From contig JAHHGV010000005.1 of NCBI GenBank assembly GCA_019359695.1, forward strand, positions 1-64,000: DNA of 64,000 nucleotides, written 5' to 3'. Source of the stretch: Brasilonema angustatum HA4187-MV1. Lineage in GTDB: Bacteria > Cyanobacteriota > Cyanobacteriia > Cyanobacteriales > Nostocaceae. The position numbers were made by a program, and so were the translations under genes. The stretch's first letter is position 1. Every line of letters begins with the position of its first letter. Below are positions 1-64,000 of the stretch, in pieces. The notes beneath the pieces were generated by a model. The model ran no database searches. It saw only the letters and a list, made by a program, of their open reading frames with translations, and was not told the DNA's origin.

Positions 1-41
1 TCGCTGCAACAAACATAAGAAATATTTATTACAATTCTGTG

Positions 42-78
42 GCGATACGCCCTTGGCGTCTGCGCTCCGCGCAATCGC
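42..78. repeat. HIP1-derived palindromic mini-repeat
   Basis: A 37-base GC-rich unit starts with GCGAT and ends with CGC, so it looks like a HIP1 octamer split by an insert. Its arms match, in reverse complement, the repeat that interrupts the IS630 transposase near 10.6 kb; only the central loop is inverted between the two copies. Confidence 0.75.
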
Positions 79-192
79 CTGTAAAAACTCTCCCACTTTA
101 TTATCTCTGACTTTTGCAAGAGGTCTAATTGTTTGGGTTGCTTGTGACCAGGTACTGGAATCATTGAGTTTAAACTTACCGAACGTTTTAAG

Positions 193-1353
193 TTAACTTT
201 GGTTACCCATTGCTAACAAATGCTCCCTCCATTGCAGGAGTTCAGGACGTTCTACCAATGCCTTAAGATATATCCCAAGGCTCCCATTCAAATCTCTTGG
301 CAGTGTGTGACCACAGCTCGGACATTTGAATTTTTTGTTTCCACCCAATTTGGTGTGAATATGTCCACACTTTGTACAGGTTTTCGATGTGTAAGCTTCT
401 GACACCTCAATCACCTGTGTCTTCCATTCTTGTGCTTTGAACTTTAGATATTCCTTGAATCTATAATGTGACCAACTGAGCATTGCTCTTGCTGTCTTTG
501 ATCTGATTTTTCTAGACTTTTTCACTACCATTTGTGATGTTTCAAAGCTAGGTAAGAGAATCACATCAAATTGAGAACAGATATAATGAGCAACTTGCTT
601 ATGTGCTTCATCTACAAGATAAAATATGCGTTCTCTCATTCTTCTAGAAGCTTTAAGCATTCTATACTTTTGTTTGCCTTGAGCTTTAGAGATACGACTG
701 TACAAATTATCTAGATAAGCGCATAGTCTGTAGATTCTACCAATGTCTAAGTTTCCAAAATCACCCTTAGTATGAAGACTGAAGAATGTTTGAAATGTTC
801 TTACACCAGGGTCTAGAGCAACTAAGCCTAATCTTTGGTTTTCAGATTTCTTTGACTCAAAGACTACAGGAATTATAATGTAAAACTTCCCGTTCTGATG
901 CACTAACTTACAATCAAAGTCTATGTCTGGAAAGACTTCAGCCGGTTGTAAAGACTGACCTAAATAAGTGATGTACACCCCAGACGATTTCACAGAACCT
1001 TTCGGAATATAGATGCTATCCCGTCTCTGTTTTTTCGAGCGAAATTTGACGAGTTGAATCTGTTTTGTCTGCTGGTATTTTTTCTTAGCAGTTTTCACAG
1101 CATCGCAAGCGTCTTTAATCGCAATTGACTTGATCTGATAAGGTGTTTCTTTCGACCATTCAGGTAAAGATTGAATAATTCCTGTTTTGATTGCTTTCCA
1201 ATCAGCTTTAGTATCTGGTTTGTTCAGGTATGCGATAGTTTCATTAAACACATATCGAGCTGTTCCCATCCATTTCTTCAGAGTCACCGTTTGTTGTTGG
1301 TTTGGGAATATCCTTATCTTCTTTGATTTCACGTTGGTACTTTCTGAGTCCAT
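193..1353 (-). CDS. tnpB: TnpB RNA-guided endonuclease of an IS607-type element
   Basis: TnpB proteins are omegaRNA-guided DNA nucleases, the ancestors of Cas12. I chose the ATG whose product begins MDSESTNVKSKKIRIF, giving 386 residues. The frame is open about 150 codons further upstream, but that part only mirrors tnpA in another frame. The RuvC triad appears complete: Asp181 in VALDPGVRTF, Glu271 in LLPSFETS and Asp354 in PRDLNGS. A zinc ribbon with CxxC pairs at 326-329 and 344-347 lies just before the last Asp. The gene overlaps the recombinase by 110 bases. The frame is undamaged, so the protein may be functional. The guide RNA should come from the 3' end of the gene and the flank toward the window edge. 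Confidence 0.9.
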   Translation of the reverse strand: MDSESTNVKSKKIRIFPNQQQTVTLKKWMGTARYVFNETIAYLNKPDTKADWKAIKTGIIQSLPEWSKETPYQIKSIAIKDACDAVKTAKKKYQQTKQIQLVKFRSKKQRRDSIYIPKGSVKSSGVYITYLGQSLQPAEVFPDIDFDCKLVHQNGKFYIIIPVVFESKKSENQRLGLVALDPGVRTFQTFFSLHTKGDFGNLDIGRIYRLCAYLDNLYSRISKAQGKQKYRMLKASRRMRERIFYLVDEAHKQVAHYICSQFDVILLPSFETSQMVVKKSRKIRSKTARAMLSWSHYRFKEYLKFKAQEWKTQVIEVSEAYTSKTCTKCGHIHTKLGGNKKFKCPSCGHTLPRDLNGSLGIYLKALVERPELLQWREHLLAMGNQS

Positions 1354-1882
1354 GCATTCTGGATGAGAAAACATGGATGATCGACAGCAAATCTCTTGTA
1401 AGTTCTTCTGTGGGTGAAAGTTTATTCTCGTCGAGAACCACGATTTCACAGGAGAATTTTTTCCCAAACCATTCGATAAGGTCAAACCCAAATCTAACGA
1501 GTCTATCTCGATGTGCGACAACAATTTCACAGACAGTTCTTTCGCTAATCCAGTCCAATATGGATATAAGACCTTTTCTTTTAAAGTTGAGTCCTGACCC
1601 GATGTCTGTGATAATTTCGTGATTTGGGTAGCGTCGGCGCATAAACTCAACTTGTCGCTCAAGGTCATCTCGTTGCTTGTGACTAGAGACTCGACAATAG
1701 CAGATTTTTCGCCGTTTTTCCCCCTCTTTTTGCTTGAGGTAGGAGTCAACATCGAACAATCGTTGATTCCCGTCTGTTCGGATACTTGGCAATTGTCCAC
1801 TATCTGCCCACCTCCTTATCGTGTTTGCATGAACGCCAAGTCTGTCACAAGCAACACGTAAAGGCACGTACTTAGACATCAC
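1244..1882 (-). CDS. tnpA: IS607-family serine recombinase (transposase TnpA)
   Basis: A 212-residue protein with an N-terminal MerR-like helix-turn-helix (about 8-45, LGVHANTIRRWADSGQ) followed by a resolvase catalytic domain. The likely nucleophile is Ser66 in YCRVSSHKQ, with the conserved R-D/E tract after it (DDLERQVEFMRRRYP) and the HRDRLVRFGFDLIE block near 125-138. Length and domain order match IS607 TnpA, which catalyses transposition through a covalent serine intermediate. Two adjacent ATG codons could start it; I used the first. It lies upstream of tnpB and overlaps it, so the two are probably co-transcribed. Confidence 0.9.
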   Translation of the reverse strand: MMSKYVPLRVACDRLGVHANTIRRWADSGQLPSIRTDGNQRLFDVDSYLKQKEGEKRRKICYCRVSSHKQRDDLERQVEFMRRRYPNHEIITDIGSGLNFKRKGLISILDWISERTVCEIVVAHRDRLVRFGFDLIEWFGKKFSCEIVVLDENKLSPTEELTRDLLSIIHVFSSRMHGLRKYQREIKEDKDIPKPTTNGDSEEMDGNSSICV

Positions 1883-2074
1883 TAAACTTCACTGTTGCTC
1901 ACTCAAATCAGTGTAGCAACCTTTGGTAAGCTTTTGTAAGAAATAGTGATATTTTAATTAACTGTTCCAAAACCTCAATGCACTCGTGGTTTTCCCTTTC
2001 CTGAATATTTTGGCGGTTCTCCCCATAAATACAGGTTAGAACGTAAGCGCATCAGTTTATCTGCATTGTGACAT

Positions 2075-2440
2075 TTACTTCGGACTCGGTTGTTGATATT
2101 GCTGTCGTAATTGATATTGCTGTAGTTGCTGTAATTGCTGTTGCTGTAGTTGCTGTTGCTGTCGTTGTTGTCGTTGTTGTTGATATTGCTGTAGTTGCTG
2201 TTGATATTGCTGTAGTTGCTGTTGCTGTAATTGCTGTTGCTGTAGTTGCTGTGGTAGTTGATATTGCTGTAGTTGATATTGCTGTGGTAGTTGATATTGC
2301 TGCGGTAGTTGATACTGCTGTTGTTGATATTGCTGTGGTGTTTTCCGCTGATTTCCATATGATGGAGAAACATTAACAGCAACAGTAGTCGTCACGGTTG
2401 TTACAGCCAAAAGAGCAGCCAAAAAACGTTGATTCAACAT
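2075..2440 (-). CDS. Gln/Tyr-rich low-complexity secreted protein
   Basis: 121 residues with a plausible signal peptide (MLNQRFLAALLAVTTVTTTVAVNVSPSYG), followed by about 85 residues made almost only of Gln, Tyr and Leu in short units such as QQYQLPQQ and LQQQQ. The DNA is a degenerate array of (C/T)AA-rich triplets, so other frames also stay open (Asn/Ser-rich on the same strand, Val/Ala-rich on the other). I prefer this frame because it alone has a signal peptide. Its composition recalls prion-like or matrix proteins, but no function can be assigned. Array length probably varies by slippage. Confidence 0.6.
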   Translation of the reverse strand: MLNQRFLAALLAVTTVTTTVAVNVSPSYGNQRKTPQQYQQQQYQLPQQYQLPQQYQLQQYQLPQQLQQQQLQQQQLQQYQQQLQQYQQQRQQRQQQQLQQQQLQQLQQYQLRQQYQQPSPK

Positions 2441-2628
2441 CTAATTTTTTCTCGTCTAAATTTATAATAACAACAATGGCTACACGGAAATTATTTATTT
2501 TTCTGGAAAATATTTTTTCTTCATGTCTTAGCTATCATCAAAACCCCGATTCAAGTATAGGAATCGTTTTTACTATTTTTGAGTATTAATGCTTAAAAGA
2601 TGCCAAACTTATATTTTTCTCTTTATAA

Positions 2629-2700
2629 CTGGGGCGCTAGGATTCGAACCTAGGGATGGCGGGACCAAAACCCGCTGCCTTACCACTTGGCTACGCCCCA
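2629..2700 (-). tRNA. trnQ-UUG: tRNA-Gln (anticodon UUG)
   Basis: The reverse complement folds as a 72-base cloverleaf. The acceptor stem TGGGGCG pairs with CGCCCCA followed by discriminator G. The anticodon arm is GCGGG-TTTTGGT-CCCGC with TTG in the centre, and the T arm is CTAGG-TTCGAAT-CCTAG. The 3' CCA is not encoded. Confidence 0.96.
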
Positions 2701-2821
2701 TCAATTTGTCTTTCAATAATATAGCAACAATTGAGGGGGTAGTGTCAAGTACTTCGCGATTTGACTTGAGGAGAATTTTATCAAATCGAAGAGGCATTCA
2801 CCCGTGAAACTACAAGCCCAG

Positions 2822-2865
2822 CCTGTGTCTATGGCTAGCCCAGTGGCGCAAGCCATAGACACGGG
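2822..2865. repeat. 15-bp-arm inverted repeat downstream of rca
   Basis: Arms CCTGTGTCTATGGCT and AGCCATAGACACGGG pair with one mismatch around a 14-base loop. It lies just past the rca stop codon. It has no T-run, so it is better seen as a dispersed palindrome or RNA 3' end stabiliser than a classical terminator. Confidence 0.6.
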
Positions 2866-2902
2866 TTTGCCGAACAGACAAACAAGCCTTGGCTTGGGTA
2901 GT

Positions 2903-4249
2903 TCACCGACTAACAACTCTCCCATTCGGGCGCTGAATAATTGTTTCTAGAACCCGCCGCTTCGCGTTTGGATCAATACTTACCAAGCGCACATACTCAT
3001 TGCTATATTCCCCGAGACAGGATTCCACAGTTGATATTGCATCTTGTTCGCCGGTTATTGGGCTTGTGATGCAACTTTGCCAGGAACCTATGCGGAAGCG
3101 ACGCTCATCTACATGCTCAATACCTATTCTGTAACCTTGAGACAATATCTGACGTATCTGTTCTTGGGTTTCTAAGCTCAAATGGCTATTCGATACCTGT
3201 TGTTTCTGGAATCCATTAGATATTACAGGTTGGCTTGCGCGATCGCTTGACGGTTGACTATTTGGTGTCGCGCCACCAGAAGGTGCGAATTGATTACGAG
3301 AGTATAAATCGCTTGACGGTTGAGTCGTTGGTGTCACGCCACCAGAAGGTGCGGATTGATTACGAGAGTACAAGCTGCGATTATACTGACTCACCAGTTG
3401 AGAACTCTCGACTCGCTGCTGTTCACCAACCATCAACTTGCCCATCTCAATTAAGCCAGACAAGTTGAAATTAGGCTTTTTGAATTGTGGTGGACCTTCA
3501 AGGCTGTTAACCACACGTTGAGATACGCGCTCAATTCCGGTTTCATGTATGAAGTTGCGAATTTGTTCATCATAAATTCGGGCACGCGAAGCGCTGAAAA
3601 AGTCTATCGATTGATTTGGGAATGTATCGACTAATTTTTCAACTTCTTGGCGTGAAAGTCCATCTTCACTAAAAATCCCGCCGACAATGCCAACTTTATC
3701 ATCTCGGTCTGGGTCCCAGTAAAATTTCTCCATCCGACCATCCCGAATCAGTGGCGCATACAGGGTGGATAAGTCATTACCTGTTACAAGAATCGGTACA
3801 CGATGTAAAGGCGTTGCGTCGTAACTACCGGGAAGTTGCACATCTGTGGGATTGTCAGCAATATTCATCAGTGTGGCATTCACCAACTGAGTGTTGACTG
3901 TGTACTGAGTGCCTTCATCAAAGCGTCCCGCACCTGCATCCAAATCATTAATCATGATCACGCACATTCTGCCCCGCACGCGAATGAGTTCCGCTGTTTC
4001 TCGATAGCGCAGACGAATCAGACGTGCTGGATCTCCTGCATCTGGACTTTCGAGTTCGCCACCGGATATGTGAGTCACTTCAATACCCATTTTCTCAAAG
4101 ACTAACTCACATTGAAACGACTTGCCCTCGCCTTTGCGTCCGTGAATCCCTAAAATTAAGGGAACTCGAACACCAGGAAGATCGAGATAGTTTTTGGTGA
4201 TGTGAACTGCAAGTTTATCCAGAAAGCGGGGAGAAATGTAGTAACTCAT
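2903..4249 (-). CDS. rca: RuBisCO activase-like AAA+ protein with C-terminal RbcS-like domain
   Basis: Cyanobacterial Rca is an AAA+ ATPase that remodels inhibited RuBisCO; its small-subunit-like (SSUL) tail binds RuBisCO in the carboxysome. In this 448-residue protein Walker A is GIHGRKGEGKS (34-44) and Walker B is VIMINDLDAG (about 97-106). The AAA core runs to about 290. A low-complexity linker with two copies of an LYSRNQxAPSGG unit follows, then an RbcS-like domain from about 355 (ETQEQIRQILSQGYRIGIEH). The SSUL domain holds two cysteines of the kind reported to form a redox switch. It lies 519 bases downstream of rbcS, beyond a strong terminator, so it probably has its own promoter. Confidence 0.93.
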   Translation of the reverse strand: MSYYISPRFLDKLAVHITKNYLDLPGVRVPLILGIHGRKGEGKSFQCELVFEKMGIEVTHISGGELESPDAGDPARLIRLRYRETAELIRVRGRMCVIMINDLDAGAGRFDEGTQYTVNTQLVNATLMNIADNPTDVQLPGSYDATPLHRVPILVTGNDLSTLYAPLIRDGRMEKFYWDPDRDDKVGIVGGIFSEDGLSRQEVEKLVDTFPNQSIDFFSASRARIYDEQIRNFIHETGIERVSQRVVNSLEGPPQFKKPNFNLSGLIEMGKLMVGEQQRVESSQLVSQYNRSLYSRNQSAPSGGVTPTTQPSSDLYSRNQFAPSGGATPNSQPSSDRASQPVISNGFQKQQVSNSHLSLETQEQIRQILSQGYRIGIEHVDERRFRIGSWQSCITSPITGEQDAISTVESCLGEYSNEYVRLVSIDPNAKRRVLETIIQRPNGRVVSR

Positions 4250-4604
4250 AAATCTTTACCAATAATTTCAATCCCTGATCGGGATGAGTGACCCTTGCCA
4301 ACCAAAAGTCTACAATGATTTCAGGTAATAGTTGGTTGGCTTCCTTCAAATAATATTAATTTTTTTTGACTACTAATTTTCATTCATTTTGAAATCCAAA
4401 ATATTTTCTCTTTTTATTTAAGTAAATACTTTTTCTTATATTTGAAAACATACGTATATTTTAACTGTGAGCGGAAGCACAACTTGGAATCACAAAGATA
4501 GTTCCATGATTAAATTTTCTTGCATCTACTTAATATAGCAGTCGCCAGGTAGATTAGCACACGAACTAATGAGAAAATACGGTCACCAAGATACTTTCAA
4601 GTCT

Positions 4605-4625
4605 GTTAAGCGTTAAGCGTTAAGC
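4605..4625. repeat. Heptamer tandem repeat (GTTAAGC) x3
   Basis: Three perfect copies followed by GTTCCCTGC. The same array recurs inside a MITE-like unit at 50.1 kb. Short tandem heptamers of this kind (STRR) are known from filamentous cyanobacteria. Confidence 0.85.
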
Positions 4626-4673
4626 GTTCCCTGCTATACTTTACAAAAAGTGCACCCGACACTACCTAAATAG

Positions 4674-4711
4674 TAAAAAAACAGAGATAGAGTTATCTAC
4701 CTCTGTTTTTT
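4674..4711 (-). terminator. Rho-independent terminator of rbcLXS
   Basis: Read on the minus strand, AAAACAGAGGTAG and CTATCTCTGTTTTTT form a long stem with an A-run on the 5' side and a T-run on the 3' side. It sits about 60 bases after the rbcS stop and would end the RuBisCO operon transcript. Confidence 0.85.
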
Positions 4712-4767
4712 GGGAGATGAATCAATTATTTATAGTTCTCTTACGAACTAATTCCAACTTATCAGCT

Positions 4768-5103
4768 TTAGTATCTGCTGCTATTGGGTTTGTGAACGAT
4801 AAAGCTGAGAACTTGGCACTGCTTAATGTTATCGAAACCAACAACGCGGATAAAGTTATTACCGTACTGAGAACGGCAAGCTTGGACTTCGTTTAGTACT
4901 TCTTGAGTTGATCTTGCACCAAACAGAGGTAGTTTCCACAGAGTCCAGTAATATACTGTTGGCTCAGAATTCTCGTTAAATTCAATTGCTGGAATGTAAC
5001 CTTGGTTGAGAATGTACTGGATTTGCTTAGCAATTTGAGCATCGGAGAGAGGAGGCAGATAAGAAAGGGTTTCGTAGCGACGCTCTTTTGAAAAGGTTTG
5101 CAT
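4768..5103 (-). CDS. rbcS: RuBisCO small subunit
   Basis: A 111-residue protein of the normal cyanobacterial length. It begins [21 protein letters not shown] and carries the conserved [12 protein letters not shown] and [14 protein letters not shown] stretches. RbcS caps the L8 core of form IB RuBisCO, inside carboxysomes. It is the last gene of rbcL-rbcX-rbcS. The gap to rbcX is short and filled with tandem heptamers. Confidence 0.97.
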
Positions 5104-5130
5104 AAGTGATGATAATGGGTTGCGGTTAAC

Positions 5131-5191
5131 ATCAGTTATCAGTTATCAGTTATCAGTTATTAACTATTAACTGTTCACTGTTCACTGTTCA
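5131..5191. repeat. Two heptamer arrays between rbcX and rbcS
   Basis: Four copies of ATCAGTT (5131-5158) are followed by three copies of CTGTTCA (5171-5191). The second array runs into rbcX, so the last codons and stop of rbcX are made of repeat sequence. On the mRNA they lie directly upstream of rbcS and may shape its translation. Confidence 0.85.
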
Positions 5192-5580
5192 ATGTTTGGA
5201 TCTGAAGTTGCTTGTGTTTCTGGTTCCGGACTGGGATCTGATGTATTTATTTGCGTCATTCGCTCAAGATGCTGGCGACGGTGTTCGATATTGGCTTGCT
5301 GAATGCCCGTGCGAACCATTTCGGGTAAGTATTCTGTAACTTGTTCCGCTATGTGTTCTCTAACAGTCATGATCCGCAAAGCCAATTCGGGCTTCTCTTG
5401 AAAGAGTTGCTTAACGTATGCTTCTCCATCCTGAATTTTATCGGCAGAAAAGCGTTGTAGCCAAAGTGCCAAGGGAGGATTTGTTTCGCTAACTTGAGCC
5501 AACACCGTTTTCAGTGCCTGATAAGTCAGGTAGCTTTGCAGCGTCTTGGCTGTGTCCTTCGCAATTTGTTTAATATCCAT
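5182..5580 (-). CDS. rbcX: RuBisCO assembly chaperone RbcX
   Basis: RbcX is a small helical homodimer that clamps the C-terminal tail of RbcL during L8 assembly. The 132-residue product begins MDIKQIAKDTAKTLQSYLTY and shows the conserved QALKTVLAQVSETNPPLALW core. I used this internal ATG because the 14 residues upstream do not resemble the family. The C-terminus is Pro/Ser/Thr-rich and ends within a CTGTTCA heptamer array. It lies between rbcL and rbcS as in other Nostocales. Confidence 0.95.
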   Translation of the reverse strand: MDIKQIAKDTAKTLQSYLTYQALKTVLAQVSETNPPLALWLQRFSADKIQDGEAYVKQLFQEKPELALRIMTVREHIAEQVTEYLPEMVRTGIQQANIEHRRQHLERMTQINTSDPSPEPETQATSDPNIEQ

Positions 5581-5677
5581 GCTTGACCCCAGCCCTAGAA
5601 TAGGTAAAAAGTCAATAGTCAAAAGTAATGAGAAAGAAGGATTATTTTCTTTTACTTTTTAACTTCTTACTTGACGA

Positions 5678-7108
5678 TCAGACGGTATCGACTGATTCAA
5701 ACTCGAACTTAATTTCCTTCCACAGTTCGCAAGCAGCAGCCAGTTCAGGAGACCACTTAGCAGCTTCGCGGATAACGTCGTTACCTTCACGAGCCAAGCT
5801 ACGACCTTCGTTACGAGCTTGGATACAAGCTTCCAGGGCAACGCGGTTAGCGGCTGCGCCAGGAGCATTACCCCAAGGGTGACCAAGGGTACCACCACCA
5901 AATTGCAGTACGGAGTCATCACCGAAGATTTCTACCAGTGCAGGCATATGCCAAATGTGGATACCACCGGAAGCTACAGCCATTACACCAGGCATAGAAG
6001 CCCAGTCTTGAGTGAAGTAGATACCGCGCTCTCTGTCTTGCTCAACATAGTTTTCACGCAGTAGATCGACGAAGCCCATTGTGATTGCGCGATCGCCTTC
6101 CAATTTACCAACAACGGTTCCGGTGTGGATGTGGTCACCACCAGACATCCGCAGAGTCTTAGCCAAAACGCGGAAGTGGATACCGTGGTTCTTTTGACGG
6201 TCGATAACCGCGTGCATCGCGCGGTGGATGTGCAACAACAAACCGTTGTCACGACACCAGCGAGCTAATGTGGTGTTAGCGGTGAAGCCTGCGGTTAGGT
6301 AGTCGTGCATGATGATGGGCATTTTGAGTTCTTTGGCGTACTCTGCCCGCTTCAGCATTTCTTCGCAAGTGGGAGCAGTCACGTTCAGGTAGTGACCTTT
6401 GATTTCACCTGTTTCCGCTTGTGCTTTGTGGATAGCGTCAGCAACAAATAAGAAGCGATCGCGCCACCGTTGGAATGGTGCGGAGTTGATGTTTTCGTCG
6501 TCTTTGGTGAAGTCCAAACCACCGCGCAAGCACTCATAAACTGCGCGTCCGTAGTTCTTAGCAGACAAACCCAACTTGGGCTTAATCGTACAACCCAACA
6601 GAGGACGACCGTACTTGTTCAGTTTGTCGCGCTCAACTTGAATACCATGTGGAGGTCCTTGGAACGTCTTGAGGTAAGCAACAGGAATCCGCAAATCTTC
6701 CAGACGCAGCGCTTTCAGGGCTTTGAAACCGAACACGTTTCCTACAATCGAGGTCAACATGTTGGTTACAGAGCCTTCTTCAAACAGATCCAACGGATAG
6801 GCAACGTAAGCAATGAATTGGTTACCTTCGCCAGGAACTGGTTCGATGTCGTAACAACGACCTTTGTAGCGATCTAAGTCGGTGAGCAAGTCTGTCCATA
6901 CGGTTGTCCAGGTACCGGTGGAAGACTCAGCAGCCACAGCAGCGCCTGCTTCTTCCGGTGGAACTCCAGGCTGGGGTGTTACGCGGAATGCTGCCAAAAT
7001 ATCTGTATCTTTTGGAGTGTAGTCGGGGGTGTAATACGTTAGTCTGTAATCTTTTACCCCAGCTTGGTAGCCTGATTTCGTCTGAGTCTTGGTTTGCGCG
7101 TAAGACAT
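5678..7108 (-). CDS. rbcL: RuBisCO large subunit, form IB
   Basis: A 476-residue RbcL that fixes CO2 onto ribulose-1,5-bisphosphate. The start is the ATG preceding [20 protein letters not shown], with a GGAAGGGA ribosome binding site a few bases upstream. The carbamylated-lysine loop ([14 protein letters not shown]), the substrate motif [20 protein letters not shown] and the C-terminal [12 protein letters not shown] are all present. First gene of rbcL-rbcX-rbcS. An imperfect A/T-rich stem-loop lies in the gap to rbcX at about 5621-5656 and may act as a processing or attenuation site. Confidence 0.98.
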
Positions 7109-7570
7109 AATTCCCTTCCAAGAAGTCACTCTTTTTACTTACAAATTGCGTCACGTGCTACTTTCCTCGCCTCAAACATATCCCCTGTCATTGAGGGATA
7201 GGTAGAAAACATTTTGTGTTATGGGTTGCTTCTTGCAGTCAATTGTGGTTTGCCTGCAATTGTTGACAAAACATCCAAAATGTGTTCTTTAAAAGACAAA
7301 GGTTACACGTTGCGTAATTTGTAGCTCGTCTCACAATATATCAAGAATGTCATAAGTTATTCTTTGAATATTTTTAAGTTTTATATTTAAATTTGTTATT
7401 AAATAATATTTTAAACATTTTGTTAAGAATGCTTTACAAAATGGATGTCATGTAATAATTTTTTCTTTCGTTAGAAGCGTAAGAATGTAGAGTATAAAAA
7501 GTACGGAACATTTCACTACACCCCATACCCCATATCCAACCTGAACAAACAAGCATGGTGCTCAAATCGT
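7109..7570. promoter_or_regulatory. Long upstream region of rbcL
   Basis: A gene-free stretch before rbcL that should carry its promoter and long leader. At about 7240-7262 a CAATTG pair spaced by 11 bases forms an ATTG-N11-CAAT dyad, the shape LysR-type regulators such as CbbR/RbcR can bind. That assignment is inference only. Confidence 0.4.
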
Positions 7571-8101
7571 ATGCAAATTCCTCAACTTGAAACCCAACGT
7601 CTTATCCTACGTGGATTTCGTGAGAAAGATCTTGATGCTTATACCGAGATGTGCAGTGACCCCGAAGTTATGCGCTACATTGGCGAAGGCAAACCCTTAT
7701 CCCGTAGGGAGTCTTGGCGGAGTATGGCAATGATACTTGGTCATTGGCAACTACGGGGATATGGTATGTGGGCTGTTGAGGAACGTTCCACCAGTGAAAT
7801 GATTGGGCGGATGGGTTGCTGGAAACCTGAAGGGTGGATCGGTTTTGAAATTGGTTGGACTTTGCGGCGAAAGTATTGGGGACGTGGTTTTGCAACGGAA
7901 GCAGCAAGGGCAGCGATGGATTATGCTTTTAGTGAGTTACAACAATCCCATGTGATTAGTTTAATTCGTCCGGAGAATGCTGCTTCAATCAGAGTTGCCC
8001 AGAGATTAGGAGAAAAACTGGAAGGAAAGACAGAAATTTTGGGAAGTGAGGCGGTTATTTACGGTATTTATCGAGAAGATTGGTTAGCAAGGAAGTGTTG
8101 A
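7571..8101 (+). CDS. GNAT-family N-acetyltransferase (RimJ/RimL type)
   Basis: 176 residues opening with IPQLETQRLILRGFREKDLD, the signature start of RimJ/RimL-like acetyltransferases. The acetyl-CoA binding region follows as GWTLRRKYWGRGFATEAARA (about 96-115), and the SLIRPENAASIRVAQRLGEKL stretch is near 138-158. These enzymes acetylate N-terminal amines or small molecules with acetyl-CoA; the substrate cannot be inferred. It is transcribed away from rbcL and looks like a single-gene unit. Confidence 0.85.
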   Translation: MQIPQLETQRLILRGFREKDLDAYTEMCSDPEVMRYIGEGKPLSRRESWRSMAMILGHWQLRGYGMWAVEERSTSEMIGRMGCWKPEGWIGFEIGWTLRRKYWGRGFATEAARAAMDYAFSELQQSHVISLIRPENAASIRVAQRLGEKLEGKTEILGSEAVIYGIYREDWLARKC

Positions 8102-8165
8102 CAGTTAACTGTTAAGAGTCAACAGTCAACAATCAAAATAGAATATTTTTTTATTTGGAAATCCC

Positions 8166-8672
8166 TTATTCTCTACGAATTCCTAAATGTTCTCTCACAT
8201 CAATGTAAGGTCTTTTATTTCTACCATTTGCAGACGCCGCAGATCCTGAGCGCCAATCAAAGAGATTGGTTAACGCTCGATCAGGATTTTCATTGGGTTT
8301 AAGGGTCAATATCAACTCTTCACACTGTCCATTAAATCGGTTAGCGGTGCAAATCACATTTTGTCCGTTCATTTCACCTGTTGTAACAAACCTCAACTGT
8401 TTGTTACGGCGGTAAGTTTCCAAACGTTCGCTCACCTCTTGACAACGTGTCAGTGGATCGTAGCCTGCGTTTCTGAAGTAATTGGAAGTCCAGCGAATCC
8501 AAGGTTCAGTAGCACCTCTACCATTTTGGTACACTGTCATCGGTTTTCTGGTTTCGGTGTCACAATAAAATCCTCGCCCACTTTGAGCTTGAGTGGGTTG
8601 ACTCATACTTGCAGTTGCACCAAAGGCAACAACACCTGCGACCAAACTAACTAGTATTTGTTTGATATTCAT
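8166..8672 (-). CDS. COP23-like secreted protein
   Basis: 168 residues from the ATG before NIKQILVSLVAGVVAFG; the longer upstream extension would bury the signal peptide. Residues 1-30 form a signal peptide ending SQPTQAQS. The mature part has GFYCDTETRKPMTVYQ, FVTTGEMNGQNVICT and CEELILTLKPNENP, which resemble the cyanobacterial COP23 domain (circadian oscillating polypeptide). Four cysteines could form two disulfides. Role unknown; probably periplasmic. Confidence 0.7.
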   Translation of the reverse strand: MNIKQILVSLVAGVVAFGATASMSQPTQAQSGRGFYCDTETRKPMTVYQNGRGATEPWIRWTSNYFRNAGYDPLTRCQEVSERLETYRRNKQLRFVTTGEMNGQNVICTANRFNGQCEELILTLKPNENPDRALTNLFDWRSGSAASANGRNKRPYIDVREHLGIRRE

Positions 8673-9128
8673 CACTAAATCTTTTGAGGTTGATTGTATA
8701 ATTTGGCTCATTTTTTACCCTTGTAAGCATAACGTGTCATCTATGACCGCTATGATAGTCGCAACACAAAACAGTCTTTGCCACTTTCACCCCCGACCAT
8801 TGTCACGGCATCAATCGCTACAGTTCCTTATAGTTAGCATTCACCAACACACTCGGTAGTTTTCATTTGGCATTTCCTTTGATTTATAAGTAGTTAGACT
8901 GTTAAAATCATTTCTTGGTTCACTCTGAAGAAACACAAGGGTGTAAGGGTGTAAGGGGAGCCAGTGCGTTGGGGAGCCAGTACTTGATGAGTGTTTCCCG
9001 ACCTAGGTATCTGGCGTGAAAAGAGTGTTTTTTTCATTCGTAGCGGGTGGTGCGCCGCCAGTTGAACTGCTCTTAAGAAACACAGGAAATAGGGAACAGG
9101 GAAGAAGGGAGATGGTGTTTCTTTTATA
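8673..9128. other. Intergenic region with octamer and heptamer repeats
   Basis: No credible gene. Two GGGTGTAA octamers lie at 8939-8954 and degenerate AACAGGG-type heptamers near 9075-9105. Short open frames here are repeat translations. Confidence 0.6.
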
Positions 9129-9260
9129 GTGGAGGAGTCTTTTCGTCTCAACTTAACGACGATTCAGCATTGCGATCGCTACTTACAACGCTATATTCTA
9201 AAAAAGTTGGGACATCCGTTGGTTTTGGCAATGGATGAAGTGGATAATGACATTTCACGT
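9129..9260 (+). pseudogene. Fragment of an AAA-like (AAA_35 type) signalling ATPase
   Basis: A short frame encodes RYLQRYILKKLGHPLVLAMDEVDN. This resembles the Walker B region of cyanobacterial AAA-like proteins, usually written as LxxPLVLAxDEVDRxF. Nothing of the domain precedes or follows it, so I read it as an isolated remnant. The match rests on one motif. Confidence 0.4.
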
Positions 9261-9281
9261 TTAATTAGGTTGAGCTATTTA

Positions 9282-10169
9282 TTAAATGTTCTTATAAAAA
9301 TCTTTGTATAAATCCTGTAATTCTTCTTGCAAGGAAAGAGGTTGGTAACCTAAATCAAAAGCTTTGGTACTGTCCAAAGAAACATCAGATGGTCTTGGTG
9401 CTGACATTTTTACATCTTGTTGTCGGCACGCTTTTAGTTGATTGGCAGGAGTTTTAAAAATATCTACTAAGAAACGGCCAAAATCATAGCGTGAAATTCT
9501 TTCTTTTCCTCCTAAGTGAATGTGTCCGTTAACTTTTTCTAATGCCAATAACAACCCTTTTGCTGCAGTTTTGCCACTGACGGGTGTTCTAAATTCATCT
9601 GTGAATAAATTTAATTCTTTGCCTTCTTGAAGAGTTTTGATAAAAGATTGAATAAAGCTTGTTGCTGTTGGTGTTGCCATCCCAAACATTAATGGCATAC
9701 GGCAAACAGCAGTCATAGGATAACGTTCTAGCATACCTTTCTCAGCCATGACTTTTTGCTCACCATAAATATTCACAGGACATACAGGATCAGTTTCACA
9801 ATAAGGAGCGTTGAAACCATCAAAAACCAAATCTGTTGATGTAAAAGCGCAAGGAATAGAATCATCGGCACAAAGTCCAGCAATATTACAGGATGCTGTG
9901 ACATTGATTGCATATGATTCCTCTACATGAGTTTGACAAAAATTCGGTTGGGATAGTGCAGCGGTGTGGATGACGGCTGTTGGTTGAAAGTCACTAAAGA
10001 TTTGTTTCAGTTCTTGAAAATCTCTCAAATCAACTTTCAGCATTTTGATGCCTGGAATTTCTAAAGAATGAGAAAAGTAAGTTCCATAGACTGAGTATTC
10101 TTGTTTTGCAATCTGGCAAAGATGATATCCTAAAAAACCACTCGCACCAGTAATTAATAGTTTTTTCAT
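9282..10169 (-). CDS. Extended SDR: dTDP-4-dehydrorhamnose reductase-like protein
   Basis: 295 residues with the Rossmann motif TGASGFLGYH (7-16) and an SDR catalytic YGEQK (YxxxK, about 155-159). The TSTDLVFDG block and C-terminal PRPSDVSLDSTKAFDLGYQP match RfbD-type sugar reductases, which reduce dTDP-4-keto sugars using NAD(P)H. The STDLVFDG form also occurs in related reductases, so the substrate is uncertain. No sugar-pathway partners lie beside it. Confidence 0.78.
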   Translation of the reverse strand: MKKLLITGASGFLGYHLCQIAKQEYSVYGTYFSHSLEIPGIKMLKVDLRDFQELKQIFSDFQPTAVIHTAALSQPNFCQTHVEESYAINVTASCNIAGLCADDSIPCAFTSTDLVFDGFNAPYCETDPVCPVNIYGEQKVMAEKGMLERYPMTAVCRMPLMFGMATPTATSFIQSFIKTLQEGKELNLFTDEFRTPVSGKTAAKGLLLALEKVNGHIHLGGKERISRYDFGRFLVDIFKTPANQLKACRQQDVKMSAPRPSDVSLDSTKAFDLGYQPLSLQEELQDLYKDFYKNI

Positions 10170-10323
10170 ATTTAAAATGTATACTCTAACGCAGTTCAGC
10201 TATGTTAAAAATATCACAGAATTGTGTAAATTTGAGAGCAGAGTAGATGTCTAAAAAAAGACATATATAGCGGTTCTCAGTTGAGTGAAATACAGTGTGG
10301 GAGTATGGAGTATATAAATAACC

Positions 10324-11170
10324 ATGTCCATCAATATGAAAGCTTACTCCACCGATCTACGCCAAAAAATCATTGATGCCCATAACAATGAACAAGGCTC
10401 TCAACGACAACTGGCGAAACGATTTAGTGTAAGTTTAAGTTTTGTTCAAAGCCTGCTGAAGCGATTCCGCTTTTACGGCACAGTTGAAGCAAAGCCGCAC
10501 TCAGGAGGTCAATCTGCCAAATTAAACAGCGAACAAATGGCTTTGGTTGCGCTCTTGCTGGAGGAAGATAACGATGCCACTCTGGTTGAGTTGTGCGATT
10601 GCGCGGAGCGCAGACGCCCTTGGCGTATCGCTTAGAACAAAAGGCTGGAGTTAAAATCAGTCGAGCCACAATGGGGAGAATAACCCAAAAACTGAATCTA
10701 ACACGCAAAAAAAACATTGCACTAAGCGTGAAAAATACACAGAACGAGTTCAAAAACTAAGAGCAGAGTATTGGACAACCATTGGTTCAGTAAATCTAGA
10801 GGACTTGATATTTATTGATGAGGCTGGAGTTAACATCGCCATGACTAGACGCTTCGCCCGTTCGCCCCAAGGTACTCGCGCTTATGGTGATCGTCCTGAC
10901 GGGCGGGGGAAAAATGTAACGATGATTGGGGCTATGTCCTTAGAAGGAATCATTGCCGCCATGACTTTTAGTGGTGGTACTAATGCAGAGCGCGTTTAAA
11001 ACTTACGTCACTCAAGTTTTGGTTCCAAATCTTTGGCAGCAGCGCAACTGTTGTCATGGACAACTTTAGCTCTCATAAGGTTACTGGTATCCGCGAAGCT
11101 ATTGAAGCTGTTGGGGCTAGATTAATTTATTTGTCTCCTTATTCTCCTGATTTTTCGCCAGCAGATCATG
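10324..11170 (+). pseudogene. Decayed IS630-family transposase
   Basis: The N-terminal helix-turn-helix (AYSTDLRQKIIDAHNNEQGSQRQLAKRFSVSLSFVQSLLKRF) is intact. At 10600 a 29-base repeat is inserted in a HIP1 site; removing it rejoins LVELCD to RLEQKAGVKISRATMGR. A second shift lies at a run of eight A (10695-10702). Two further shifts fall near 10995 and 11030. The first two DDE acidic residues survive (LIFIDEAGVN and [10 protein letters not shown]), but the frame breaks off after SPYSPDFSP, so the catalytic Glu is lost. It cannot encode an active transposase. Confidence 0.88.
10600..10628. repeat. 29-base mini-repeat inserted in a HIP1 site
   Basis: It lies between GCGAT and CGC inside the IS630 gene. 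Deleting it gives GCGATCGC and codons for Leu-Cys-Asp-Arg-Leu-Glu-Gln. The inverted-arm copy is at the start of the window. Confidence 0.9.
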
Positions 11171-11343
11171 GTAAGGTTTGTACAAGTTATGCCAAGTTTG
11201 TTTAACTATTTGCCAAACAGTTCAAACCCTTATCAGACCGAGAGTTCAGCCTTGTGGCTGGAAGCGTTATGTACGGGCTTTCACCGTGATTCACGCTTCA
11301 ACGAATCGCACTCTGTGTTGAGGTCAGCGGTGGGAGGATGTCA
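11171..11343 (+). other. Possible right-end scar of a TnpB (IS605/IS1341) element
   Basis: The stretch ends with GTGGGAGGATGTCA, identical to the 14 bases that close the TnpB remnant at 22.56 kb. No protein remnant is visible. The scar ends just before the aldolase stop codon, so the element may have inserted at the end of that gene. Confidence 0.4.
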
Positions 11344-11344
11344 A

Positions 11345-12202
11345 TCAATCCAGCAAGTCAGGTTGCTGACGGACAATCATGTCATACAGTGACTGGAAAT
11401 TGAACCAACCCATGAAATGTGAGCCAACTTGACGATAAGTCAGACTAGCAGTGTCAGGGTTAATCAGCACTGGCTTTCCTGCTGCTTGGGCCATCAACTG
11501 CGATTGACAGCAGCGATCCATTGTGATATACCACCATGCTGCTTCATCCACTGAACGACCAACACTCACTAAGCCGTGGTTGCGAAGAATCGCCGCTTTC
11601 TTTTGTCCCAGAGTATTGGCAATACGCTGACTTTCTTCCAAATCCAGTACCACCCCAGTATAGTCCTCAAACAAAGCGTGGTCTTCATAGAAAGCACAAG
11701 CATCTTGAGTCAACGGATCAAGAAAACGTCCCAAGGTTGACCAGGTTTTGCCGTACAGGGAATGTGTGTGAGCAGCTCCTACTACATCTGGTCGCGCTTG
11801 GTGGATTTGAGAGTGTATGGCGAAAGCAGCAGCGTTTACTGGCTTATCACCCTCAACGACCTCACCCTTGTGGTTGACCAGTAGCAGGTCGCAAACTCGG
11901 ATATGACCAAAGTACATCCCAAAAGGATTTACCCAAAAGTGGTCATGGAATTCAGGGTCACGAGCAGTGATGTGTCCAGCAACACCTTCATCAAAACCGT
12001 AACGAGCAAACAAACGAAAGGCAGCAGCCAAACGCTGTTTGCGATGGAGACGCTCATCTTCCACACGCTCAAACTCAGGTGGATGGGGAAGTTCCCCAGC
12101 CAAACACTGTTTGCGATGGAGACGCTCATCTTCCACACGCTCAAACTCAGGTGGATGGGGAAGTTCCCCTTTGGATAATTTTGAGGGGTCTACTGTGAGC
12201 AT
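11345..12202 (-). CDS. Class II aldolase/adducin family protein
   Basis: 285 residues with the zinc-binding aldolase core: LFARYGFDEGVAGHITARD, the ligands in AAHTHSLYG and the third histidine in AAILRNHGLVSVG. Family members act on sugar phosphates such as fuculose-phosphate, but this variety is often uncharacterised. Residues about 12-59 are a direct duplication of a 24-residue unit (GELPHPPEFERVEDERLHRK plus four); one copy is normal, so the N-terminus is extended. It is divergent from ssuD, which links it loosely to the organosulfur island. Confidence 0.85.
   Translation of the reverse strand: MLTVDPSKLSKGELPHPPEFERVEDERLHRKQCLAGELPHPPEFERVEDERLHRKQRLAAAFRLFARYGFDEGVAGHITARDPEFHDHFWVNPFGMYFGHIRVCDLLLVNHKGEVVEGDKPVNAAAFAIHSQIHQARPDVVGAAHTHSLYGKTWSTLGRFLDPLTQDACAFYEDHALFEDYTGVVLDLEESQRIANTLGQKKAAILRNHGLVSVGRSVDEAAWWYITMDRCCQSQLMAQAAGKPVLINPDTASLTYRQVGSHFMGWFNFQSLYDMIVRQQPDLLD
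12026..12169. repeat. 72-bp tandem duplication inside the aldolase gene
   Basis: Copies at 12026-12097 and 12098-12169 differ at one base (Cys versus Arg in the product). The unit is 24 codons, so the frame is kept. Near identity implies a recent event. Confidence 0.95.
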
Positions 12203-12525
12203 GATTTTATCTCCTTATCAACTTAAGGGAAATTTAGCAACTAAACTTTTCCTAAAGAAAATATTTAAACTTTCGTAAAATTATATAGTAATCCAGTTTG
12301 GATGTTGAAAGAATCTGAGTAATTGTAGTGTTAGACGGAACGTCTAGCGCACCAGGATATTGAGATAGTCCGTTAGCCTACCGCATAACACACCCTACAT
12401 ATTCAAAAATCAAATAGAGGGTAAAAATAGCTTGATTTACTGAATTGGTCGTGCGATACTTCTAAGTTAACTCGATAAAATACTGCAAGCACATTGACAT
12501 ACCGCACTTTAAGAAAATAAAGATT
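12203..12525. promoter_or_regulatory. Divergent region between aldolase and ssuD
   Basis: AT-rich, gene-free region that must hold promoters for both directions. I cannot identify a binding site in it. Confidence 0.5.
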
Positions 12526-13689
12526 ATGCAGCTACTATGGTTCATCCCAACTCATGGTGACGGACGTTATCTAGGAACTGCTACTGGCGGACGGGCAGTT
12601 AGCTTTCCTTACTTACGACAAATTGCTCAGGCGGTGGATGATCTAGGTTACACAGGGGCATTGCTGCCTACGGGTCGCTCTTGCGAAGATGCCTGGATTG
12701 TGGCATCAACTTTAGCATCGCTAACTCGGCAAATGTATTTTCTGGTGGCGATACGTCCTGGATTGGTTTTGCCTGGGGTAGCAGCACGGATGGCAGCAAC
12801 CTTTGATCGCCTCTCTGGTGGACGTTTGCTAATCAACGTGGTGACGGGCGGAGATCCGGTAGAATTGGCTGGAGATGGTTTGCACCTGAGTCACGATCAG
12901 CGCTATGAGTTGACGGATGAGTTTTTAACATTATGGCGGGCGATCGCCAGTGGAGAAGAAATCAACTTCGTTGGTGACTATTTCAACTTTGAGGGCGGTA
13001 AACTGCTGTTTCCCCCTATCCAGAAACCATATCCACCATTATGGTTTGGCGGTTCCTCTCCTATTGCTCAGCAAGTTGCTGCCAAGCATGTGGATGTGTA
13101 CCTTACCTGGGGTGAACCACCCCAACAAGTTGCCGAAAAGATTGCCGCAGTTCGTAGACTCGCACAGATCGAGGGAAGAACTTTGCGCTTCGGTATTCGC
13201 CTGCATGTAATTGTGCGGGAAACCGAAAGTGAAGCTTGGGATGCGGCAAATCAATTGATTCGGTATGTGGATGAAGATGCGATCGCAACTGCACAAAAAG
13301 CTTATGCTCGTATGGATTCTGTTGGACAACGCCGCATGACCCAACTACACCAAGGCAGTCGAGAAGCACTACAAATTAGTCCAAACTTGTGGGCAGGAGT
13401 TGGTTTAGTCAGAGGTGGTGCAGGAACTGCCTTGGTAGGCGATCCCGATACCGTTGCCGAAAGAATGTTGGAATATGCAGATTTGGGAATCGATACCTTC
13501 ATTCTATCTGGTTATCCCCACTTAGAGGAAGCTTATCGAGTCGCAGAACTCCTATTCCCCCGTCTCCCTCTGGAGAATCTTCCTGTAGTTGCTGAACAGC
13601 ATGTGTTGAGTCCGTTTGGTGAAATTGTTGCCAATCAAGATTTTCCTAGACAGCAGTTTCAGAAAAAAAATATAGCCACCGTAGATTAG
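12526..13689 (+). CDS. ssuD: FMNH2-dependent alkanesulfonate monooxygenase
   Basis: A bacterial luciferase-like flavin monooxygenase of 387 residues. SsuD cleaves C-S bonds of alkanesulfonates with FMNH2 and O2, giving an aldehyde and sulfite. Diagnostic stretches are [53 protein letters not shown] and the loop region [20 protein letters not shown]. The C-terminus is a little longer than usual. First of ssuD-(ssuE stump)-sfnG-sfnB on the plus strand. No ssuABC transporter lies nearby. Confidence 0.93.
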
Positions 13690-13722
13690 CAGCAATACTA
13701 ACTAGAATCAGGAGATTTTGAC

Positions 13723-13764
13723 ATGGCTTATATTGTTGCGATTGCTGGCAGTCCATCAAATTGA
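13723..13764 (+). pseudogene. ssuE: Stump of an SsuE-type FMN reductase
   Basis: Only MAYIVAIAGSPSN is left before a stop; this is the typical opening of SsuE NADPH:FMN reductases, including the GSPS flavin loop. A ribosome binding site (AGGAGA) is kept 7-10 bases upstream. The rest of the gene is missing before sfnG. The reductase that supplies FMNH2 must come from elsewhere. Confidence 0.7.
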
Positions 13765-13868
13765 GTTATATCTGCAAACTCTAACACTTTGTCTAGACTG
13801 GATTCTGGCAGTTCACAGCAGCAGTCACAACTCATAAGCAGGGTTCACACAGCACAAAAAGAGGTGCG

Positions 13869-14969
13869 ATGATGGTAGATATTAAATTTGCGTATTGGGT
13901 TCCTAACGTAAGTGGTGGGTTGGTTGTCAGCAAAATTCCCCAACGTACAGATTGGACTTTCGATTACAATGCTCAGCTGGCTCAAGCAGCAGAACAGGTA
14001 GGATTTGACTATGCTTTGGCACAAGCTCGATTTATTGCCAGCTACGGTGCTGAGTACCAACTAGAGGCGCTGACTACAGTAGCAGCTTTAGCACCTGTGA
14101 CTGAGCGGCTAAAATTAATTGCTGCAGTTCATCCAGGACTATGGCATCCAGGTGTCGTTGCCAAAATGGGTGCGACAATCGATTTTATTTCCAAAGGTCG
14201 TTTCGCCCTAAATGTTGTTAGTGGTTGGTTTAAAAATGAATTCACGATTTATGGTGAACCGTGGTTAGATCATGACGAACGCTATCGAAGATCTGAGGAA
14301 TTCATTCGCGTACTCAAAGGTATGTGGACAGAAGAAGAATTCCACTTCAAAGGAGACTTTTACCGCATCAACGGTGGTTGGGTGAAACCCAAACCAATTA
14401 ATCACAATCCACATCCAGAAATTTTCCAAGGTGGTAACTCCAAAGCAGCACGACGCATGGCAGCTCGTGTGTCTGACTGGTATTTCATGAATGGCAACAC
14501 TATTGAAGGTGTGCGAGAACAGATTCAGGAAGTTTCTGCCCTAGCGCGTGAACAAGGACGGAGAGTCAAGTTTGGACTCAATGCCTTTATCCTAGTGCGA
14601 GACACTGAAAAAGAAGCTCATGACTTGCTGCGAGAGATTATTGCTCAAGCGGATAAAGAAGCTGTTGAAGGTTTTGGAGAGGCTGTCAAACAAGCAGGAG
14701 CTTCCACTCGTGAGCGTCAGGGAATGTGGGCAAACTCAAATTTTGAAGATTTGGTGCAATACAACGATGGCTTTAGGTCAGGTTTAATTGGTACAGCAGA
14801 ACAAGTTGCTGAGCGGATTCGCCAATTCTACGAAGTAGGAGTAGATTTAATTCTCGGTGGATTCTTGCATTACACCGATGACTTGCCAGCTTTTGGTCGT
14901 ACTGTGATTCCCTTGGTACGAGAAATTGAGGCGCGTCGTCGCACACCTGATGAGTTAGTGACTGCGTAA
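13869..14969 (+). CDS. sfnG: FMNH2-dependent dimethylsulfone monooxygenase
   Basis: 366-residue luciferase-like monooxygenase. SfnG oxidises dimethylsulfone to methanesulfinate and formaldehyde. It begins FAYWVPNVSGGLVVSKIPQR and has FDYALAQARFIASYGAEYQL, LNVVSGWFKNEFTIYGEPW and HPEIFQGGNSKAARRMAARV, all characteristic of SfnG rather than SsuD. Two ATG codons are adjacent at the start and GAGGTG precedes them. With ssuD it outlines a route from dimethylsulfone to sulfite. Confidence 0.93.
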   Translation: MMVDIKFAYWVPNVSGGLVVSKIPQRTDWTFDYNAQLAQAAEQVGFDYALAQARFIASYGAEYQLEALTTVAALAPVTERLKLIAAVHPGLWHPGVVAKMGATIDFISKGRFALNVVSGWFKNEFTIYGEPWLDHDERYRRSEEFIRVLKGMWTEEEFHFKGDFYRINGGWVKPKPINHNPHPEIFQGGNSKAARRMAARVSDWYFMNGNTIEGVREQIQEVSALAREQGRRVKFGLNAFILVRDTEKEAHDLLREIIAQADKEAVEGFGEAVKQAGASTRERQGMWANSNFEDLVQYNDGFRSGLIGTAEQVAERIRQFYEVGVDLILGGFLHYTDDLPAFGRTVIPLVREIEARRRTPDELVTA

Positions 14970-15030
14970 ACGGGTGAGTTTTGAATTTTCACTGGGATTT
15001 CTCACAAGAGCAACACAAGGAAGGTAAAAC

Positions 15031-16236
15031 ATGACATCTGTAACCAGTACCGAGCAAAAAGCTTATGTGATTCGTGACGATACTGAAGCGATCGCGATCG
15101 CCCATGAATTAGCAGCTGAATTTGTCAAAGGAGATTCCGAACGAGATAGACAAGGGAAGATACCTGTTGATGAGGTAAACAAATACTCCCAAAGTGGGCT
15201 GTGGGGAATCACTGTTCCCAAGGAGTACGGTGGTTCCTTTGTCTCGAATGTCACCCTGGCAGAAGTGACCAAAATTATCTCTGAAGCTGATTCCAGCCTG
15301 GGACAAATTCCTCAAAATCACTTGTATATCGTGGAATCCATCCGGCTGGATGGTACGGAAGAACAGAAACGTTTTTTCTTTGATCTAGTATTGCAAGGTA
15401 AGCGGTTTGGCAACGCCTTTTCTGAGATTGGCACCAAATCAGTGCTCGATGTACAGACACGTTTGCAAAAGTCTGGAGATGGATACGTTCTCAACGGACG
15501 GAAATTCTACTCTAGCGGCGCATTGGTAGCGGATTGGATTCCGGTGATTGCTCGCAATGACGACGACAAAACAGTGATTGTCGTGGTAGAAGCTGGCACA
15601 CCAGGCTTGAATGTCATTGACGACTGGAGCAGTTTTGGACAGCGTACCACCGCCAGCGGTACTACTATTATTGAAAATGTCAAGGTGTCCGAAGAGCAAG
15701 TCATACCGCATTACTTAGCTTTTGAACGTCCGACAACTCAAGGTCCTATAGCTCAGATCATTCAAGCTGCGGTGGATGTTGGTATTGCTAAGGCAGCTTT
15801 AAGAGACACGCTCCACTACGTTCGCAACTATGCTCGTCCCTGGATTGATGTTGAACTGGAGCATGGCTACGAAGATCCACTGACTATCTATAATATTGGT
15901 AACCTCGTTATCCAAGTTCATGCAGCCGAAGAACTGCTGCGTCGTTCGGGTGAGTATATTGATCGGGCGAACGCAGACTCAACGGATACAACTGTGGCAG
16001 AGGCTTCCATTGCAGTTGCTGAAGCGAAAGCGATCGCTGCTGAAGCTGCAATTCTAACAACCAACAAGCTGTTTGAGCTAGCAGGTACTAAGTCTACCTT
16101 GCAGCAATATAACTTAGATCGCCACTGGCGGAATGCTCGGACTCATACTTTACACGATCCTGCCCGCTGGAAATACTACGCTGTTGGTAACTTCTACTTA
16201 AACGGTGTTAACCCACCACGTCATCCTTGGTTGTAA
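15031..16236 (+). CDS. sfnB: SfnB-family sulfur acquisition oxidoreductase
   Basis: 401-residue protein of the acyl-CoA dehydrogenase fold (DszC/SfnB branch). These flavoproteins are linked to growth on dimethylsulfone, but their exact reaction is not settled. It shows LWGITVPKEYGGSFVSNVTLAEV, the substrate loop GRKFYSSGALVADWIPVIA, SSFGQRTTASGTTIIENV and the C-terminal RHWRNARTHTLHDPARWKYYAVG. It follows sfnG by 61 bases with an AAGGAAGG binding site, so it is probably in the same operon. Confidence 0.9.
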   Translation: MTSVTSTEQKAYVIRDDTEAIAIAHELAAEFVKGDSERDRQGKIPVDEVNKYSQSGLWGITVPKEYGGSFVSNVTLAEVTKIISEADSSLGQIPQNHLYIVESIRLDGTEEQKRFFFDLVLQGKRFGNAFSEIGTKSVLDVQTRLQKSGDGYVLNGRKFYSSGALVADWIPVIARNDDDKTVIVVVEAGTPGLNVIDDWSSFGQRTTASGTTIIENVKVSEEQVIPHYLAFERPTTQGPIAQIIQAAVDVGIAKAALRDTLHYVRNYARPWIDVELEHGYEDPLTIYNIGNLVIQVHAAEELLRRSGEYIDRANADSTDTTVAEASIAVAEAKAIAAEAAILTTNKLFELAGTKSTLQQYNLDRHWRNARTHTLHDPARWKYYAVGNFYLNGVNPPRHPWL

Positions 16237-16330
16237 TTGCCGCATTCTCTATAGATCAATTCAGCAACGCCAAAATTTTTAACATTGCTGAATTGATCTA
16301 TGAATTATTCTTTGTACCTTTGCAGATGAT

Positions 16331-18040
16331 CTAAAAGGTGAAGGTTGTTCTTATAGTGCCAATAACCGCATCTTTATTGTCATCGTTTTGACCAGGAGCC
16401 GTAATCCAAATAACACCTGGAGTGATGGCAATGTTATCTGTAAACTGATACTTGTAAAAGCCTTCAATATGTAAGGATAAATCGTTTGCAGGTGCAGGGT
16501 TACCACCCCGATAAGGTTCTGCACCCACAAGAATACCACCAAGGTTACCTTGTTTACCTAAATCTGGGAATGCCAATCCCACGGCATAGTACCAAATATC
16601 TGCACTACCACTACCTGCCAAATTTTTGGCGTTTGTGTAGCCAAAGAACCCATTGACTGCAAATCGAGGACTAAATTTATAAAAAGCTTGTACTCCGTAA
16701 GAGTTCGTAATCATCCGCTCAAATGGAGTATTGGCTTGAGCTGTCCCGACAAGTGTAAAACCACTACCCAGATCAAATATTGCTCCCCGATTTTGGTAGG
16801 CATTTACATAGGTCAAACCAATGCCAGAGTTCTTGTTGGGGTTCCATGCTAGTTGTGCAAGTGCGCTATATTGACCATTAAATAAGCCACTACCTGATTG
16901 AGGTCTGGCATGATCTCCTGCTAAATAAGCCAAGCTCAATACCAATTTGTCACTGAATTTGTAATTGATTCCCCCACCTGCACCACCACCAATACGGTAA
17001 ATAGGACTGGAGGAAGCAAATTCTGTAAGAGCGCGACCACCACCTGTAGCACTATCCAAATAGGGACTTAGAGTGGGAATGAAATCAAAAAATACTCCGT
17101 TTACTGCTCCTATGTAAGCCTGTATTTTGTCTCCAATCGGGAAGTAATAAGAGAGCCAATCAAGAATATCATCGTTGTTGGCTGGAGAGAGATTGAAGGT
17201 TTGAAGTCCTTCTGCTGTACCATTTGGCAGCGTCAAGGGAGTGGCATTTCCAGCAGTTAAGCGGACGTATAGAGTATCTTGACCTGTAAAACTACTTTTG
17301 AAAACGAGGCGAACTCTATCCTGAAAAACTGTGTTGCTATCATTAACCGAGCCACTCAAGGCATCTGTAATGGCAAAAATGGCTTCTCCTACTAGCTTTG
17401 TTGTTGTAGAAAACTGATTGGCTTCAAGTTCTGCAGTCCGAGCTTCTAAATTATCAACACGACCCCGTAAAGTTACTAGTTCAGCGGCAAATTCTTTTTG
17501 TAGTCTTTGTAGAGTAGTTAAGTCTTCTCTGGTCACTAAGTCAGATGTAGCTGTTGCAATTAGCTCGTTGATACGAGATAAACAAGCATTTAAGCCTGCT
17601 GCAAATTCATAGCGAGTGATGGCGCGGTTTCCCCGATAAGTGCTATTTGGATAGCCTGCAATGCATCCATAACGCTCAACTAAAGACTGGAGTGCTTGAA
17701 AAGCCCAATCGCTTGGCTGTACATCCGAGAGTCCAGACACAGAATTTACCTGAGACAAGGTACTATTTCTGTCGCTGCTGCTTGTCTGTGAGAAAGTTGC
17801 ATCACTCTTGATTGCAGGAATAGCAGACTCTTTATCTGGCACCACAACTGCTTGTGCAATCACTCGAACTTTAGTCACAATAGTAGGTAGTGATGCTGGA
17901 ATCACCGTTGTTGTCATTGCTTGAGGCGTAATCAGTGCAGCTAAATAGCTATTTTCAGCATAAGCTGATGTGCTCGCTAGCAAAGTAGTTCCCAAAATTG
18001 CCGCTCCAACTAGTGAATTCTGAAATGAAATATTTAACAT
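16331..18040 (-). CDS. SLH-domain outer membrane porin (cyanobacterial iron-uptake porin type)
   Basis: 569 residues. The start is the ATG before LNISFQNSLVGAAILGTT, which has a strong GGAGGAG site nine bases upstream. A signal peptide ends near STSAYAEN. One SLH domain (DVQPSDWAFQALQSLVERYGC to about 150) anchors it to the cell wall. A coiled coil (LQRLQKEFAAELVTLRGRVDNLEARTAELE in short heptads) follows, and an OprB-like beta-barrel ends in TTFTF. Such porins pass small solutes and iron. It is convergent to sfnB. Confidence 0.9.
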   Translation of the reverse strand: MLNISFQNSLVGAAILGTTLLASTSAYAENSYLAALITPQAMTTTVIPASLPTIVTKVRVIAQAVVVPDKESAIPAIKSDATFSQTSSSDRNSTLSQVNSVSGLSDVQPSDWAFQALQSLVERYGCIAGYPNSTYRGNRAITRYEFAAGLNACLSRINELIATATSDLVTREDLTTLQRLQKEFAAELVTLRGRVDNLEARTAELEANQFSTTTKLVGEAIFAITDALSGSVNDSNTVFQDRVRLVFKSSFTGQDTLYVRLTAGNATPLTLPNGTAEGLQTFNLSPANNDDILDWLSYYFPIGDKIQAYIGAVNGVFFDFIPTLSPYLDSATGGGRALTEFASSSPIYRIGGGAGGGINYKFSDKLVLSLAYLAGDHARPQSGSGLFNGQYSALAQLAWNPNKNSGIGLTYVNAYQNRGAIFDLGSGFTLVGTAQANTPFERMITNSYGVQAFYKFSPRFAVNGFFGYTNAKNLAGSGSADIWYYAVGLAFPDLGKQGNLGGILVGAEPYRGGNPAPANDLSLHIEGFYKYQFTDNIAITPGVIWITAPGQNDDNKDAVIGTIRTTFTF

Positions 18041-18649
18041 TTTTTTCACTCCTCCCTCATATTTCATCTGTCAAAAATAAGATAGAATAAATTCAAAAAA
18101 TTAGATGATTACTAATTTAAAAAATTTCGTTATAGCTATATTTGAAATATATTGAAGACCTTTGTAAACATTTTTTCTTCTTCTATCAGTGTTAATAATG
18201 CGATGTTTCCAGGCAGCTAAAAAAATCTCTGGCATTTTCATCTACGTAATCAAACTATAAAATACTTCTTTTTATTACAAGAATAGAATTTCCACACAAG
18301 CTAATTTTTTCACAGAGGACACAGAGGAATAGAGTTACTTCTCTCGCAAACAGCACTAAAATTAAAATCATTTTTTTCAAGACGTACCTGCACAAAAAAA
18401 CCTAAGATTTCACAGGTTAATCTGAGTTTTTCGCAAAAAAAATTATAAATTACAGTATTTTAATAGAATTACCGTATTTTATATGTAAATAATGATTTTT
18501 GCATATATAGCCTTTGAAAACAAGCCCCTTGTCTTATTAAGTAGATTGTGTAATAATTTTTGATACGGTTAATCTATAAAATGACTGTACTTTAAAATTG
18601 ATAACCAAAATTTAGAGTTGTCCCGCAAAGGTTAGCAGGAGAAGTAACA
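18041..18649. promoter_or_regulatory. Divergent AT-rich region between porin and DUF1326 gene
   Basis: About 600 bases with no gene. It holds the promoters for both sides and a degenerate ACAGAGGAC repeat near 18314-18328. I see no convincing Fur or NtcA site. Confidence 0.5.
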
Positions 18650-19267
18650 ATGACAACCGCTACCAAAACCTATGAGCTAGAAGGACAAATCCTAGAAGCA
18701 TGTTCCTGCAATACGCCTTGCCCCTGCTGGATTGGGGAAGATCCTGATGGAGGAAGTTGCGATAGTTTTGTCGCCTATTACGTTGAGCGGGGAGAGATCC
18801 AAGGTTTAGATGTATCTGGATTAACCCTTGTAAAAATTGTTTATATTCCTGGAAATGTCCTAGCGGGAAACTGGCGAGCAGTTACTTATGTTGATGGTAA
18901 GGGAACGGTTGAACAACAGCAGGCACTAGTCAAAGTTTTTACAGGTGAACTTGGAGGGGCGATCGCTGATTTGGCAAAACTGGTCAGTGAAAATCTGGAT
19001 GTGCGAGTGGCACCAATTGAGTATCAAATCAAAGAAGCTCAAGGGACGATTCGTATTGGAGATGTGCTAGGTGCAGAAATGGCACCCTACCGTAGTGCTG
19101 ACGGCAAACCTACCAAGCTAGTTGATAGCATATTCAGCACTATTCCAGGTTCTCCTGCTTACGTTGGCAAAGCTTCCTATCACAAGGTGAATTTACCAGA
19201 GTTCAATCTCACCTGGGAATACAACGGACGCAATGCTATTCAGGGTGAGTTTCGCTTTGAGGCTTAG
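18650..19267 (+). CDS. DUF1326 domain protein
   Basis: 205 residues with a cysteine-rich opening, ILEACSCNTPCPCWIGEDPDGGSCDSF (split motif, residues 13-39), typical of DUF1326. The five or six cysteines suggest metal or thiol chemistry, but no reaction is known. A perfect AGGAG site precedes the ATG. It is followed after six bases by a DUF2182 membrane protein and then an SfnB-like flavoprotein, so the three seem to form one operon. Confidence 0.85.
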   Translation: MTTATKTYELEGQILEACSCNTPCPCWIGEDPDGGSCDSFVAYYVERGEIQGLDVSGLTLVKIVYIPGNVLAGNWRAVTYVDGKGTVEQQQALVKVFTGELGGAIADLAKLVSENLDVRVAPIEYQIKEAQGTIRIGDVLGAEMAPYRSADGKPTKLVDSIFSTIPGSPAYVGKASYHKVNLPEFNLTWEYNGRNAIQGEFRFEA

Positions 19268-19273
19268 ACAGCG

Positions 19274-20137
19274 ATGAATGATTCACCGCGCCAAACGACA
19301 TCTGCACATCCGCTTTTAAGCAGGCTGTATGACTTTCTAACGAATGAGACGATGCCGGTTTGGGGGCTGGTATTTTTAGCTTGGGTGTTAATGCTGCTGA
19401 TGGTGGTTACGGGTCTTGACCACTGGTCGTATCATGATGCTTTGATTGGGGAAAAATCTCAACCTCTTTTCCTAAAACTATTTATTTTTCTACTGACTTG
19501 GCAGGTTATGACAGTAGCGATGATGTTGCCCTCCAGCCTACCATTGATTCGGCTGTTCTCGAAAGTTAGTCGGCAACAAAGTCAGGAAAAAGGTTATCTG
19601 CTTTTGGTCGTATTCATCTGTGCCTATGCTACAGTCTGGACTGGCTTTGCTCTCCTCAATTTTTTGGGTGACTGGGGATTACACCATCTGGTTAATTCTT
19701 TACCCTGGCTTCATCAACGTACTTGGCTAATTTCTGGCACAACTGTGCTAATGGCTGGTGCGTTCCAGTTTAGTGGACTGAAAGAACATTGTTTAAAGTC
19801 GTGTCGGCATCCTCTGAGTTTTCTCACTCATCACTATCAAAGAGGGCTGAAAGCTGCCTGGAATTTGGGAATTCGCCACGGTCTTTACTGCCTGGGCTGT
19901 TGCTGGGCGTTAATGCTGGTGATGTTTACCGTGGGAGTGGGGCATCTTACCTTAATGTTATTACTAACTGGCGTAATGGTAGTAGAGAAAACATCACGCT
20001 GGAGCCGTGTGCTAGTTCCAGTAGTAGGTACTAGTCTGCTTGTTTTGGGAACCCTCACTTTAGTACATCCTAATTGGTTATGGGAATTCTCGCCTACACA
20101 TCATGCACTAAACCTGAGAACTTTTTTTGAATTTTGA
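19274..20137 (+). CDS. DUF2182 integral membrane protein
   Basis: 287 residues with about seven predicted membrane segments, starting at VWGLVFLAWVLMLLMVV. Family motifs are TVAMMLPSSLPLI and the conserved GLKEHCLKSCRHPL loop (about 176-189), whose Cys/His residues suggest metal binding. C-terminal WALMLVMFTVGVGHLTLM also fits. DUF1326 and DUF2182 genes are often neighbours, so a joint membrane-bound function is likely but undefined. Confidence 0.85.
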   Translation: MNDSPRQTTSAHPLLSRLYDFLTNETMPVWGLVFLAWVLMLLMVVTGLDHWSYHDALIGEKSQPLFLKLFIFLLTWQVMTVAMMLPSSLPLIRLFSKVSRQQSQEKGYLLLVVFICAYATVWTGFALLNFLGDWGLHHLVNSLPWLHQRTWLISGTTVLMAGAFQFSGLKEHCLKSCRHPLSFLTHHYQRGLKAAWNLGIRHGLYCLGCCWALMLVMFTVGVGHLTLMLLLTGVMVVEKTSRWSRVLVPVVGTSLLVLGTLTLVHPNWLWEFSPTHHALNLRTFFEF

Positions 20138-20276
20138 GAAGCTGCAATAAATGCAATTAATCGAAACTAGAGAGTCTGAAGATTACATTGTTTTAGCTAA
20201 GTCCTTGGCAGAGGAATTTGCTCAGACAGCAGTCGCACGGGATGCTAAAGGGGGAACACCAAAAATTGAGCGCGAT

Positions 20277-20303
20277 ACGCGTAGCGTCAAGCCTCCGGCT
20301 TAT
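20277..20303. repeat. 27-base in-frame insert in a HIP1 site
   Basis: It separates GCGAT from CGC and encodes TRSVKPPAY within the SfnB-like gene. Its sequence differs from the other insert in the same gene, so at least two repeat families use the octamer. Confidence 0.9.
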
Positions 20304-21142
20304 CGCTTGCGCCAAAGCAATTTACTAAAACTGATCGTACCCAAAGAGTACGGCGGTCTAGGGCAAACTTGGCTCGTCGCTCTCAAAATAACCCGCGAGT
20401 TTGGCAAAGTTGATAGCTCTATTGCTCATATCTTCTCCTACCACCATTTAGGTGTGGTTATTCCTCATATCTTTGGTTCCACAGAGCAAAAACAGCGGTA
20501 TTACTCAGAAACTATCCGCAACAATTGGTTTTGGTGCAATGCCGTTAACCCCCTGGATCGCAGAACAACACTGATATCACAGGACAATCATTTCCGCCTC
20601 AACGGCATCAAAAGCTTCTGCTCTGGTTCCCAAGACTCAGATGTATTACCTATTACAGCTACTCATGTTGAAACTGGTGAATTAAGCATTCTGGCAATTC
20701 CCAGCCAACGGGAAGGCGTTACTATCCATAATGACTGGGATAATATGGGGCAACGCCAAACAGACAGCGGTAGTGTTACGTTTGACAATGTGCTAGTCTA
20801 TCGTGATGAAATTCTAGGTAGTAGAGATAAACCAAATCAACCTTTCGGCACTATCCGCTCTTGCTTGACTCAATTGAACCTTGCCAATATCTATTTGGGA
20901 ATTGCACAGGGTGCATTTGAGGCGGCTTTATTATATACTCGCACGACGACAAGGCCCTGGTTGACATCCGGCGTAGAAAGTGCAACACAAGATCCCTACA
21001 TTCTCCAGCACTATGGTAATATATGGGTTGACCTCCAAGCAGCTAAAAGTCTGACTGACCAAGCGGGAGAATTACTACAAGCAGCCTGGGAACAGGAATG
21101 GGCACTGACAGCAGAACAACGGGGAGAATCAGCGTTGGCGAT

Positions 21143-21167
21143 CTGCCGAAGGCAGCAGCGAAGCTAT
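21143..21167. repeat. 25-base frameshifting insert in a HIP1 site
   Basis: It lies between GCGAT and CGC. It is identical to the insert in the creatininase gene at 38.56 kb and related to units at 28.04 and 59.3 kb. Confidence 0.92.
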
Positions 21168-21387
21168 CGCCACTGCCAAAGTCGCCGCCACCAGAGTCGG
21201 TTTAGACATTACCAACCGCATCTTTGAAGTTATGGGCGCACGCGCTACCAGTGCTCAATATGGCTTTGACCGCTACTGGCGCAATCTCCGCACTTTCACC
21301 CTGCATGATCCAGTGGATTACAAAGTGCGAGATTTGGGGAACTGGGCATTGAATAATGAGTTACCAAAACCCAACTTTTACTCATAG

Positions 21388-22060
21388 TTTTATCGGTTGG
21401 ATACCAAGCAGCGTGGACTCTGGACATAGAAAATAAAAAAAAATCGCTAATTGCTGCTTATATTTAGCAATTAGCGATGGCAAGGAGCATAACTGTATTG
21501 CAATAATCTTTTGTATCATCTGCAATTATCTAGGCAGACAAAGTACTGACCCCAAAGGTGCGATGTTCCTTTGAAGCAGCCCCTTGAGCGATATAGCATT
21601 AACACTTACCTTGAATATTTTTATTAGATATTTTGTCAATAAAATTAACAAAGTAAAAGCTTAAAGTATAAAAAGTGACTGAATATTATTTTTTATTTCA
21701 TTAGTACTATTGTACCAAAAATAAGATTTAATGGTCAATATTGATGCTAAAAGCTTCCATGTTATTTTCACGCTATGTAGATAATACTAACTTCCATAGT
21801 CCCTTAAGCAACACCCGGAAGAATTCCTAAAGTTAGGCAAAAAAATTAAAAGATATTAGCTTTATGATTTATCTTCTGTAGGGGTCTGGGGGAGCTATAA
21901 GACCCACGCCATAGCGTTGGGATACATGGACTCCACGCAAAATGTTCATGGGGGAAACCCCCAAGACCACACTCGCTCTCCAGGTTAATATTAGGAACTC
22001 GATGTTTATAATATTAACATTTAGTAGTTGTCACCAGTCTAGTAAATCCTCTACAATACT
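21388..22060. other. Intergenic region with a perfect 13-bp hairpin
   Basis: No gene. Arms ATCGCTAATTGCT and AGCAATTAGCGAT (21443-21478) flank a 10-base loop. The T-run is on the minus-strand side, so as a terminator it would act on leftward transcripts, where no gene is present. Another palindromic stretch (GTCTGGGGGAGC to AACCCCCAAGACC) lies at 21886-21975. Confidence 0.6.
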
Positions 22061-22516
22061 GATAAGCAAGCTCATGCACTTTGCGATGCTGGTGACATGA
22101 TTTTCATGGAAGATCTAGACTACTGCACTAGTGCAAAAGGCATGTTTGGTAAACATATGCTTGATGCTGGATTTGGACAGTTCAGAACTATTGTCAAGTA
22201 TGTCTGCTGGAAACGCGGAAAATTCTTTGCTGAGGTTGACGCCAGGGGGACTTCTCAGGAATGCCCTGAATGTGGTGGTTTAGTCAAAAAAGACCTGAGT
22301 GTTAGAGTTCATAGCTGCCCAAACTGCGGATATACAACAGATAGAGATGTGGCAGCAGGTCAAAATATTAGAAACCGAGGAATCAAGCTCATTAGTACCG
22401 TCGGGCAGACGGGAATGGAAACAGCCTGTGCAGTCGATCTACCGGGGACTGATGCAAGTCAGTCTAGGCAAGTGGCGAAATCCCGTAAGGGAAAAACCAG
22501 GAAATCCTCGAAGTGA
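22061..22516 (+). pseudogene. tnpB: C-terminal remnant of an IS605/IS1341-type TnpB
   Basis: The first half of the gene is gone. What remains covers RuvC-II (DMIFMEDLDY), the zinc ribbon (CPECGG...CPNCGY) and RuvC-III (TTDRDVAAGQNI), with the usual Lys/Ser-rich tail. Without the first RuvC Asp it cannot cut DNA. The frame is open from about 22061; the first ATG is at 22097. The right end beyond it still looks complete, so the guide RNA scaffold could outlive the protein. Confidence 0.85.
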
Positions 22517-22566
22517 TTTGAGGAAGCCCACACTATACCGCTTGCGGTTAATGTGGGAGGATGTCA
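22500..22566 (+). ncRNA. Right-end omegaRNA scaffold of the TnpB remnant (candidate)
   Basis: After the TnpB stop come a hairpin (CCTCGAAGTGATTTGAGG) and a longer stem (CCCACACTATACCGC pairing with GCGGTTAATGTGGG). They end in GTGGGAGGATGTCA. IS605-type TnpB guide RNAs end this way, with the guide taken from the flank; here that flank would be the leader of the next gene. Confidence 0.5.
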
Positions 22567-22602
22567 CCCAGAGTATTAAGTTGCAAAATCTGGAGTGCCT
22601 TT

Positions 22603-23229
22603 ATGACAGCCGATTTAACTTCCCTTGCCTCAGGTGATTTTGTCACTGTACTCTCACTCGCTGCAACTGCGTATCAAGGACAGAGAAATGAGCGCCCCGG
22701 TGCTGAAGTCGTGGTCAATGCTTTGCTGCAAGCGGAAAAAGCAGCTAAACAGCAACACCTGACATATCCTTTTGAGTCCTTGGTTGGTGAATGGCGACTA
22801 TGCTTTGTCACTGGAACCAAAAAAGTCATAAATAAAGCCGGAATTGTCTTGGGCAAAGGTTTTTATATCCCGAAATTGGCTGCAACTTATATTTCCTTTG
22901 ACACCACGCCAGCTGTAGATGAAACTCCAAGCAGAGAGGGAATTGGCAATTCAGTTCAATGTGGTTTTGTTTCGTTGAAGCTCAAAGGTCCAGCACAATA
23001 TTCAGCGAAGAAAAACTTATTGGCGTTTGACTTTCTCCAGATGCAAATCAGTTTGTTTGGTCGTGTGATTTACAGCGGTCAGATTCGAGGCGGTAAAACT
23101 GGGGCGGAAAATTTTTATACTCAACCTGTAGCGAAACTACCCTTCTTTGCGTTTTTCTTAGTCACACAAGACTTGATTGCAGCTAGCGGTCGTGGAGGTG
23201 GGCTAGCACTGTGGATTCGAGAAAATTGA
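22603..23229 (+). CDS. PAP/fibrillin-like protein
   Basis: 208 residues from the ATG before TADLTSLASGDF, chosen because GGAG lies nine bases upstream and because the longer frame starts within the transposon end. The FESLVGEWRLCFVTGTKK block resembles the start of plastid lipid-associated (fibrillin) domains, and PFFAFFLVTQDLIAASGRGGGLALWIR closes it. Such proteins bind lipids or quinones at thylakoids. The family call is moderate. The TnpB remnant ends about 37 bases upstream and may have displaced its promoter. Confidence 0.65.
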   Translation: MTADLTSLASGDFVTVLSLAATAYQGQRNERPGAEVVVNALLQAEKAAKQQHLTYPFESLVGEWRLCFVTGTKKVINKAGIVLGKGFYIPKLAATYISFDTTPAVDETPSREGIGNSVQCGFVSLKLKGPAQYSAKKNLLAFDFLQMQISLFGRVIYSGQIRGGKTGAENFYTQPVAKLPFFAFFLVTQDLIAASGRGGGLALWIREN

Positions 23230-23379
23230 ACTTCGTTAAATGCAATATTCTCAATTTAAGTAAATCATACCAACGTCTCTACCACCAAATAGAGGAGACA
23301 TCAAGAAAGTAGATGATAGTCTAGAAAAATATTACGACTACAAACCAAATATTCATAGTGCGCAAGGAGATCTTTCACT

Positions 23380-23862
23380 TTGAATAAATCAGCACTCATA
23401 ATCCCCTTACTAGCATTTGTTATGCTACTGCCGGTAAGTACATTCGGTCGTGCTCATGCTTCAACCAATAATTCTGCAAATACGTCCTCTTTCAACCTGA
23501 GTTCTCAAAAATGGAAAAATCGCGTACTAGTAGTGTTTGCTCCCTCTAGTAGCAATCCTGCTTACCAAAAGCAGATGCAACTGTTTGACAAGTATAAATC
23601 AAGTTTTCGTGAGCGGGATTTAGTTCTTGTTCAAGTTGTTGCAAACGGCAAGAGTTTTGCTAACACAGAGCAAATAGATCCGGCGGGGGCGGCTAGGTTG
23701 CGCTATCGCCTAAAAGTCAGTAACCAAGATTTTTGTGTTGTCTTGGTGGGTAAAGACGGTGGTGTCAAGCGTCGTGATACAACTCCTATCCAAGCAAAAG
23801 CTATTTTTAACGAAATTGATGCCATGCCCATGCGAAGACAGGAAATGCGAGAACGAGGCTAG
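23380..23862 (+). CDS. DUF4174 secreted protein
   Basis: 160 residues with a TTG start, supported by AAGGAGA about ten bases upstream. A signal peptide (SALIIPLLAFVMLLPVSTFG) is followed by QKWKNRVLVVFAPSSSNP, RERDLVLVQVVANG and the end FCVVLVGKDGGVKRRD. This is the thioredoxin-fold-like DUF4174 domain, without a CxxC motif. The function is unknown; it probably acts in the periplasm. Confidence 0.8.
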   Translation: MNKSALIIPLLAFVMLLPVSTFGRAHASTNNSANTSSFNLSSQKWKNRVLVVFAPSSSNPAYQKQMQLFDKYKSSFRERDLVLVQVVANGKSFANTEQIDPAGAARLRYRLKVSNQDFCVVLVGKDGGVKRRDTTPIQAKAIFNEIDAMPMRRQEMRERG

Positions 23863-24178
23863 TTAACAATTCAAAAATAAACTAATGTCCTGCTCCTTTG
23901 AGCTGTTTGTAACATTACTTGGTTAAGAAGAACGCAGAACACAGAAAATCCCCACGGATTCCATTCGTGGGGATTTTACAAGGAAACATTTTTGCTTCCA
24001 CGAATCAATTCGGGAGGCAGTACGGTTTTGGGCTCTAGCCGGGGAGTTCTTTGTTCGGTCATATTTAAATTTGACGCAAATATTTTAGATACTAAAGTTT
24101 TTACCAGAAACAGAACAGACATTAACAAAGTCGATGATACGGTAGAACAAATATTCACACCTAGAAATTTAACGTCAG
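23863..24178. other. Intergenic region with terminator and beta-lactamase leader
   Basis: Holds the hairpin described next and then about 200 bases of non-coding leader. No promoter that I would defend. Confidence 0.5.
23945..23977 (+). terminator. Rho-independent terminator
   Basis: A perfect 12-bp stem AAAATCCCCACG / CGTGGGGATTTT with a 9-base loop. It follows the DUF4174 gene by 80 bases, and its A/T ends suit termination in either direction. Confidence 0.8.
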
Positions 24179-25327
24179 ATGTTTCCAGTGTTTGTACGTC
24201 GTTTTTGGCTTTCGTTTGGAGTGGTTATTCTGCTTTCGTTTATGTTGCTTCCAGTCAAAGCACAACAACCATCTCTAACCCCTTTATCTCCAAGCATCAC
24301 ACAGGTCTCCTCACAGCAACTTGAGCAACAAATTCATCAAACCTCACCGCTTGCAGATGGCATGATGAAAGTAAGCGCTGTTGTCACTACGGGGCAGCCC
24401 AATACTTCATTATTTCAACAGCAGTTACAAAATCTCGATATTTCAGCCGCCCAAGGTAAAGTTGGTATTGGGGTTTTAGACCTTAATAACGGTCAAAGCT
24501 GGTTTCTCAATGGTAAGCAGCGCTTTCCCATGCAAAGCGTATTTAAGCTTCCTTCTGCCATAGCTGTCTTGAAACGAGTAGACGAGGGCAAGATGTCGCT
24601 CAGGCAATTAGTCACGATTATGCGTCGGGATCTTGCTCCTGGATGGAGTCCTATCATCAAAGAATTCAGAGGTGATAGAGTACAGATCCCACTCCGAAAC
24701 GTTCTAGAACGCTCTGTGGGAATGAGTGATAATACTGCCGCTGACGCTTTGGTGCGATTAGTTGGTGGACCGGAAAAAGTTACTGCTATCTTACGCGAAC
24801 TGCAAATTCGCAACATCCGCGTTGATCGATTAGAACAGCAGCTACAGCCCCAGAGTGTGGGACTCAAAAACTTTCAACCTGAATTAGCTGACGAACAAAA
24901 ATACAAGGAAGCTGTGGAAAAGATTCCAGATCGCCAGAAGAAAGCTGCTTTGGAAAACTATCTTCGCGACTCACGAGATACTGCAACTCCTGAAGCGATG
25001 GTTAATCTTTTGGCAAGGTTACGCTCGAATCAGTTATTGTCCGAGAACTCTACCGCTTTGTTACTAAAGATAATGACCGATTCTCCAACAGGACAGAAGC
25101 GGCTAAAAGCAGGGCTACCCAATAATTGGTCGATCGCACACAAGACTGGTACGGGTGCAGATGTTCTTGGGATAAATACTGCAACAAATGACGTTGGGAT
25201 TGCTAGTTCACCGGATGGAAAGCGTGTGGCGATCGCCGTATTCATCGCAGGTTCAAAAGCGCCTGAGGAAGTGCGCGAGAAAGTCATGTCCGATATCGCC
25301 TCAGCAGTGGTAAAGGCGATGCAATAG
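24179..25327 (+). CDS. Class A beta-lactamase-like serine hydrolase
   Basis: 382 residues with a signal peptide (FGVVILLSFMLLPVKAQQ), a roughly 60-residue linker, then the penicillin-recognising fold. SxxK is S120-VF-K123, SDN is 183-185 and the KTG box is 322-324 (HKTGTG). The omega-loop region contains RLEQQLQP, where the Glu may be the deacylating residue. This set is that of class A beta-lactamases, with an unusually long N-terminus. Its last 49 codons are duplicated downstream. The start lacks a clear ribosome binding site. Confidence 0.85.
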   Translation: MFPVFVRRFWLSFGVVILLSFMLLPVKAQQPSLTPLSPSITQVSSQQLEQQIHQTSPLADGMMKVSAVVTTGQPNTSLFQQQLQNLDISAAQGKVGIGVLDLNNGQSWFLNGKQRFPMQSVFKLPSAIAVLKRVDEGKMSLRQLVTIMRRDLAPGWSPIIKEFRGDRVQIPLRNVLERSVGMSDNTAADALVRLVGGPEKVTAILRELQIRNIRVDRLEQQLQPQSVGLKNFQPELADEQKYKEAVEKIPDRQKKAALENYLRDSRDTATPEAMVNLLARLRSNQLLSENSTALLLKIMTDSPTGQKRLKAGLPNNWSIAHKTGTGADVLGINTATNDVGIASSPDGKRVAIAVFIAGSKAPEEVREKVMSDIASAVVKAMQ

Positions 25328-25380
25328 AGTGCTTATAGTTGACCAATTTGTTATCAGGAGCATATGCCAAATCGTCATGA

Positions 25381-25614
25381 GTATACGATTTCGTTGCATC
25401 GGTTGATATTCCTTCTGGAAGTGAGATTACATGGGACTATAAGACAACAGAGTACGTTTCCATTACTGCAACAAATGACGTTGGGATTGCTAGTTCAGCG
25501 GATGGAAAGCGTGTGGCGATCGCCGTATTCATCGCCGGATCAAAAGCGCCTGAGGAAGTGCGCGAGAAAGTCATGTCCGACATCGCCTCAGCAGTGGTAA
25601 AGGCGATGCAATAA
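25381..25614 (+). pseudogene. SET-domain fragment fused to a copy of the beta-lactamase tail
   Basis: The frame reads YDFVASVDIPSGSEITWDY then KTTEYVS, which resembles the end of cyanobacterial SET-domain proteins (ALRDIxAGEELTWDYETTEY). It runs directly into ITATNDVGIASSADGKRVAI, the beta-lactamase C-terminus. The lactamase part (25465-25613) matches 25178-25326 with about four differences in 149 bases. No start codon leads it and a stop precedes it, so it is a recombination product and not a gene. Confidence 0.8.
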
Positions 25615-25734
25615 ATCTCAGTTGAAAATAGCAGGGCAAGCATTCGTCATGTTAATGGTCATATTTACATAAGTCATATTTACATAATCGTAAGCACTGG
25701 ATGATTCAATATATTCGATAGGACAAGGCAGACA

Positions 25735-26262
25735 CTACTCAGGCATAGCAGAGGAATGGTGATCAACGATTAGCCAGTCGTTGCCATCATGGCGATAGAC
25801 GAACGAGTAACGGGCCACAATTTTTTCAGGTTTACCATTCTTGATTATGTTGAAGCTGTAGACACCCGAGTTGATGGCGAACAGCTTGTCAATGACGCGG
25901 ACGTTTTGTTCAAGGATTGTACCTTTAGGCTTGTATTTGAGGAAATGCTCGAAGTAGTCTCTCATTTGTGAGTGAGTGCTCCGCACCTTATTAGATACCG
26001 TTGGCAGGAGCACACCATCTTTTGCGTAGAGCTTCACTACTTCATCAGGATTTTCTGTTTGCAAAGCAGCATTCCATTTGTCAAAGAGCGCGGCGATATC
26101 CCGCTCTTTAGGTCCCACAGCAACTTGCTGTAGGGTTGTGCTTGCTGGTGTTCTATGTGATTGAGTTTGAGCAGATGCCTTTGCAACGGTTAGCATAGTT
26201 TCACCAACAGAAGTCATCGTTAAAAGCGCTAAGGCACTCAGCTGTTTGTTGAATTTAAACAT
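25735..26262 (-). CDS. Secreted SgcJ/EcaC-type NTF2-like protein (DUF4440 class)
   Basis: 175 residues: a signal peptide (ALALLTMTSVGETMLTVAKASAQ), then an NTF2-like domain. Key stretches are IAALFDKWNAALQTENPDEVVKLYAKDGVLLPT, MRDYFEHFLKYKP and the closing YSFVYRHDGNDWLIVDHHSS. These match the SgcJ/EcaC or CaMKII-association family, a small-molecule pocket fold without a set activity. It is convergent with the beta-lactamase region. Confidence 0.8.
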   Translation of the reverse strand: MFKFNKQLSALALLTMTSVGETMLTVAKASAQTQSHRTPASTTLQQVAVGPKERDIAALFDKWNAALQTENPDEVVKLYAKDGVLLPTVSNKVRSTHSQMRDYFEHFLKYKPKGTILEQNVRVIDKLFAINSGVYSFNIIKNGKPEKIVARYSFVYRHDGNDWLIVDHHSSAMPE

Positions 26263-26461
26263 AATTTACTCCTTAAAGTTTTAGTTTATTTGCTTAGTAC
26301 AACTTGTCATTAATAGGAGTCGGAAATCAAAATTATGCTAAGACAGGGAAATGAATTATCTCTTAAATCTATTCCGAGCACCTTTTATGTCTTGTTAGTT
26401 CTCAATTTATTCCCAAACAGCACTGCTCTACATCTGAGAAATGTCATCTTCACAGCATTAC

Positions 26462-26540
26462 AGCAGCAATCACTCGTTCTAAAATTTTGTAGAGGACTTC
26501 TGGATCAGTCCGACTTGCATCTATCGGCGAGAATTCCACA
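26462..26540 (-). pseudogene. leuA: Displaced 79-bp fragment of leuA
   Basis: The stretch matches 29363-29440 inside leuA with six or seven differences and in the same orientation. It encodes no product. It abuts and overlaps a truncated PIN-domain gene, pointing to a recombination junction. Confidence 0.85.
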
Positions 26541-26664
26541 ATTCATCAAAAGCAGTTTGTGCCATCACCAGTTGTTGGTCTTGAACGAATATGCGTAGCT
26601 GATGACGAACGGTAGAGCCTTCAGCTATAAATGCGATCACACTATTGGTGTCGAGATTAACCAC
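26521..26664 (-). pseudogene. N-terminal fragment of a PIN-domain protein
   Basis: From a GTG the frame reads VVNLDTNSVIAFIAEG, then STVRHQLRIFVQDQQLVMAQ and TAFDEL before running out in the leuA fragment. LDTNSVIAF carries the first PIN Asp, and the later Glu (FDE) is present. PIN proteins are Mg-dependent RNases, often VapC toxins. The C-terminal acidic residues are missing, so it should be inactive. Confidence 0.6.
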
Positions 26665-26751
26665 ACTTTAGCAGCAAAAAAAGTTGTGTATTACGAACTA
26701 CACAACTATACAATAGCGATCGCATGGGATTGTGCAACTGTATTTTTCTGC

Positions 26752-26905
26752 TGCGATCGCTCCAAAGGGGCGATGGCACGGAGTGCCCGCTGAGTCCTCC
26801 GGACACGCTACGCATTGGCGGAGCCTACGCTTTGCGCTTACGCGATAGGCAAAGCCCCGCCTTCGGTGATGCTCCGGAGGAGCCGCCCCTTTGGGGTGAT
26901 CGCAG
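26752..26905. repeat. Nested palindromic repeat cluster
   Basis: Starting from a HIP1 octamer, outer arms CCAAAGGGGCG and CGCCCCTTTGG enclose a further pair TCCTCCGGA / TCCGGAGGA, which encloses more GC-rich palindromes. It looks like repeats inserted inside repeats. It lies in the 334-base gap upstream of nothing obvious, next to the Mrr gene end. Confidence 0.75.
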
Positions 26906-26998
26906 TAACGGCCGCGCTCACCGGACGCAAATAACCTTCGCAACTTAACCGACTATATTAGAACGTTCCGGTGCAGCGCGGTTGTTATGTCGTGATTG

Positions 26999-27841
26999 CT
27001 ACAGTTCAATACCCTTTATGCGATTGTAGTTATTAATCCACGCAATAATATCATGATAGATTTTACCTTCTAGATGCCAGCGATGACGTTCAATAAGTGA
27101 TTTTGCGCCTGTCGTAAAGTCAGTGGTAGTAACAAGAAGAGCTTTAGTTGCTGGATCGTCAGCCTTTACACCTAAAAGTTCGCGAACAGTGGAAACAGGC
27201 ACGGGGTTCCCTGGATCTGGACGCTTACATTCAATTAGATACCGCAAGTTAATAGAATCAACATTTTTAACTGCAATTATGTCCTTTCCACCATCTCGTG
27301 TTTGCCCAGTTAACTCAACATCGTATCCAAAACCATGAAACAATTCAGCAATGAATTCTTCAAAGCGTCGCCTCTCTATTGTTTGCAAAAGTTTGGGATA
27401 GCGAGCAATCTCGCGCATCAATTGTTCAGAAATGAAATTAGTGATCGTGATAATTGAATTTGACTGGTCGTCCTCAAAGTCCGCATAAGGAGTATCTGGA
27501 ACGAAGCCAACATCAAAACTGTAATAGGGTTCTAGATACCAACCGTCAGGATCACCAAGAATGATCTCAGGTTCAGAAGTATCCCAAGGCCCATCATATT
27601 TGACAAATGTAACACCACCAAAAGAGAGATCAATACCCCAGTTATAGGAACCCGACTCCCACATAACACGCCATACTCGGTTAAGACCAATATCATAGGA
27701 TTGCTTAGGGGACAGAAGGGCACATTCTACGTTGGAATCATAGCCCCAAGACTTTGCTTTTTCGCAAACATAAGAGAAGAGCTTATCCTTTGCAGAGAGC
27801 AGATCATATTTAGATAAGTCAAGCTTGGGCTTATATGGCAT
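26999..27841 (-). CDS. Mrr-like restriction endonuclease
   Basis: 280 residues. The C-terminal half is a PD-(D/E)xK nuclease of the Mrr_cat type: RRFEEFIAELFHGFGYDVEL, GGKDIIAV with the catalytic Asp, and LIECKR with the E-x-K pair (about 205-210). VSTVRELLGVKADDPATKAL and TTTDFTTGA also fit Mrr. The N-terminal 140 residues match nothing I know and may sense the substrate. Mrr enzymes usually cut modified DNA. No methylase lies beside it, which fits a type IV solitary enzyme. Confidence 0.82.
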   Translation of the reverse strand: MPYKPKLDLSKYDLLSAKDKLFSYVCEKAKSWGYDSNVECALLSPKQSYDIGLNRVWRVMWESGSYNWGIDLSFGGVTFVKYDGPWDTSEPEIILGDPDGWYLEPYYSFDVGFVPDTPYADFEDDQSNSIITITNFISEQLMREIARYPKLLQTIERRRFEEFIAELFHGFGYDVELTGQTRDGGKDIIAVKNVDSINLRYLIECKRPDPGNPVPVSTVRELLGVKADDPATKALLVTTTDFTTGAKSLIERHRWHLEGKIYHDIIAWINNYNRIKGIEL

Positions 27842-27898
27842 TGCAGCTTATTGAAATTTCTCAAAGTCTAGATCTGAAATTTAGCTTAGAACGACGAT

Positions 27899-27982
27899 AA
27901 GGATGTGAAAACGACAATAATTTATACTCATGTTCTTAACCGTGGTGGCAAAGCTGTTCGTAGTCCCCTTGATTTACCAAGG
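27899..27982 (+). pseudogene. C-terminal fragment of an integron-type tyrosine recombinase
   Basis: The codons read [19 protein letters not shown] then VRSPLDLPR. The (T)[11 protein letters not shown] block with its catalytic Tyr is characteristic of IntI-like integrases. Nothing of the rest is present. Confidence 0.6.
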
Positions 27983-28037
27983 TTTTCTATTGAACAGGAT
28001 TCACGAGCGAGTGAACTCAATTGTGACGTTATTGAAA

Positions 28038-28069
28038 GCGATCTGCTGAAAACAGCAGCGCTTTACGAT
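28038..28069. repeat. HIP1-type mini-repeat (CTGCTG family)
   Basis: Begins GCGAT and ends CGAT, with an internal CTGCTGAAAACAGCAG palindrome. Same family as the inserts at 21.1, 38.6 and 59.3 kb. It is intergenic. Confidence 0.7.
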
Positions 28070-28245
28070 TTTAGCTAATTATTTCTAGGAATGTCACTAT
28101 CTTAGACATAATTTATACCTTGATTGATGAGATTACTAATTCACTCATACGAAGTAGGCTGGGAGTCTCTCCATTTTAACCCAGCCCTTCGTTAGTCCGA
28201 CTTGTTAATGTTCTGAACTACCTTGTCAAGAACACCAAGTAAGTC

Positions 28246-29868
28246 TCATTTATGAACTGGTGCAGAATCTGAAGCATGAGACTTCTCTGTATCCCTTTGC
28301 AAAAATCGATAAAGCCGATTCAGTGCATTCATGTGAGCGTAGGCTGCTGCGACTACAATATCAGTATCAGAAGCTTGTCCAGAGAAAATGCGCTCCTGAT
28401 ATCGTAAGCGAATTGTAACTGTTCCCAGAGCATCTATTCCACCAGTCACAGACTGAACGGAAAACTCTATCAGTTGGTTGGGAATCTGCACAACTCTATT
28501 GATTGCTTTGTACACAGCATCTACTGGACCAGTTCCTACTGCTGCATCCGTTGAAATTTCTCCGTTGGGAGTTACAACTGTGATCGTTGCAGTCGGACAG
28601 GTGCAATCACCACAGGTGACTTGGACGTGTTCGAGTTGAAAGCCTTTGTCTACTTGAATTTGCGTTTCATCCCGAACAATCGCCTCTAAATCCCAATCGG
28701 ACATCTCCTTTTTCTTATCAGCAATTTCTTTGAACCGCATAAAGGCTTTGTTGAAATCTGCCTCGCTCAACTCAAACCCCAATTCCTGGAGTCTGGTTCG
28801 CAAAGCATTCCTTCCAGAGTGCTTACCCAAAATAATGCTGTTTTCAGCAAGACCGATGTCAGCAGCTTCCATAATCTCATAAGTCTGGCGATGTTTGAGA
28901 ATTCCATCTTGGTGAATTCCAGATTCATGAGCAAAAGCATTTGCTCCAACGATCGCTTTATTCGGTTGAACCACAATTCCTGTGAGTTGTGAAACCAAAC
29001 AAGAAGTTTTGTAAATCTCTTGCGTGTTGATGTTCGTCAAAGGTGCATCGCAATCAACCGCACGACCAAAGTAGGGATTAAAATGAGGTTTACGAACTTG
29101 CAATGCCATGACAATCTCTTCCAGCGCTGCATTTCCGGCTCGTTCACCAATTCCATTCACTGTACACTCGACTTGACGCACGCCATTTTCAATTGCTGTC
29201 AGGGCGTTCGCACTCGCCAAACCCAAATCGTTTTGAGTGTGAACCGAAAGAATAACTTGATCAATATTAGGCACATTTTCTTGCACACCCTGAATCAGCG
29301 CCGCCATGTCTTTGGGTGTGCAGTAGCCGACAGTGTCAGGAATGTTGATCGTGGTTGCACCTGCAGCAATCACTCGTTCTAAAATTTGGTAGAGGAATTC
29401 TGGATCAGTGCGGCTTGCATCCATCGGTGAGAATTCCACATCCTCTACAAAAGACTTGGCATAGGCTACCATTTCTTGGGCGATCGCCATAACTTCACTC
29501 CGAGATTTTTTCAACTGGTACTTCAAGTGAATATCTGAAGTTGAAATGAAAGTATGAATTCTCGGATGAGCCGCTTCTTGCAATGCTTCAGCCGCAGCTT
29601 GAATATCTTGCCGAATTGCTCTTGCTAAAGAGCAAATGATCGGTCCACCCAACACACCAACTTGTTGAGCTATTGTTTTGACAGCTTCAAAATCTCCGGG
29701 ACTCGCTACGGCAAATCCGGCTTCAATCACATCAACCCCTAAAAGAGCCAGTTGATGAGCGATCGCCAGTTTCTCTTCCACCAGCAGCGTTGCGCCTGGT
29801 GACTGTTCACCATCTCGTAATGTTGTGTCAAAGATAATGACTCGGTCTGGTTGAGATTGAATGCTCAT
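28246..29868 (-). CDS. leuA: 2-isopropylmalate synthase
   Basis: 540 residues. LeuA condenses acetyl-CoA with 2-oxoisovalerate, the first step of leucine synthesis. The start is the ATG before [21 protein letters not shown], with GAGG just upstream; the extra upstream frame belongs to the neighbouring element. Visible motifs are the metal site [27 protein letters not shown] (HxH-like) and the regulatory C-terminal domain with the [11 protein letters not shown] stretch. An IsrB element lies immediately upstream in the same direction and may have replaced the native promoter. Confidence 0.96.
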
Positions 29869-29933
29869 AAAACCTCGCGATAGATTTGGAAACCCAGCGG
29901 CTTTAGCCCTGGGAGGAAAAATCAACGGGTGCT

Positions 29934-30983
29934 TTAGCGCCCGTCACTGGTCTTCGCAATCCGCCATGAATTGTAAGACAAAAACTTACAATCTGCGGGT
30001 AATGCGTTTTGACACAATCGCTTACCAGTATCAAGACTGTGCAAGCTAATTATTTTTCTATCTGGGTCTTTCTTCGTTGGAGATTCTTGCCAACCTCCGA
30101 CGTAAGAAAATCCATATTTGGGGTGTCTAACAACAGAACCACGCTTTAAACCTGCGCTCATAGTTCCACCGTATCGAGAACGGATATGCCCAGCAGCGTG
30201 TTGCAATCTGTGTAACTGACGCCTATGAAACTCTAAGGGAATAATTTCAATTAATGATGTATTGTCAGGTTTGGCATGTCCTTCAACATACCAATTAGCA
30301 AGCGCCCACGAGTCAACACAATGAGCATCGAACTTATTAGAAAGTTTGTTTTTGGATTTTTTCAGTCCTAGCTCTTGCCTTGTCTGGTAAGTATCAAAAC
30401 CTGAGCGAGTTTCAAGATTAGCGAGTTGTCGTAATTCAGAATAAAACCATTGTTTCCCTACCTCTAGCGGTGAAAACATCACGTTGTATTTACACGCACC
30501 TTTCCAGGTTTTAGCTTTGATATCTTCTACTACAAATACAGAGAGAGGAAACAACGAGGCGAGCCATTTACAAATACGCAACTTCCATTGCCATCTGGCT
30601 TTAGTGGAAGGTGGTAATTTAACTTTGTTGGCTAACCGATTACGTCGATTTTGACGGCATGGGGTTTTGCGAAAACGTCTGGCTCGCCGCATATTCCGAC
30701 GAATTTCTACATGATTTTTAACCCAGTCCACAGCATGAGTTTGAATATTCAAATAAGTATACTTTCGGGATTTAACTGTAAATCCTTCGCGTTTTGAGCC
30801 TGGATCAATTCCAATTGCTATTGGCTGAGTGTTTTTATTGGATGACTCAATATTTAATCGAACACAAAATACTCCTTTTTTAAAAAATGGCGTTGCTTTA
30901 CCTGACTTAATCCAACGCCTTGCTCTACTTGGCGTTGTTGGCATTAAGGGACAATTGCTTTGGTCTACTACTGGTACAAACAT
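29934..30983 (-). CDS. isrB: IsrB RNA-guided nickase (RuvC-only relative of IscB)
   Basis: IsrB is the HNH-less relative of IscB, an omegaRNA-guided DNA nickase ancestral to Cas9. In these 349 residues the PLMP motif is 12-15, RuvC-I Asp60 is in [11 protein letters not shown], an Arg-rich bridge helix spans about 93-117, and RuvC-II Glu153 is in VVEDIKAKT. RuvC-III is HCVDSWALA with His221 and Asp224. Only about 68 residues separate RuvC-II from RuvC-III, so there is no room for an HNH domain. The residue after 230 would be the target-recognition domain. The frame has no damage. Its 3' end lies in the element's terminal hairpins. Confidence 0.88.
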
Positions 30984-31215
30984 TGTGATAAGCCTCTTGC
31001 GAGTATATATATCCCTTCGACACTGACCAACGGAGAGGAGAAGAACTAGGGAGGCATTCTTTCGTCCGTTTGAGCTGCCATGCTAGTTGGTTCAGTTTGC
31101 TTGTCTAGACACTGGTTTAGTCTTGAATTAAGAAGTAGGCGTTGCCTCCGCTTTCAAGCCCCGAGCCTTTAGGCAGGGGTCAGTGACCACTGTCTCCCGT
31201 GGTATCAATAAAGGG
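30984..31215 (-). ncRNA. Candidate omegaRNA of the IsrB element
   Basis: IscB/IsrB guide RNAs are transcribed from just upstream of the protein, with the guide at the 5' end from the transposon flank. Read on the minus strand, the stretch holds a CCACGGGAGACAGTGG hairpin, then CCCCTGCCTAAAGGCTCGGGG, a stem typical of these scaffolds, and several further GC-rich stems before the ATG. The guide should lie near 31205-31225. Folding was by eye. Confidence 0.65.
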
Positions 31216-31237
31216 ATTGTTAGACATCTTTTGAATA

Positions 31238-31261
31238 TTGTATACAAAAAATTGTATACAA
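31238..31261 (+). promoter_or_regulatory. Double GntR-type operator
   Basis: Two perfect TTGTATACAA palindromes (31238-31247 and 31252-31261), centres 14 bp apart, lie 25 bases before the GntR regulator start. They fit the T-n-GT-n-AC-n-A consensus of this family and suggest autoregulation. Confidence 0.8.
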
Positions 31262-31285
31262 TATAAATTATGAACTTAATAAATT

Positions 31286-31963
31286 ATGAACTTAAATGAT
31301 TTAGCAGCCAATGTGCTGCAACAACAACGCAGTACCCCAGATTTGATTGCAGACGCTTTGCGAGAGGCGATCGTACGCGGAATTTTTCAGGAAGGACAAT
31401 CCCTCAGACAAGATGAAATTGCGACTCAGTTTGGAGTCAGCCGCATTCCTGTGCGGGAAGCTTTACGTCAGCTTGAAGCCGAAGGATTGGTGAAGCTGCA
31501 TCTCAATCGGGGAGCAACGGTATCAGCACTTTCTCCAACAGAAGCGCAAGAAATCTTCGAGATTAGGAGTGCATTGGAGGTGAAAGCAATTCAACTGGCA
31601 ATTCCCAAGCTAACTGCAGCAGATTTAGAAAAAGCCACTGTCATTTTAAAACAGACAGACCAGACAACTGACGCAGGAATGCTTGCGAAACTGAACTGGG
31701 AATTCCATGAAACACTTTATAAAAGTGCTGAACGTCCTCGGCTACTAACGATGATTAAAACTCTACACCTGAATGTAGACCGTTATGTGCGGCTTCAGAT
31801 GAGTCAAATGGATTACTTAGAGCGTTCTCAAAAGGAACACTACCAATTATTAGAAGCTTGTCAACAGCACGATACCAAAGCTGCTGTTAAGCTACTCAAA
31901 AAACACATTGACACAGCAGGAGAGCAGCTAGTTGCATACTTGCGACAAAATATTCACAGCTAA
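31286..31963 (+). CDS. GntR-family transcriptional regulator (FadR/FCD type)
   Basis: 225 residues. The N-terminal winged helix-turn-helix is classic GntR: ADALREAIVRGIFQEGQSLR, then DEIATQFGVSRIPVREALRQ and LEAEGLVKLHLNRGATV (about 20-85). The C-terminal FCD ligand domain contains EIRSALEVKAIQLAI and the metal-site histidines in WEFHETLYKSAERPRL and the KKHIDTAGEQL end. The effector is unknown, probably a small carboxylate. The double palindrome upstream points to autoregulation. Further targets are not visible here. Confidence 0.9.
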   Translation: MNLNDLAANVLQQQRSTPDLIADALREAIVRGIFQEGQSLRQDEIATQFGVSRIPVREALRQLEAEGLVKLHLNRGATVSALSPTEAQEIFEIRSALEVKAIQLAIPKLTAADLEKATVILKQTDQTTDAGMLAKLNWEFHETLYKSAERPRLLTMIKTLHLNVDRYVRLQMSQMDYLERSQKEHYQLLEACQQHDTKAAVKLLKKHIDTAGEQLVAYLRQNIHS

Positions 31964-32029
31964 AACATATAATTGCCACAACTTATTCATACTTATGAGA
32001 AATAATACATTTATGACCGTTGATTCTGC

Positions 32030-32248
32030 TTGAAGAGGCTTTTTGTGGTACTTAAATATTCTGATGAAGTGCTCATTACAATGCTACCCGATCCATGTGT
32101 TGAAACAAATAATAATGTTCCTATTTATTCTAAGTACTGTATGCAACTGATTGTTCAAGATGGAGTTGCTGTGCCTTTTGCGTTTGCTGATACTTTAGAA
32201 GAATTGCTTCCTTACCTAAAAATCATTGAAAAATCTATAGATGTATAA
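32030..32248 (+). CDS. Small hypothetical protein
   Basis: 72 residues from a TTG, or about 55 from the ATG before LPDPCVETNNNV. The middle (IYSKYCMQLIVQDGVAVPFAFADTLEELLPYLKIIE, split) has regular strand and helix spacing, which suggests a real folded protein. I do not recognise a family. It follows the GntR regulator by 66 bases on the same strand. Confidence 0.5.
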   Translation: MKRLFVVLKYSDEVLITMLPDPCVETNNNVPIYSKYCMQLIVQDGVAVPFAFADTLEELLPYLKIIEKSIDV

Positions 32249-32303
32249 AAAATATTTTTAATGATATAGGTGCGTTAGTATGAGCATAACGCACCAAAAA
32301 AAA

Positions 32304-32765
32304 TCAACTGCCAAATAACTGAATAGGAGCGTCGAGAATTTTCAACTGAACTAATGCCAAAATCACAAGAGTATAGAGCGTTGAAGAAACTAGACCTGTA
32401 AGTAATTCTTTTTTCAAATTACGCTCCTTGGATTGATTTGGCAAAACATCCATAGCGCCGAACTGCATCAAAAGGATACCGACAATGTTAGAAAGCCAGT
32501 ATCCTACAATTGAGCAAGGCAATAGTAACTTTGGATTAAATAAACTACAGATATATCCGAAACCATAAGCAATTGGCAAATTGAACAACAAGTCATTCCA
32601 CCAACACAGGGGTGACAGCAAATATCCAAGAACTAGAAAAAAACCGCCTCTAAGTTTCTTAAATGTATTTTGTTTCCAGTCCCCAAGAACAGCCCACTGT
32701 AACTGCTTTGGGGTTGTTTGTCCTGCTGCGTTTGACTTTCGATTGACGACTGGAAGATTTATCAT
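32304..32765 (-). CDS. Hypothetical membrane protein
   Basis: 153 residues with three likely membrane segments: GGFFLVLGYLLSPLCWWNDLLFN, LLLPCSIVGYWLSNIVGILLM (about 78-98) and LLTGLVSSTLYTLVILALVQL (about 122-142). The N-terminal 35 residues are polar. No motif that I recognise. It is convergent with the small protein before it and preceded by a repeat-rich gap. Confidence 0.65.
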   Translation of the reverse strand: MINLPVVNRKSNAAGQTTPKQLQWAVLGDWKQNTFKKLRGGFFLVLGYLLSPLCWWNDLLFNLPIAYGFGYICSLFNPKLLLPCSIVGYWLSNIVGILLMQFGAMDVLPNQSKERNLKKELLTGLVSSTLYTLVILALVQLKILDAPIQLFGS

Positions 32766-33147
32766 AATACTGCATAATTAATATGTGCTTTCCGTATTTT
32801 AAATGAAAAACTAACAAAAAGTCTAGTGGGGGATCAAACATTCAGCATAGATTGATCTATTTTTCCTCGTTTCCATGCTTGGCTTGGGGGATGATAGCGT
32901 ATCTATTTTTAATTTATATACGAGTAGAAAATCAAATATTGTGTAACAGTTTTATCTAACTAGTGACATATTTCAGTGAAATAACTGCACTCAACGCAGA
33001 AAAGAAGAAGGAAGCAGAAACATAGAATCTCACAATTAACTTAGAATTGTGATCCGTCAGTGGCTCAAACTAAATATAAAACCTCACCCAGACTCCGACT
33101 TCCCTCTCCGCGAATTCACTAGAGGGATTGAAGGTGAGGTCTTATCT

Positions 33148-33251
33148 TATAGCAGTCCTAAATGAGATTGTAAATTGTCTCATGAGGGCTCTTAACAGGG
33201 AACAGGGAACACGGAACAGGAATTGTTTATAAATGATTTAGGATTGCTATA
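33148..33251. repeat. MITE-like unit (TATAGCA family), copy 1
   Basis: Terminal inverted repeats TATAGCAGTCCTAAAT and ATTTAGGATTGCTATA bound 104 bases. The interior holds AACAGGG-type heptamers. Confidence 0.8.
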
Positions 33252-33265
33252 TATTTAATTGCTAC

Positions 33266-33352
33266 TATAACAGTCCTAAATCATTTGTGAAAAATCTGTT
33301 CCCTGTTCCCTCTCTTAACCAAGAAGTTAACAACTCATTTAGGACTGCTATA
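33266..33352. repeat. MITE-like unit (TATAGCA family), copy 2
   Basis: Ends TATAACAGTCCTAAATCATT and CTCATTTAGGACTGCTATA. It lies 14 bases after copy 1 with a different interior, so the two are not a simple duplication. Confidence 0.8.
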
Positions 33353-33513
33353 TCTACTTATACCAATTGTATGTGAGGCTGCACATTATTTTGACCCCTC
33401 CAAACCTCCGCAAACCTGCGGGGAGGGCAGTTAACGGCGATGCAGTTATTTCTATGCATCTTCATATGAAAATGGTATTAGCTATAATTAAAATAATGCT
33501 TTCTATCAAAAAG

Positions 33514-33768
33514 ATGACTAATTCACCTTTCATAAATTGCTTGTTGATAGCAGGAACTATTTTCCTTGCAATTGCAGTTCTTGGGCAAACCAGATTAGGT
33601 TTTGCTGAAATTAATCCTGGTTTTTTTGGAAGATTTTTAGCTTTGATTATTGGTCTATTTAGCTTAACCGGTGCTGTTCTCTTAGTCTTGTTCCCAGTAG
33701 AAGTCGTTGATTTGATCAGAAATTATTTGGCACAGCAAATTCAACAAAATTTGGGCTTGATTCTCTAA
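33514..33768 (+). CDS. Small hypothetical membrane protein
   Basis: 84 residues from the ATG before TNSPFINCLLIAGTIFLAIAV. The upstream open frame crosses repeat-like sequence, so I did not use it. There are two membrane segments, CLLIAGTIFLAIAVLGQ and FLALIIGLFSLTGAVLLVLF, and an amphipathic C-terminus (VDLIRNYLAQQIQQNLGL). No family recognised. The start is uncertain as no binding site is clear. Confidence 0.5.
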   Translation: MTNSPFINCLLIAGTIFLAIAVLGQTRLGFAEINPGFFGRFLALIIGLFSLTGAVLLVLFPVEVVDLIRNYLAQQIQQNLGLIL

Positions 33769-33852
33769 GCTCAAGCTTTAATTTCACGAAAAATCTGTAA
33801 CGAAAGAGTGCGTTACCTCAAAAGCAACGCACTCCTAAATAATTATGAGAAA

Positions 33853-34407
33853 TTAATAATATGCTCCTATCAGGCTATACATTAGCGCTGTCAGAACTAT
33901 CAAAGTAACAACAACGTATGTAAATTCTCGCTGTCTTAGAAAAATAAATAGAGAAATGACCACACGAATAATTGGAGTCGCAACAAGTAGCAACAGTCCA
34001 AGCTGAATGATACCACGACGACTACCTGACAAAACTGCAACCACAACCCCTCTGGGAGAACGGAAGTGGGATGGTTCTCCCTGAAAAAATTGATAGTTAG
34101 CTTTTTCAGCACCGTGGCTAATCAAATATAATATGCCGCCTATTAAAACGACAGTGCTAGCAAATATAACGCCGTACTTTAGCACATTACTAAGCAGCTG
34201 CTCAAATTGCAATTCGCTTAGTGTTTTCGTATTTTCCTTGTTTGCATCAACCTCATAGTCGCTAGGAAACTCTGCTATCACACTGGTGTGCTGGGCTAAC
34301 TCTTGAATATCACTGTCTGATTTTTTCTCCTGCACTTGGAATTTGATAACTTCGCTTTGTGATGGTGTCGATGAACTCCACCAGAAACGAAAACTCATTT
34401 TATTCAT
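33853..34407 (-). CDS. DUF1634 membrane protein
   Basis: 184 residues. After a polar N-terminus there are three membrane segments: LKYGVIFASTVVLIGGILYL, IIQLGLLLLVATPIIRVVIS and FTYVVVTLIVLTALMYSLIG. The FRSPRGVVVAVLSGSRRGIIQ loop is the DUF1634 signature. These genes usually follow TauE/SafE anion exporters; here the ATG is two bases past the exporter stop, so the pair is translationally coupled. Confidence 0.85.
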   Translation of the reverse strand: MNKMSFRFWWSSSTPSQSEVIKFQVQEKKSDSDIQELAQHTSVIAEFPSDYEVDANKENTKTLSELQFEQLLSNVLKYGVIFASTVVLIGGILYLISHGAEKANYQFFQGEPSHFRSPRGVVVAVLSGSRRGIIQLGLLLLVATPIIRVVISLFIFLRQREFTYVVVTLIVLTALMYSLIGAYY

Positions 34408-34408
34408 T

Positions 34409-35244
34409 CTACACTCCCCCGATTAAACTGCTATAGATCATCTTGAATGCCATCACTACCAGTACAACAGAGAAAATAATTCTTAAAATCTGAGTGTTAG
34501 CTTCTATCAAGACTCGCGCCCCCAAAAAAGCACCAGGCAATACCCCTAACATTACTGGCATTGATAGTCCTGGATCGATGTAGCCACGTGCTAAGTAAAC
34601 TCCTGCTGAAGCGGCTGCGGTTACGCTAATCATAAAATTACTAGTAGTGGTAGAAACTTTGAACGGGACACCCATAATTTGATCCATCGCCAAGACTTTA
34701 AACCCTCCCGAACCAATACCAAGTAGTCCAGAAAGGACTCCAGCGACTAACATCACGCTAAACCCACTCGGGACAGAATGAACTTGATATGACATCAGTC
34801 CTTCTGGAGTTGGGTAATTACTATTAAGTTGTAAATAAGTTCCTAAGGGATCAGTTGACTCATTTTCAGGATTGTTGAGTTTCGGTTGTTGTGATAGATA
34901 AGCGCAATAAAGTAAAACAACAGCAAGGACGATGGTTAATGCTTTGACGGAAATCAAAGTGGCGATCAAAGCTCCTATTAAAGCTCCGATTGTCGTTGCT
35001 ACTTCTAAAAACATTCCCAAGCGCAAATTGGTATAACCTTTTTTATATATGTAGATGCGGCACCTAAGGAAGTTGCAATCACAGACACCAAGGAAGCACC
35101 AACTGCGTAGCGGATATCAACTCCAAAAATTGAAGTTAACAAGGGGACAATCACAACTCCACCCCCTAAACCAGTTAGTGAACCTAAAAAGCCAGCCGTA
35201 AATGATCCAATCCAAATTAGTAAAGAAAACTCTAAGATATTCAA
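34409..35244 (-). pseudogene. TauE/SafE-family exporter with a single-base frameshift
   Basis: TauE/SafE proteins export sulfite or organosulfonates. The first 70 codons (SFTAGFLGSLTGLGGGVVIV, DIRYAVGASLVSVIATS) end early. The rest starts again as TNLRLGMFLEVATTIGALIG in the next frame, with GLLGIGSGGFKV in the second half. The break is a run of six A on the coding strand (35039-35044); seven would restore a single frame. It may be a true mutation, a sequencing error, or slippage at the run. Sulfite export would fit the nearby desulfonation genes. Confidence 0.85.
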
Positions 35245-35515
35245 ATTTTATTCCTCTGTGATTATCAATGATATTAAACTAAAAAAATAGTATTTTTGAC
35301 CTCATGATTTCAGTTTTTATTTTAATATTTATAGGAATTGATTAATTTTTATTGCAGTGAATCGCTGAAAACGAAGTTTCAACTTTTCATGACTTTCCGT
35401 TTCTACCTCCAAGGCGGTTCCTGATATTCTAATACTAGACCGTTGCCATAAATCTCATGCAGAGACGCGAAATTCCACGTCTCTACAATTTTGCGTCATC
35501 ACGTGAGATAAATTC

Positions 35516-36280
35516 TTATTCCTCACGTATTAGCTGCGTTTCTTCTGGAAGTAATGTTGTTTCTTCTACAGGAGGAGTATCACTAACTATGGTTTTTTGA
35601 GTCGCATAAGGTTTAATAACCAAACTGACGCCAATTGCCCAAGCGATAGAAACCATCCATCCTGCTAGAATATCACTGGGAAAGTGAACTCCTAAATAAA
35701 GTCGTGTCCAGCCAATACCTAATACAAATAAGCTCCCAGCAATCAGAACCAGCCAGCACCAAACACTACCCCATGTTAAAATGACAAGAGCTGCCACCAG
35801 CGTCATACTTGTCATAGAATGACCACTAGGAAATGAAAAACTAGACTCAGGAGCAAGTGAATCCCAAAGGTCGGGACGCACTCGATGCATGAATTCCTTT
35901 GCCGTGCGATTGATGATGCCGCTTCCTATTTCAGTGGTGAGTAGATAGGTGAGCGATCGCCACCGTTTTTGAATCAACAACACCAATGCAATCACACAGA
36001 CAGTGGGAAGGATAATCCGAATTCTCCCAAATTGAGTCAGCGTTACGGCAAAAACATCCAGTTGCGCCTGTGCTGTAGAATGAACAGCTACGAGAATCGG
36101 TACATCCCACGGGAAACCACCTTGATTCTTCCATATCTCAACCGCCAGCAGCCCAAAGATTTGCAAAGGTAAATAAACCCCAATCAAGAGCACCACAAGA
36201 GAACGCCAACGAGCAAAAAGCAGCTTTTTAGAGAAGTTGAGAAAGGACGGGATAAGCTTGCTCAAATCAGTGCTAAACAT
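35516..36280 (-). CDS. PAP2-family membrane phosphatase
   Basis: 254 residues, about six membrane segments. The three phosphatase motifs are present: KEFMHRVRPD (KxxxxxxRP), FPSGHSM (PSGH) and GWTRLYLGVHFPSD (SRxxxxxHxxxD type). Such enzymes remove phosphate from lipids such as undecaprenyl pyrophosphate or phosphatidic acid, at the outer face of the inner membrane. The Glu-rich C-terminal tail is unusual but short. It is a single gene, convergent with nothing close. Confidence 0.9.
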   Translation of the reverse strand: MFSTDLSKLIPSFLNFSKKLLFARWRSLVVLLIGVYLPLQIFGLLAVEIWKNQGGFPWDVPILVAVHSTAQAQLDVFAVTLTQFGRIRIILPTVCVIALVLLIQKRWRSLTYLLTTEIGSGIINRTAKEFMHRVRPDLWDSLAPESSFSFPSGHSMTSMTLVAALVILTWGSVWCWLVLIAGSLFVLGIGWTRLYLGVHFPSDILAGWMVSIAWAIGVSLVIKPYATQKTIVSDTPPVEETTLLPEETQLIREE

Positions 36281-36411
36281 TTTTAATCGAATTTAAGAAA
36301 GTGTGTACGACTAATGCTTGTAATATACGCACTTTACCGCATACAGCACCTCTGCTTATTAAGGTAGATTGAAAGCATTTGCACTAGAAGAGATTTTTTG
36401 GGAAAAGAGAT

Positions 36412-37023
36412 ATGGGAGATAGCACACTGTTTAACCTGAAACAAGAGTTGATTTCTATTTCAACAGCTACTGATATTGGATTTAACAGCAACACAACGTA
36501 TCGTCAGCAAATTGAGAAATTAACCCAACAAATTGAGGTTCTCAATCAAAACAGTGAACCGACGAGTCATATGGAATTGGTTCAAGGGCGCTGGCGGCTT
36601 TTGTACAGTACGTTTGGATTAGAACAACAAACAACTCTTTCTCGTCTTTCTTTCGGTAAGTTGCCTAATGTAACAATCAGCGTTACTGGTTTGTTCCAAG
36701 AGATTTACAAGGCTACTGGGCAGTACAACAACCTCATTGAGTTTATCGCAGGCTCTGGTGTCAAGGGTGTTACTGTGGTTATGGGGCGCTATACAGTGGT
36801 GGACTCTAAACGTCTTGCCATTGATTTTTTGGAAACTTCTGCTCATAGTGCAACCGATGATTTGAATGACGCCGCTTTTCGAGAGGCTTTAGGAGTAGAT
36901 CCGGCGTTACCTTTGAAATCAACACTTTCTGGCAGTGGTTGGGTGGATATTACCTATTTGGATGCAGATTTGCGCCTTATGCGTGGTAATCAGCAGAATT
37001 TGTATGTGCTACAGCGAGAGTGA
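36412..37023 (+). CDS. PAP/fibrillin family protein
   Basis: 203 residues. LFNLKQELISISTATDIGFN is the usual opening of PAP/fibrillin proteins. The lipocalin-like part follows, with ELVQGRWRLLYSTFGLEQQTT, LSFGKLPNVTISVTGLFQEI and the closing GWVDITYLDADLRLMRGNQQ. Fibrillins bind lipids or quinones around thylakoids and plastoglobules. It is a second, more typical member than the protein at 22.6 kb. It runs toward the hydrolase gene, with a hairpin between. Confidence 0.88.
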   Translation: MGDSTLFNLKQELISISTATDIGFNSNTTYRQQIEKLTQQIEVLNQNSEPTSHMELVQGRWRLLYSTFGLEQQTTLSRLSFGKLPNVTISVTGLFQEIYKATGQYNNLIEFIAGSGVKGVTVVMGRYTVVDSKRLAIDFLETSAHSATDDLNDAAFREALGVDPALPLKSTLSGSGWVDITYLDADLRLMRGNQQNLYVLQRE

Positions 37024-37049
37024 GTTACTGCATCTCCTGCTTCAAGTAC

Positions 37050-37084
37050 GGATGTAGCACGTAGCCGTGCTACGTGCTACATCC
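37050..37084. terminator. Perfect 15-bp hairpin between convergent genes
   Basis: Arms GGATGTAGCACGTAG and CTACGTGCTACATCC with a 5-base loop. It lacks a T-run, so it may be a bidirectional block or a dispersed palindrome. Confidence 0.6.
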
Positions 37085-37180
37085 TCAGGAGTTTTGTTCC
37101 TCCCGCCGAAACCTCTATAACAGGACTTACGCACGAACAACGTAATCATCTTACCTATGTGAGCGGTAAAACTGCTCTTA

Positions 37181-38170
37181 CTATTTGCAGTTAACTCCCG
37201 TTAATTCAGGAAAAAACTCTTTTGCGGCACAAGACACTAACATAGGATCTTCAATAGGGGGATTCGTCTTTGGAACAATGTGAGCAGCACTAACTTTTTT
37301 GAGAGTCCATTGAAAATCTTCTTTCCTATTATCAGCAATGCTTTTTACTTTAGTGTAGAAATATTCGCCGCGAGCCAAACGATTAGAACCTTGTTGTGCA
37401 TCACACTTATAGGTATCATGCTCAGGTGATAAAGGTTTGTTATCTTTTGTGCCTAAAATAATTGTCATTGGTGTGCTAAAGGTCGTTTTCAAGTCCACAG
37501 ATGGCAGTTTATCTCCAGTTTCTTTCTTGAAACCGCAGGGATAGTCTGTATACTCATCGGGTATTGTGTACGAACCACCCTCTGCGGCGACAGCCTTTTT
37601 GATATGTGCATGGGGCATAAAGATGACCATCCGATGCACGAACTGTGCGCCTGCAGAGTGACCATAGAGATAGTAATTGGTTGTATTGATTTTGATGCTT
37701 GTTTTGACGAACGAAAAAATATTTTCAATTTCAGTAAACGCCCACTGGTTTTGGGGATTTAGCGTATTAAGGTCTTGTGTAAACATATTGCCAAGGTTAT
37801 ACCCTGGGGCTAAAGGAAACCGCTTTTGTTGAAACTGGGGAGCGAGCAGGATAAAATTTGGATTGCCGCTGCCGTTGCCGTTGTAGATATTTCTCCAGTC
37901 ATTTCTATAATCTTCAGCATTCCGTTTTTCGCCATGCATGGCGAATACCACTTTAGTATTTGCCTCCAATTGATTAGGTAGGTAGTAGTAAACAGGGATA
38001 GAGAAATTGCCAGCTTCAACCTTGTAAAGGAAACAGCCCTCTCCTTTTTTCAACACCCTTAAGGTACAACTATTATCTGAATGTGTTGAGACTAACTCAG
38101 ATGCGTTGACCAGATGAGCAAAATAAAAGTAGAGGAAAGCGATCGTTATAAAAGCAAACAACCGTTTCAT
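37181..38170 (-). CDS. Secreted alpha/beta hydrolase
   Basis: 329 residues with a signal peptide (LFAFITIAFLYFYFAHLVNA). The fold is suggested by VVFAMHGEKRNAEDYRNDW (oxyanion region), the nucleophile elbow YLYGHSAGAQFVHR (about 168-181) and the late AHIVPK histidine. TIILGTKDNKPLS may hold the acid residue. It resembles PHB depolymerase or feruloyl-esterase-like proteins. Cysteines near both ends could form a disulfide. The substrate is unknown. Confidence 0.75.
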   Translation of the reverse strand: MKRLFAFITIAFLYFYFAHLVNASELVSTHSDNSCTLRVLKKGEGCFLYKVEAGNFSIPVYYYLPNQLEANTKVVFAMHGEKRNAEDYRNDWRNIYNGNGSGNPNFILLAPQFQQKRFPLAPGYNLGNMFTQDLNTLNPQNQWAFTEIENIFSFVKTSIKINTTNYYLYGHSAGAQFVHRMVIFMPHAHIKKAVAAEGGSYTIPDEYTDYPCGFKKETGDKLPSVDLKTTFSTPMTIILGTKDNKPLSPEHDTYKCDAQQGSNRLARGEYFYTKVKSIADNRKEDFQWTLKKVSAAHIVPKTNPPIEDPMLVSCAAKEFFPELTGVNCK

Positions 38171-38218
38171 GAATTAAAACCTCTTTATCACAGGACAACA
38201 ACCTTAAGGTTGGTTTTT

Positions 38219-38401
38219 TCAAACTCCGAACAATTCATTGAGTTTTTCTAGTCTCTCCTCATCCGTTATAGGCTTTTTTACTTCAGCATATTTAGTGGAG
38301 GAAGGTTCTAAATCAACTATAATTTCTGCTCCATCTGGTATACTGTCCACTGTCTCTAATAGCTCGATGGTTTGACCGCGTTTAATTCCTCTAATTTTCA
38401 T
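38219..38401 (-). CDS. Small antitoxin-like hypothetical protein
   Basis: 60 residues: MKIRGIKRGQTIELLETVDS, a short beta-rich start, then an acidic helical tail (ITDEERLEKLNELFGV). Similar short proteins accompany PIN toxins in cyanobacteria, but no toxin gene adjoins it, so I would not call it more than antitoxin-like. A GAGGA binding site lies upstream. Confidence 0.5.
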   Translation of the reverse strand: MKIRGIKRGQTIELLETVDSIPDGAEIIVDLEPSSTKYAEVKKPITDEERLEKLNELFGV

Positions 38402-38538
38402 TTTGTGAGTTCCTCTGGTAATAGTTATAAGATGCGTTATCCCTTGCCCCTAAGGCATCCTATAGGAAATATTTACCAGTTCATTCAGGTTGTGGCATTT
38501 GAAAAGCATACACATCTTTTATAACTCGCACCCAACCA

Positions 38539-39309
38539 TCAGAAACAGATTCGAGAATGCGATCTGCCGAAGGCAGCAGCGAAGCTATCGCCTTTCTCCT
38601 TTGTTGCAACTGTCGGATCTCCCACCACTCCACTTTTGCTTATATCTCGTGTCGCCCATGCAAAGGGTAACTTACCCTCAATACTCAACAAACTTCCCTC
38701 TGGCTGTTCTGGCGGATACTCTGCAACAGCAGCGTCCATTTTCACTTGTTCTGGTAAAATAGCCAACATCAGGCTAGTTTCTGCATCCCCTGCATGAATA
38801 CCTACTTGTTTTTCCTTTAGCGTCACTAATTCCGAAGTGATATGCGGGACTCGCCACGTAAACAGCGGAAATACTAAAAACTCATCATACTTAATATGCA
38901 AATCCCGCGCGACAATTTCCATAACTTGGGGTTGTCCCCCGTGGGAGTTCATCAACACCAATTTCCGAAACCCAGCACGGTAAACACTTTCTCCAACTTC
39001 CATCAGAGTTGCTATGAGAGTTTCAGCGCCCAGAGTCATTGTACCGGGAAAGTGCCAGTGTTCATTCGATTTGCCGTAATATAAGATTGGCAGAGCATAT
39101 GCTGGGATGCTTGTATCTAGCTTTTCCAACGCTTTTCCCAGAACCGCCATACCAATGGCAGCATCGACAATTAACGGCAGATGAGGACCATGTTGTTCAA
39201 TTGCCCCTACTGGTTGGATAATGACTACATCTTCCTTGTTTGGCATTGCTTGGATGTCAGTCCAACTGAGGTAGGGAAAAAAGCGTTTTGGGGGAATAAA
39301 GCTGTGCAT
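38539..39309 (-). CDS. Creatininase-family amidohydrolase, C-terminus altered by a repeat
   Basis: 256 residues from the ATG before HSFIPPKRFFPYLSW; an upstream TTG is also in frame but has no support. Metal-binding blocks are VGAIEQHGPHLPLIVD, MNSHGGQPQVME and GIHAGDAETSLM. Such enzymes hydrolyse cyclic amides. A 25-base repeat in a HIP1 site replaces the last residues by SFAAAFGRSHSRICF. Without it the frame continues GDRILESVSDGWVRVIKDVY to a stop at 38481, for 267 residues. The catalytic core is untouched, so activity may survive. Confidence 0.88.
   Translation of the reverse strand: MHSFIPPKRFFPYLSWTDIQAMPNKEDVVIIQPVGAIEQHGPHLPLIVDAAIGMAVLGKALEKLDTSIPAYALPILYYGKSNEHWHFPGTMTLGAETLIATLMEVGESVYRAGFRKLVLMNSHGGQPQVMEIVARDLHIKYDEFLVFPLFTWRVPHITSELVTLKEKQVGIHAGDAETSLMLAILPEQVKMDAAVAEYPPEQPEGSLLSIEGKLPFAWATRDISKSGVVGDPTVATKEKGDSFAAAFGRSHSRICF
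38564..38588. repeat. 25-base insert in a HIP1 site of the creatininase gene
   Basis: Identical to the insert at 21143-21167. It splits GCGAT from CGC. Deleting it restores both the octamer and a 267-codon frame. Confidence 0.92.
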
Positions 39310-39562
39310 ATATTCAACAAAGTTTGGAGCACTATTTGCTGATTTTACAAAAGTTATGAGGAACAAAGCTAGATTTTTCAGATGTTGAAGTCAGAAACAG
39401 AAAAAAGTATGATAAATTGCCACTTTTGTAAGCTATTTCAAATACAAAATCTAGCTAAGTATAGATTGTATAATCGGCAGAAAAGCCTAACCTCAATTGG
39501 TTATTGCTTAGATACTGTAGACAATATCAACCAGTTAGTAAACACTCACGAGAGAAAACCCA

Positions 39563-40270
39563 ATGGTTGAAAATAATGGAGCTATCCGCACCCTATCGGT
39601 TGACATTGGTGGTAGTGGTGTCAAAGTTATAGTTTTGGATATTACGGGAAAAGGCTTAACAGAAAGAGCGCGAACAGAAACACCACAACCTGCGAAATCA
39701 GAACCTGTGATTGATGCAATTGTAAAACTAGCAGCGACTCAAGGTGAATTTCATCGCGTTTCGGTTGGTTTTCCTGGTGTGGTGCGCAGTGGAGTAATCC
39801 AAACAGCTGTGAACTTAGATCCAGATTGGATCGGGTTTGATTTGGCTACAGCATTGTCAAAGCGTTTGGACAAACCTGTACGGGCGATAAATGATGCCGA
39901 TATGCAAGGTTTGGGGGCAATTTCTGGAAAAGGTGTGGAATTGGTAATTACACTGGGTACGGGCTTTGGTTCCGCTTTATTTGTAGATGGTAAACTCGTG
40001 CCGAATTTGGAAATGGGACATCATGAGTTTCGTAAAGGAGAGACTTACGAAGAACAGCTAGGACGTGCAACGCTGGAAAAGGTGGGTGAAAAGAAATGGA
40101 ACAGGCGGTTGGAGAGGGCGATCGCATCTCTGGAACATCTGTTCAATTATGATTATCTGTATATCGGCGGCGGTGAAGCGAAAAAGGTGGATCTTAAATT
40201 ACCACCAAATGTGAAGATTATCCCCAATATCACTGGTTTATTGGGTGGTATCGCTTTGTGGAAAGATTGA
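39563..40270 (+). CDS. ppgK: ROK-family polyphosphate glucokinase-like protein
   Basis: 235 residues. The phosphate loop is LSVDIGGSGVKVIVLD (11-26), the second phosphate motif LVITLGTGFGSALFVDGKLV (about 129-148), and MGHHEFRK resembles the glucose-binding ELGH box. This set is that of PPGK, which phosphorylates glucose with polyphosphate or ATP. The typical C-terminal YIGGGEAKKV is present. The gene would feed glucose into glycolysis. It stands alone on its strand. Confidence 0.88.
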   Translation: MVENNGAIRTLSVDIGGSGVKVIVLDITGKGLTERARTETPQPAKSEPVIDAIVKLAATQGEFHRVSVGFPGVVRSGVIQTAVNLDPDWIGFDLATALSKRLDKPVRAINDADMQGLGAISGKGVELVITLGTGFGSALFVDGKLVPNLEMGHHEFRKGETYEEQLGRATLEKVGEKKWNRRLERAIASLEHLFNYDYLYIGGGEAKKVDLKLPPNVKIIPNITGLLGGIALWKD

Positions 40271-40289
40271 AGAGGACAAGAAAACAACA

Positions 40290-40313
40290 GGACTAAAGCT
40301 TTCGCTTTAGTCC
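40290..40313 (+). terminator. Perfect 10-bp hairpin after the glucokinase gene
   Basis: GGACTAAAGC / GCTTTAGTCC with a TTTC loop, 20 bases after the stop codon. There is no clear T-run. Confidence 0.55.
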
Positions 40314-40353
40314 CGATGGTTGAAATTTCGCAAATAACACAGCAGTAGATAAC

Positions 40354-41502
40354 TCATCCCAACTGTCGTCGGAATTGACGGATACTCAAAGTTATCAACA
40401 CCGTAGCAAAAACCAGTAAAATTAACACCTGACGCCAAAGCGTCTCAATACCAACTCCTTTGAGCAAAATTCCCCGACAAACTTCGATAAAGTAGCGCAA
40501 GGGATCTAGATAAGTCAGCCATTGCACAAAAGTAGGCATACTAGAAATTGGTGTCGTCGCTCCACATAAAAGAACTAATGGCGGGTTAATAAAAAAGGCT
40601 GTTAGTTGTGTCTGCTGTTCGCTTTTTGAATAGGAAGCAATCAAAATACCAATGCTGATACCTACCGTGAAGTAAAGCACAGCAATCATGAGAAACACGA
40701 GCAAATTACCTCGCAATGGGACACCAAACACCAGCCTTGCTATACCAACAGCAATTAAAACATCTAAACTCAGCAGAATAAGTAATGGACTCACCTTAGC
40801 CAAGATAACTTCTGTGTTAGAAGCTGGAGTCATAACCAACTGCTCAATAGTCCCCGCTTCTTTTTCTCGCACGACTAATGATGCAGCAGCTTGAGAACCG
40901 ATAACTGTTAGGACAATTCCAAACATCCCCGACACAATAAACCAAGAAGTTTCCAGTCCCGGATTATAGAATACTGAAGTTTGAACTTCCACTTTATTGC
41001 GCCGAGAAGCAACAGTGTCGTTACTGTTATTTGTATGACGCGAATTATAATCACTGACTAATTGACTAATATAACTAGAAGCAATCCTTGCTGTATTTGC
41101 ATCAACAGCATCGTACAATGCTTGTAATTGAACTGTACGTCTCCTCGCAATATCATCAGCAAATTCTGGAGGAATTGTGAAACCTACTGTTAGCTTCCCA
41201 GTTGCTAAATCAGCAATCATATCTTTTTGGTCAGGATAATATCGACTAATGACAAACGCATCAGTTTGCTTAAGAATTTCTACAAACTCACGAGAAGCAC
41301 TGCTGTGACTATAGTCAGTAATGCCAACTTTAAGGTCTTGAATCTCTGGATTGAGAGCAAAACCAAACACCATTAAAAATACAGTCGGTGGTACGAGCAA
41401 CTGAATCACAAGTTGACGATTACGAAATATCTGAGCGAACTCTTTCTGAAAGATCGCCCAAAAACGACTGCCCAAAATTGTGTCGATGAAATTTGAAAAC
41501 AT
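40354..41502 (-). CDS. ABC-2 type transporter permease (second of pair)
   Basis: 382 residues. One membrane segment near the N-terminus (LVIQLLVPPTVFLMVFGFAL), a 130-residue extracytoplasmic domain, then five more from about 183. The VVREKEAGTIEQLVMTPAS loop is characteristic of YhhJ/YbhR-type ABC-2 permeases. It forms the end of a TetR-HlyD-ATPase-permease-permease operon for export of drugs or lipophilic compounds. A MITE lies in the gap to the first permease. Confidence 0.9.
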   Translation of the reverse strand: MFSNFIDTILGSRFWAIFQKEFAQIFRNRQLVIQLLVPPTVFLMVFGFALNPEIQDLKVGITDYSHSSASREFVEILKQTDAFVISRYYPDQKDMIADLATGKLTVGFTIPPEFADDIARRRTVQLQALYDAVDANTARIASSYISQLVSDYNSRHTNNSNDTVASRRNKVEVQTSVFYNPGLETSWFIVSGMFGIVLTVIGSQAAASLVVREKEAGTIEQLVMTPASNTEVILAKVSPLLILLSLDVLIAVGIARLVFGVPLRGNLLVFLMIAVLYFTVGISIGILIASYSKSEQQTQLTAFFINPPLVLLCGATTPISSMPTFVQWLTYLDPLRYFIEVCRGILLKGVGIETLWRQVLILLVFATVLITLSIRQFRRQLG

Positions 41503-41504
41503 AC

Positions 41505-41645
41505 TATAGCATTCCTAAATCACTCATAAGATTTTTTCCTCTCTTTCTTGTCTCTTTCTTGGCGTTCTAGCCTACGGCACGCCGCTGCGCGTCTAAGGCG
41601 ACTTGGCGGTTCGATAATTTTCACAACTCATATAGGATTGCTATA
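41505..41645. repeat. MITE-like unit (TATAGCA family) between the two permeases
   Basis: Ends TATAGCATTCCTAAATCACT and ACTCATATAGGATTGCTATA enclose a GC-rich palindrome cluster. It ends three bases before the downstream permease ATG, so the ribosome binding site of that gene is inside the repeat. Confidence 0.82.
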
Positions 41646-41661
41646 GATAATATTGAATTAT

Positions 41662-42768
41662 TCAAGCTCCCAATTGCATCTTTTGTAATTTGCGCCAAGC
41701 CAAAAAGAAAAATAAGCTTGCAAGTAGTGTCAAAGCAAATACTGGAAACCAAACTCCCAACCAACCCACGCCGCGAGCATAAGCATCGCGAGTTACTTCA
41801 ATATAGTACCGAGCAGGAATAATACTAGAAACCCAACGAATACCAACTGGGATATTATTTACTGGGTAAATAAAACCAGATAACTGAAGTGATAACAAAA
41901 AAGCTGTGAATGCTACCGCTTGGATCGCAGCACTTTGTACTTTGGTATTGCAGCCTATAAAAATTCCCCAAAAAACACCGCAAGCAATGTAAAGCATTGA
42001 ACTAAAAATCATCGGTGTGGGATCGCCAACAAACCGCAAACCAAAGAATAGCCAAGCCTCAATATTGACAAATAATACTTCTGCCATACCCACCAGCCAA
42101 AATGCTGCTGCTTTACCTAGCAAGTATTCGATACCTGTTAAACTAGAAGCATAAACTTGGAGTATTGTCCCTTGTTCATACTCTTTTGCTGTTGCTAAAC
42201 CAGCCAAAAGTGGAGGAAACAAAGTAACAGTAATCGCAATAGCGCCAGGACCAATATATCTCAATGTTTCTAAGCCGGGGTTATACCACAACCGAGATTG
42301 GAGACTCACAAGGGGATTTTTGCTCCCACGCAGATTTTCTACAAAAGCATTGGTAGTCGCCTTGGCATAACCCCTGACAATATTAGCAGTGTTGGCATCA
42401 GTACCATCAACCAAAATTTGGACTTCGGCTGTACGTCCACTCCGTTTTAAATCCCGCGAGAACTTTGGAGGAATAATTAAACCTGCTGCAACTGAACCTT
42501 TATCTAGTAGTCGGGGTAAATTGACCTGTGGTCCAGAAGCAATAATATTGAACTTATTAGTACGCTCAAAGGTGGCAATATACTCGCGGCTATTGGGTGT
42601 CAAATCTAAATCTTGAATGGCAAAGTTAATTTTGTTTACCTCTAGGGATACCGCAAAACCAAATAACAGTAGCAGTATTAATGGCAATAAGAGTGCTAGT
42701 GTGAGGGTTAGGCGATCGCGCCCCAGTTGCGTTAATTCTTTAATAGTCTGAGCAAATACACGTTTCAT
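41662..42768 (-). CDS. ABC-2 type transporter permease (first of pair)
   Basis: 368 residues and the same topology as its partner: LTLALLLPLILLLLFGFAVS near the N-terminus, a large outer domain, then five segments from about 172. TAKEYEQGTILQVYASSLTG corresponds to the conserved cytoplasmic loop before the C-terminal membrane domain. With the partner it should form a heterodimeric channel driven by the fused double ATPase upstream. Confidence 0.9.
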   Translation of the reverse strand: MKRVFAQTIKELTQLGRDRLTLTLALLLPLILLLLFGFAVSLEVNKINFAIQDLDLTPNSREYIATFERTNKFNIIASGPQVNLPRLLDKGSVAAGLIIPPKFSRDLKRSGRTAEVQILVDGTDANTANIVRGYAKATTNAFVENLRGSKNPLVSLQSRLWYNPGLETLRYIGPGAIAITVTLFPPLLAGLATAKEYEQGTILQVYASSLTGIEYLLGKAAAFWLVGMAEVLFVNIEAWLFFGLRFVGDPTPMIFSSMLYIACGVFWGIFIGCNTKVQSAAIQAVAFTAFLLSLQLSGFIYPVNNIPVGIRWVSSIIPARYYIEVTRDAYARGVGWLGVWFPVFALTLLASLFFFLAWRKLQKMQLGA

Positions 42769-42833
42769 AATTATTAGTCATTAGTCATTAGTTTTCTAAT
42801 ACCATTTCACTAAATTAGTGATACAAATTCTTT

Positions 42834-42861
42834 CTCCCTGCTCCCTGCTCCCTGCTCCCTG
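42834..42861. repeat. Heptamer tandem repeat (CTCCCTG) x4
   Basis: Four perfect copies in the short gap between the ATPase and the first permease, inside the operon transcript. Confidence 0.9.
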
Positions 42862-42877
42862 CTTCCCCTGCTTTCTC

Positions 42878-44854
42878 CTAATCCACAGGTACATCTAAAC
42901 CACGCTGTCGCGCCTGTTCCACCACACTGATAAACACGTCTTCCAAAGAAAACCCAATTTCTCTATGGTTTTGCACTTTTATTCCAGACTCTTTCAACCA
43001 GTTCTCAACTTGGGGAATCTGTGTTTGTGGCTCATCCAAAACTGTATGCAGGCGCGATCCAAAAATAGATACCCGCCAACGCTCTAACCGCTGCTTGAGC
43101 AAATCCGAAGCGGCTTGCAATGGTTCACATTCCCATTCCACCAACTGTCCTGGCTGTTCCTCTTTAACTTGACGTGGTGTTCCTTGAGCAACAAGTTCTC
43201 CCGCAACCATGAATCCCAAGCGGTGACACTGTTCGGCTTCTTCAAGATAATGAGTCGTCACGAGTATCGCCATACCTTCATTTGCAAACTGGTTAATCCA
43301 GCGCCAAAATTCTCTTCTGGCTAAGGGATCAACACCAGAAGTCGGCTCATCAAGAAACACAACTTTTGGTTCATGCATCACAGCTGCGCCAAAAGCCACC
43401 CGCTGCTTCCAACCGCCTGGTAAGTCCGCCGTTAACCTATCTTCTTGCCCGACTAAATCACTCATTTGGAGTACCCAGTTTTTCTTCTGTTGTCGATGGC
43501 GGCGAGGAACACCATAAACACCGCAATAAAACTCTAAATTTTGTCCTATCGTCAGGTCATCATAGAGGGTGAATTTTTGCGACATATAACCGAGTTGTTG
43601 CCGCACTTCTGCACTACGTAATTCACCCGTTTCTCCTACTAGCATCACTTTACCAGAACTAGCTGGTAGTAAACCACAGAGCATTTTAATAGTTGTTGTC
43701 TTGCCAGCACCATTTGCCCCTAAAAGACCAAATACTTCACCATATTTAATATTTAAATTAATATTCTTAACTGCGTGGAAATTACCAAAAACTCTATTGA
43801 GATTGTCCGCCCCAATCGCTGTTCCTTCAGATTTTTCTTGACGGAAAATGCGGGGATAATTGCTTGCAGAAGTCTCTCCTTTGAGTTCCCGCAATCGAGC
43901 GACAAAAGTGTTTTCTAGTGTTGGCGTATCCGTGGTAAAATGTTCAAGTGGAATATTTTGCTGCTCTAGGATGTTGCGAATTCTGTGACTCGTTTCTTTG
44001 GGAGTGTTTGTGAGGACATCTAGGCGATCGCCAAAGCGTTGCACGTCCGACACCAAATCTCGTAAATCAACGTTGGTGTTCAGGATGTCGGCTGCTTTAT
44101 CTAGCTGCGCCACGGGTAGATAAACTTCTAACCGTTGCACGCCCAAGCTGGCTTTCACCTTAGCTGGTGTATCGCACTGCTGAATTTTGCCATCATACAT
44201 TAAAGCAATTCGGGAACAGCGTTCTGCTTCATCCAAGTAAGGCGTAGCAACAACTGTTGTCATTCCTTCAGTCACAGCAAGTTCCGCTAAAATATCCCAA
44301 AACTCGCGGCGCGATACTGGATCGACACCTGTTGTTGGCTCATCTAATAATAAAATTTTCGGCTGGTGAATAAGCGCACAGCACAAAGCGAGTTTCTGCT
44401 TCATTCCACCAGAGAGGCGTCCAGCTAAACGTTGTTTAAACTGTGCTAAGTCCAGTAAGTTTAAATAGTGTTCGCTACGCTTTTTAAAAGCCGTGTCACT
44501 GACTTCGCGTAAACCTGCTGCATAACGCAGATTTTCCTCAATGCTCATGTCTTGGTATAAACTGAAGCGTTGGGTCAGGTAGCCCATTTGCAGGCGCACG
44601 TCCCAAGGTTTGGAATCAAATACTTCGACGATACCGCTTGTTTGTGGCATGACTCCTGAGAGAATTTGAAATGTGGTGGTTTTGCCTGCTCCATCAGGTC
44701 CAATCAGTCCAAAAATCTCGCCTTGATAAATGTCTATGTTTATACCGGCGACGGCTTCAGTTTGTTTGTTGTAGCTGTGTCGTAAGTCTCGGATGGAGAT
44801 GACGGGGGAGTTGGTACGTTTTTGTGGAGGGTTTGTTTGGAGAGTTGCTGTCAT
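42878..44854 (-). CDS. ABC transporter ATPase with two nucleotide-binding domains
   Basis: 658 residues from the ATG before TATLQTNPPQKRTNSP; the upstream open frame overlaps the hlyD 3' end and is not family-like. The first domain has GPDGAGKTT, LSGGMKQK and LLLDEPTTG. The second has GANGAGKTT, the degenerate signature LPGGWKQR and VFLDEPTSG. Fusion of two ATPases followed by two ABC-2 permeases matches the YhiH/RbbA arrangement. The weakened signature in domain two suggests one normal and one impaired ATP site. Confidence 0.92.
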   Translation of the reverse strand: MTATLQTNPPQKRTNSPVISIRDLRHSYNKQTEAVAGINIDIYQGEIFGLIGPDGAGKTTTFQILSGVMPQTSGIVEVFDSKPWDVRLQMGYLTQRFSLYQDMSIEENLRYAAGLREVSDTAFKKRSEHYLNLLDLAQFKQRLAGRLSGGMKQKLALCCALIHQPKILLLDEPTTGVDPVSRREFWDILAELAVTEGMTTVVATPYLDEAERCSRIALMYDGKIQQCDTPAKVKASLGVQRLEVYLPVAQLDKAADILNTNVDLRDLVSDVQRFGDRLDVLTNTPKETSHRIRNILEQQNIPLEHFTTDTPTLENTFVARLRELKGETSASNYPRIFRQEKSEGTAIGADNLNRVFGNFHAVKNINLNIKYGEVFGLLGANGAGKTTTIKMLCGLLPASSGKVMLVGETGELRSAEVRQQLGYMSQKFTLYDDLTIGQNLEFYCGVYGVPRRHRQQKKNWVLQMSDLVGQEDRLTADLPGGWKQRVAFGAAVMHEPKVVFLDEPTSGVDPLARREFWRWINQFANEGMAILVTTHYLEEAEQCHRLGFMVAGELVAQGTPRQVKEEQPGQLVEWECEPLQAASDLLKQRLERWRVSIFGSRLHTVLDEPQTQIPQVENWLKESGIKVQNHREIGFSLEDVFISVVEQARQRGLDVPVD

Positions 44855-44918
44855 ATTAACGAACCGCAGAGACGCAGAGGACGCAGAGGAAAGAAAGAGG
44901 AAAGAAAAAACAGAGATT

Positions 44919-46232
44919 TCAGAATTTCCACGGTAGGGAAAATTGAGTAGAAGCACGTTTTTGCTGTGTTTCTGGTACAACAATTCGTCCGTCAGCGGGC
45001 ATTCCTGGTTTTGCTAAGCCTTGGGGATTTTTTAAGGTGAGTTCTACGCCAAAGACTTGAGTGATTCTGTCTTTTTTGAAATAAGTGTTTTCTGGGGTGA
45101 AGCTGGCTTTGGGATCTATGCGAGTGACTGTTGCTTGTAGGGGTTGTTTGGGAAGTGCATCTAAGTAAACTAGTCCTGACTGACCAATTCTAACTTTGCC
45201 GATTTCTCCTTCGGGGATGAAGCCACGCAGGTAAAGATTGTCGAGATTGACGATTGTTAGCAGTGGTGCGCCTGCTGCTACGACTTCGCCTGGTTCAACG
45301 GAACGGGTGATGACATTACCGGATAAGGGGCTATTTACGACTAAGTAGTTCAAGTTAGCTTGAGTCTGGGCTTGTGTTGCTTGGGCGTTGCTGACTTCTT
45401 CTTGTGCTACTGCGATATCAGTGCCGGCTTGAGCAATTTGTTTCTGGATTTGTAGTGCTGCAGCTGCTTTGATTGGTGGATTGTTCAGAGTGGCTTGAGC
45501 TTGGGTGAGGATTCCTTGAGCCGACTGAACTTGTTGTCTTGCAGCATCAACGTTCGCTTGAGCCGTTTGTGCAGTGGTATCATACTCATCCTGGGTTTGG
45601 GCTGACACAGCGCCTTGGGTAAATAAGTTTTTATACCGTTGTTGTTTAACTTGTGCTAGCTTCAGATTTGCCTGAGCTTGAACAAGCTGGGCGCGAGTTG
45701 CGGCTACAGACTTTTCAGCTTCCCAGACTTTCCCCTGACTTTCTTGCTTAACTTGCTGCGTGGTTAAATTGGCTTGTTCGAGTTCGGCTTCTAAGATGGG
45801 TAACTGTTGGCGACTACGCCTCAAACTTTCCTGGGCGGAACGCACTTTGGCTTGTGCTCCCTGCAGTTGAGCACGCAATTCGGAGTCGTCTATTTGCACT
45901 AATAACTGACCAGGTTTAACGATATCTCCTTCCCTAACAGCAACTTTGGCAATTCGACCACCTGTTTTGGCAGAGACATCGGTTTCGTAACCTTCAATAC
46001 GCCCACTTAAAAATAGACCACTAGGCTCTGGTTGATAAAAAAATACGCGATAAATTCCGTATCCTAGCCCTGCGAGGAGTGCGATCGCCCCCAAAATCAC
46101 CACTGGTTTGGGGATACGTCGTCGCGGCTTCTGTGGAGATGGCTGAGGTTGGGATGATTGCTCTTTTTCTTTGACAAGAGTGCTGCTAGTTTGTTTAGAG
46201 TCTTGGGAAGGTTCGGTCGGCGTTTGTGTCAT
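44919..46232 (-). CDS. HlyD/EmrA-type membrane fusion protein
   Basis: 437 residues. One membrane anchor (VVILGAIALLAGLGYGIYRV, about 44-63) follows a Ser/Pro/Gln-rich cytoplasmic tail. The lipoyl-like halves are VSAKTGGRIAKVAVREGDIV and LNYLVVNSPLSGNVITRSVE. Between them lies a long Gln/Ala-rich coiled-coil hairpin (about 120-295). It would couple the inner membrane ABC complex to an outer membrane channel. First gene after the regulator, with an operator-like palindrome in front of it. Confidence 0.92.
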   Translation of the reverse strand: MTQTPTEPSQDSKQTSSTLVKEKEQSSQPQPSPQKPRRRIPKPVVILGAIALLAGLGYGIYRVFFYQPEPSGLFLSGRIEGYETDVSAKTGGRIAKVAVREGDIVKPGQLLVQIDDSELRAQLQGAQAKVRSAQESLRRSRQQLPILEAELEQANLTTQQVKQESQGKVWEAEKSVAATRAQLVQAQANLKLAQVKQQRYKNLFTQGAVSAQTQDEYDTTAQTAQANVDAARQQVQSAQGILTQAQATLNNPPIKAAAALQIQKQIAQAGTDIAVAQEEVSNAQATQAQTQANLNYLVVNSPLSGNVITRSVEPGEVVAAGAPLLTIVNLDNLYLRGFIPEGEIGKVRIGQSGLVYLDALPKQPLQATVTRIDPKASFTPENTYFKKDRITQVFGVELTLKNPQGLAKPGMPADGRIVVPETQQKRASTQFSLPWKF

Positions 46233-46273
46233 AACAACTCCGTGGGTGGTGAGAAATTTTGGAAATTTAAAAC

Positions 46274-46293
46274 TTGATTGACTGGTTAATCAA
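46274..46293 (-). promoter_or_regulatory. TetR-type operator before hlyD
   Basis: TTGATTGACTGGTTAATCAA is an imperfect 20-base dyad. Its left half-site TTGATTGACT recurs upstream of the tetR gene. Confidence 0.7.
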
Positions 46294-46315
46294 CTATACA
46301 CAAGAAAAATTACTT

Positions 46316-46963
46316 TCAAGCTTGGTTATTATCTATTGGAGAAATTTCTATACCCTGTAAGAACACCTGAACAGCAGTTGTTACCATCGTATCAGAGCTA
46401 ATCTCCAGGGCATCAGGTTGTCGGAATAATTCACGCGTGAGAATATAAACAATAAGGGAACCGATGAAACAGCGAGCCGCTGCGCCTGGGTTCATAGGTT
46501 TCATGACTCCGACTGACATTTGCTTTCTCAGGTACTGAGTTAAGAAAGCTATTGAACGACTCGGTCCAACATTGTTGAACATATCTGCCACCTCTGGTCG
46601 CTGGAACGCTTCACTCAGCAGCAGCTTCATAAGTGCGATAGATTTTGAGTATTCCAAAGCTGCCAAAAACGCTTTACCAAAGATGATGAGTGCATCCTTT
46701 GGCGGTTTGGTCATAATCTCATCCTCATGGCGGTTCAGCAGTTGCAGTACTGGTAGGTGTTGCTCAATAACCTGCCCAAACAAGTCGTTTTTATCTTTAA
46801 AGTAGTGATATATCAACCCAGGTGAGCCAATTCCTGCTGCTGCGGCAATATCCTTGTTAGTCGCCTTCTCAAAACCCTTTGTAGAAAAGACCTGCAAAGC
46901 ACCATCAATAATCTGCTGTCGCCGATTTTCAAAGTCTTGCTCGTCGCGTGGAGGCATAATCAT
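46316..46963 (-). CDS. TetR/AcrR-family repressor of the ABC exporter operon
   Basis: 215 residues. The helix-turn-helix is RRQQIIDGALQVFSTKGFEK then ATNKDIAAAAGIGSPGLIYH and YFKDKNDLFGQVIEQHL (about 14-68). The C-terminal ligand domain is unspecific. It lies just upstream of hlyD in the same direction. Matching dyads before tetR and before hlyD suggest that it represses both itself and the pump. The start is at one of two close ATG codons; the operator reaches up to the first. Confidence 0.9.
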   Translation of the reverse strand: MIMPPRDEQDFENRRQQIIDGALQVFSTKGFEKATNKDIAAAAGIGSPGLIYHYFKDKNDLFGQVIEQHLPVLQLLNRHEDEIMTKPPKDALIIFGKAFLAALEYSKSIALMKLLLSEAFQRPEVADMFNNVGPSRSIAFLTQYLRKQMSVGVMKPMNPGAAARCFIGSLIVYILTRELFRQPDALEISSDTMVTTAVQVFLQGIEISPIDNNQA

Positions 46964-46966
46964 GGA

Positions 46967-46986
46967 TTGATTGACTAATCAATCAA
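46967..46986 (-). promoter_or_regulatory. TetR-type operator at the tetR start
   Basis: TTGATTGACTAATCAATCAA, a 20-base dyad starting four bases beyond the tetR ATG. It shares the half-site with the hlyD operator. Confidence 0.75.
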
Positions 46987-47270
46987 CAATATAACACAAC
47001 ATTTAATCAGGAAAGTATACTTAAATGATAGTTTTATAGCTAGAAATTCAACTTGCAACTATGGAACATTCATGAAGTGAATACGTCTGTAGATAGAAGA
47101 CAACAGTATCAATATTGCATTACTAGTTCAAAAACGTGTTAGTTGACAAATAAAATTCCTCCCTAGTGATGTCTTCCTAAACTGCTTTGTAGTCTATATT
47201 TTAGCTAGAGAAACATTTAACTAAAACACTATACAAACTTTTTTCACTGTATAACTCATAACTTTCAACT

Positions 47271-48035
47271 ATGATATTTTCTCGCTTTTCTACATTGCGT
47301 AAAAACTTTGCCTTCTTTCTTGCAGGCTTGGCAACTACTATAGGTATCGGGTTAATCACTCCTACGCCAGTTGGTGCAGTTCCTTGGACTCAGTTACTTT
47401 TCAATGGAGTTCAGCTTCTGCAACTGTCTAATGTGTCAGCAAAGCAAAAAGTTGAATTGGGTCGTGAGATTGACCAACAAGTACGCAGCAATTACAGAAT
47501 CTCTACCAACGAGAAGGTTACCCGCATAGGTCAACGAGTGGCTGCAGCTAGTGACTGTGCTGAATATCCGTTTCATTTTTCTGTGGTTCAAGACAAAAGC
47601 ATTAACGCTTTTTCAACCACAGGTGGCTATGTTTACGTCCATACTGGACTGCTCAATGCAGTGGATAATGAAGATCAGTTAGCAGCAGTTTTGGGTCATG
47701 AAATTGGTCACATTTGCAACAATGACCTGATCAACAAGTTGAGACAAGCGCAACTCGCTCAAGGTGCAGCCTCGTTGGCTGGGTTAGACCGCAGTACTGT
47801 AGCGAGTGCGGCTTATAAGCTGGCTGTAGACTTACCCAACAGTCGTGACGCTGAATACAAAGCTGATGATAAAGGACTGCGGTATATAGAAAGGGCAGGT
47901 TATAACCCCAATGCTATGCCTGCGTTTTTGAGTAAATTGGTGAGTCAGCGTTCCACACCAACATTTTTGAGTGACCACCCAGGAGCGAAAGAGCGGATTT
48001 CTATTTTACAAAGAAAAATTGCTGCAGGTCAGTAA
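47271..48035 (+). CDS. M48-family zinc metalloprotease
   Basis: 254 residues with an N-terminal hydrophobic signal (FFLAGLATTIGIGLITPTPV). The HExxH motif is HEIGH at 143-147 and the third ligand is probably Glu195 in SRDAEYKADDKG. Length and spacing match the periplasmic LoiP/BepA-like group, which degrades misfolded envelope proteins. The conserved STTGGYVYVHTGLLNAV precedes the active site. No partner genes. Confidence 0.92.
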   Translation: MIFSRFSTLRKNFAFFLAGLATTIGIGLITPTPVGAVPWTQLLFNGVQLLQLSNVSAKQKVELGREIDQQVRSNYRISTNEKVTRIGQRVAAASDCAEYPFHFSVVQDKSINAFSTTGGYVYVHTGLLNAVDNEDQLAAVLGHEIGHICNNDLINKLRQAQLAQGAASLAGLDRSTVASAAYKLAVDLPNSRDAEYKADDKGLRYIERAGYNPNAMPAFLSKLVSQRSTPTFLSDHPGAKERISILQRKIAAGQ

Positions 48036-48079
48036 AGGTAGTAAAAAACCCGGTTTCATAAAAAACTCGGGTTTCCAAC

Positions 48080-48395
48080 CTATTAATTTTACTGCAATTG
48101 AATGCACACTTCTAGGACGTTGGGAGCCCGATTATATAGATCCTTGGCTGATTGTCACGGATTTAGCTCCAGAAGTGGCGGATGCTTGTTGGTAAGCTAA
48201 TGTACTTTTAATTTGCATAATTAGGGCGGGCAAGATGCCCACAGCACAAGAGTTTTACTTTTAGCTAACATGCAAGATAAATGTCCAACAGCTTATTCAA
48301 TGCGTTCTTGGATTGAGTGTATGTTTAAGGATGGTTTTAGGGGTGGTTTGGCATGGCATCAAACTAAGATGATTCACCCATCCGGGCTGAGAGAC
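48080..48395 (+). pseudogene. IS4-like transposase fragment split by a 100-bp insert
   Basis: LLGRWEPDYIDPWLIVTDL then APEVADACW stops at 48193. After about 100 bases the frame resumes as YSMRSWIECMFKDGFRGGLA and WHQTKMIHPS. Together they match the Y-(2)-R-(3)-E region of IS4-type DDE transposases. A one-base loss near HPS follows. Both ends of the gene are missing. The insert has GGGCGGGCAAGATGCCCAC inside and TGTTGG inverted at its ends. Confidence 0.75.
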
Positions 48396-48425
48396 ATCTG
48401 CAACTCGCCACAGATTAATTTCACT

Positions 48426-48496
48426 GTTGCGTCATTGCGACGTAAGGAAGTAATCTCACAATCTTGTTCTTTCGTAACTTGTGCGTAAGTCCTATA
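48426..48496. repeat. Right half of a GGACTTACGCA-type MITE
   Basis: Matches the right two thirds of the unit at 54721-54812, including CATTGCGACGTAAG and the end GTGCGTAAGTCCT. Confidence 0.75.
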
Positions 48497-48724
48497 TAGT
48501 ATCTTCGCACCATCGACTCTATATTTTTTTGTTTACGTAAATTTACTAACAAAAACCGACTTTTTTCCGACCTTTTCCGACTGTAAAACTTTATGTCATT
48601 TGTTAAATTCTTTACATGATTCGGTTTTAAAGCTGAAATCTACTATTTCCATAGTTGTGAGTCTTATTACCATGCATACAGTAAAAGTTCAATCAACAAA
48701 ATGCTTCAACAGAGGTAAGGAAAG

Positions 48725-49297
48725 TTATTTTACTACCTTTAGCCAAGCAAATATATCGGCAGGCGAAACCTGCCAATCCCTCAAGACATCAAGGACGGGT
48801 AATATGCTAGTATCATATTTGACTTCAGGTAATTGATTCGGTTGAAATACCATTACCGACTTATCATCAGGGTCAATGAACCAACCCAGTTTTGTCCCCT
48901 GATTGACACAAAAAATAATTTTATTAATGACACGGTTAGGAGATTGGTCAGGTGATAGGATTTCAATAGTCCAATCAGGGTAGCTTTCAAATCTGTTGGC
49001 GATTTCCCCATCTTCATCAGTCGGGATGCGCGACCACTCAAATACCGCAATATCTGGAACTAACGATCGTCCGCCAAAGGTGCAGCGTAACTCAGTTAAT
49101 GCTAAAGCTAACTTTTTTGGTTTACCAAGCTGATTGATTGCCGATGCTGACTCTGTTTGGAGAATGCTATGTTTTCCTTGGGGTATTGGTTTTTGGTAAA
49201 TGTGACCGTCGAGATACTCACTAGCTGGTTTGGTTTCTGGTAGTTTCAGAAACTCCTCTAATGTCTTGTTGAAAGATACCTGAGTTGAAAGTGCCAT
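48725..49297 (-). CDS. Uma2-family (DUF820) putative nuclease
   Basis: 190 residues from the ATG before ALSTQVSFNK, with GGAG nine bases upstream. The PD-(D/E)xK core is visible as RSLVPDIAVFEW (Asp) and DWTIEILSPDQSPNRVINK (Glu-x-Leu, with the distal Lys). Uma2 proteins are very common in filamentous cyanobacteria; nuclease activity is predicted but their role is unknown. It lies just downstream of a small antidote-like gene on the same strand. Confidence 0.88.
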   Translation of the reverse strand: MALSTQVSFNKTLEEFLKLPETKPASEYLDGHIYQKPIPQGKHSILQTESASAINQLGKPKKLALALTELRCTFGGRSLVPDIAVFEWSRIPTDEDGEIANRFESYPDWTIEILSPDQSPNRVINKIIFCVNQGTKLGWFIDPDDKSVMVFQPNQLPEVKYDTSILPVLDVLRDWQVSPADIFAWLKVVK

Positions 49298-49336
49298 AAG
49301 CAATTACTCCCGAAACAATCCTAGCGAACAAATAAT

Positions 49337-49528
49337 TTAAGGTTTTCGCTTCTCTACTTCTGCAACTCGCAAATTGATTCTATCTATATTCGCTTGTATA
49401 ACATCTCTAAGTGCTATAAGAAAGGTATTCAAATCATTCTGTTCCATTGCTACGTGAAGATACCCTGCAGCAAACTCAGGGTCTCTAAGTTCATCACGAA
49501 AAGTCTCGCTCAAATCTTTCAACCGCAT
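49337..49528 (-). CDS. Addiction-module antidote-like protein lacking its DNA-binding half
   Basis: 63 residues from the ATG before RLKDLSETFRDELRDPEFAA. LSETFRDELRDPEFAAGYLH and FLIALRDVIQAN match the N-terminus of HigA-type putative antidotes. The usual C-terminal helix-turn-helix is absent and replaced by NIDRINLRVAEVEKRKP. Either the gene is truncated or it is a helical variant. No HigB-like toxin is beside it. Confidence 0.6.
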   Translation of the reverse strand: MRLKDLSETFRDELRDPEFAAGYLHVAMEQNDLNTFLIALRDVIQANIDRINLRVAEVEKRKP

Positions 49529-49671
49529 ATTTGAACTATCCTTACATAGTAACATTTTTGAGCTTTAACCTATTTTTCGTTCGTTTGCTAGACTTTACCC
49601 CCTGTCTTTTATCCACCTCCCTATCCTTATTCAAATCCAAATAGTAGTGGTACGGCAGAAGGAATCACTAG

Positions 49672-49863
49672 TTGTATGCAAAAATTGAAGTCTTTCTCCC
49701 TACCTTTCCGTCTGGCGTAAATGATGTAACTATTCAAGTAACCCCAGAACATCGTGGAACATTTTTCAGCAATCTTACAGGCGATGGATCTGCGGGGCGC
49801 GATCAGATTGCCTATTCCTTACCTGTTCAAAACGGTGGACTATTTACGTTCAAAGCACCATAA
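49672..49863 (+). pseudogene. Possible fragment of a secreted or surface protein
   Basis: The frame reads EVFLPTFPSGVNDVTIQVTP and GTFFSNLTGDGSAGRDQIAY with protein-like composition, but a stop lies just before it and no ATG starts it. I do not recognise a family. It is probably a remnant. Confidence 0.3.
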
Positions 49864-50579
49864 GTAGAAAGGTGTAAATGTAATTAAATAGAAGACCCCT
49901 TATATGTATCAAGAATCCCGGTTTATTCAAGAAATCGGGACTCTGAAGAACGCAATCTTTCAAAATTATTGTGGTGAAGTAAGTAAGTCGGCATTAAAAA
50001 ATCAACTTCTGTAACAAAATGTCAAATAAATATAGCAGTCCTATTTCATTTGTGAAAAAACAAAGTAAATTTGTAGATTCTTCTTCCCTGTTAAGCGTTA
50101 AGCGTTAAGCGTTCCCTACCTCAATGAGTAATTTCACAACTCCTGCACGGATTGCTATAAATAGCCAAAAAATATGTCATTCCACAGTTGTTACAAAACT
50201 CAACATACATTGATTTTATCGTGCCGAGTTACTTAACCAATACTCAGAGATCTTTGCCCACAAATGATACATGAAGTTTTGATTGATAAAAAAATATATC
50301 GTTTTATTAACTTATGTTTCATGCTTACTTTTTTTCTACAACGAATATATAATCGGAGATAACGTTTATACAAAGAACGCAATATTACCCTAAAACGCAA
50401 TATGTACCTAATCATTTCACTTGGCGATACCGCCAGATAATGCTGTTAAGTGTTTGCATACACTTGCAATGGAACATCATGAGAGCACATGATTGCTTGT
50501 AGTTTGCAGAAATGAATTTCACAAAGAGGTTGACTTAAGTTACATTTACAGATACAATAATTAACAAATTTACATGAGT
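49864..50579. other. Long intergenic region with a MITE and STRR
   Basis: About 700 bases before the riboswitch. It holds one MITE-like unit and an otherwise AT-rich sequence. The promoter for the riboswitch transcript should be near 50520-50580, where GTTGACTTAAGTTACATTTA and TACAATAAT occur; that reading is tentative. Confidence 0.4.
50031..50159. repeat. MITE-like unit (TATAGCA family), copy 4, with heptamers inside
   Basis: Ends TATAGCAGTCCTATTTCATT and CTCCTGCACGGATTGCTATA. Three GTTAAGC heptamers lie at 50090-50110, the same array seen near rbcS. Confidence 0.8.
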
Positions 50580-50815
50580 CTGCCTAATCCACGGATTGCC
50601 CAAAACATTTTGTTACATCGGGGTAAGCCTGGAGCGGAGGAACCAAGTTTGGGGCTAATCTCATAGGAGAGCGAAGAATGAAAAATGAAGAATGAAAAAA
50701 GACAAAATTACTCCGGTTTTTTTTCCTGTCTTTTTTTTTCTTTCTTCTGTTCTGTGAGAGGGACATCTCTCAGTCCTAGCCCGTCAGCTAACTTCGTCGG
50801 CATTGAGAGGAGACT
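50580..50815 (+). promoter_or_regulatory. c-di-AMP riboswitch (ydaO/yuaA class)
   Basis: The conserved blocks of the class appear in order: GGAGCGGAGGAACC (50631-50644), GGGGCTAATCTC (50651-50662), a variable stem, then CCGTCAGCTAACTTCGTC (50781-50798) followed by GGC and AGAGGAGAC. The variable loop is swollen by GAAGAATGAAAAATG-type heptamers and a T-rich tract. ydaO riboswitches turn genes off when c-di-AMP is high, usually in osmotic or cell-wall control. A hairpin at about 50912-50942 (GGAAAAG / CTTTTC, AGACC / GGTCT) lies between it and the gene and could be the expression platform. Confidence 0.85.
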
Positions 50816-50978
50816 GAACGAGCCGCATTCTTATCAGTAATGCATTATTCTCGTCAGTGTCCTTGGCTGGTATCTGTGCGCTTCGTTGTACCTGCCCTTG
50901 ACTACGAGGAAAAGACCATATTACCTTTTCTTCCGGTCTGTTGAGGCAGGAAAAATCGCTATATGGTGAAGTTCAACT

Positions 50979-52256
50979 ATGTTACCGACGAGAAAACATC
51001 GCATAGCTCTAATTTCTGTTGATGGAGATCCTGCTGCAGAAATTGGACAGGAAGAGGCTGGAGGACAAAATGTCTATGTGCGTCAAGTTGGTTATGCACT
51101 TGCTCAGCAAGGTTGGCAGGTGGATATGTTCACCCGCCAAAGTAGTCCACAGCAGGCTACGATAGTGCAGCATGGACCATTATGTCGCACGATCCGATTG
51201 AAGACTGGATCTACTGAGTTTATAGGGCGAGATCACTTATTCGAGCATCTACCAGAATTTATTGCAGAGTTTCAGGCATTCCAGCAGGAGCAAGGATTTC
51301 AGTACCCTTTGATTCATACTAACTATTGGTTGTCCTCGTGGGTGGGTATGGAACTCAAAAAACAGCAACCATTAATTCAGTTACATACTTACCACTCTTT
51401 AGGAACAGTCAAGTACAATGCTATCTCTGAGATTCCAGCAATTGCTAGCAAGCGAATAGCCGTTGAGAAAGCCTGTCTAGAAAGTGTAGATCGGGTTGTT
51501 GCAACAAGTCCTCAAGAACAGCAACATATGCGAAGACTCGTTTCCACTAAAGGAAAAATCGAAGTCATCCCCTGTGGGACTGATATCGATAAGTTTGGGT
51601 TGATTCAAAGGTCTGCCGCACGGCAGGAGTTGGGAATTGCACCTGATGTTAGGATGATTCTCTACGTAGGTCGTTTTGATCGACGCAAGGGAATTGAAAC
51701 ATTAGTACGAGCCGTTGCAAAATCTAGTTTGCGGGGTCATACTAACCTACAACTTGTTATTGGAGGTGGTTATCGTCCAGGTCATTGTGATGGGATCGAG
51801 CGCGATCGCATCGCAAGCATTGTCGCTGAACTCGGATTGGAAGACTGTATAACCTTTCCAGGTCGCCTAGATGAGGCTGTTCTTCCCTCCTACTATGCAG
51901 CAGCAGATGTTTGTGTTGTACCTAGTCACTACGAACCTTTTGGTTTAGTTGCAATAGAAGCAATGGCTAGTCAGACTCCAGTCGTGGCTAGTGATGTTGG
52001 GGGGCTGCAATTTACAGTCGTACCTGAAGTGACTGGGTTACTCGTTCCCCCTAAAGATGAAGTCGCTTTTGCTACTGCTATTGACCGGATTTTGCTCAAC
52101 CCAAATTGGCGAGATCAATTAGGTGAAGCTGGTAGACAACGAGTAGAGATTGCGTTTAGTTGGTATAGTGTTGCATCCCGCCTGACTCAAATCTACACAC
52201 ATCTACTAGCTCAAACCATGCCCTCAATAGAGAGCAAACCTCAAATTGCAGCTTAA
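50979..52256 (+). CDS. GT4 glycosyltransferase, sucrose-phosphate-synthase-like
   Basis: 425 residues. The opening IALISVDGDPAAEIGQEEAG then GQNVYVRQVGYALAQQGW resembles the N-terminus of SPS and sucrose synthase-type GT4 enzymes. YVGRFDRRKGIETLVRA starts the C-terminal Rossmann domain, and HYEPFGLVAIEAM is the E-x7-E donor site. It probably transfers hexose from a nucleotide sugar. Without a phosphatase domain I cannot say that it makes sucrose-phosphate. The riboswitch upstream points to osmotic control. Confidence 0.85.
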   Translation: MLPTRKHRIALISVDGDPAAEIGQEEAGGQNVYVRQVGYALAQQGWQVDMFTRQSSPQQATIVQHGPLCRTIRLKTGSTEFIGRDHLFEHLPEFIAEFQAFQQEQGFQYPLIHTNYWLSSWVGMELKKQQPLIQLHTYHSLGTVKYNAISEIPAIASKRIAVEKACLESVDRVVATSPQEQQHMRRLVSTKGKIEVIPCGTDIDKFGLIQRSAARQELGIAPDVRMILYVGRFDRRKGIETLVRAVAKSSLRGHTNLQLVIGGGYRPGHCDGIERDRIASIVAELGLEDCITFPGRLDEAVLPSYYAAADVCVVPSHYEPFGLVAIEAMASQTPVVASDVGGLQFTVVPEVTGLLVPPKDEVAFATAIDRILLNPNWRDQLGEAGRQRVEIAFSWYSVASRLTQIYTHLLAQTMPSIESKPQIAA

Positions 52257-52466
52257 TTTCTACCGCTTTGATAGTGTTGCGAAGTTTTTCGTAAGGGTGC
52301 TTTGTGGTTTTTCCAAGTGTAAGATCGAAAATAATCCGGACTTAGCACTAAAAACGCAGCACTAATAAAGAGAGCGATTTTGCATCATGCTGCACCAAAT
52401 CGCACCTAACGTGCAGAAACAGTAAAAAACAAGTCACTAAACCTTTCACGTCAGGGAGTTATTAAT

Positions 52467-52688
52467 ATGCTGAACATTGGAGATTACGCACAACATCAAA
52501 TCACAGGGCAGATAGGTCAAGTTATTGGTTATGGACATCAAATACTGCATGGAGTCTATTTAACCACCTTAAAAGTACAAGCAAACAGCCTTCAAGGAGT
52601 TGAGAATCACAAAAAATTTATTGAGGATGTCTACTCCGCCTGGATAATAGCAGAGCCAACAGAAGGCGACATGGCACTGCAAGCTTAA
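52467..52688 (+). CDS. Small conserved-looking hypothetical protein
   Basis: 73 residues: MLNIGDYAQHQITGQIGQVI, a beta-rich opening like SH3-type small barrels, then LHGVYLTTLKVQANSL. A good CAGGGAG site lies before the ATG and a terminator after the stop, so it is likely a real single-gene unit. No family named. Confidence 0.6.
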   Translation: MLNIGDYAQHQITGQIGQVIGYGHQILHGVYLTTLKVQANSLQGVENHKKFIEDVYSAWIIAEPTEGDMALQA

Positions 52689-52716
52689 TAAGTTTGGAGA
52701 CATCAGGATTATGAAT

Positions 52717-52752
52717 AAAGCTAGGGGAAAGCCTAATCAGATTTCCCCAGCT
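52717..52752 (+). terminator. Rho-independent terminator
   Basis: AAAGCTAGGGGAAA pairs with TTTCCCCAGCTTT around an 11-base loop, followed by a T-rich tract. It ends the small gene upstream. Confidence 0.85.
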
Positions 52753-52850
52753 TTGTTTGTAGACTTTTTGTGAAATGGTATGGGAGCATTGCAATGATGT
52801 GCTCCCACACCATGTGGTTTGTGCAAATGAAAAGCGCTGTCAACAACTAA

Positions 52851-52898
52851 GGGTGTAAGGGTGTAAGGGTGTAAGGGTGTAAGGGTGTAAGGGTGTAA
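52851..52898. repeat. Octamer tandem repeat (GGGTGTAA) x6
   Basis: Six perfect copies. Two copies of the same octamer lie near 8.94 kb. Confidence 0.95.
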
Positions 52899-53021
52899 GG
52901 GGTAAGAGTTATTGGTGAGGGCTTGAACCCTTTTGGTTCCGGGACAGGGATGCACCACATCCGAGAGTGCGCCCCTCTTAGGGGCTAGAAAAATCTCTCT
53001 TCTCCCCTACCACCATACAAC

Positions 53022-53045
53022 CCCTACACCCCTACACCCCTACAC
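53022..53045. repeat. Octamer tandem repeat (CCCTACAC) x3
   Basis: The reverse complement (GTGTAGGG) is a near variant of the GGGTGTAA array 120 bases away, so the two face each other and may pair. The array abuts the GH57 stop codon. Confidence 0.85.
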
Positions 53046-53056
53046 CCCTTTGTTGC

Positions 53057-54559
53057 TCAATCCACTCCCAAAAGCGCTTCACCTCGTTGATAGAGTTCGC
53101 GAGCATAGTCAGTCCAAACTCCTTGTCCCCAATATCGGAAACAACTTGTTTGCAATAACAAGTTGTACAGTAATGCTCTTTGATAATCGCAACTCTGTGT
53201 CACGCAAGGATCTTGCTGAACTAATGAATCATATTTTTCATGAAATAAAGCACTGAGTTTATTCATTGGATCTAAAACATTTTCGTAACCTTGAACCCAA
53301 CTTAAATTGTTCGTCCAAGAAGCACCATCCATGTGAAATTGATGGTCTGTTTCCTTTAATTCTGTTATTGCTTTTTCCACAGCTTCTGGTGTAGAATTTC
53401 CTGGTTCTACTCGCTGCCAAATTTTGTGTTGCTGTACGGCTTGACAGGTTGGATATTCATCTGGATTCACACCAGCAGCTTCAATTAATTCCAAATATTC
53501 AGTACCGTTGAGTGCGACAATTCCTGAATGATTGTTTCCGGAATCGCGAATTTCATAATAGACTCTCAACAAATCGCGGGGATATTCGTTCATCATAACG
53601 CCGCCATTTTCCCCATCAGCAATTTGAGTGACAAGCGAGGGAACTTTAACATTACCAATTTGCTGTTGACTTCTTCCTTTCGCCTCAAAATAAGGCTGCA
53701 TTTGAGCCACTAACTTTGTGTCGGAACCTTGAGTTTTGATTAATGCTGTAATGCTGATGGTTTCACCTTTAGAATTGCGGGCAAGCAATCGATTTGGAAT
53801 ATATTTATCCTCATGACGTAAACCCGATCCATCCAGACGTTCTACAGAATGTTCTTGCACCATCAACCAACGATATCCGCATTCTTTGAGAGCTTTGATA
53901 TATTCAAACAAAGTATCCGGGTGGTTTGGTAAGTGCATTTCTGGGGGAGAAAAGCCCTTCACGCGCTGTAGGGCATCATAGCCGAAAATGGCTGCAAAGT
54001 AATGTTGCCAAGCTTGAATTTGGAGTTTAATGTCAGGAATTGGTGTGGAAGGAATAACCGCATGACTCCACATTGTTCCCAACCATTCGACGTAAGGCTG
54101 ATATTGAGAGTCACAAGTCAAACGTTTGAGATTATTGATAATATCCTCTCGTCCCATTTGTTGTAACCCCCACAACAAATTACCCGAGTAATCGAGCATA
54201 ATTCGAGGATTGCAACCTTCGGATATAAGTTGGGGAATAAAATCGCCCATCCGGCTATAACACCAGGCAAATGGTTCTGCGTTATGGTTATCTCCTTGAT
54301 GGGGATGTTCAAACATATACTGGAGATGGCTGATAATTTCCCCGTGAGCACCCGCAGGAATGCTGGGTTGATGCATATGGAGAGCACAAGCAAACCCAGC
54401 CGTGATATTTTCTAGGCGGAGATTGGTGGTGTTGAGAAATACAGGGTTATCTTGCTGAACCACAGAATTAATTTCTGCCTCACAGCCGCAAATATTGGGT
54501 AATCCTGTCCGGAATTGTTCCAAAATTGGTAGATTAGCAGATGATTTTGTTGCAGTCAT
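53057..54559 (-). CDS. Glycoside hydrolase family 57 protein
   Basis: 500 residues. AGFACALHMHQPSIPAGAHG carries the conserved HxHQP motif near the N-terminus of GH57. GFSPPEMHLPNHPDTLFEYI and EYPRDLLRVYYEIRDSGNN fit the catalytic barrel, and the Glu in SPPEMHL is the likely nucleophile region. GH57 enzymes act on alpha-glucans (amylases, branching enzymes). The C-terminus contains a stretch of conserved Trp-rich sequence (DGASWTNNLSWVQGYE). A small membrane protein gene precedes it. Confidence 0.85.
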   Translation of the reverse strand: MTATKSSANLPILEQFRTGLPNICGCEAEINSVVQQDNPVFLNTTNLRLENITAGFACALHMHQPSIPAGAHGEIISHLQYMFEHPHQGDNHNAEPFAWCYSRMGDFIPQLISEGCNPRIMLDYSGNLLWGLQQMGREDIINNLKRLTCDSQYQPYVEWLGTMWSHAVIPSTPIPDIKLQIQAWQHYFAAIFGYDALQRVKGFSPPEMHLPNHPDTLFEYIKALKECGYRWLMVQEHSVERLDGSGLRHEDKYIPNRLLARNSKGETISITALIKTQGSDTKLVAQMQPYFEAKGRSQQQIGNVKVPSLVTQIADGENGGVMMNEYPRDLLRVYYEIRDSGNNHSGIVALNGTEYLELIEAAGVNPDEYPTCQAVQQHKIWQRVEPGNSTPEAVEKAITELKETDHQFHMDGASWTNNLSWVQGYENVLDPMNKLSALFHEKYDSLVQQDPCVTQSCDYQRALLYNLLLQTSCFRYWGQGVWTDYARELYQRGEALLGVD

Positions 54560-54575
54560 AGTCGTTCCAAATAGC

Positions 54576-54677
54576 TTATTGAAAGACGAAACCAGCCAGC
54601 AAAAGAGGTAACAGTAGAAGGACAGACACTATTAACAACAGAGTTCCCGGATCAATCTTAATCTGTGGTTCGCGCAT
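54576..54677 (-). CDS. 33-residue single-pass membrane protein
   Basis: MREPQIKIDPGTLLLIVSVL followed by LLLPLLLAGFVFQ: a charged 9-residue head and one strong membrane helix. AAGGG lies seven bases before the ATG. It sits 16 bases upstream of GH57 on the same strand. The size recalls small photosynthetic subunits, but the sequence matches none that I know. Conservation would decide whether it is real. Confidence 0.5.
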   Translation of the reverse strand: MREPQIKIDPGTLLLIVSVLLLLPLLLAGFVFQ

Positions 54678-54720
54678 TGTACACCCTTTTAGAAAAACAG
54701 GTATTGCAAATCATTAGTTA

Positions 54721-54812
54721 CAGGATTTACGCAAAAATAACGTAGTTGTGTCATTGCGACGTAAGAAAGCAATCTCACAGTCTTGTTTTTTCGTAACTCA
54801 TGCGTAAGTTAT
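54721..54812. repeat. MITE-like unit (GGACTTACGCA family), full copy
   Basis: Ends CAGGATTTACGCAAAAATAA and CGTAACTCATGCGTAAGTTA are imperfect inverted repeats around 92 bases. Partial copies lie at 37.12, 48.43 and 61.05 kb. Confidence 0.78.
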
Positions 54813-54831
54813 AACTACAGATCACCATACC

Positions 54832-55536
54832 TTAACATGCCTCTTGAGAGAAACAGTCCAAATCCCCATTCATAAATTTAAAATCAGGCAGAGAAGGTAT
54901 GGACTCAAGAACCAAGGTTGGTGGGCGTAATTCCCATTGTTTCGTTGAGACTTGCAAGTCTTTGATTAATCCTGTTCGGATATCCAGTACCCAACCATGA
55001 ATCACTGGTGCTTTTTGATCATAAAGTGCTTTACGCATAATAGAAGTTTGGTATAGATTTTTAACCTGTACCAAAATATTGATTTCTGCTAGACGATTTA
55101 GACGTTCTTCTTTTGTGAGCAAAGCATCAATTTCGTCTTGGTTTTGTAAGTAGATTTCTCGGATCGGATTCACCCAATTATCAATGATTCCAATGGTTTT
55201 TCCTTCTAGCGCCGCCTTAATTCCACCGCAACCGTAATGACCGCAAACAATAATGTGTTGAACTTGAAGATGAGAAATTGCGTATTCCAAAACGGCTAAA
55301 AAGTTAATATCCGTTAGGGACACTTGATTGGCAATGTTGCGATGGACAAATAACTCTCCAGGTTCTGTGCGTGTAAAGTTGGTTAGCGGTAAACGACTAT
55401 CAGAACACCCAATGTAAAGATAGGGGGGTTTTTGTCCGGTGGCTAATTGTTCAAAATAGTTGGGGTTCAAAGCCAGTTTTTCTGCAACCCAAGCTTGATT
55501 ATTGTTCAGGAGTTCATCAATGCTGTGATATTTCAT
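54832..55536 (-). CDS. Beta-class carbonic anhydrase
   Basis: 234 residues. The zinc ligands are Cys44 (CSDSR, with Asp46-Arg48 dyad), His100 and Cys103 (CGHYGCGGI). It interconverts CO2 and bicarbonate. The length fits simple beta-CAs (EcaB/CcaA-like) without the long CcaA tail. No signal peptide is visible, so it is probably cytoplasmic or carboxysome-associated. It lies 48 kb from the RuBisCO operon with its own context. Confidence 0.93.
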   Translation of the reverse strand: MKYHSIDELLNNNQAWVAEKLALNPNYFEQLATGQKPPYLYIGCSDSRLPLTNFTRTEPGELFVHRNIANQVSLTDINFLAVLEYAISHLQVQHIIVCGHYGCGGIKAALEGKTIGIIDNWVNPIREIYLQNQDEIDALLTKEERLNRLAEINILVQVKNLYQTSIMRKALYDQKAPVIHGWVLDIRTGLIKDLQVSTKQWELRPPTLVLESIPSLPDFKFMNGDLDCFSQEAC

Positions 55537-56165
55537 TAATCTTTAGCAAAGTCTAGGGTTCCAGGTATTTGCGCTTAGTACAGCATTTCATAAATTCATA
55601 ACGCTTTTCTTTGAGATTATTTGGCTAGCCCTTTTGAAATAAGCGATAAGAGCGTTGTTTATAAGCCCCTACAAACACCATATGAAACTCAAGGAAAGAA
55701 GCTGTTAGTCGTTGCGAACTTGTGCAATACAGTACTTACTTCTAGTTTTAATTGGACAATGCAGTTGACGCTATACCCAGCCACTAAATTTAGTATTTTG
55801 ATAATAAAGTTAATGAGATAAAATAATTCTTCAATCTGGGGAGAATTATGTTATCTATTGATACTATACAAGCTTTTATACAGATTTATACTGACTATTA
55901 ATCATTTAATTGGTTCCGGATGAACTACTTTCTTTAAAAAAATCTGTAAATTAATATTATACACAATAACTGGGAATTCAAGATATTTTTGTTATCTACA
56001 GATCAAATTGTTGTTTGTTAATCAGTATATTCTATGCTAGGTTGCAAATCATGATTTTGAATTAAAACCTCCTGTGATCGAGATAGAAACCTTTCATAAA
56101 GAGCAATTATAATTAAACTCATTCAACAGGAATCATTGAGACTGAGAGTTATCAGGAGAGAAATT
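55537..56165. other. AT-rich intergenic region
   Basis: No convincing gene. A short open frame near 55621-55821 (PFEISDKSVVYKPLQTPYET) could be a remnant, but I cannot match it. Confidence 0.4.
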
Positions 56166-56681
56166 GTGGCTCAAGATTATTCAGCAAAATGGTGGGCAGC
56201 GTTTATCTGTATTGCAGTTATCGAAGGAGTTTTGCTTATTTTGTTAATTTCTAGACAACCGACTCCACTTCTTTTTGTAGCAATCATTGCTATTGCATTA
56301 CTACTGTTTCTTATTCCTCAGCTTGATGAGGTTATTGCATTGACTTTTGATAGAGGAAAGCTAGATAGCAAAATAAATTCAATTGGAAAAAAACTCTCTA
56401 CCACAAAGGCAAGAACTGACAAGCTAGTTTTGATATCTATGTCCAAATCTATGTTTGAGACTCTCAAGAAACTGGCTGGGGGTAACTTTGGTTCTTATGA
56501 AATGAATGATAATCTAGAAAAAGAAATTTTTCACCTGAAAGATATAGGATATGTAGATGTTGGTAGAATTCGTGACATTCCTTATAAAGATAATAACCTT
56601 TCCGATTACGTAAAAGTCACTGATTTAGGTAAGCAGTATATCGATCTTCGTAAAAGTACAGAAGAGGACAACAAAGGTTAG
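56166..56681 (+). CDS. Hypothetical membrane protein with winged-helix-like tail
   Basis: 171 residues from a GTG that has AGGAGA five bases upstream; an upstream TTG is in frame but unsupported. Two membrane helices, WWAAFICIAVIEGVLLILLI and LLFVAIIAIALLLFLI, are followed by a cytoplasmic part. There MFETLKKLAGGNFGSYEMND and KDIGYVDVGRIRDIPYKDNN with YVKVTDLGKQYIDLR look like a winged helix. Family unknown. Confidence 0.6.
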   Translation: MAQDYSAKWWAAFICIAVIEGVLLILLISRQPTPLLFVAIIAIALLLFLIPQLDEVIALTFDRGKLDSKINSIGKKLSTTKARTDKLVLISMSKSMFETLKKLAGGNFGSYEMNDNLEKEIFHLKDIGYVDVGRIRDIPYKDNNLSDYVKVTDLGKQYIDLRKSTEEDNKG

Positions 56682-56734
56682 TTTTAACTTTCTGAAATTT
56701 TGCCAGGGGACTCTACACTTGATTCTATTTGATG

Positions 56735-56941
56735 CTAATCTTTCACCCTTAAAGTGATAACTTTATATGTGGTTTGAGTCAAATGAAAGCTGACATGTTG
56801 CTCATGAGTTGCCCAAACAACATCGGGAATGACGCTATCGGCTTTTTGAAAACACCAAACCAAAGTAAAGCGTCTCGGTTTATCCTGGATATCCGTCAAT
56901 TGTAGTGAACTATATATAAAGCGCACGTGCGATCGCCACAC
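56735..56941 (-). CDS. Short hypothetical open frame
   Basis: 68 residues with protein-like stretches (LQLTDIQDKPRRFTLVWCFQ, THEQHVSFHLTQTTYKVITL). It lies in the gap between two plus-strand genes and may be the end of a decayed gene. No family recognised. Confidence 0.3.
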   Translation of the reverse strand: MWRSHVRFIYSSLQLTDIQDKPRRFTLVWCFQKADSVIPDVVWATHEQHVSFHLTQTTYKVITLRVKD

Positions 56942-56986
56942 AATACAAAATCAGTTACCATTAAACACGTAGTTCTAAAAGTACGA

Positions 56987-57445
56987 ATGCTTAAAAGTAA
57001 AATTACTTACGTTTTATTTACCCTGAGCTTAATCATTGTTCTTAGCTGGACTACTATTTCAAGGCTACCGAACCTTCTCACTTGCCAGGAATCAAATGTT
57101 ATTCGAGGAACAGGTGAAAGATTCTACACACATCCTCAGAAAATCATAGTTGAGCCTTGGCGAGGTGAACATCACGTTTACGCAATTTTTATGATTCCTG
57201 GTGGAAATCTCACTGATAAGCTGTTCACAGTCACTATAAATGGTACTGGCACTTTCTGCGGAGAACTTATTTTTGCTGGCACGACTGTTGCTGAAGGCGT
57301 TTATGCTAAGCCAGGATATTACCTGATGAAGGCATTATTCCATACTCGGGCTGCTGTATGGTTGATTTCTCAAGGTAAGAAAGATGAGTTAAACCAGCCT
57401 GATAATTGGAAAGTTGGTTATGGAAAAATACAACAATCTGGGTAA
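56987..57445 (+). CDS. Hypothetical membrane-anchored or secreted protein
   Basis: 152 residues from the ATG before LKSKITYVLFTLSLIIVLSW, an obvious signal anchor. The rest is beta-rich (YAIFMIPGGNLTDKLFTVTI, GTGTFCGELIFAGTTVAEGV), with two cysteines that could pair. No family recognised. I rejected an earlier ATG because the frame before it lacks a binding site and puts polar residues before the signal. Confidence 0.55.
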   Translation: MLKSKITYVLFTLSLIIVLSWTTISRLPNLLTCQESNVIRGTGERFYTHPQKIIVEPWRGEHHVYAIFMIPGGNLTDKLFTVTINGTGTFCGELIFAGTTVAEGVYAKPGYYLMKALFHTRAAVWLISQGKKDELNQPDNWKVGYGKIQQSG

Positions 57446-57600
57446 ACTGACTTGAAAATAGGGAACGCTTAACAGGGAACAGGTTAAGAGGTATTTTCAT
57501 GTGTTCTGGTGAGGCAGTTCATGATGGCTACTTTGGCATAATTTTGATTATTGATCCCTATTAATGATCAGTTGTAGAAAGGATAATTTTACTAAAAGTA

Positions 57601-57882
57601 ATGCTACGTAGTTTCCGACGATACCATCGCCAGATTGCCATTATTTTGTGCCTACCATTATTTCTGACTGTGCTCACTGGTATGGCGTACACTATTATCA
57701 ATGAATGGTTCCACCAGCATGAGTTAGCTGTATTTCTGATCAAAATCCATAGCCTAGAAGTCTTGAATCTACAAGGAATTTATCCCTTTTTGAATGGTTT
57801 AGGATTAATCGGTTTATTGATTACTGGTGTAAGTATGACAGGTTTGTTTCGTCAACGCACTAATAAAAATACACTGGGATAA
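57601..57882 (+). CDS. PepSY-associated membrane protein (short)
   Basis: 93 residues: LRSFRRYHRQIAIILCLPLF, LTVLTGMAYTIINEWF, then EVLNLQGIYPFLNGLGLIGL and LITGVSMTGLFRQR. The RRYHR-helix-LTG-helix pattern is that of PepSY-associated TM proteins in cyanobacteria. Two membrane helices flank a short external loop with histidines. Function unknown. Confidence 0.7.
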   Translation: MLRSFRRYHRQIAIILCLPLFLTVLTGMAYTIINEWFHQHELAVFLIKIHSLEVLNLQGIYPFLNGLGLIGLLITGVSMTGLFRQRTNKNTLG

Positions 57883-57989
57883 TTTCAAATTGAAAGGGAA
57901 CAGGGAATAGGGAACGCTTAACAGGAATTAAAATTTCCCTATTCCCTCCAAAGAGCGAAAACCTGTGGAGCGGAACGCCGCACCTATGA

Positions 57990-59417
57990 CTACAATAAAT
58001 CCATGACTGTACGATAATGAGCTTCAAGTTGAGCAACAGTCTCAGACTTGCGTTTTGTATCCCACTGACTGTGATCAAATAATTGTTGACGCAAATCATC
58101 CACGTTAATAGTAGTCACTTTGCCATCACCGACTACCTGCTTACCATTTACCCAGACACTAACTACCGCATTGGTGGGACGACCAAGAATTAATAAGCCA
58201 ATCGGGTCTGTACGCGGTAGTAGTGATAAACTGGTGAGGTCATACATCACCAAATCGGCTTTTTTGCCGACGGTTAGGGAACCGAGTTGATCAGCCATGT
58301 TCAGTCCTTTTGCACCACCCAAAGATGCCATCTCCACTGATTGACGAGGTGTAATCCAGTGTTGGTAATCGAAATCTGTGATATTGTGCAATATTGAACC
58401 TATTTTGATGGCTTCTAGTAAGTCTTGGGAATCGTTGCTAGATGCACCATCACAACCAAAAGTGACGTTGACTCCAGCTTGACGATATTTCAGAATCGGC
58501 GCGATACCACTACCTATACGCAAGTTACTTAAGGGATTGTGGACAACTGTAGATTTAGTTTCGGCGAGTATTGTGATATCGGTGTCAGTTAAGTGAATGC
58601 AATGGGCAAGGGATGTGCGATCGCCTAAATAACCAATCCGCCCCAGATGTTCAACCGCACTACAGCCATATTTTTCTTGCGCGAGTTTCTCTTGCGCTTT
58701 GGTTTCCAGTAGATGGGAGTGACGGCAAAGATTGTACTTATCGCTTAACTCAATACATCCTTGGAACAAAGCATCAGAACATAATTGTATTCCTGTGGGG
58801 GCAACTAAAATACTGATACCCTCATCTGGGCGATGAAACTGTCTGACAGCTTCTTCTATTAATTCTAGTGTCGCCTGAGTTGAGCGAAAATAAGGCTCGT
58901 GATTTTGCTTAGTTTCTCCAGATGGTATCCCAGCAGTCAGGGATTCATCTTGAATTAGAGGAGAGACAAAAGCACGAATGCCAACTTCTTTGTAAGCACG
59001 AACGGCGGTTGCAATTGTTTCCAACTCTTTGCCTGGAATGAGGATGAGATGATCCACCACACTCGTTCCACCGGAAAGCAGGGTTTCCACTGCCGTTCCC
59101 AAAGCACTAAGGTAAACTTTTTCTAGATCAAGAGGCGCAAAGTCGTAAAGTTGTGCTAACCATAATTCTAGAGGAAGCGGTGGAATGATACCTCGTTGCC
59201 ACATTTCAGAGGAGTGGCTGTGGGCGTTGAAAAATCCTGGCAACAGGAGTTTGTTTTCACCGTTAATCGCCGTACCGATAACCTCTAGACTGGGTGCGTT
59301 CTGCTGAAAGCAGCAGCGCTTCGCTATCGCCACTATCGCCCCATCTACGACTTGCACATCCACAGTTGCATAATCATCAACAGTGGTAATTAAAACATTT
59401 TGAATTGTAAAGTTCAT
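57990..59417 (-). CDS. Amidohydrolase (TrzA/SsnA-like), with a 9-residue repeat-encoded insert
   Basis: 475 residues. The metal site HxH is in LLPGFFNAHSHSSEMWQRG, with further ligands in LCRHSHLLE and SLAHCIHLTDTD and the Asp in FGCDGASSN. This is the deaminase/chlorohydrolase branch that acts on cyclic C-N bonds. Near the N-terminus, AKRCCFQQN is encoded by a 27-base repeat inside a HIP1 octamer; without it the sequence reads VDGAIVAIAPSLEV. The insert is in a surface strand turn and probably tolerated. It is divergent from the cysteine hydrolase. Confidence 0.9.
   Translation of the reverse strand: MNFTIQNVLITTVDDYATVDVQVVDGAIVAIAKRCCFQQNAPSLEVIGTAINGENKLLLPGFFNAHSHSSEMWQRGIIPPLPLELWLAQLYDFAPLDLEKVYLSALGTAVETLLSGGTSVVDHLILIPGKELETIATAVRAYKEVGIRAFVSPLIQDESLTAGIPSGETKQNHEPYFRSTQATLELIEEAVRQFHRPDEGISILVAPTGIQLCSDALFQGCIELSDKYNLCRHSHLLETKAQEKLAQEKYGCSAVEHLGRIGYLGDRTSLAHCIHLTDTDITILAETKSTVVHNPLSNLRIGSGIAPILKYRQAGVNVTFGCDGASSNDSQDLLEAIKIGSILHNITDFDYQHWITPRQSVEMASLGGAKGLNMADQLGSLTVGKKADLVMYDLTSLSLLPRTDPIGLLILGRPTNAVVSVWVNGKQVVGDGKVTTINVDDLRQQLFDHSQWDTKRKSETVAQLEAHYRTVMDLL
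59299..59325. repeat. 27-base in-frame insert in a HIP1 site of the amidohydrolase gene
   Basis: The insert separates GCG from ATCGC on the plus strand. Removing it gives GCGATCGC and keeps the reading frame. CTGCTG family. Confidence 0.9.
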
Positions 59418-59505
59418 GGCTTAAACCTTGATTAAGTATAAGTAATAGAACATTTAGGAGATTTTCAAGTTACAAAATAAAGGATGGTGTTGGGTGTAGC
59501 AATCT

Positions 59506-60288
59506 ATGAATATACCTGTTCGGAATTTAGGAATTGCACCAAACGCATGGGCAGTAAACCATACGTTTGCAGATATCACTCGTCCTCCCCAGATCCCACA
59601 ACCCGTTATTTTATCAACAGAAACCAAAACCCTGCGCCTTGACTTGGCAAAAACTGCCATTCTCGTCATTGATATGCAAAACGACTTCTGTCACCCTGAT
59701 GGCTGGTTGGCGCATATCGGTGTAGATGTCACCCCAGCCCAGAAACCTGTTCAACCTTTACAAATCTTATTACCTGAACTCCGAAACAAAAATGTACCCG
59801 TGATCTGGGTGAATTGGGGAAATCGTCCCGACTTACTCAACATTAGTGCCAATCTGCTTCACGTCTATAACTCCACGGGTGTTGGCGTGGGATTAGGTGA
59901 TCCCTTACCGAGTAACGGCGCTAAAGTACTCATGGCGGGTAGTTGGGCGGCGGCGGTAGTCGATGAACTCCAACAATTACCCCAGGATATTCGTGTGGAT
60001 AAATACCGTATGAGTGGTTTTTGGGATACCCCTTTGGATAGTATCCTCCGGAACTTGGGCAGAACAACACTACTTTTTGCAGGAGTGAATGCCGATCAAT
60101 GTGTGATGGCTACCTTACAAGATGCAAACTTCTTAGGATACGACTGCTTACTAGTTAAAGATTGTACTGCGACAACTTCTCCTGAGTATTGTTGGCTCGC
60201 GACAATATACAACGTCAACCAGTGCTTTGGCTTTGTGAGTGATTCGCAAGCAATCTTAAACGCACTTCAACAAAGCCCTGGATGTTGA
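59506..60288 (+). CDS. Isochorismatase-like cysteine hydrolase
   Basis: 260 residues. The triad is Asp56 (VIDMQNDFC), Lys166 (VDKYRMSGF) and Cys199 (GVNADQCV). The N-terminal 45 residues precede the core, as in ureidoacrylate- or biuret-type hydrolases. These split C-N bonds of ureido or carbamoyl groups. With the divergent amidohydrolase and the following cupin it suggests stepwise breakdown of a cyclic nitrogen compound; the substrate is not identifiable. Its last codons are part of a 194-bp duplication. Confidence 0.88.
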   Translation: MNIPVRNLGIAPNAWAVNHTFADITRPPQIPQPVILSTETKTLRLDLAKTAILVIDMQNDFCHPDGWLAHIGVDVTPAQKPVQPLQILLPELRNKNVPVIWVNWGNRPDLLNISANLLHVYNSTGVGVGLGDPLPSNGAKVLMAGSWAAAVVDELQQLPQDIRVDKYRMSGFWDTPLDSILRNLGRTTLLFAGVNADQCVMATLQDANFLGYDCLLVKDCTATTSPEYCWLATIYNVNQCFGFVSDSQAILNALQQSPGC

Positions 60289-60649
60289 ATAGTGATTCGC
60301 TTGCCTCTGTATGACCATATAACCATAGAAAGATAAATACACTTCCAAACTCACGACTCTTTACAACTCAGATAACTATAAAGGAGATAAATTATGTACG
60401 CGACTCGTTGTGTGATTCCCGTTGTCAAATCTCCCAAAGATTACCAAACAGATCGCAACTTCAACAAAGTGCTGAATGTTGAATAGTGATTTTGCTTGCC
60501 TTTGTATGACCATATAACCATAGAGAGATAAATACACTTCCAAACTCACGACTCTTTACACCGATAACTATAAAGGAGATAAATTATGTACCTGGCTAGT
60601 TGTGTGATTCCTGTTATCAAATCTCCCAAAGATTACCAAGCATATCGCA
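60265..60649. repeat. 194-bp tandem duplication spanning the hydrolase end and cupin start
   Basis: Copy one starts at 60265 and copy two at 60459. Each includes the end of the cysteine hydrolase, the spacer, the AAGGAG binding site and the first codons of the cupin. They differ at about 15 positions, so the event is not recent. Confidence 0.9.
60394..60486 (+). pseudogene. Truncated cupin start (30 codons) in the first duplicate
   Basis: MYATRCVIPVVKSPKDYQTD then RNFNKVLNVE to a stop. The first 19 residues match the downstream cupin; the rest is hydrolase-end sequence. The binding site is perfect, so a short peptide may be made. Confidence 0.8.
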
Positions 60650-61047
60650 TTAGTCCCAATGACTCAAACCGCTTGGCGATTATATTCGACACCGCAAGTG
60701 CTAATACTTCTTTGACTTGTTGCGTGGAAATTTTTGATGTTGGTGGGAAAACACCACCCAATCGTCATCAATTGGCGGTGGAAATGTTTTTTGTCCTCAA
60801 AGGAGAAGGAATCGCCAGTTGTGATGGCAAAGTAGTCCGAATTAAAGCAGGAGATAGTTTGTTAGTCCCTCCCACAGGCACTCATGTGATTGAAAATATC
60901 GGTTATGGTCGTTTATATACGCTAACTATTATGATTCCTAATGAAGATTTTGCGGAATTAATTCGTAGTGGTACACCAGTGGAGTTGGATGAGGAAGATA
61001 TGGCAGTTTTGGGGAGAGTGGATAGTTTAATGCCATGTAAAGTGTGA
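60586..61047 (+). CDS. Cupin-domain protein
   Basis: 153 residues. The cupin core has NRHQLAVEMFFVLKGEGIAS (first motif, with His and Glu ligands) and GDSLLVPPTGTHVIENIGYG (second motif, His). The AAGGAG site is seven bases upstream. Single-domain cupins may be metal-dependent oxygenases or isomerases or ligand-binding. It probably belongs with the cysteine hydrolase in one transcript. Confidence 0.85.
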   Translation: MYLASCVIPVIKSPKDYQAYRISPNDSNRLAIIFDTASANTSLTCCVEIFDVGGKTPPNRHQLAVEMFFVLKGEGIASCDGKVVRIKAGDSLLVPPTGTHVIENIGYGRLYTLTIMIPNEDFAELIRSGTPVELDEEDMAVLGRVDSLMPCKV

Positions 61048-61066
61048 TTTATAGGACTTACGCAGA

Positions 61067-61180
61067 AGAGATCCCCCAACCCCCTTAAAAAGGGGGCTTT
61101 TTCTAGAGATCCCCCAACCCCCTTAAAAAGGGGGCTTTTTCTAGAGATCCCCCAACCCCCTTAAAAAGGGGGCTTTTTCT
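61067..61180 (+). terminator. Three tandem 38-bp hairpin-terminator repeats
   Basis: Copies at 61067, 61105 and 61143 are identical. Each contains CCCCCTTAAAAAGGGGG followed by CTTTTTCT, a stem with a T-run. They lie 20 bases after the cupin stop and would give a triple terminator. Confidence 0.85.
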
Positions 61181-61520
61181 GGTACCCAGGCTGAGCCTGG
61201 GAACCAGAGGTGGGAGGTTCTACCTCCAGAGTCATAGCTAAATGACAATAGTGCAAGAACAGATACAAACAGGCGATCGTGCGAAGACTCAGGTCCTGCA
61301 CCAGTCGCATTACCCGCCTAGGGTTTAAACCCCAGGCTAATAGCTAAAGTCTTCTAAAGAAGACTGAGTAAGAATTTCAGTCCATTTCAATGGACTTGGG
61401 CTACTCGCTGTAGAAATTTATTTCTTGGCGGACGAGAATTATGGTGCAAGATCTCAGAAGACGCACGCTGCGCGATCATACTGCATTAAGGTGATTTTTC
61501 AGTTTCGGAGTACTTCTCAC
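61181..61520. other. Palindrome-rich intergenic region
   Basis: No gene. Several hairpins, such as CCCAGGCTGAGCCTGGG and GAGGTAGAACCTCC-type arms. A stretch near 61417-61460 (GAAATTTATTTCTTGG then CGAGAATTATGG) recurs at 63658-63692. Confidence 0.55.
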
Positions 61521-61938
61521 TTAAATATTCCAAAATTCCTGTGCCATTGCTTCAATCGTTTTTTCTAGAGAAGGCAAATAGTTTTCAATGACATTCCAAA
61601 CAATCCAATTTTGCAAAAACGTGTTTGTCCGCAGCGTTAGCGCAGCGTGCCCGGAGGGCAGCGAAACGAAGTGGAGCGTAGACCCCGGAGGGGGCTTCCC
61701 GCCAGGGTAGCAATCGCAAACTTCTGGGATTGCTTCACTGCGCTTCGCTCCGTTCGCAATGACAATTCATATCAAGACGATTTTTTGTACAGACTCACAC
61801 ATCACCTGAATATTTCTTAAAACTGCATCTTGGGTTTTAATGTCATTAAAAAATACTTCTTTCCCTTAAGCGTGTATATTGCTTAATTCTGTTGAGACAA
61901 TCCCGAATGTGAATCAGATAAATCCGAGCGTTTTTCAT
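61521..61938 (-). pseudogene. hepT: HepT-like (HEPN, DUF86) toxin gene, disrupted
   Basis: The start (MKNARIYLIHIRDCLNRIKQ) and middle (FFNDIKTQDAVLRNIQVMCE) match HepT, as does the end (NWIVWNVIENYLPSLEKTIE). A frameshift lies near 61868. About 170 bases of GC-rich repeats (roughly 61620-61790) split the C-terminal part. HepT is an RNase toxin of the MntA-HepT module. It is dead here; the ATGA overlap with mntA is kept. Confidence 0.78.
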
Positions 61939-62223
61939 AAAGGAATAGCCTCTTTTAAGACATTATCTTGAATAAAATAATGTAAAGAATTAGTAGTTAC
62001 CACATCAACCTTCCGATTCAACAAGGTTTCTAACTCTTGAACCAAGCCACCAGGAAACCAAGGTGTAATTTTATTCAAGTCATAATCAATCAAAAAATCA
62101 ATATCACTGCTTGGTGTTTCTTCTCCTCTAGCTACGCTACCAAAAATTCGGAGATTATAAGCACCATGTTTAGCAGCAATCTTGAGAATTTCTGCTCGTT
62201 TTTCTTGGAGGAGTTCTTTTCAT
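61935..62223 (-). pseudogene. mntA: MntA-like nucleotidyltransferase antitoxin gene, start broken
   Basis: ILKIAAKHGAYNLRIFGSVA, RGEETPSSDIDFLIDYD and NRKVDVVTTNSLHYF match minimal nucleotidyltransferases with the GSx(10)DxD site. MntA inactivates HepT by adding AMP. One base is missing after the ATG, so the frame does not connect to a start. Overlaps hepT by four bases. Confidence 0.78.
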
Positions 62224-62489
62224 TTCATTTTTCATCTCTCATGATATTATTTTGACATTTCACGAACCTTACAGCGGTTTTCATATGAATAGACTACAAA
62301 TCGTAGCGCTACATTGCTCAGAAAAGTCTATGTGATAGACATTTGAGATAGTGGTGAGCAATGCCCACCTTACAGAAAAACGCTGTATGTGCGTCAGTTT
62401 AGTGGGTTTGGAACTTGAGAAATAAAACTACGGGAAAGAATTAATATAGCTTCGCTAAAATAAAACCACCTGCTGTCACAATATGAACT

Positions 62490-63092
62490 ATGACCTATAC
62501 CCCACCCAAGCTTATCACTTTCGAGCAATTTCTCGTTGAGTATGGGGATAATCCGCGTTACGAACTTATTGACGGAGAATTACGTGACATGGAACCAACT
62601 GGTCCTCATGAAGAAGTTTCAGGAAATATTGCTGGTAGAATTTATACTGAAATTCTTCGTACTCATTTAAACTGGTTGATTCCCAAAACTTGTTTGATTA
62701 AACATCCACGCGCAGAAGCAACAGCATTACGTCCAGATGTCATTGTTTTAGATAAAGAAAAACTCGGTCAAGAACCACTTTGGCAAAAAAAACTTATTAT
62801 TTGTAATGGTAATACTATTAAGCTGGTTGCTGAGGTTGTGAGTACTAATTGGCAAGATGATTATGCAAGAAAAGTTGAAGAATATGCTTTTCTAGAAATA
62901 CCGGAATATTGGATTATAGATTTTCGTGGTTTGGGTGGTTTGCAATTTATCGGTAATCCCAAACAACCTACTTTTACTGTATGTCAATTAGTTAATGGTA
63001 TATATCAGCAGCAACAATATCGCTTGGGAGATAGTATTTATTCTTATTTATTCCCAAATTTAGATCTGAAACTAGATGATATCATGCCATGA
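62490..63092 (+). CDS. Uma2-family (DUF820) putative nuclease
   Basis: 200 residues. The N-terminal MTYTPPKLITFEQFLVEYGD and PRYELIDGELRDMEPTGPHE are typical. The nuclease core reads ALRPDVIVLDKEKLG and LVAEVVSTNWQDDYARKVEE, with Asp, Glu and Lys in the expected places, then IPEYWIIDFRGLGG. Role unknown. It is convergent with and overlaps the AbrB-type gene by 21 bases. Confidence 0.9.
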   Translation: MTYTPPKLITFEQFLVEYGDNPRYELIDGELRDMEPTGPHEEVSGNIAGRIYTEILRTHLNWLIPKTCLIKHPRAEATALRPDVIVLDKEKLGQEPLWQKKLIICNGNTIKLVAEVVSTNWQDDYARKVEEYAFLEIPEYWIIDFRGLGGLQFIGNPKQPTFTVCQLVNGIYQQQQYRLGDSIYSYLFPNLDLKLDDIMP

Positions 63093-63335
63093 TTCCTCTA
63101 TACCCTGACGGATAGCATCATCCATTTCTTCAAGAGTTTTTGGTATGCCTTGGTATTTTAAGCATCCACCAACATCAGCCAATGTGGTTTCTAAAAAAGG
63201 TTTTTTTGGTTTCAGAAGAATTCCGTCACCCATATCAATTGCTATCAGTTCCTGTCCCACTTTCCAGCCATGAGACTTTCGCAATGGTTCGGGAATTATT
63301 ACTTGTCCTTCATTGGATATTTTTGTGATTTCCAT
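63072..63335 (-). CDS. AbrB/MazE-type DNA-binding antitoxin
   Basis: 87 residues. The swapped-hairpin DNA-binding domain is ITKISNEGQVIIPEPLRKSH then GWKVGQELIAIDMGDGILLK, as in SpoVT/AbrB and VapB antitoxins. An acidic C-terminus (TLEEMDDAIRQGIEESW) is the usual toxin-binding tail. No PIN toxin gene follows, so it is an orphan or linked to the overlapping Uma2 gene. Confidence 0.88.
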   Translation of the reverse strand: MEITKISNEGQVIIPEPLRKSHGWKVGQELIAIDMGDGILLKPKKPFLETTLADVGGCLKYQGIPKTLEEMDDAIRQGIEESWHDII

Positions 63336-63768
63336 AATTGAGAGAAGGGAAAATATAATTATCCTGTTGAAATTATAGTAAAAGAAGCGATCGCCGGAGG
63401 CGCAGCTAGCTTAACGCCGGAGGCGCAGCTAGCTTAACTCTTAAGAAACACAGGGAACAGGGAACAGGGAACAGGGAACAGGGAAATGGTGTTTCTTTCA
63501 TTCGTTGGGGGCGTGTAGTCGCGCCCCTTGGGCGCTCAGATCTTGCACCTTACCCATAGTACGCCTTGAACTCAAGTTCAAGGCTAATAATTCAAGTCCG
63601 TTAAAACGGACTAAAAGAGTTACCCAGTCCGTTTTAACGGACTTGAACTTTGAGCCAAGAAATTTATTTCTTGGCAGACGATAATTATGGCGCAAGATTT
63701 GAGTTAACGCCGGAGGCACAGCTAGCTTAACACCATACAGCGAGCACGAAATCAGGAGGTAGAGCTAT
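63336..63768. other. Repeat-dense intergenic region
   Basis: No gene. Contents: two 23-bp units starting CGCCGGAGGCGCAGCTAGCT (63392-63437), a third at 63708-63730, a heptamer array and hairpins such as AAGTCCGTTAAAACGGACTT. The first 23-bp unit begins inside a HIP1 octamer. Confidence 0.75.
63451..63485. repeat. Heptamer tandem repeat (CAGGGAA) x5
   Basis: Five perfect copies. Shorter or degenerate copies occur near 9.08, 33.2, 57.47 and 57.9 kb. Confidence 0.92.
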
Positions 63769-63994
63769 ATGAAAGCCCAAGACTTTGACGAAAAGTTCGA
63801 CAACGGCGAGGACGTAACTTCATACCTTGATCTTTCCACCGTTCGCCGCCCAGGTTATGAGCAGCGGCGGATCAACGTCGATTTCCCGATATGGATGATT
63901 GAAGCACTTGATCGTGAGGCGGCGCGGCGGGAGTGTCACTCGACAGTCGATCATTAAGGTATGGATTGCTCAACGGCTTGAGTACCATTCATAA
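63769..63994 (+). pseudogene. BrnA-like antitoxin with a late frameshift
   Basis: A strong AGGAGG site leads MKAQDFDEKFDNGEDVTSYL and INVDFPIWMIEALDREAARR, the ribbon-helix-helix start of BrnA/CopG-type antitoxins. One extra base in a GC-rich run near 63925 then ends the protein at 62 residues. In the next frame the family C-terminus TRQSIIKVWIAQRLEYHS continues to a stop at 63992. No BrnT toxin is seen upstream; only repeats are there. Confidence 0.75.
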
Positions 63995-64000
63995 TTTCTG

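What the first reader, a model, noticed from the sequence alone, without database searches (positions are those of the whole stretch)
29880..31225. Apparently intact IsrB nickase with an omegaRNA region upstream of leuA
PLMP motif, bridge helix and all RuvC residues are present, without HNH, and the upstream region has IscB/IsrB-like stems. IsrB proteins are rare compared with TnpB. A native guide might be readable from the flank near 31205-31225.
Basis: partly seen in the sequence, partly recalled or inferred. Interest (0 to 1): 0.8.

Follow-up and report, generated by a model that had tools for sequence, protein, structure and literature searches.

The report
RNA-guided jumping gene before leuA's start
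A small mobile DNA element that carries an RNA-guided DNA-nicking enzyme has landed exactly between the ribosome-binding site and the start codon of a bacterial gene, bringing a new ribosome-binding site with it, and many relatives of the element also sit at gene starts.

Summary
The ORF at 30983..29937 (-) is an intact IsrB: its best solved match is D. thermocuniculi IsrB, RuvC D60/E153/H221/D224 are present and there is no HNH. The region before it is a covarying omegaRNA (29 of 42 pairs with compensatory changes), which Rfam sees as a divergent, sub-threshold HEARO RNA starting at exactly 31187.

Empty sites in all six other genus genomes define a 1,319-bp element (29869..31187), inserted without duplication between leuA's Shine-Dalgarno and its ATG. 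The TAM is leuA's own ATGA start. The 20-nt guide is 31188..31207, leuA's native RBS region, not 31205-31225. The far end carries a replacement GAGG.

The habit recurs: the ATGA after the element opens an ORF of 90 aa or more at 24 of 39 cyanobacterial sites and 12 of 17 further ones (background 166 of 1316), including the only trpS-like and pyrF-like genes found in two genomes. I infer that the element borrows the host promoter for its guide RNA while the host gene stays translatable. The family is known. HEARO integration before ATGA/GTGA may be in print (recalled, unverified); no listing or passage I saw describes the start-codon/RBS swap.

The parts
29869..31187 (-). whole IsrB element (1,319 bp), inserted without target-site duplication
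   Evidence: the two flanks abut here in 6 of 6 other genus genomes (G005 lacks one base at the joint); conserved 5' edge GTCACTRACC in relatives
29937..30983 (-). isrB, 349 aa, RuvC without HNH
30984..31187 (-). omegaRNA scaffold (HEARO-like); its first stem begins at the first base of the element
31188..31207 (-). 20-nt guide, host DNA: native leuA 5' UTR with GGGAG Shine-Dalgarno
   Evidence: the 20-nt length is taken from DtIsrB (PMC9581776, passages)
29865..29868 (-). ATGA: target-adjacent motif and leuA start codon plus one base
   Evidence: DtIsrB cleaves ATGA-TAM targets (PMC9581776, passages)
29869..29890 (-). right end of the element with replacement ribosome-binding site GCGAGG
   Evidence: pairing with the (recalled) anti-SD -6.5 kcal/mol vs -7.4 for the native site
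28249..29868 (-). leuA, 2-isopropylmalate synthase, 540 aa, open
   Evidence: HMGL-like from residue 9, LeuA_dimer
31286..31963 (+). divergent transcription-regulator gene (GntR-like by reading its N terminus)
   Evidence: no profile search was run on it

Best explanation
The window holds an intact IsrB (ISC/IS200-IS605-type) element that is present at leuA only in this genome among those examined. Shown: it lies exactly between the Shine-Dalgarno and the ATG of leuA; its target-adjacent motif is the start codon ATGA; its guide is leuA's native RBS region; its right end carries a replacement GAGG; many relatives in Cyanobacteria and Poribacteria sit directly before an ATGA that opens a long ORF. 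Inferred: a Y1 TnpA acting in trans (none is encoded in the element) inserts it next to TCAT/ATGA. At a start codon the element is downstream of a host promoter in the right orientation, so host transcription supplies guide plus omegaRNA plus isrB message, and read-through reaches the gene, which is translated from a site in the right end. When the element excises or an empty allele is present, the RNP recognises the restored RBS-ATGA junction, nicks the non-target (coding) strand and drives repair from an occupied copy.
For: Empty leuA sites in 6 of 6 other genus genomes. A second copy in the same genome (C13) also abuts an ATG start, with empty sites in G002 and G005. RE-ATGA opens an ORF >=90 aa at 24 of 39 sites and 12 of 17 new sites vs 166 of 1316 ATGAs in the flanks of the first set (one-sided Fisher 3e-12 and 8e-8); after removing 3 repeats and sites inside ORFs, 20 of 30 vs 72 of 472, p 2e-9. 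Poribacteria 10 of 19 vs 110 of 657, p 5e-4. Nine of ten downstream proteins tested match a Pfam family within their first 23 residues, among them LeuA, a class-I W/Y tRNA synthetase, RimM, OMP decarboxylase, SSB, SelO. The tRNA synthetase (read as trpS) and the OMP decarboxylase (pyrF) are the only copies found in their genomes (98% and 99% complete), so they should be expressed past the element. SD 4-mers in the right end 25 of 53 vs 60 of 876. No terminator-like site in 29600-31600. DtIsrB reads its TAM with R323/Q326 (PMC9581776, passages); R322/Q325 align here. The guide matches the empty sites of G001 and G004 at 20 of 20 bases.
Against: No RNA or activity data. 28 of 53 right ends lack an SD 4-mer; SD strength does not differ between start and non-start sites (p 0.62), and the native left flanks as a group are no richer in SD than background (n 49, p 0.33), so RBS replacement is clear at leuA but not a rule. 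The right ends share descent, so their p-value is optimistic. Start sites could be enriched because other insertions are purged. Not at starts: 16 of 36, 5 of 17, 9 of 19, and the Acidithiobacillus (L076) and viral (L116) copies (ORFs of 23 and 21 aa). The right end was located by its ATGA, so that rule is proven only at the two loci with empty sites. The own genome has a second leuA at 71% identity, so this copy may be dispensable.
Confidence: 0.65

Rival explanations
1. Ordinary insertion next to ATGA with purifying selection: the transposase needs only TCAT/ATGA, coding insertions are lost, and start codons are simply the tolerated ATGA sites. The right-end purine stretch serves the transposase, not the ribosome. 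(Overlaps with the best explanation; the two odds are not exclusive.)
For: SD strength does not differ between start and non-start sites, p 0.62; right ends ending CCCATTTTTCTG carry no SD yet several sit at starts.
Against: Start codons are over-represented even against non-coding ATGA (odds ratio 11); the only trpS-like and pyrF-like genes found in two genomes tolerate the element.
Confidence: 0.4
2. Domesticated regulator: IsrB-omegaRNA has been kept as a host gene that controls leuA or alleles of it.
For: Protein and RNA look intact; guide equals the leuA RBS region; placed between a divergent regulator gene and leuA.
Against: 18 of 18 readable leuA junctions in other family genomes (of 19 loci looked at) are empty: not a conserved arrangement. 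In the own genome 14 guide bases plus ATGA occur within 2 mismatches only at the element's own junction.
Confidence: 0.05
3. Decaying insertion: the element is inactive and immobile here.
For: Only two full copies in the genome, 82% identical in protein, so no recent burst; no tnpA ORF in the element.
Against: RuvC, bridge-helix and TAM-contact residues kept, omegaRNA fits the consensus pairs, six Y1 transposase matches elsewhere in the genome.
Confidence: 0.15

Closest known systems
DtIsrB and cyanobacterial CwIsrB/DsIsrB OMEGA nickases (Hirano 2022, PMC9581776, passages read)
   Same: about 350 aa, PLMP, bridge helix, RuvC without HNH, upstream omegaRNA with 5' guide, NTGA/NTG TAM; R322/Q325 align with the TAM-reading R323/Q326
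   Different: 29% identical to DtIsrB in the structural alignment; scaffold 204 nt from element edge to isrB start against a 284-nt RNA including a 20-nt guide; activity untested here
HEARO RNA, Rfam RF02033 (Weinberg 2009; paper not held)
   Same: match over the whole model, 5' end at the element edge; recalled, unverified: HEARO elements integrate before ATGA or GTGA
   Different: 34.9 bits, under the gathering score of 83; five of five IscB loci pass (104-146 bits) and none of five IsrB loci does
IscB elements of the same genus
   Same: 3 of 18 copies read by eye (L244, L245, L258) have the same style of right end followed directly by a GTG/ATG start
   Different: carry HNH, about 400-460 aa; the other 15 were not resolved or not at a start
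TnpB / IS605 peel-and-paste (recalled)
   Same: guide from the flank, TAM equals transposon target, homing to the empty site
   Different: nickase instead of double-strand cutter; guide on the 5' side of the RNA

Membership tests
IsrB | PLMP + bridge helix + split RuvC, about 350 aa | tested here: met
   Foldseek top hit 8dmb E 1.4e-23 (model mean pLDDT 71.3)
IsrB | no HNH domain | tested here: met
   67 residues between E153 and H221; IscB equivalog below cut-off
IsrB | covarying omegaRNA directly upstream with guide at the 5' edge | tested here: met
   that the flank is used as guide is inferred
IsrB | TAM of type NTG/NTGA 3' of the target | tested here: met
   ATGA at the empty site in 6 of 6 genus genomes; second locus G002, G005; by position only
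IsrB | RNA-guided nicking of the non-target strand | not testable with these tools
   needs biochemistry
HEARO RNA RF02033 | score at or above the curated gathering threshold | tested here: not met
   34.9 vs 83 bits, E 4.3e-5, model 1-211: a divergent relative, not filed as a member
IscB | NF040563 cut-off (RuvC plus HNH) | tested here: not met
   100.2 vs 175 bits
IS200/IS605 autonomous element | own Y1 tnpA | tested here: not met
   no other ORF >=80 aa inside 29869..31187; six Y1 matches elsewhere in the genome

The most novel reading that the evidence does not exclude
IsrB elements are start-codon specialists: NTG(A) recognition makes bacterial start codons the homing site, so each copy takes its host gene's promoter to transcribe a guide against that gene's own RBS-start junction, and pays the host back with a replacement ribosome-binding site, which lets it live even in single-copy essential genes such as trpS. 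Empty alleles can escape only by altering the junction, as the one-base deletion exactly there in the closest relative (G005; 16 of 20 guide mismatches against 0-3 in the other five) may show.
Probability: 0.4. Interest if true: 0.75.

Novelty: new member of a known kind. Interest (0 to 1): 0.55.

Why it matters
What IsrB, the presumed ancestor of IscB and Cas9, does for its transposon is open. Here the natural guide, TAM and empty site are read directly from one locus and its relatives, so natural target, nicking and homing can be tested. The start-codon habit offers a concrete reason why a guide that must be transcribed from outside the element finds a promoter, and why such elements can be harmless.

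Tried and rejected
A hidden HNH or damaged RuvC was looked for and not found. Single-sequence folding energy gave no support (z -0.48) and was set aside for covariation. The gathering-level Rfam scan of the window missed the omegaRNA. Sigma-70-like sites in 29600-31600 are near chance (5 found, mean 3.0 in shuffles). SD strength did not separate start from non-start sites, nor left flanks from background. A guide target elsewhere in the genome was sought with 14 guide bases plus ATGA: the element's own junction at 2 mismatches, four places at 3 mismatches, against three for the reversed control pattern. A standalone RNA copy was considered: C74 holds only a 79-bp left-end remnant.

Rows dropped before counting: one search gave 50 cyanobacterial loci; eight with partial protein matches (L097, L098, L106, L109, L110, L111, L113, L115) were left aside from the start; 42 plus the window and C13 make 44; L038, L053, L084 (no ATGA at the right end), L072 (cut by the contig end) and L073 (interrupted, right end not found) were dropped, leaving 39. 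Three repeats (L043, L061, L070) were removed. Of 40 regions fetched repeat earlier loci, leaving 17. Of 28 Poribacteria loci, L079, L080, L089, L091, L100 (no ATGA at the expected place) and L104, L105, L112 (truncated) were dropped, and L090 is a duplicate. Of 22 IscB regions, L256, L257, L009, L010 gave no hit and the 18 others were read by eye only. Note 4 speaks of 18 new loci; the script counts 12 of 17.

Literature: searches (listings); passages of PMC9581776, PMC9755519, PMC13180657, PMC12286853. No listing or passage that I saw describes start-codon insertion or RBS replacement by IsrB/IscB elements. The three most relevant papers (Kapitonov 2015, Altae-Tran 2021, Weinberg 2009) are not held.

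Full report
Observation. The minus-strand ORF 30983..29937 encodes 349 aa. Pfam gives RRXRR at 1.3e-34; NCBIfam's IscB model matches only the N-terminal part, under its cut-off. The best solved chain is D. thermocuniculi IsrB, 8dmb, E 5.8e-38 over residues 3-325, ahead of the eight other matches listed. In a 26-sequence alignment D60, E153, H221, D224 and six bridge-helix arginines are invariant, and 67 residues separate E153 from H221. An AlphaFold2 model (mean pLDDT 71.3, pTM 0.62) has 8dmb as first Foldseek hit (E 1.4e-23). DtIsrB's TAM-reading R323 and Q326 (PMC9581776, passages) align with R322 and Q325 (alignment; numbering offset worked out by me).

OmegaRNA. Upstream regions of 29 relatives align from a sharp edge, GTCACTRACC in most, to isrB. 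The consensus structure has 42 pairs, 29 with compensatory changes; 96.6% of cells pair; the covariation score is 0.419 against 0.203 in shuffles and at most 0.12 when slid; one of five measures (further pair types) does not exceed the shuffles. Rfam HEARO matches its whole model to 31187..31005, E 4.3e-5 but below the gathering score; in ten comparison loci the five IscB loci pass it and the five IsrB loci do not.

Element and site. The conserved edge falls at 31187. In the six other genus genomes the flank at 31188 abuts leuA: GGGAGACAGTG|ATGAGC in G001, G002, G004; GGGAGACAATG|ATGAGC in G003; GGGAGACAGTG|ATGAGT in G006; GGGAGACAGT|ATGAGC, one base shorter, in G005. The element is therefore 29869..31187, 1,319 bp, with no duplication, between leuA's Shine-Dalgarno and its ATG. 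leuA now follows the element's own end, GCGAGGTTTT|ATGAGC. Of 19 loci from family genomes, 18 gave a readable leuA junction and all 18 are empty; 16 keep six bases between GAG and ATG, one distant genome (L129) has eight, and the closest relative, G005, has five; 17 of 18 start with ATGA, L131 with ATGG. The second copy in the genome (C13, 82% protein identity) lies before a gene read as a glycosyltransferase; G002 and G005 hold its empty site.

Guide. The 20 bases before the edge are 31207..31188. They match the empty sites of G001 and G004 at 20 of 20, those of G003, G006, G002 with 1, 2, 3 mismatches, and that of G005, compared without a gap, with 16 because of the missing base. In the own genome, 14 guide bases plus ATGA occur within two mismatches only at the element's own junction.

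Generality. In 39 cyanobacterial loci with both ends (of 44 taken up; see rows dropped), the ATGA after the element opens an ORF of at least 90 codons in 24, against 166 of 1316 ATGAs in the flanks. After removing three repeats and classifying sites, 20 are starts, 10 non-coding, 6 inside ORFs; among sites outside ORFs this is 20 of 30 against 72 of 472 (p 2e-9). A second set of 17 loci not in the first gives 12 of 17 (p 8e-8 against the first set's background). In Poribacteria, with IsrBs about 50% identical, 11 of 20 (10 of 19 without a duplicate) against 110 of 657 (p 5e-4); one of these ORFs (L092) reads like an IS200-type transposase, so not all are host genes. The Acidithiobacillus (L076) and viral-contig (L116) copies are not at starts. 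Ten downstream proteins were tested: nine match a Pfam family within the first 23 residues, including LeuA, a W/Y tRNA synthetase (read as TrpS), RimM, OMP decarboxylase (PyrF), SSB and SelO; one has no match. The TrpS-like gene in G321 (98% complete) and the PyrF-like gene in G158 (99% complete) are the only copies found there. A Poribacteria copy (L087) precedes a gene whose N terminus reads like the DNA polymerase beta clamp (by eye). Genes of this kind must be made, so transcription and translation should pass, or start at, the element's end.

RBS. SD-like four-mers occur upstream of the ATGA in 25 of 53 right ends against 60 of 876 flank ATGAs; pairing energy averages -2.9 against -1.4 kcal/mol (p 0.005), but right ends share descent, so these p-values are optimistic. 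Starts and non-starts do not differ (p 0.62), and the left flanks as a group are no richer in SD than background (n 49, p 0.33), so the swap of one RBS for another is clear at leuA and cannot be called general. At leuA the new site pairs with the anti-SD (recalled sequence) almost as well as the old (-6.5 vs -7.4 kcal/mol). No terminator-like site lies in 29600-31600 (0 found, mean 1.9 in shuffles).

Mechanism. Shown: position, ends, TAM position, guide position, recurrence. Inferred: mobilisation by a Y1 transposase in trans (six matches in the genome), transcription of guide, omegaRNA and isrB from the host promoter, read-through, translation from the right end, nicking of restored empty sites. 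The divergent regulator gene and the two TTGTATACAA palindromes between it and leuA suggest, without test, that the captured promoter is regulated.

Novelty. Protein, RNA and TAM are of known kinds. CwIsrB and DsIsrB, both cyanobacterial, take NTG (PMC9581776), which covers the bacterial start codons; the passages that I read do not make that link. I recall, without having seen it here, that Weinberg 2009 reported HEARO integration before ATGA or GTGA. Three of 18 IscB copies read by eye do likewise, one with GTGA. The start-codon/RBS-swap reading was not seen in the listings and passages named under Tried and rejected.

Taxon. Contig lengths tie genus genomes G001, G005 and G006 to Brasilonema bromeliae SPC951, Brasilonema sp. 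CT11 and Scytonema tolypothrichoides VB-61278, so the window comes from a Brasilonema-like cyanobacterium (inference).

Noticed in passing
window 26459-26554 (-): Fragment resembling leuA residues 139-170 (75% identity, 2 stops) about 1.7 kb downstream of leuA; a similar fragment lies near leuA in G005.
   Followed up: no
window 31238-31261: Two TTGTATACAA palindromes between the divergent GntR-like gene and leuA, seen also in the relatives' upstream regions; likely operator sites.
   Followed up: partly
L138 (G005) leuA junction: One base missing exactly at the insertion joint in the closest relative, the only shortened junction of 18; excision scar, escape or chance.
   Followed up: partly
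L047, L056, L062 and L068, omegaRNA region: Repeat-like insertions (tens of bases; six in L068) inside otherwise conserved omegaRNAs.
   Followed up: no
L041 and L043: Element before the same radical-SAM-like gene in two genus genomes but with unlike left flanks: upstream exchange after insertion, or the site was hit twice.
   Followed up: no
L092, ORF after the right end: The ORF that follows this Poribacteria IsrB element reads like an IS200-type Y1 transposase (by eye): possibly an autonomous pairing.
   Followed up: no
G000:C78:108358-109926: Second leuA in the own genome, 71% identical.
   Followed up: no
window 50587-50817 (+): c-di-AMP riboswitch (RF00379), 58.5 bits.
   Followed up: no
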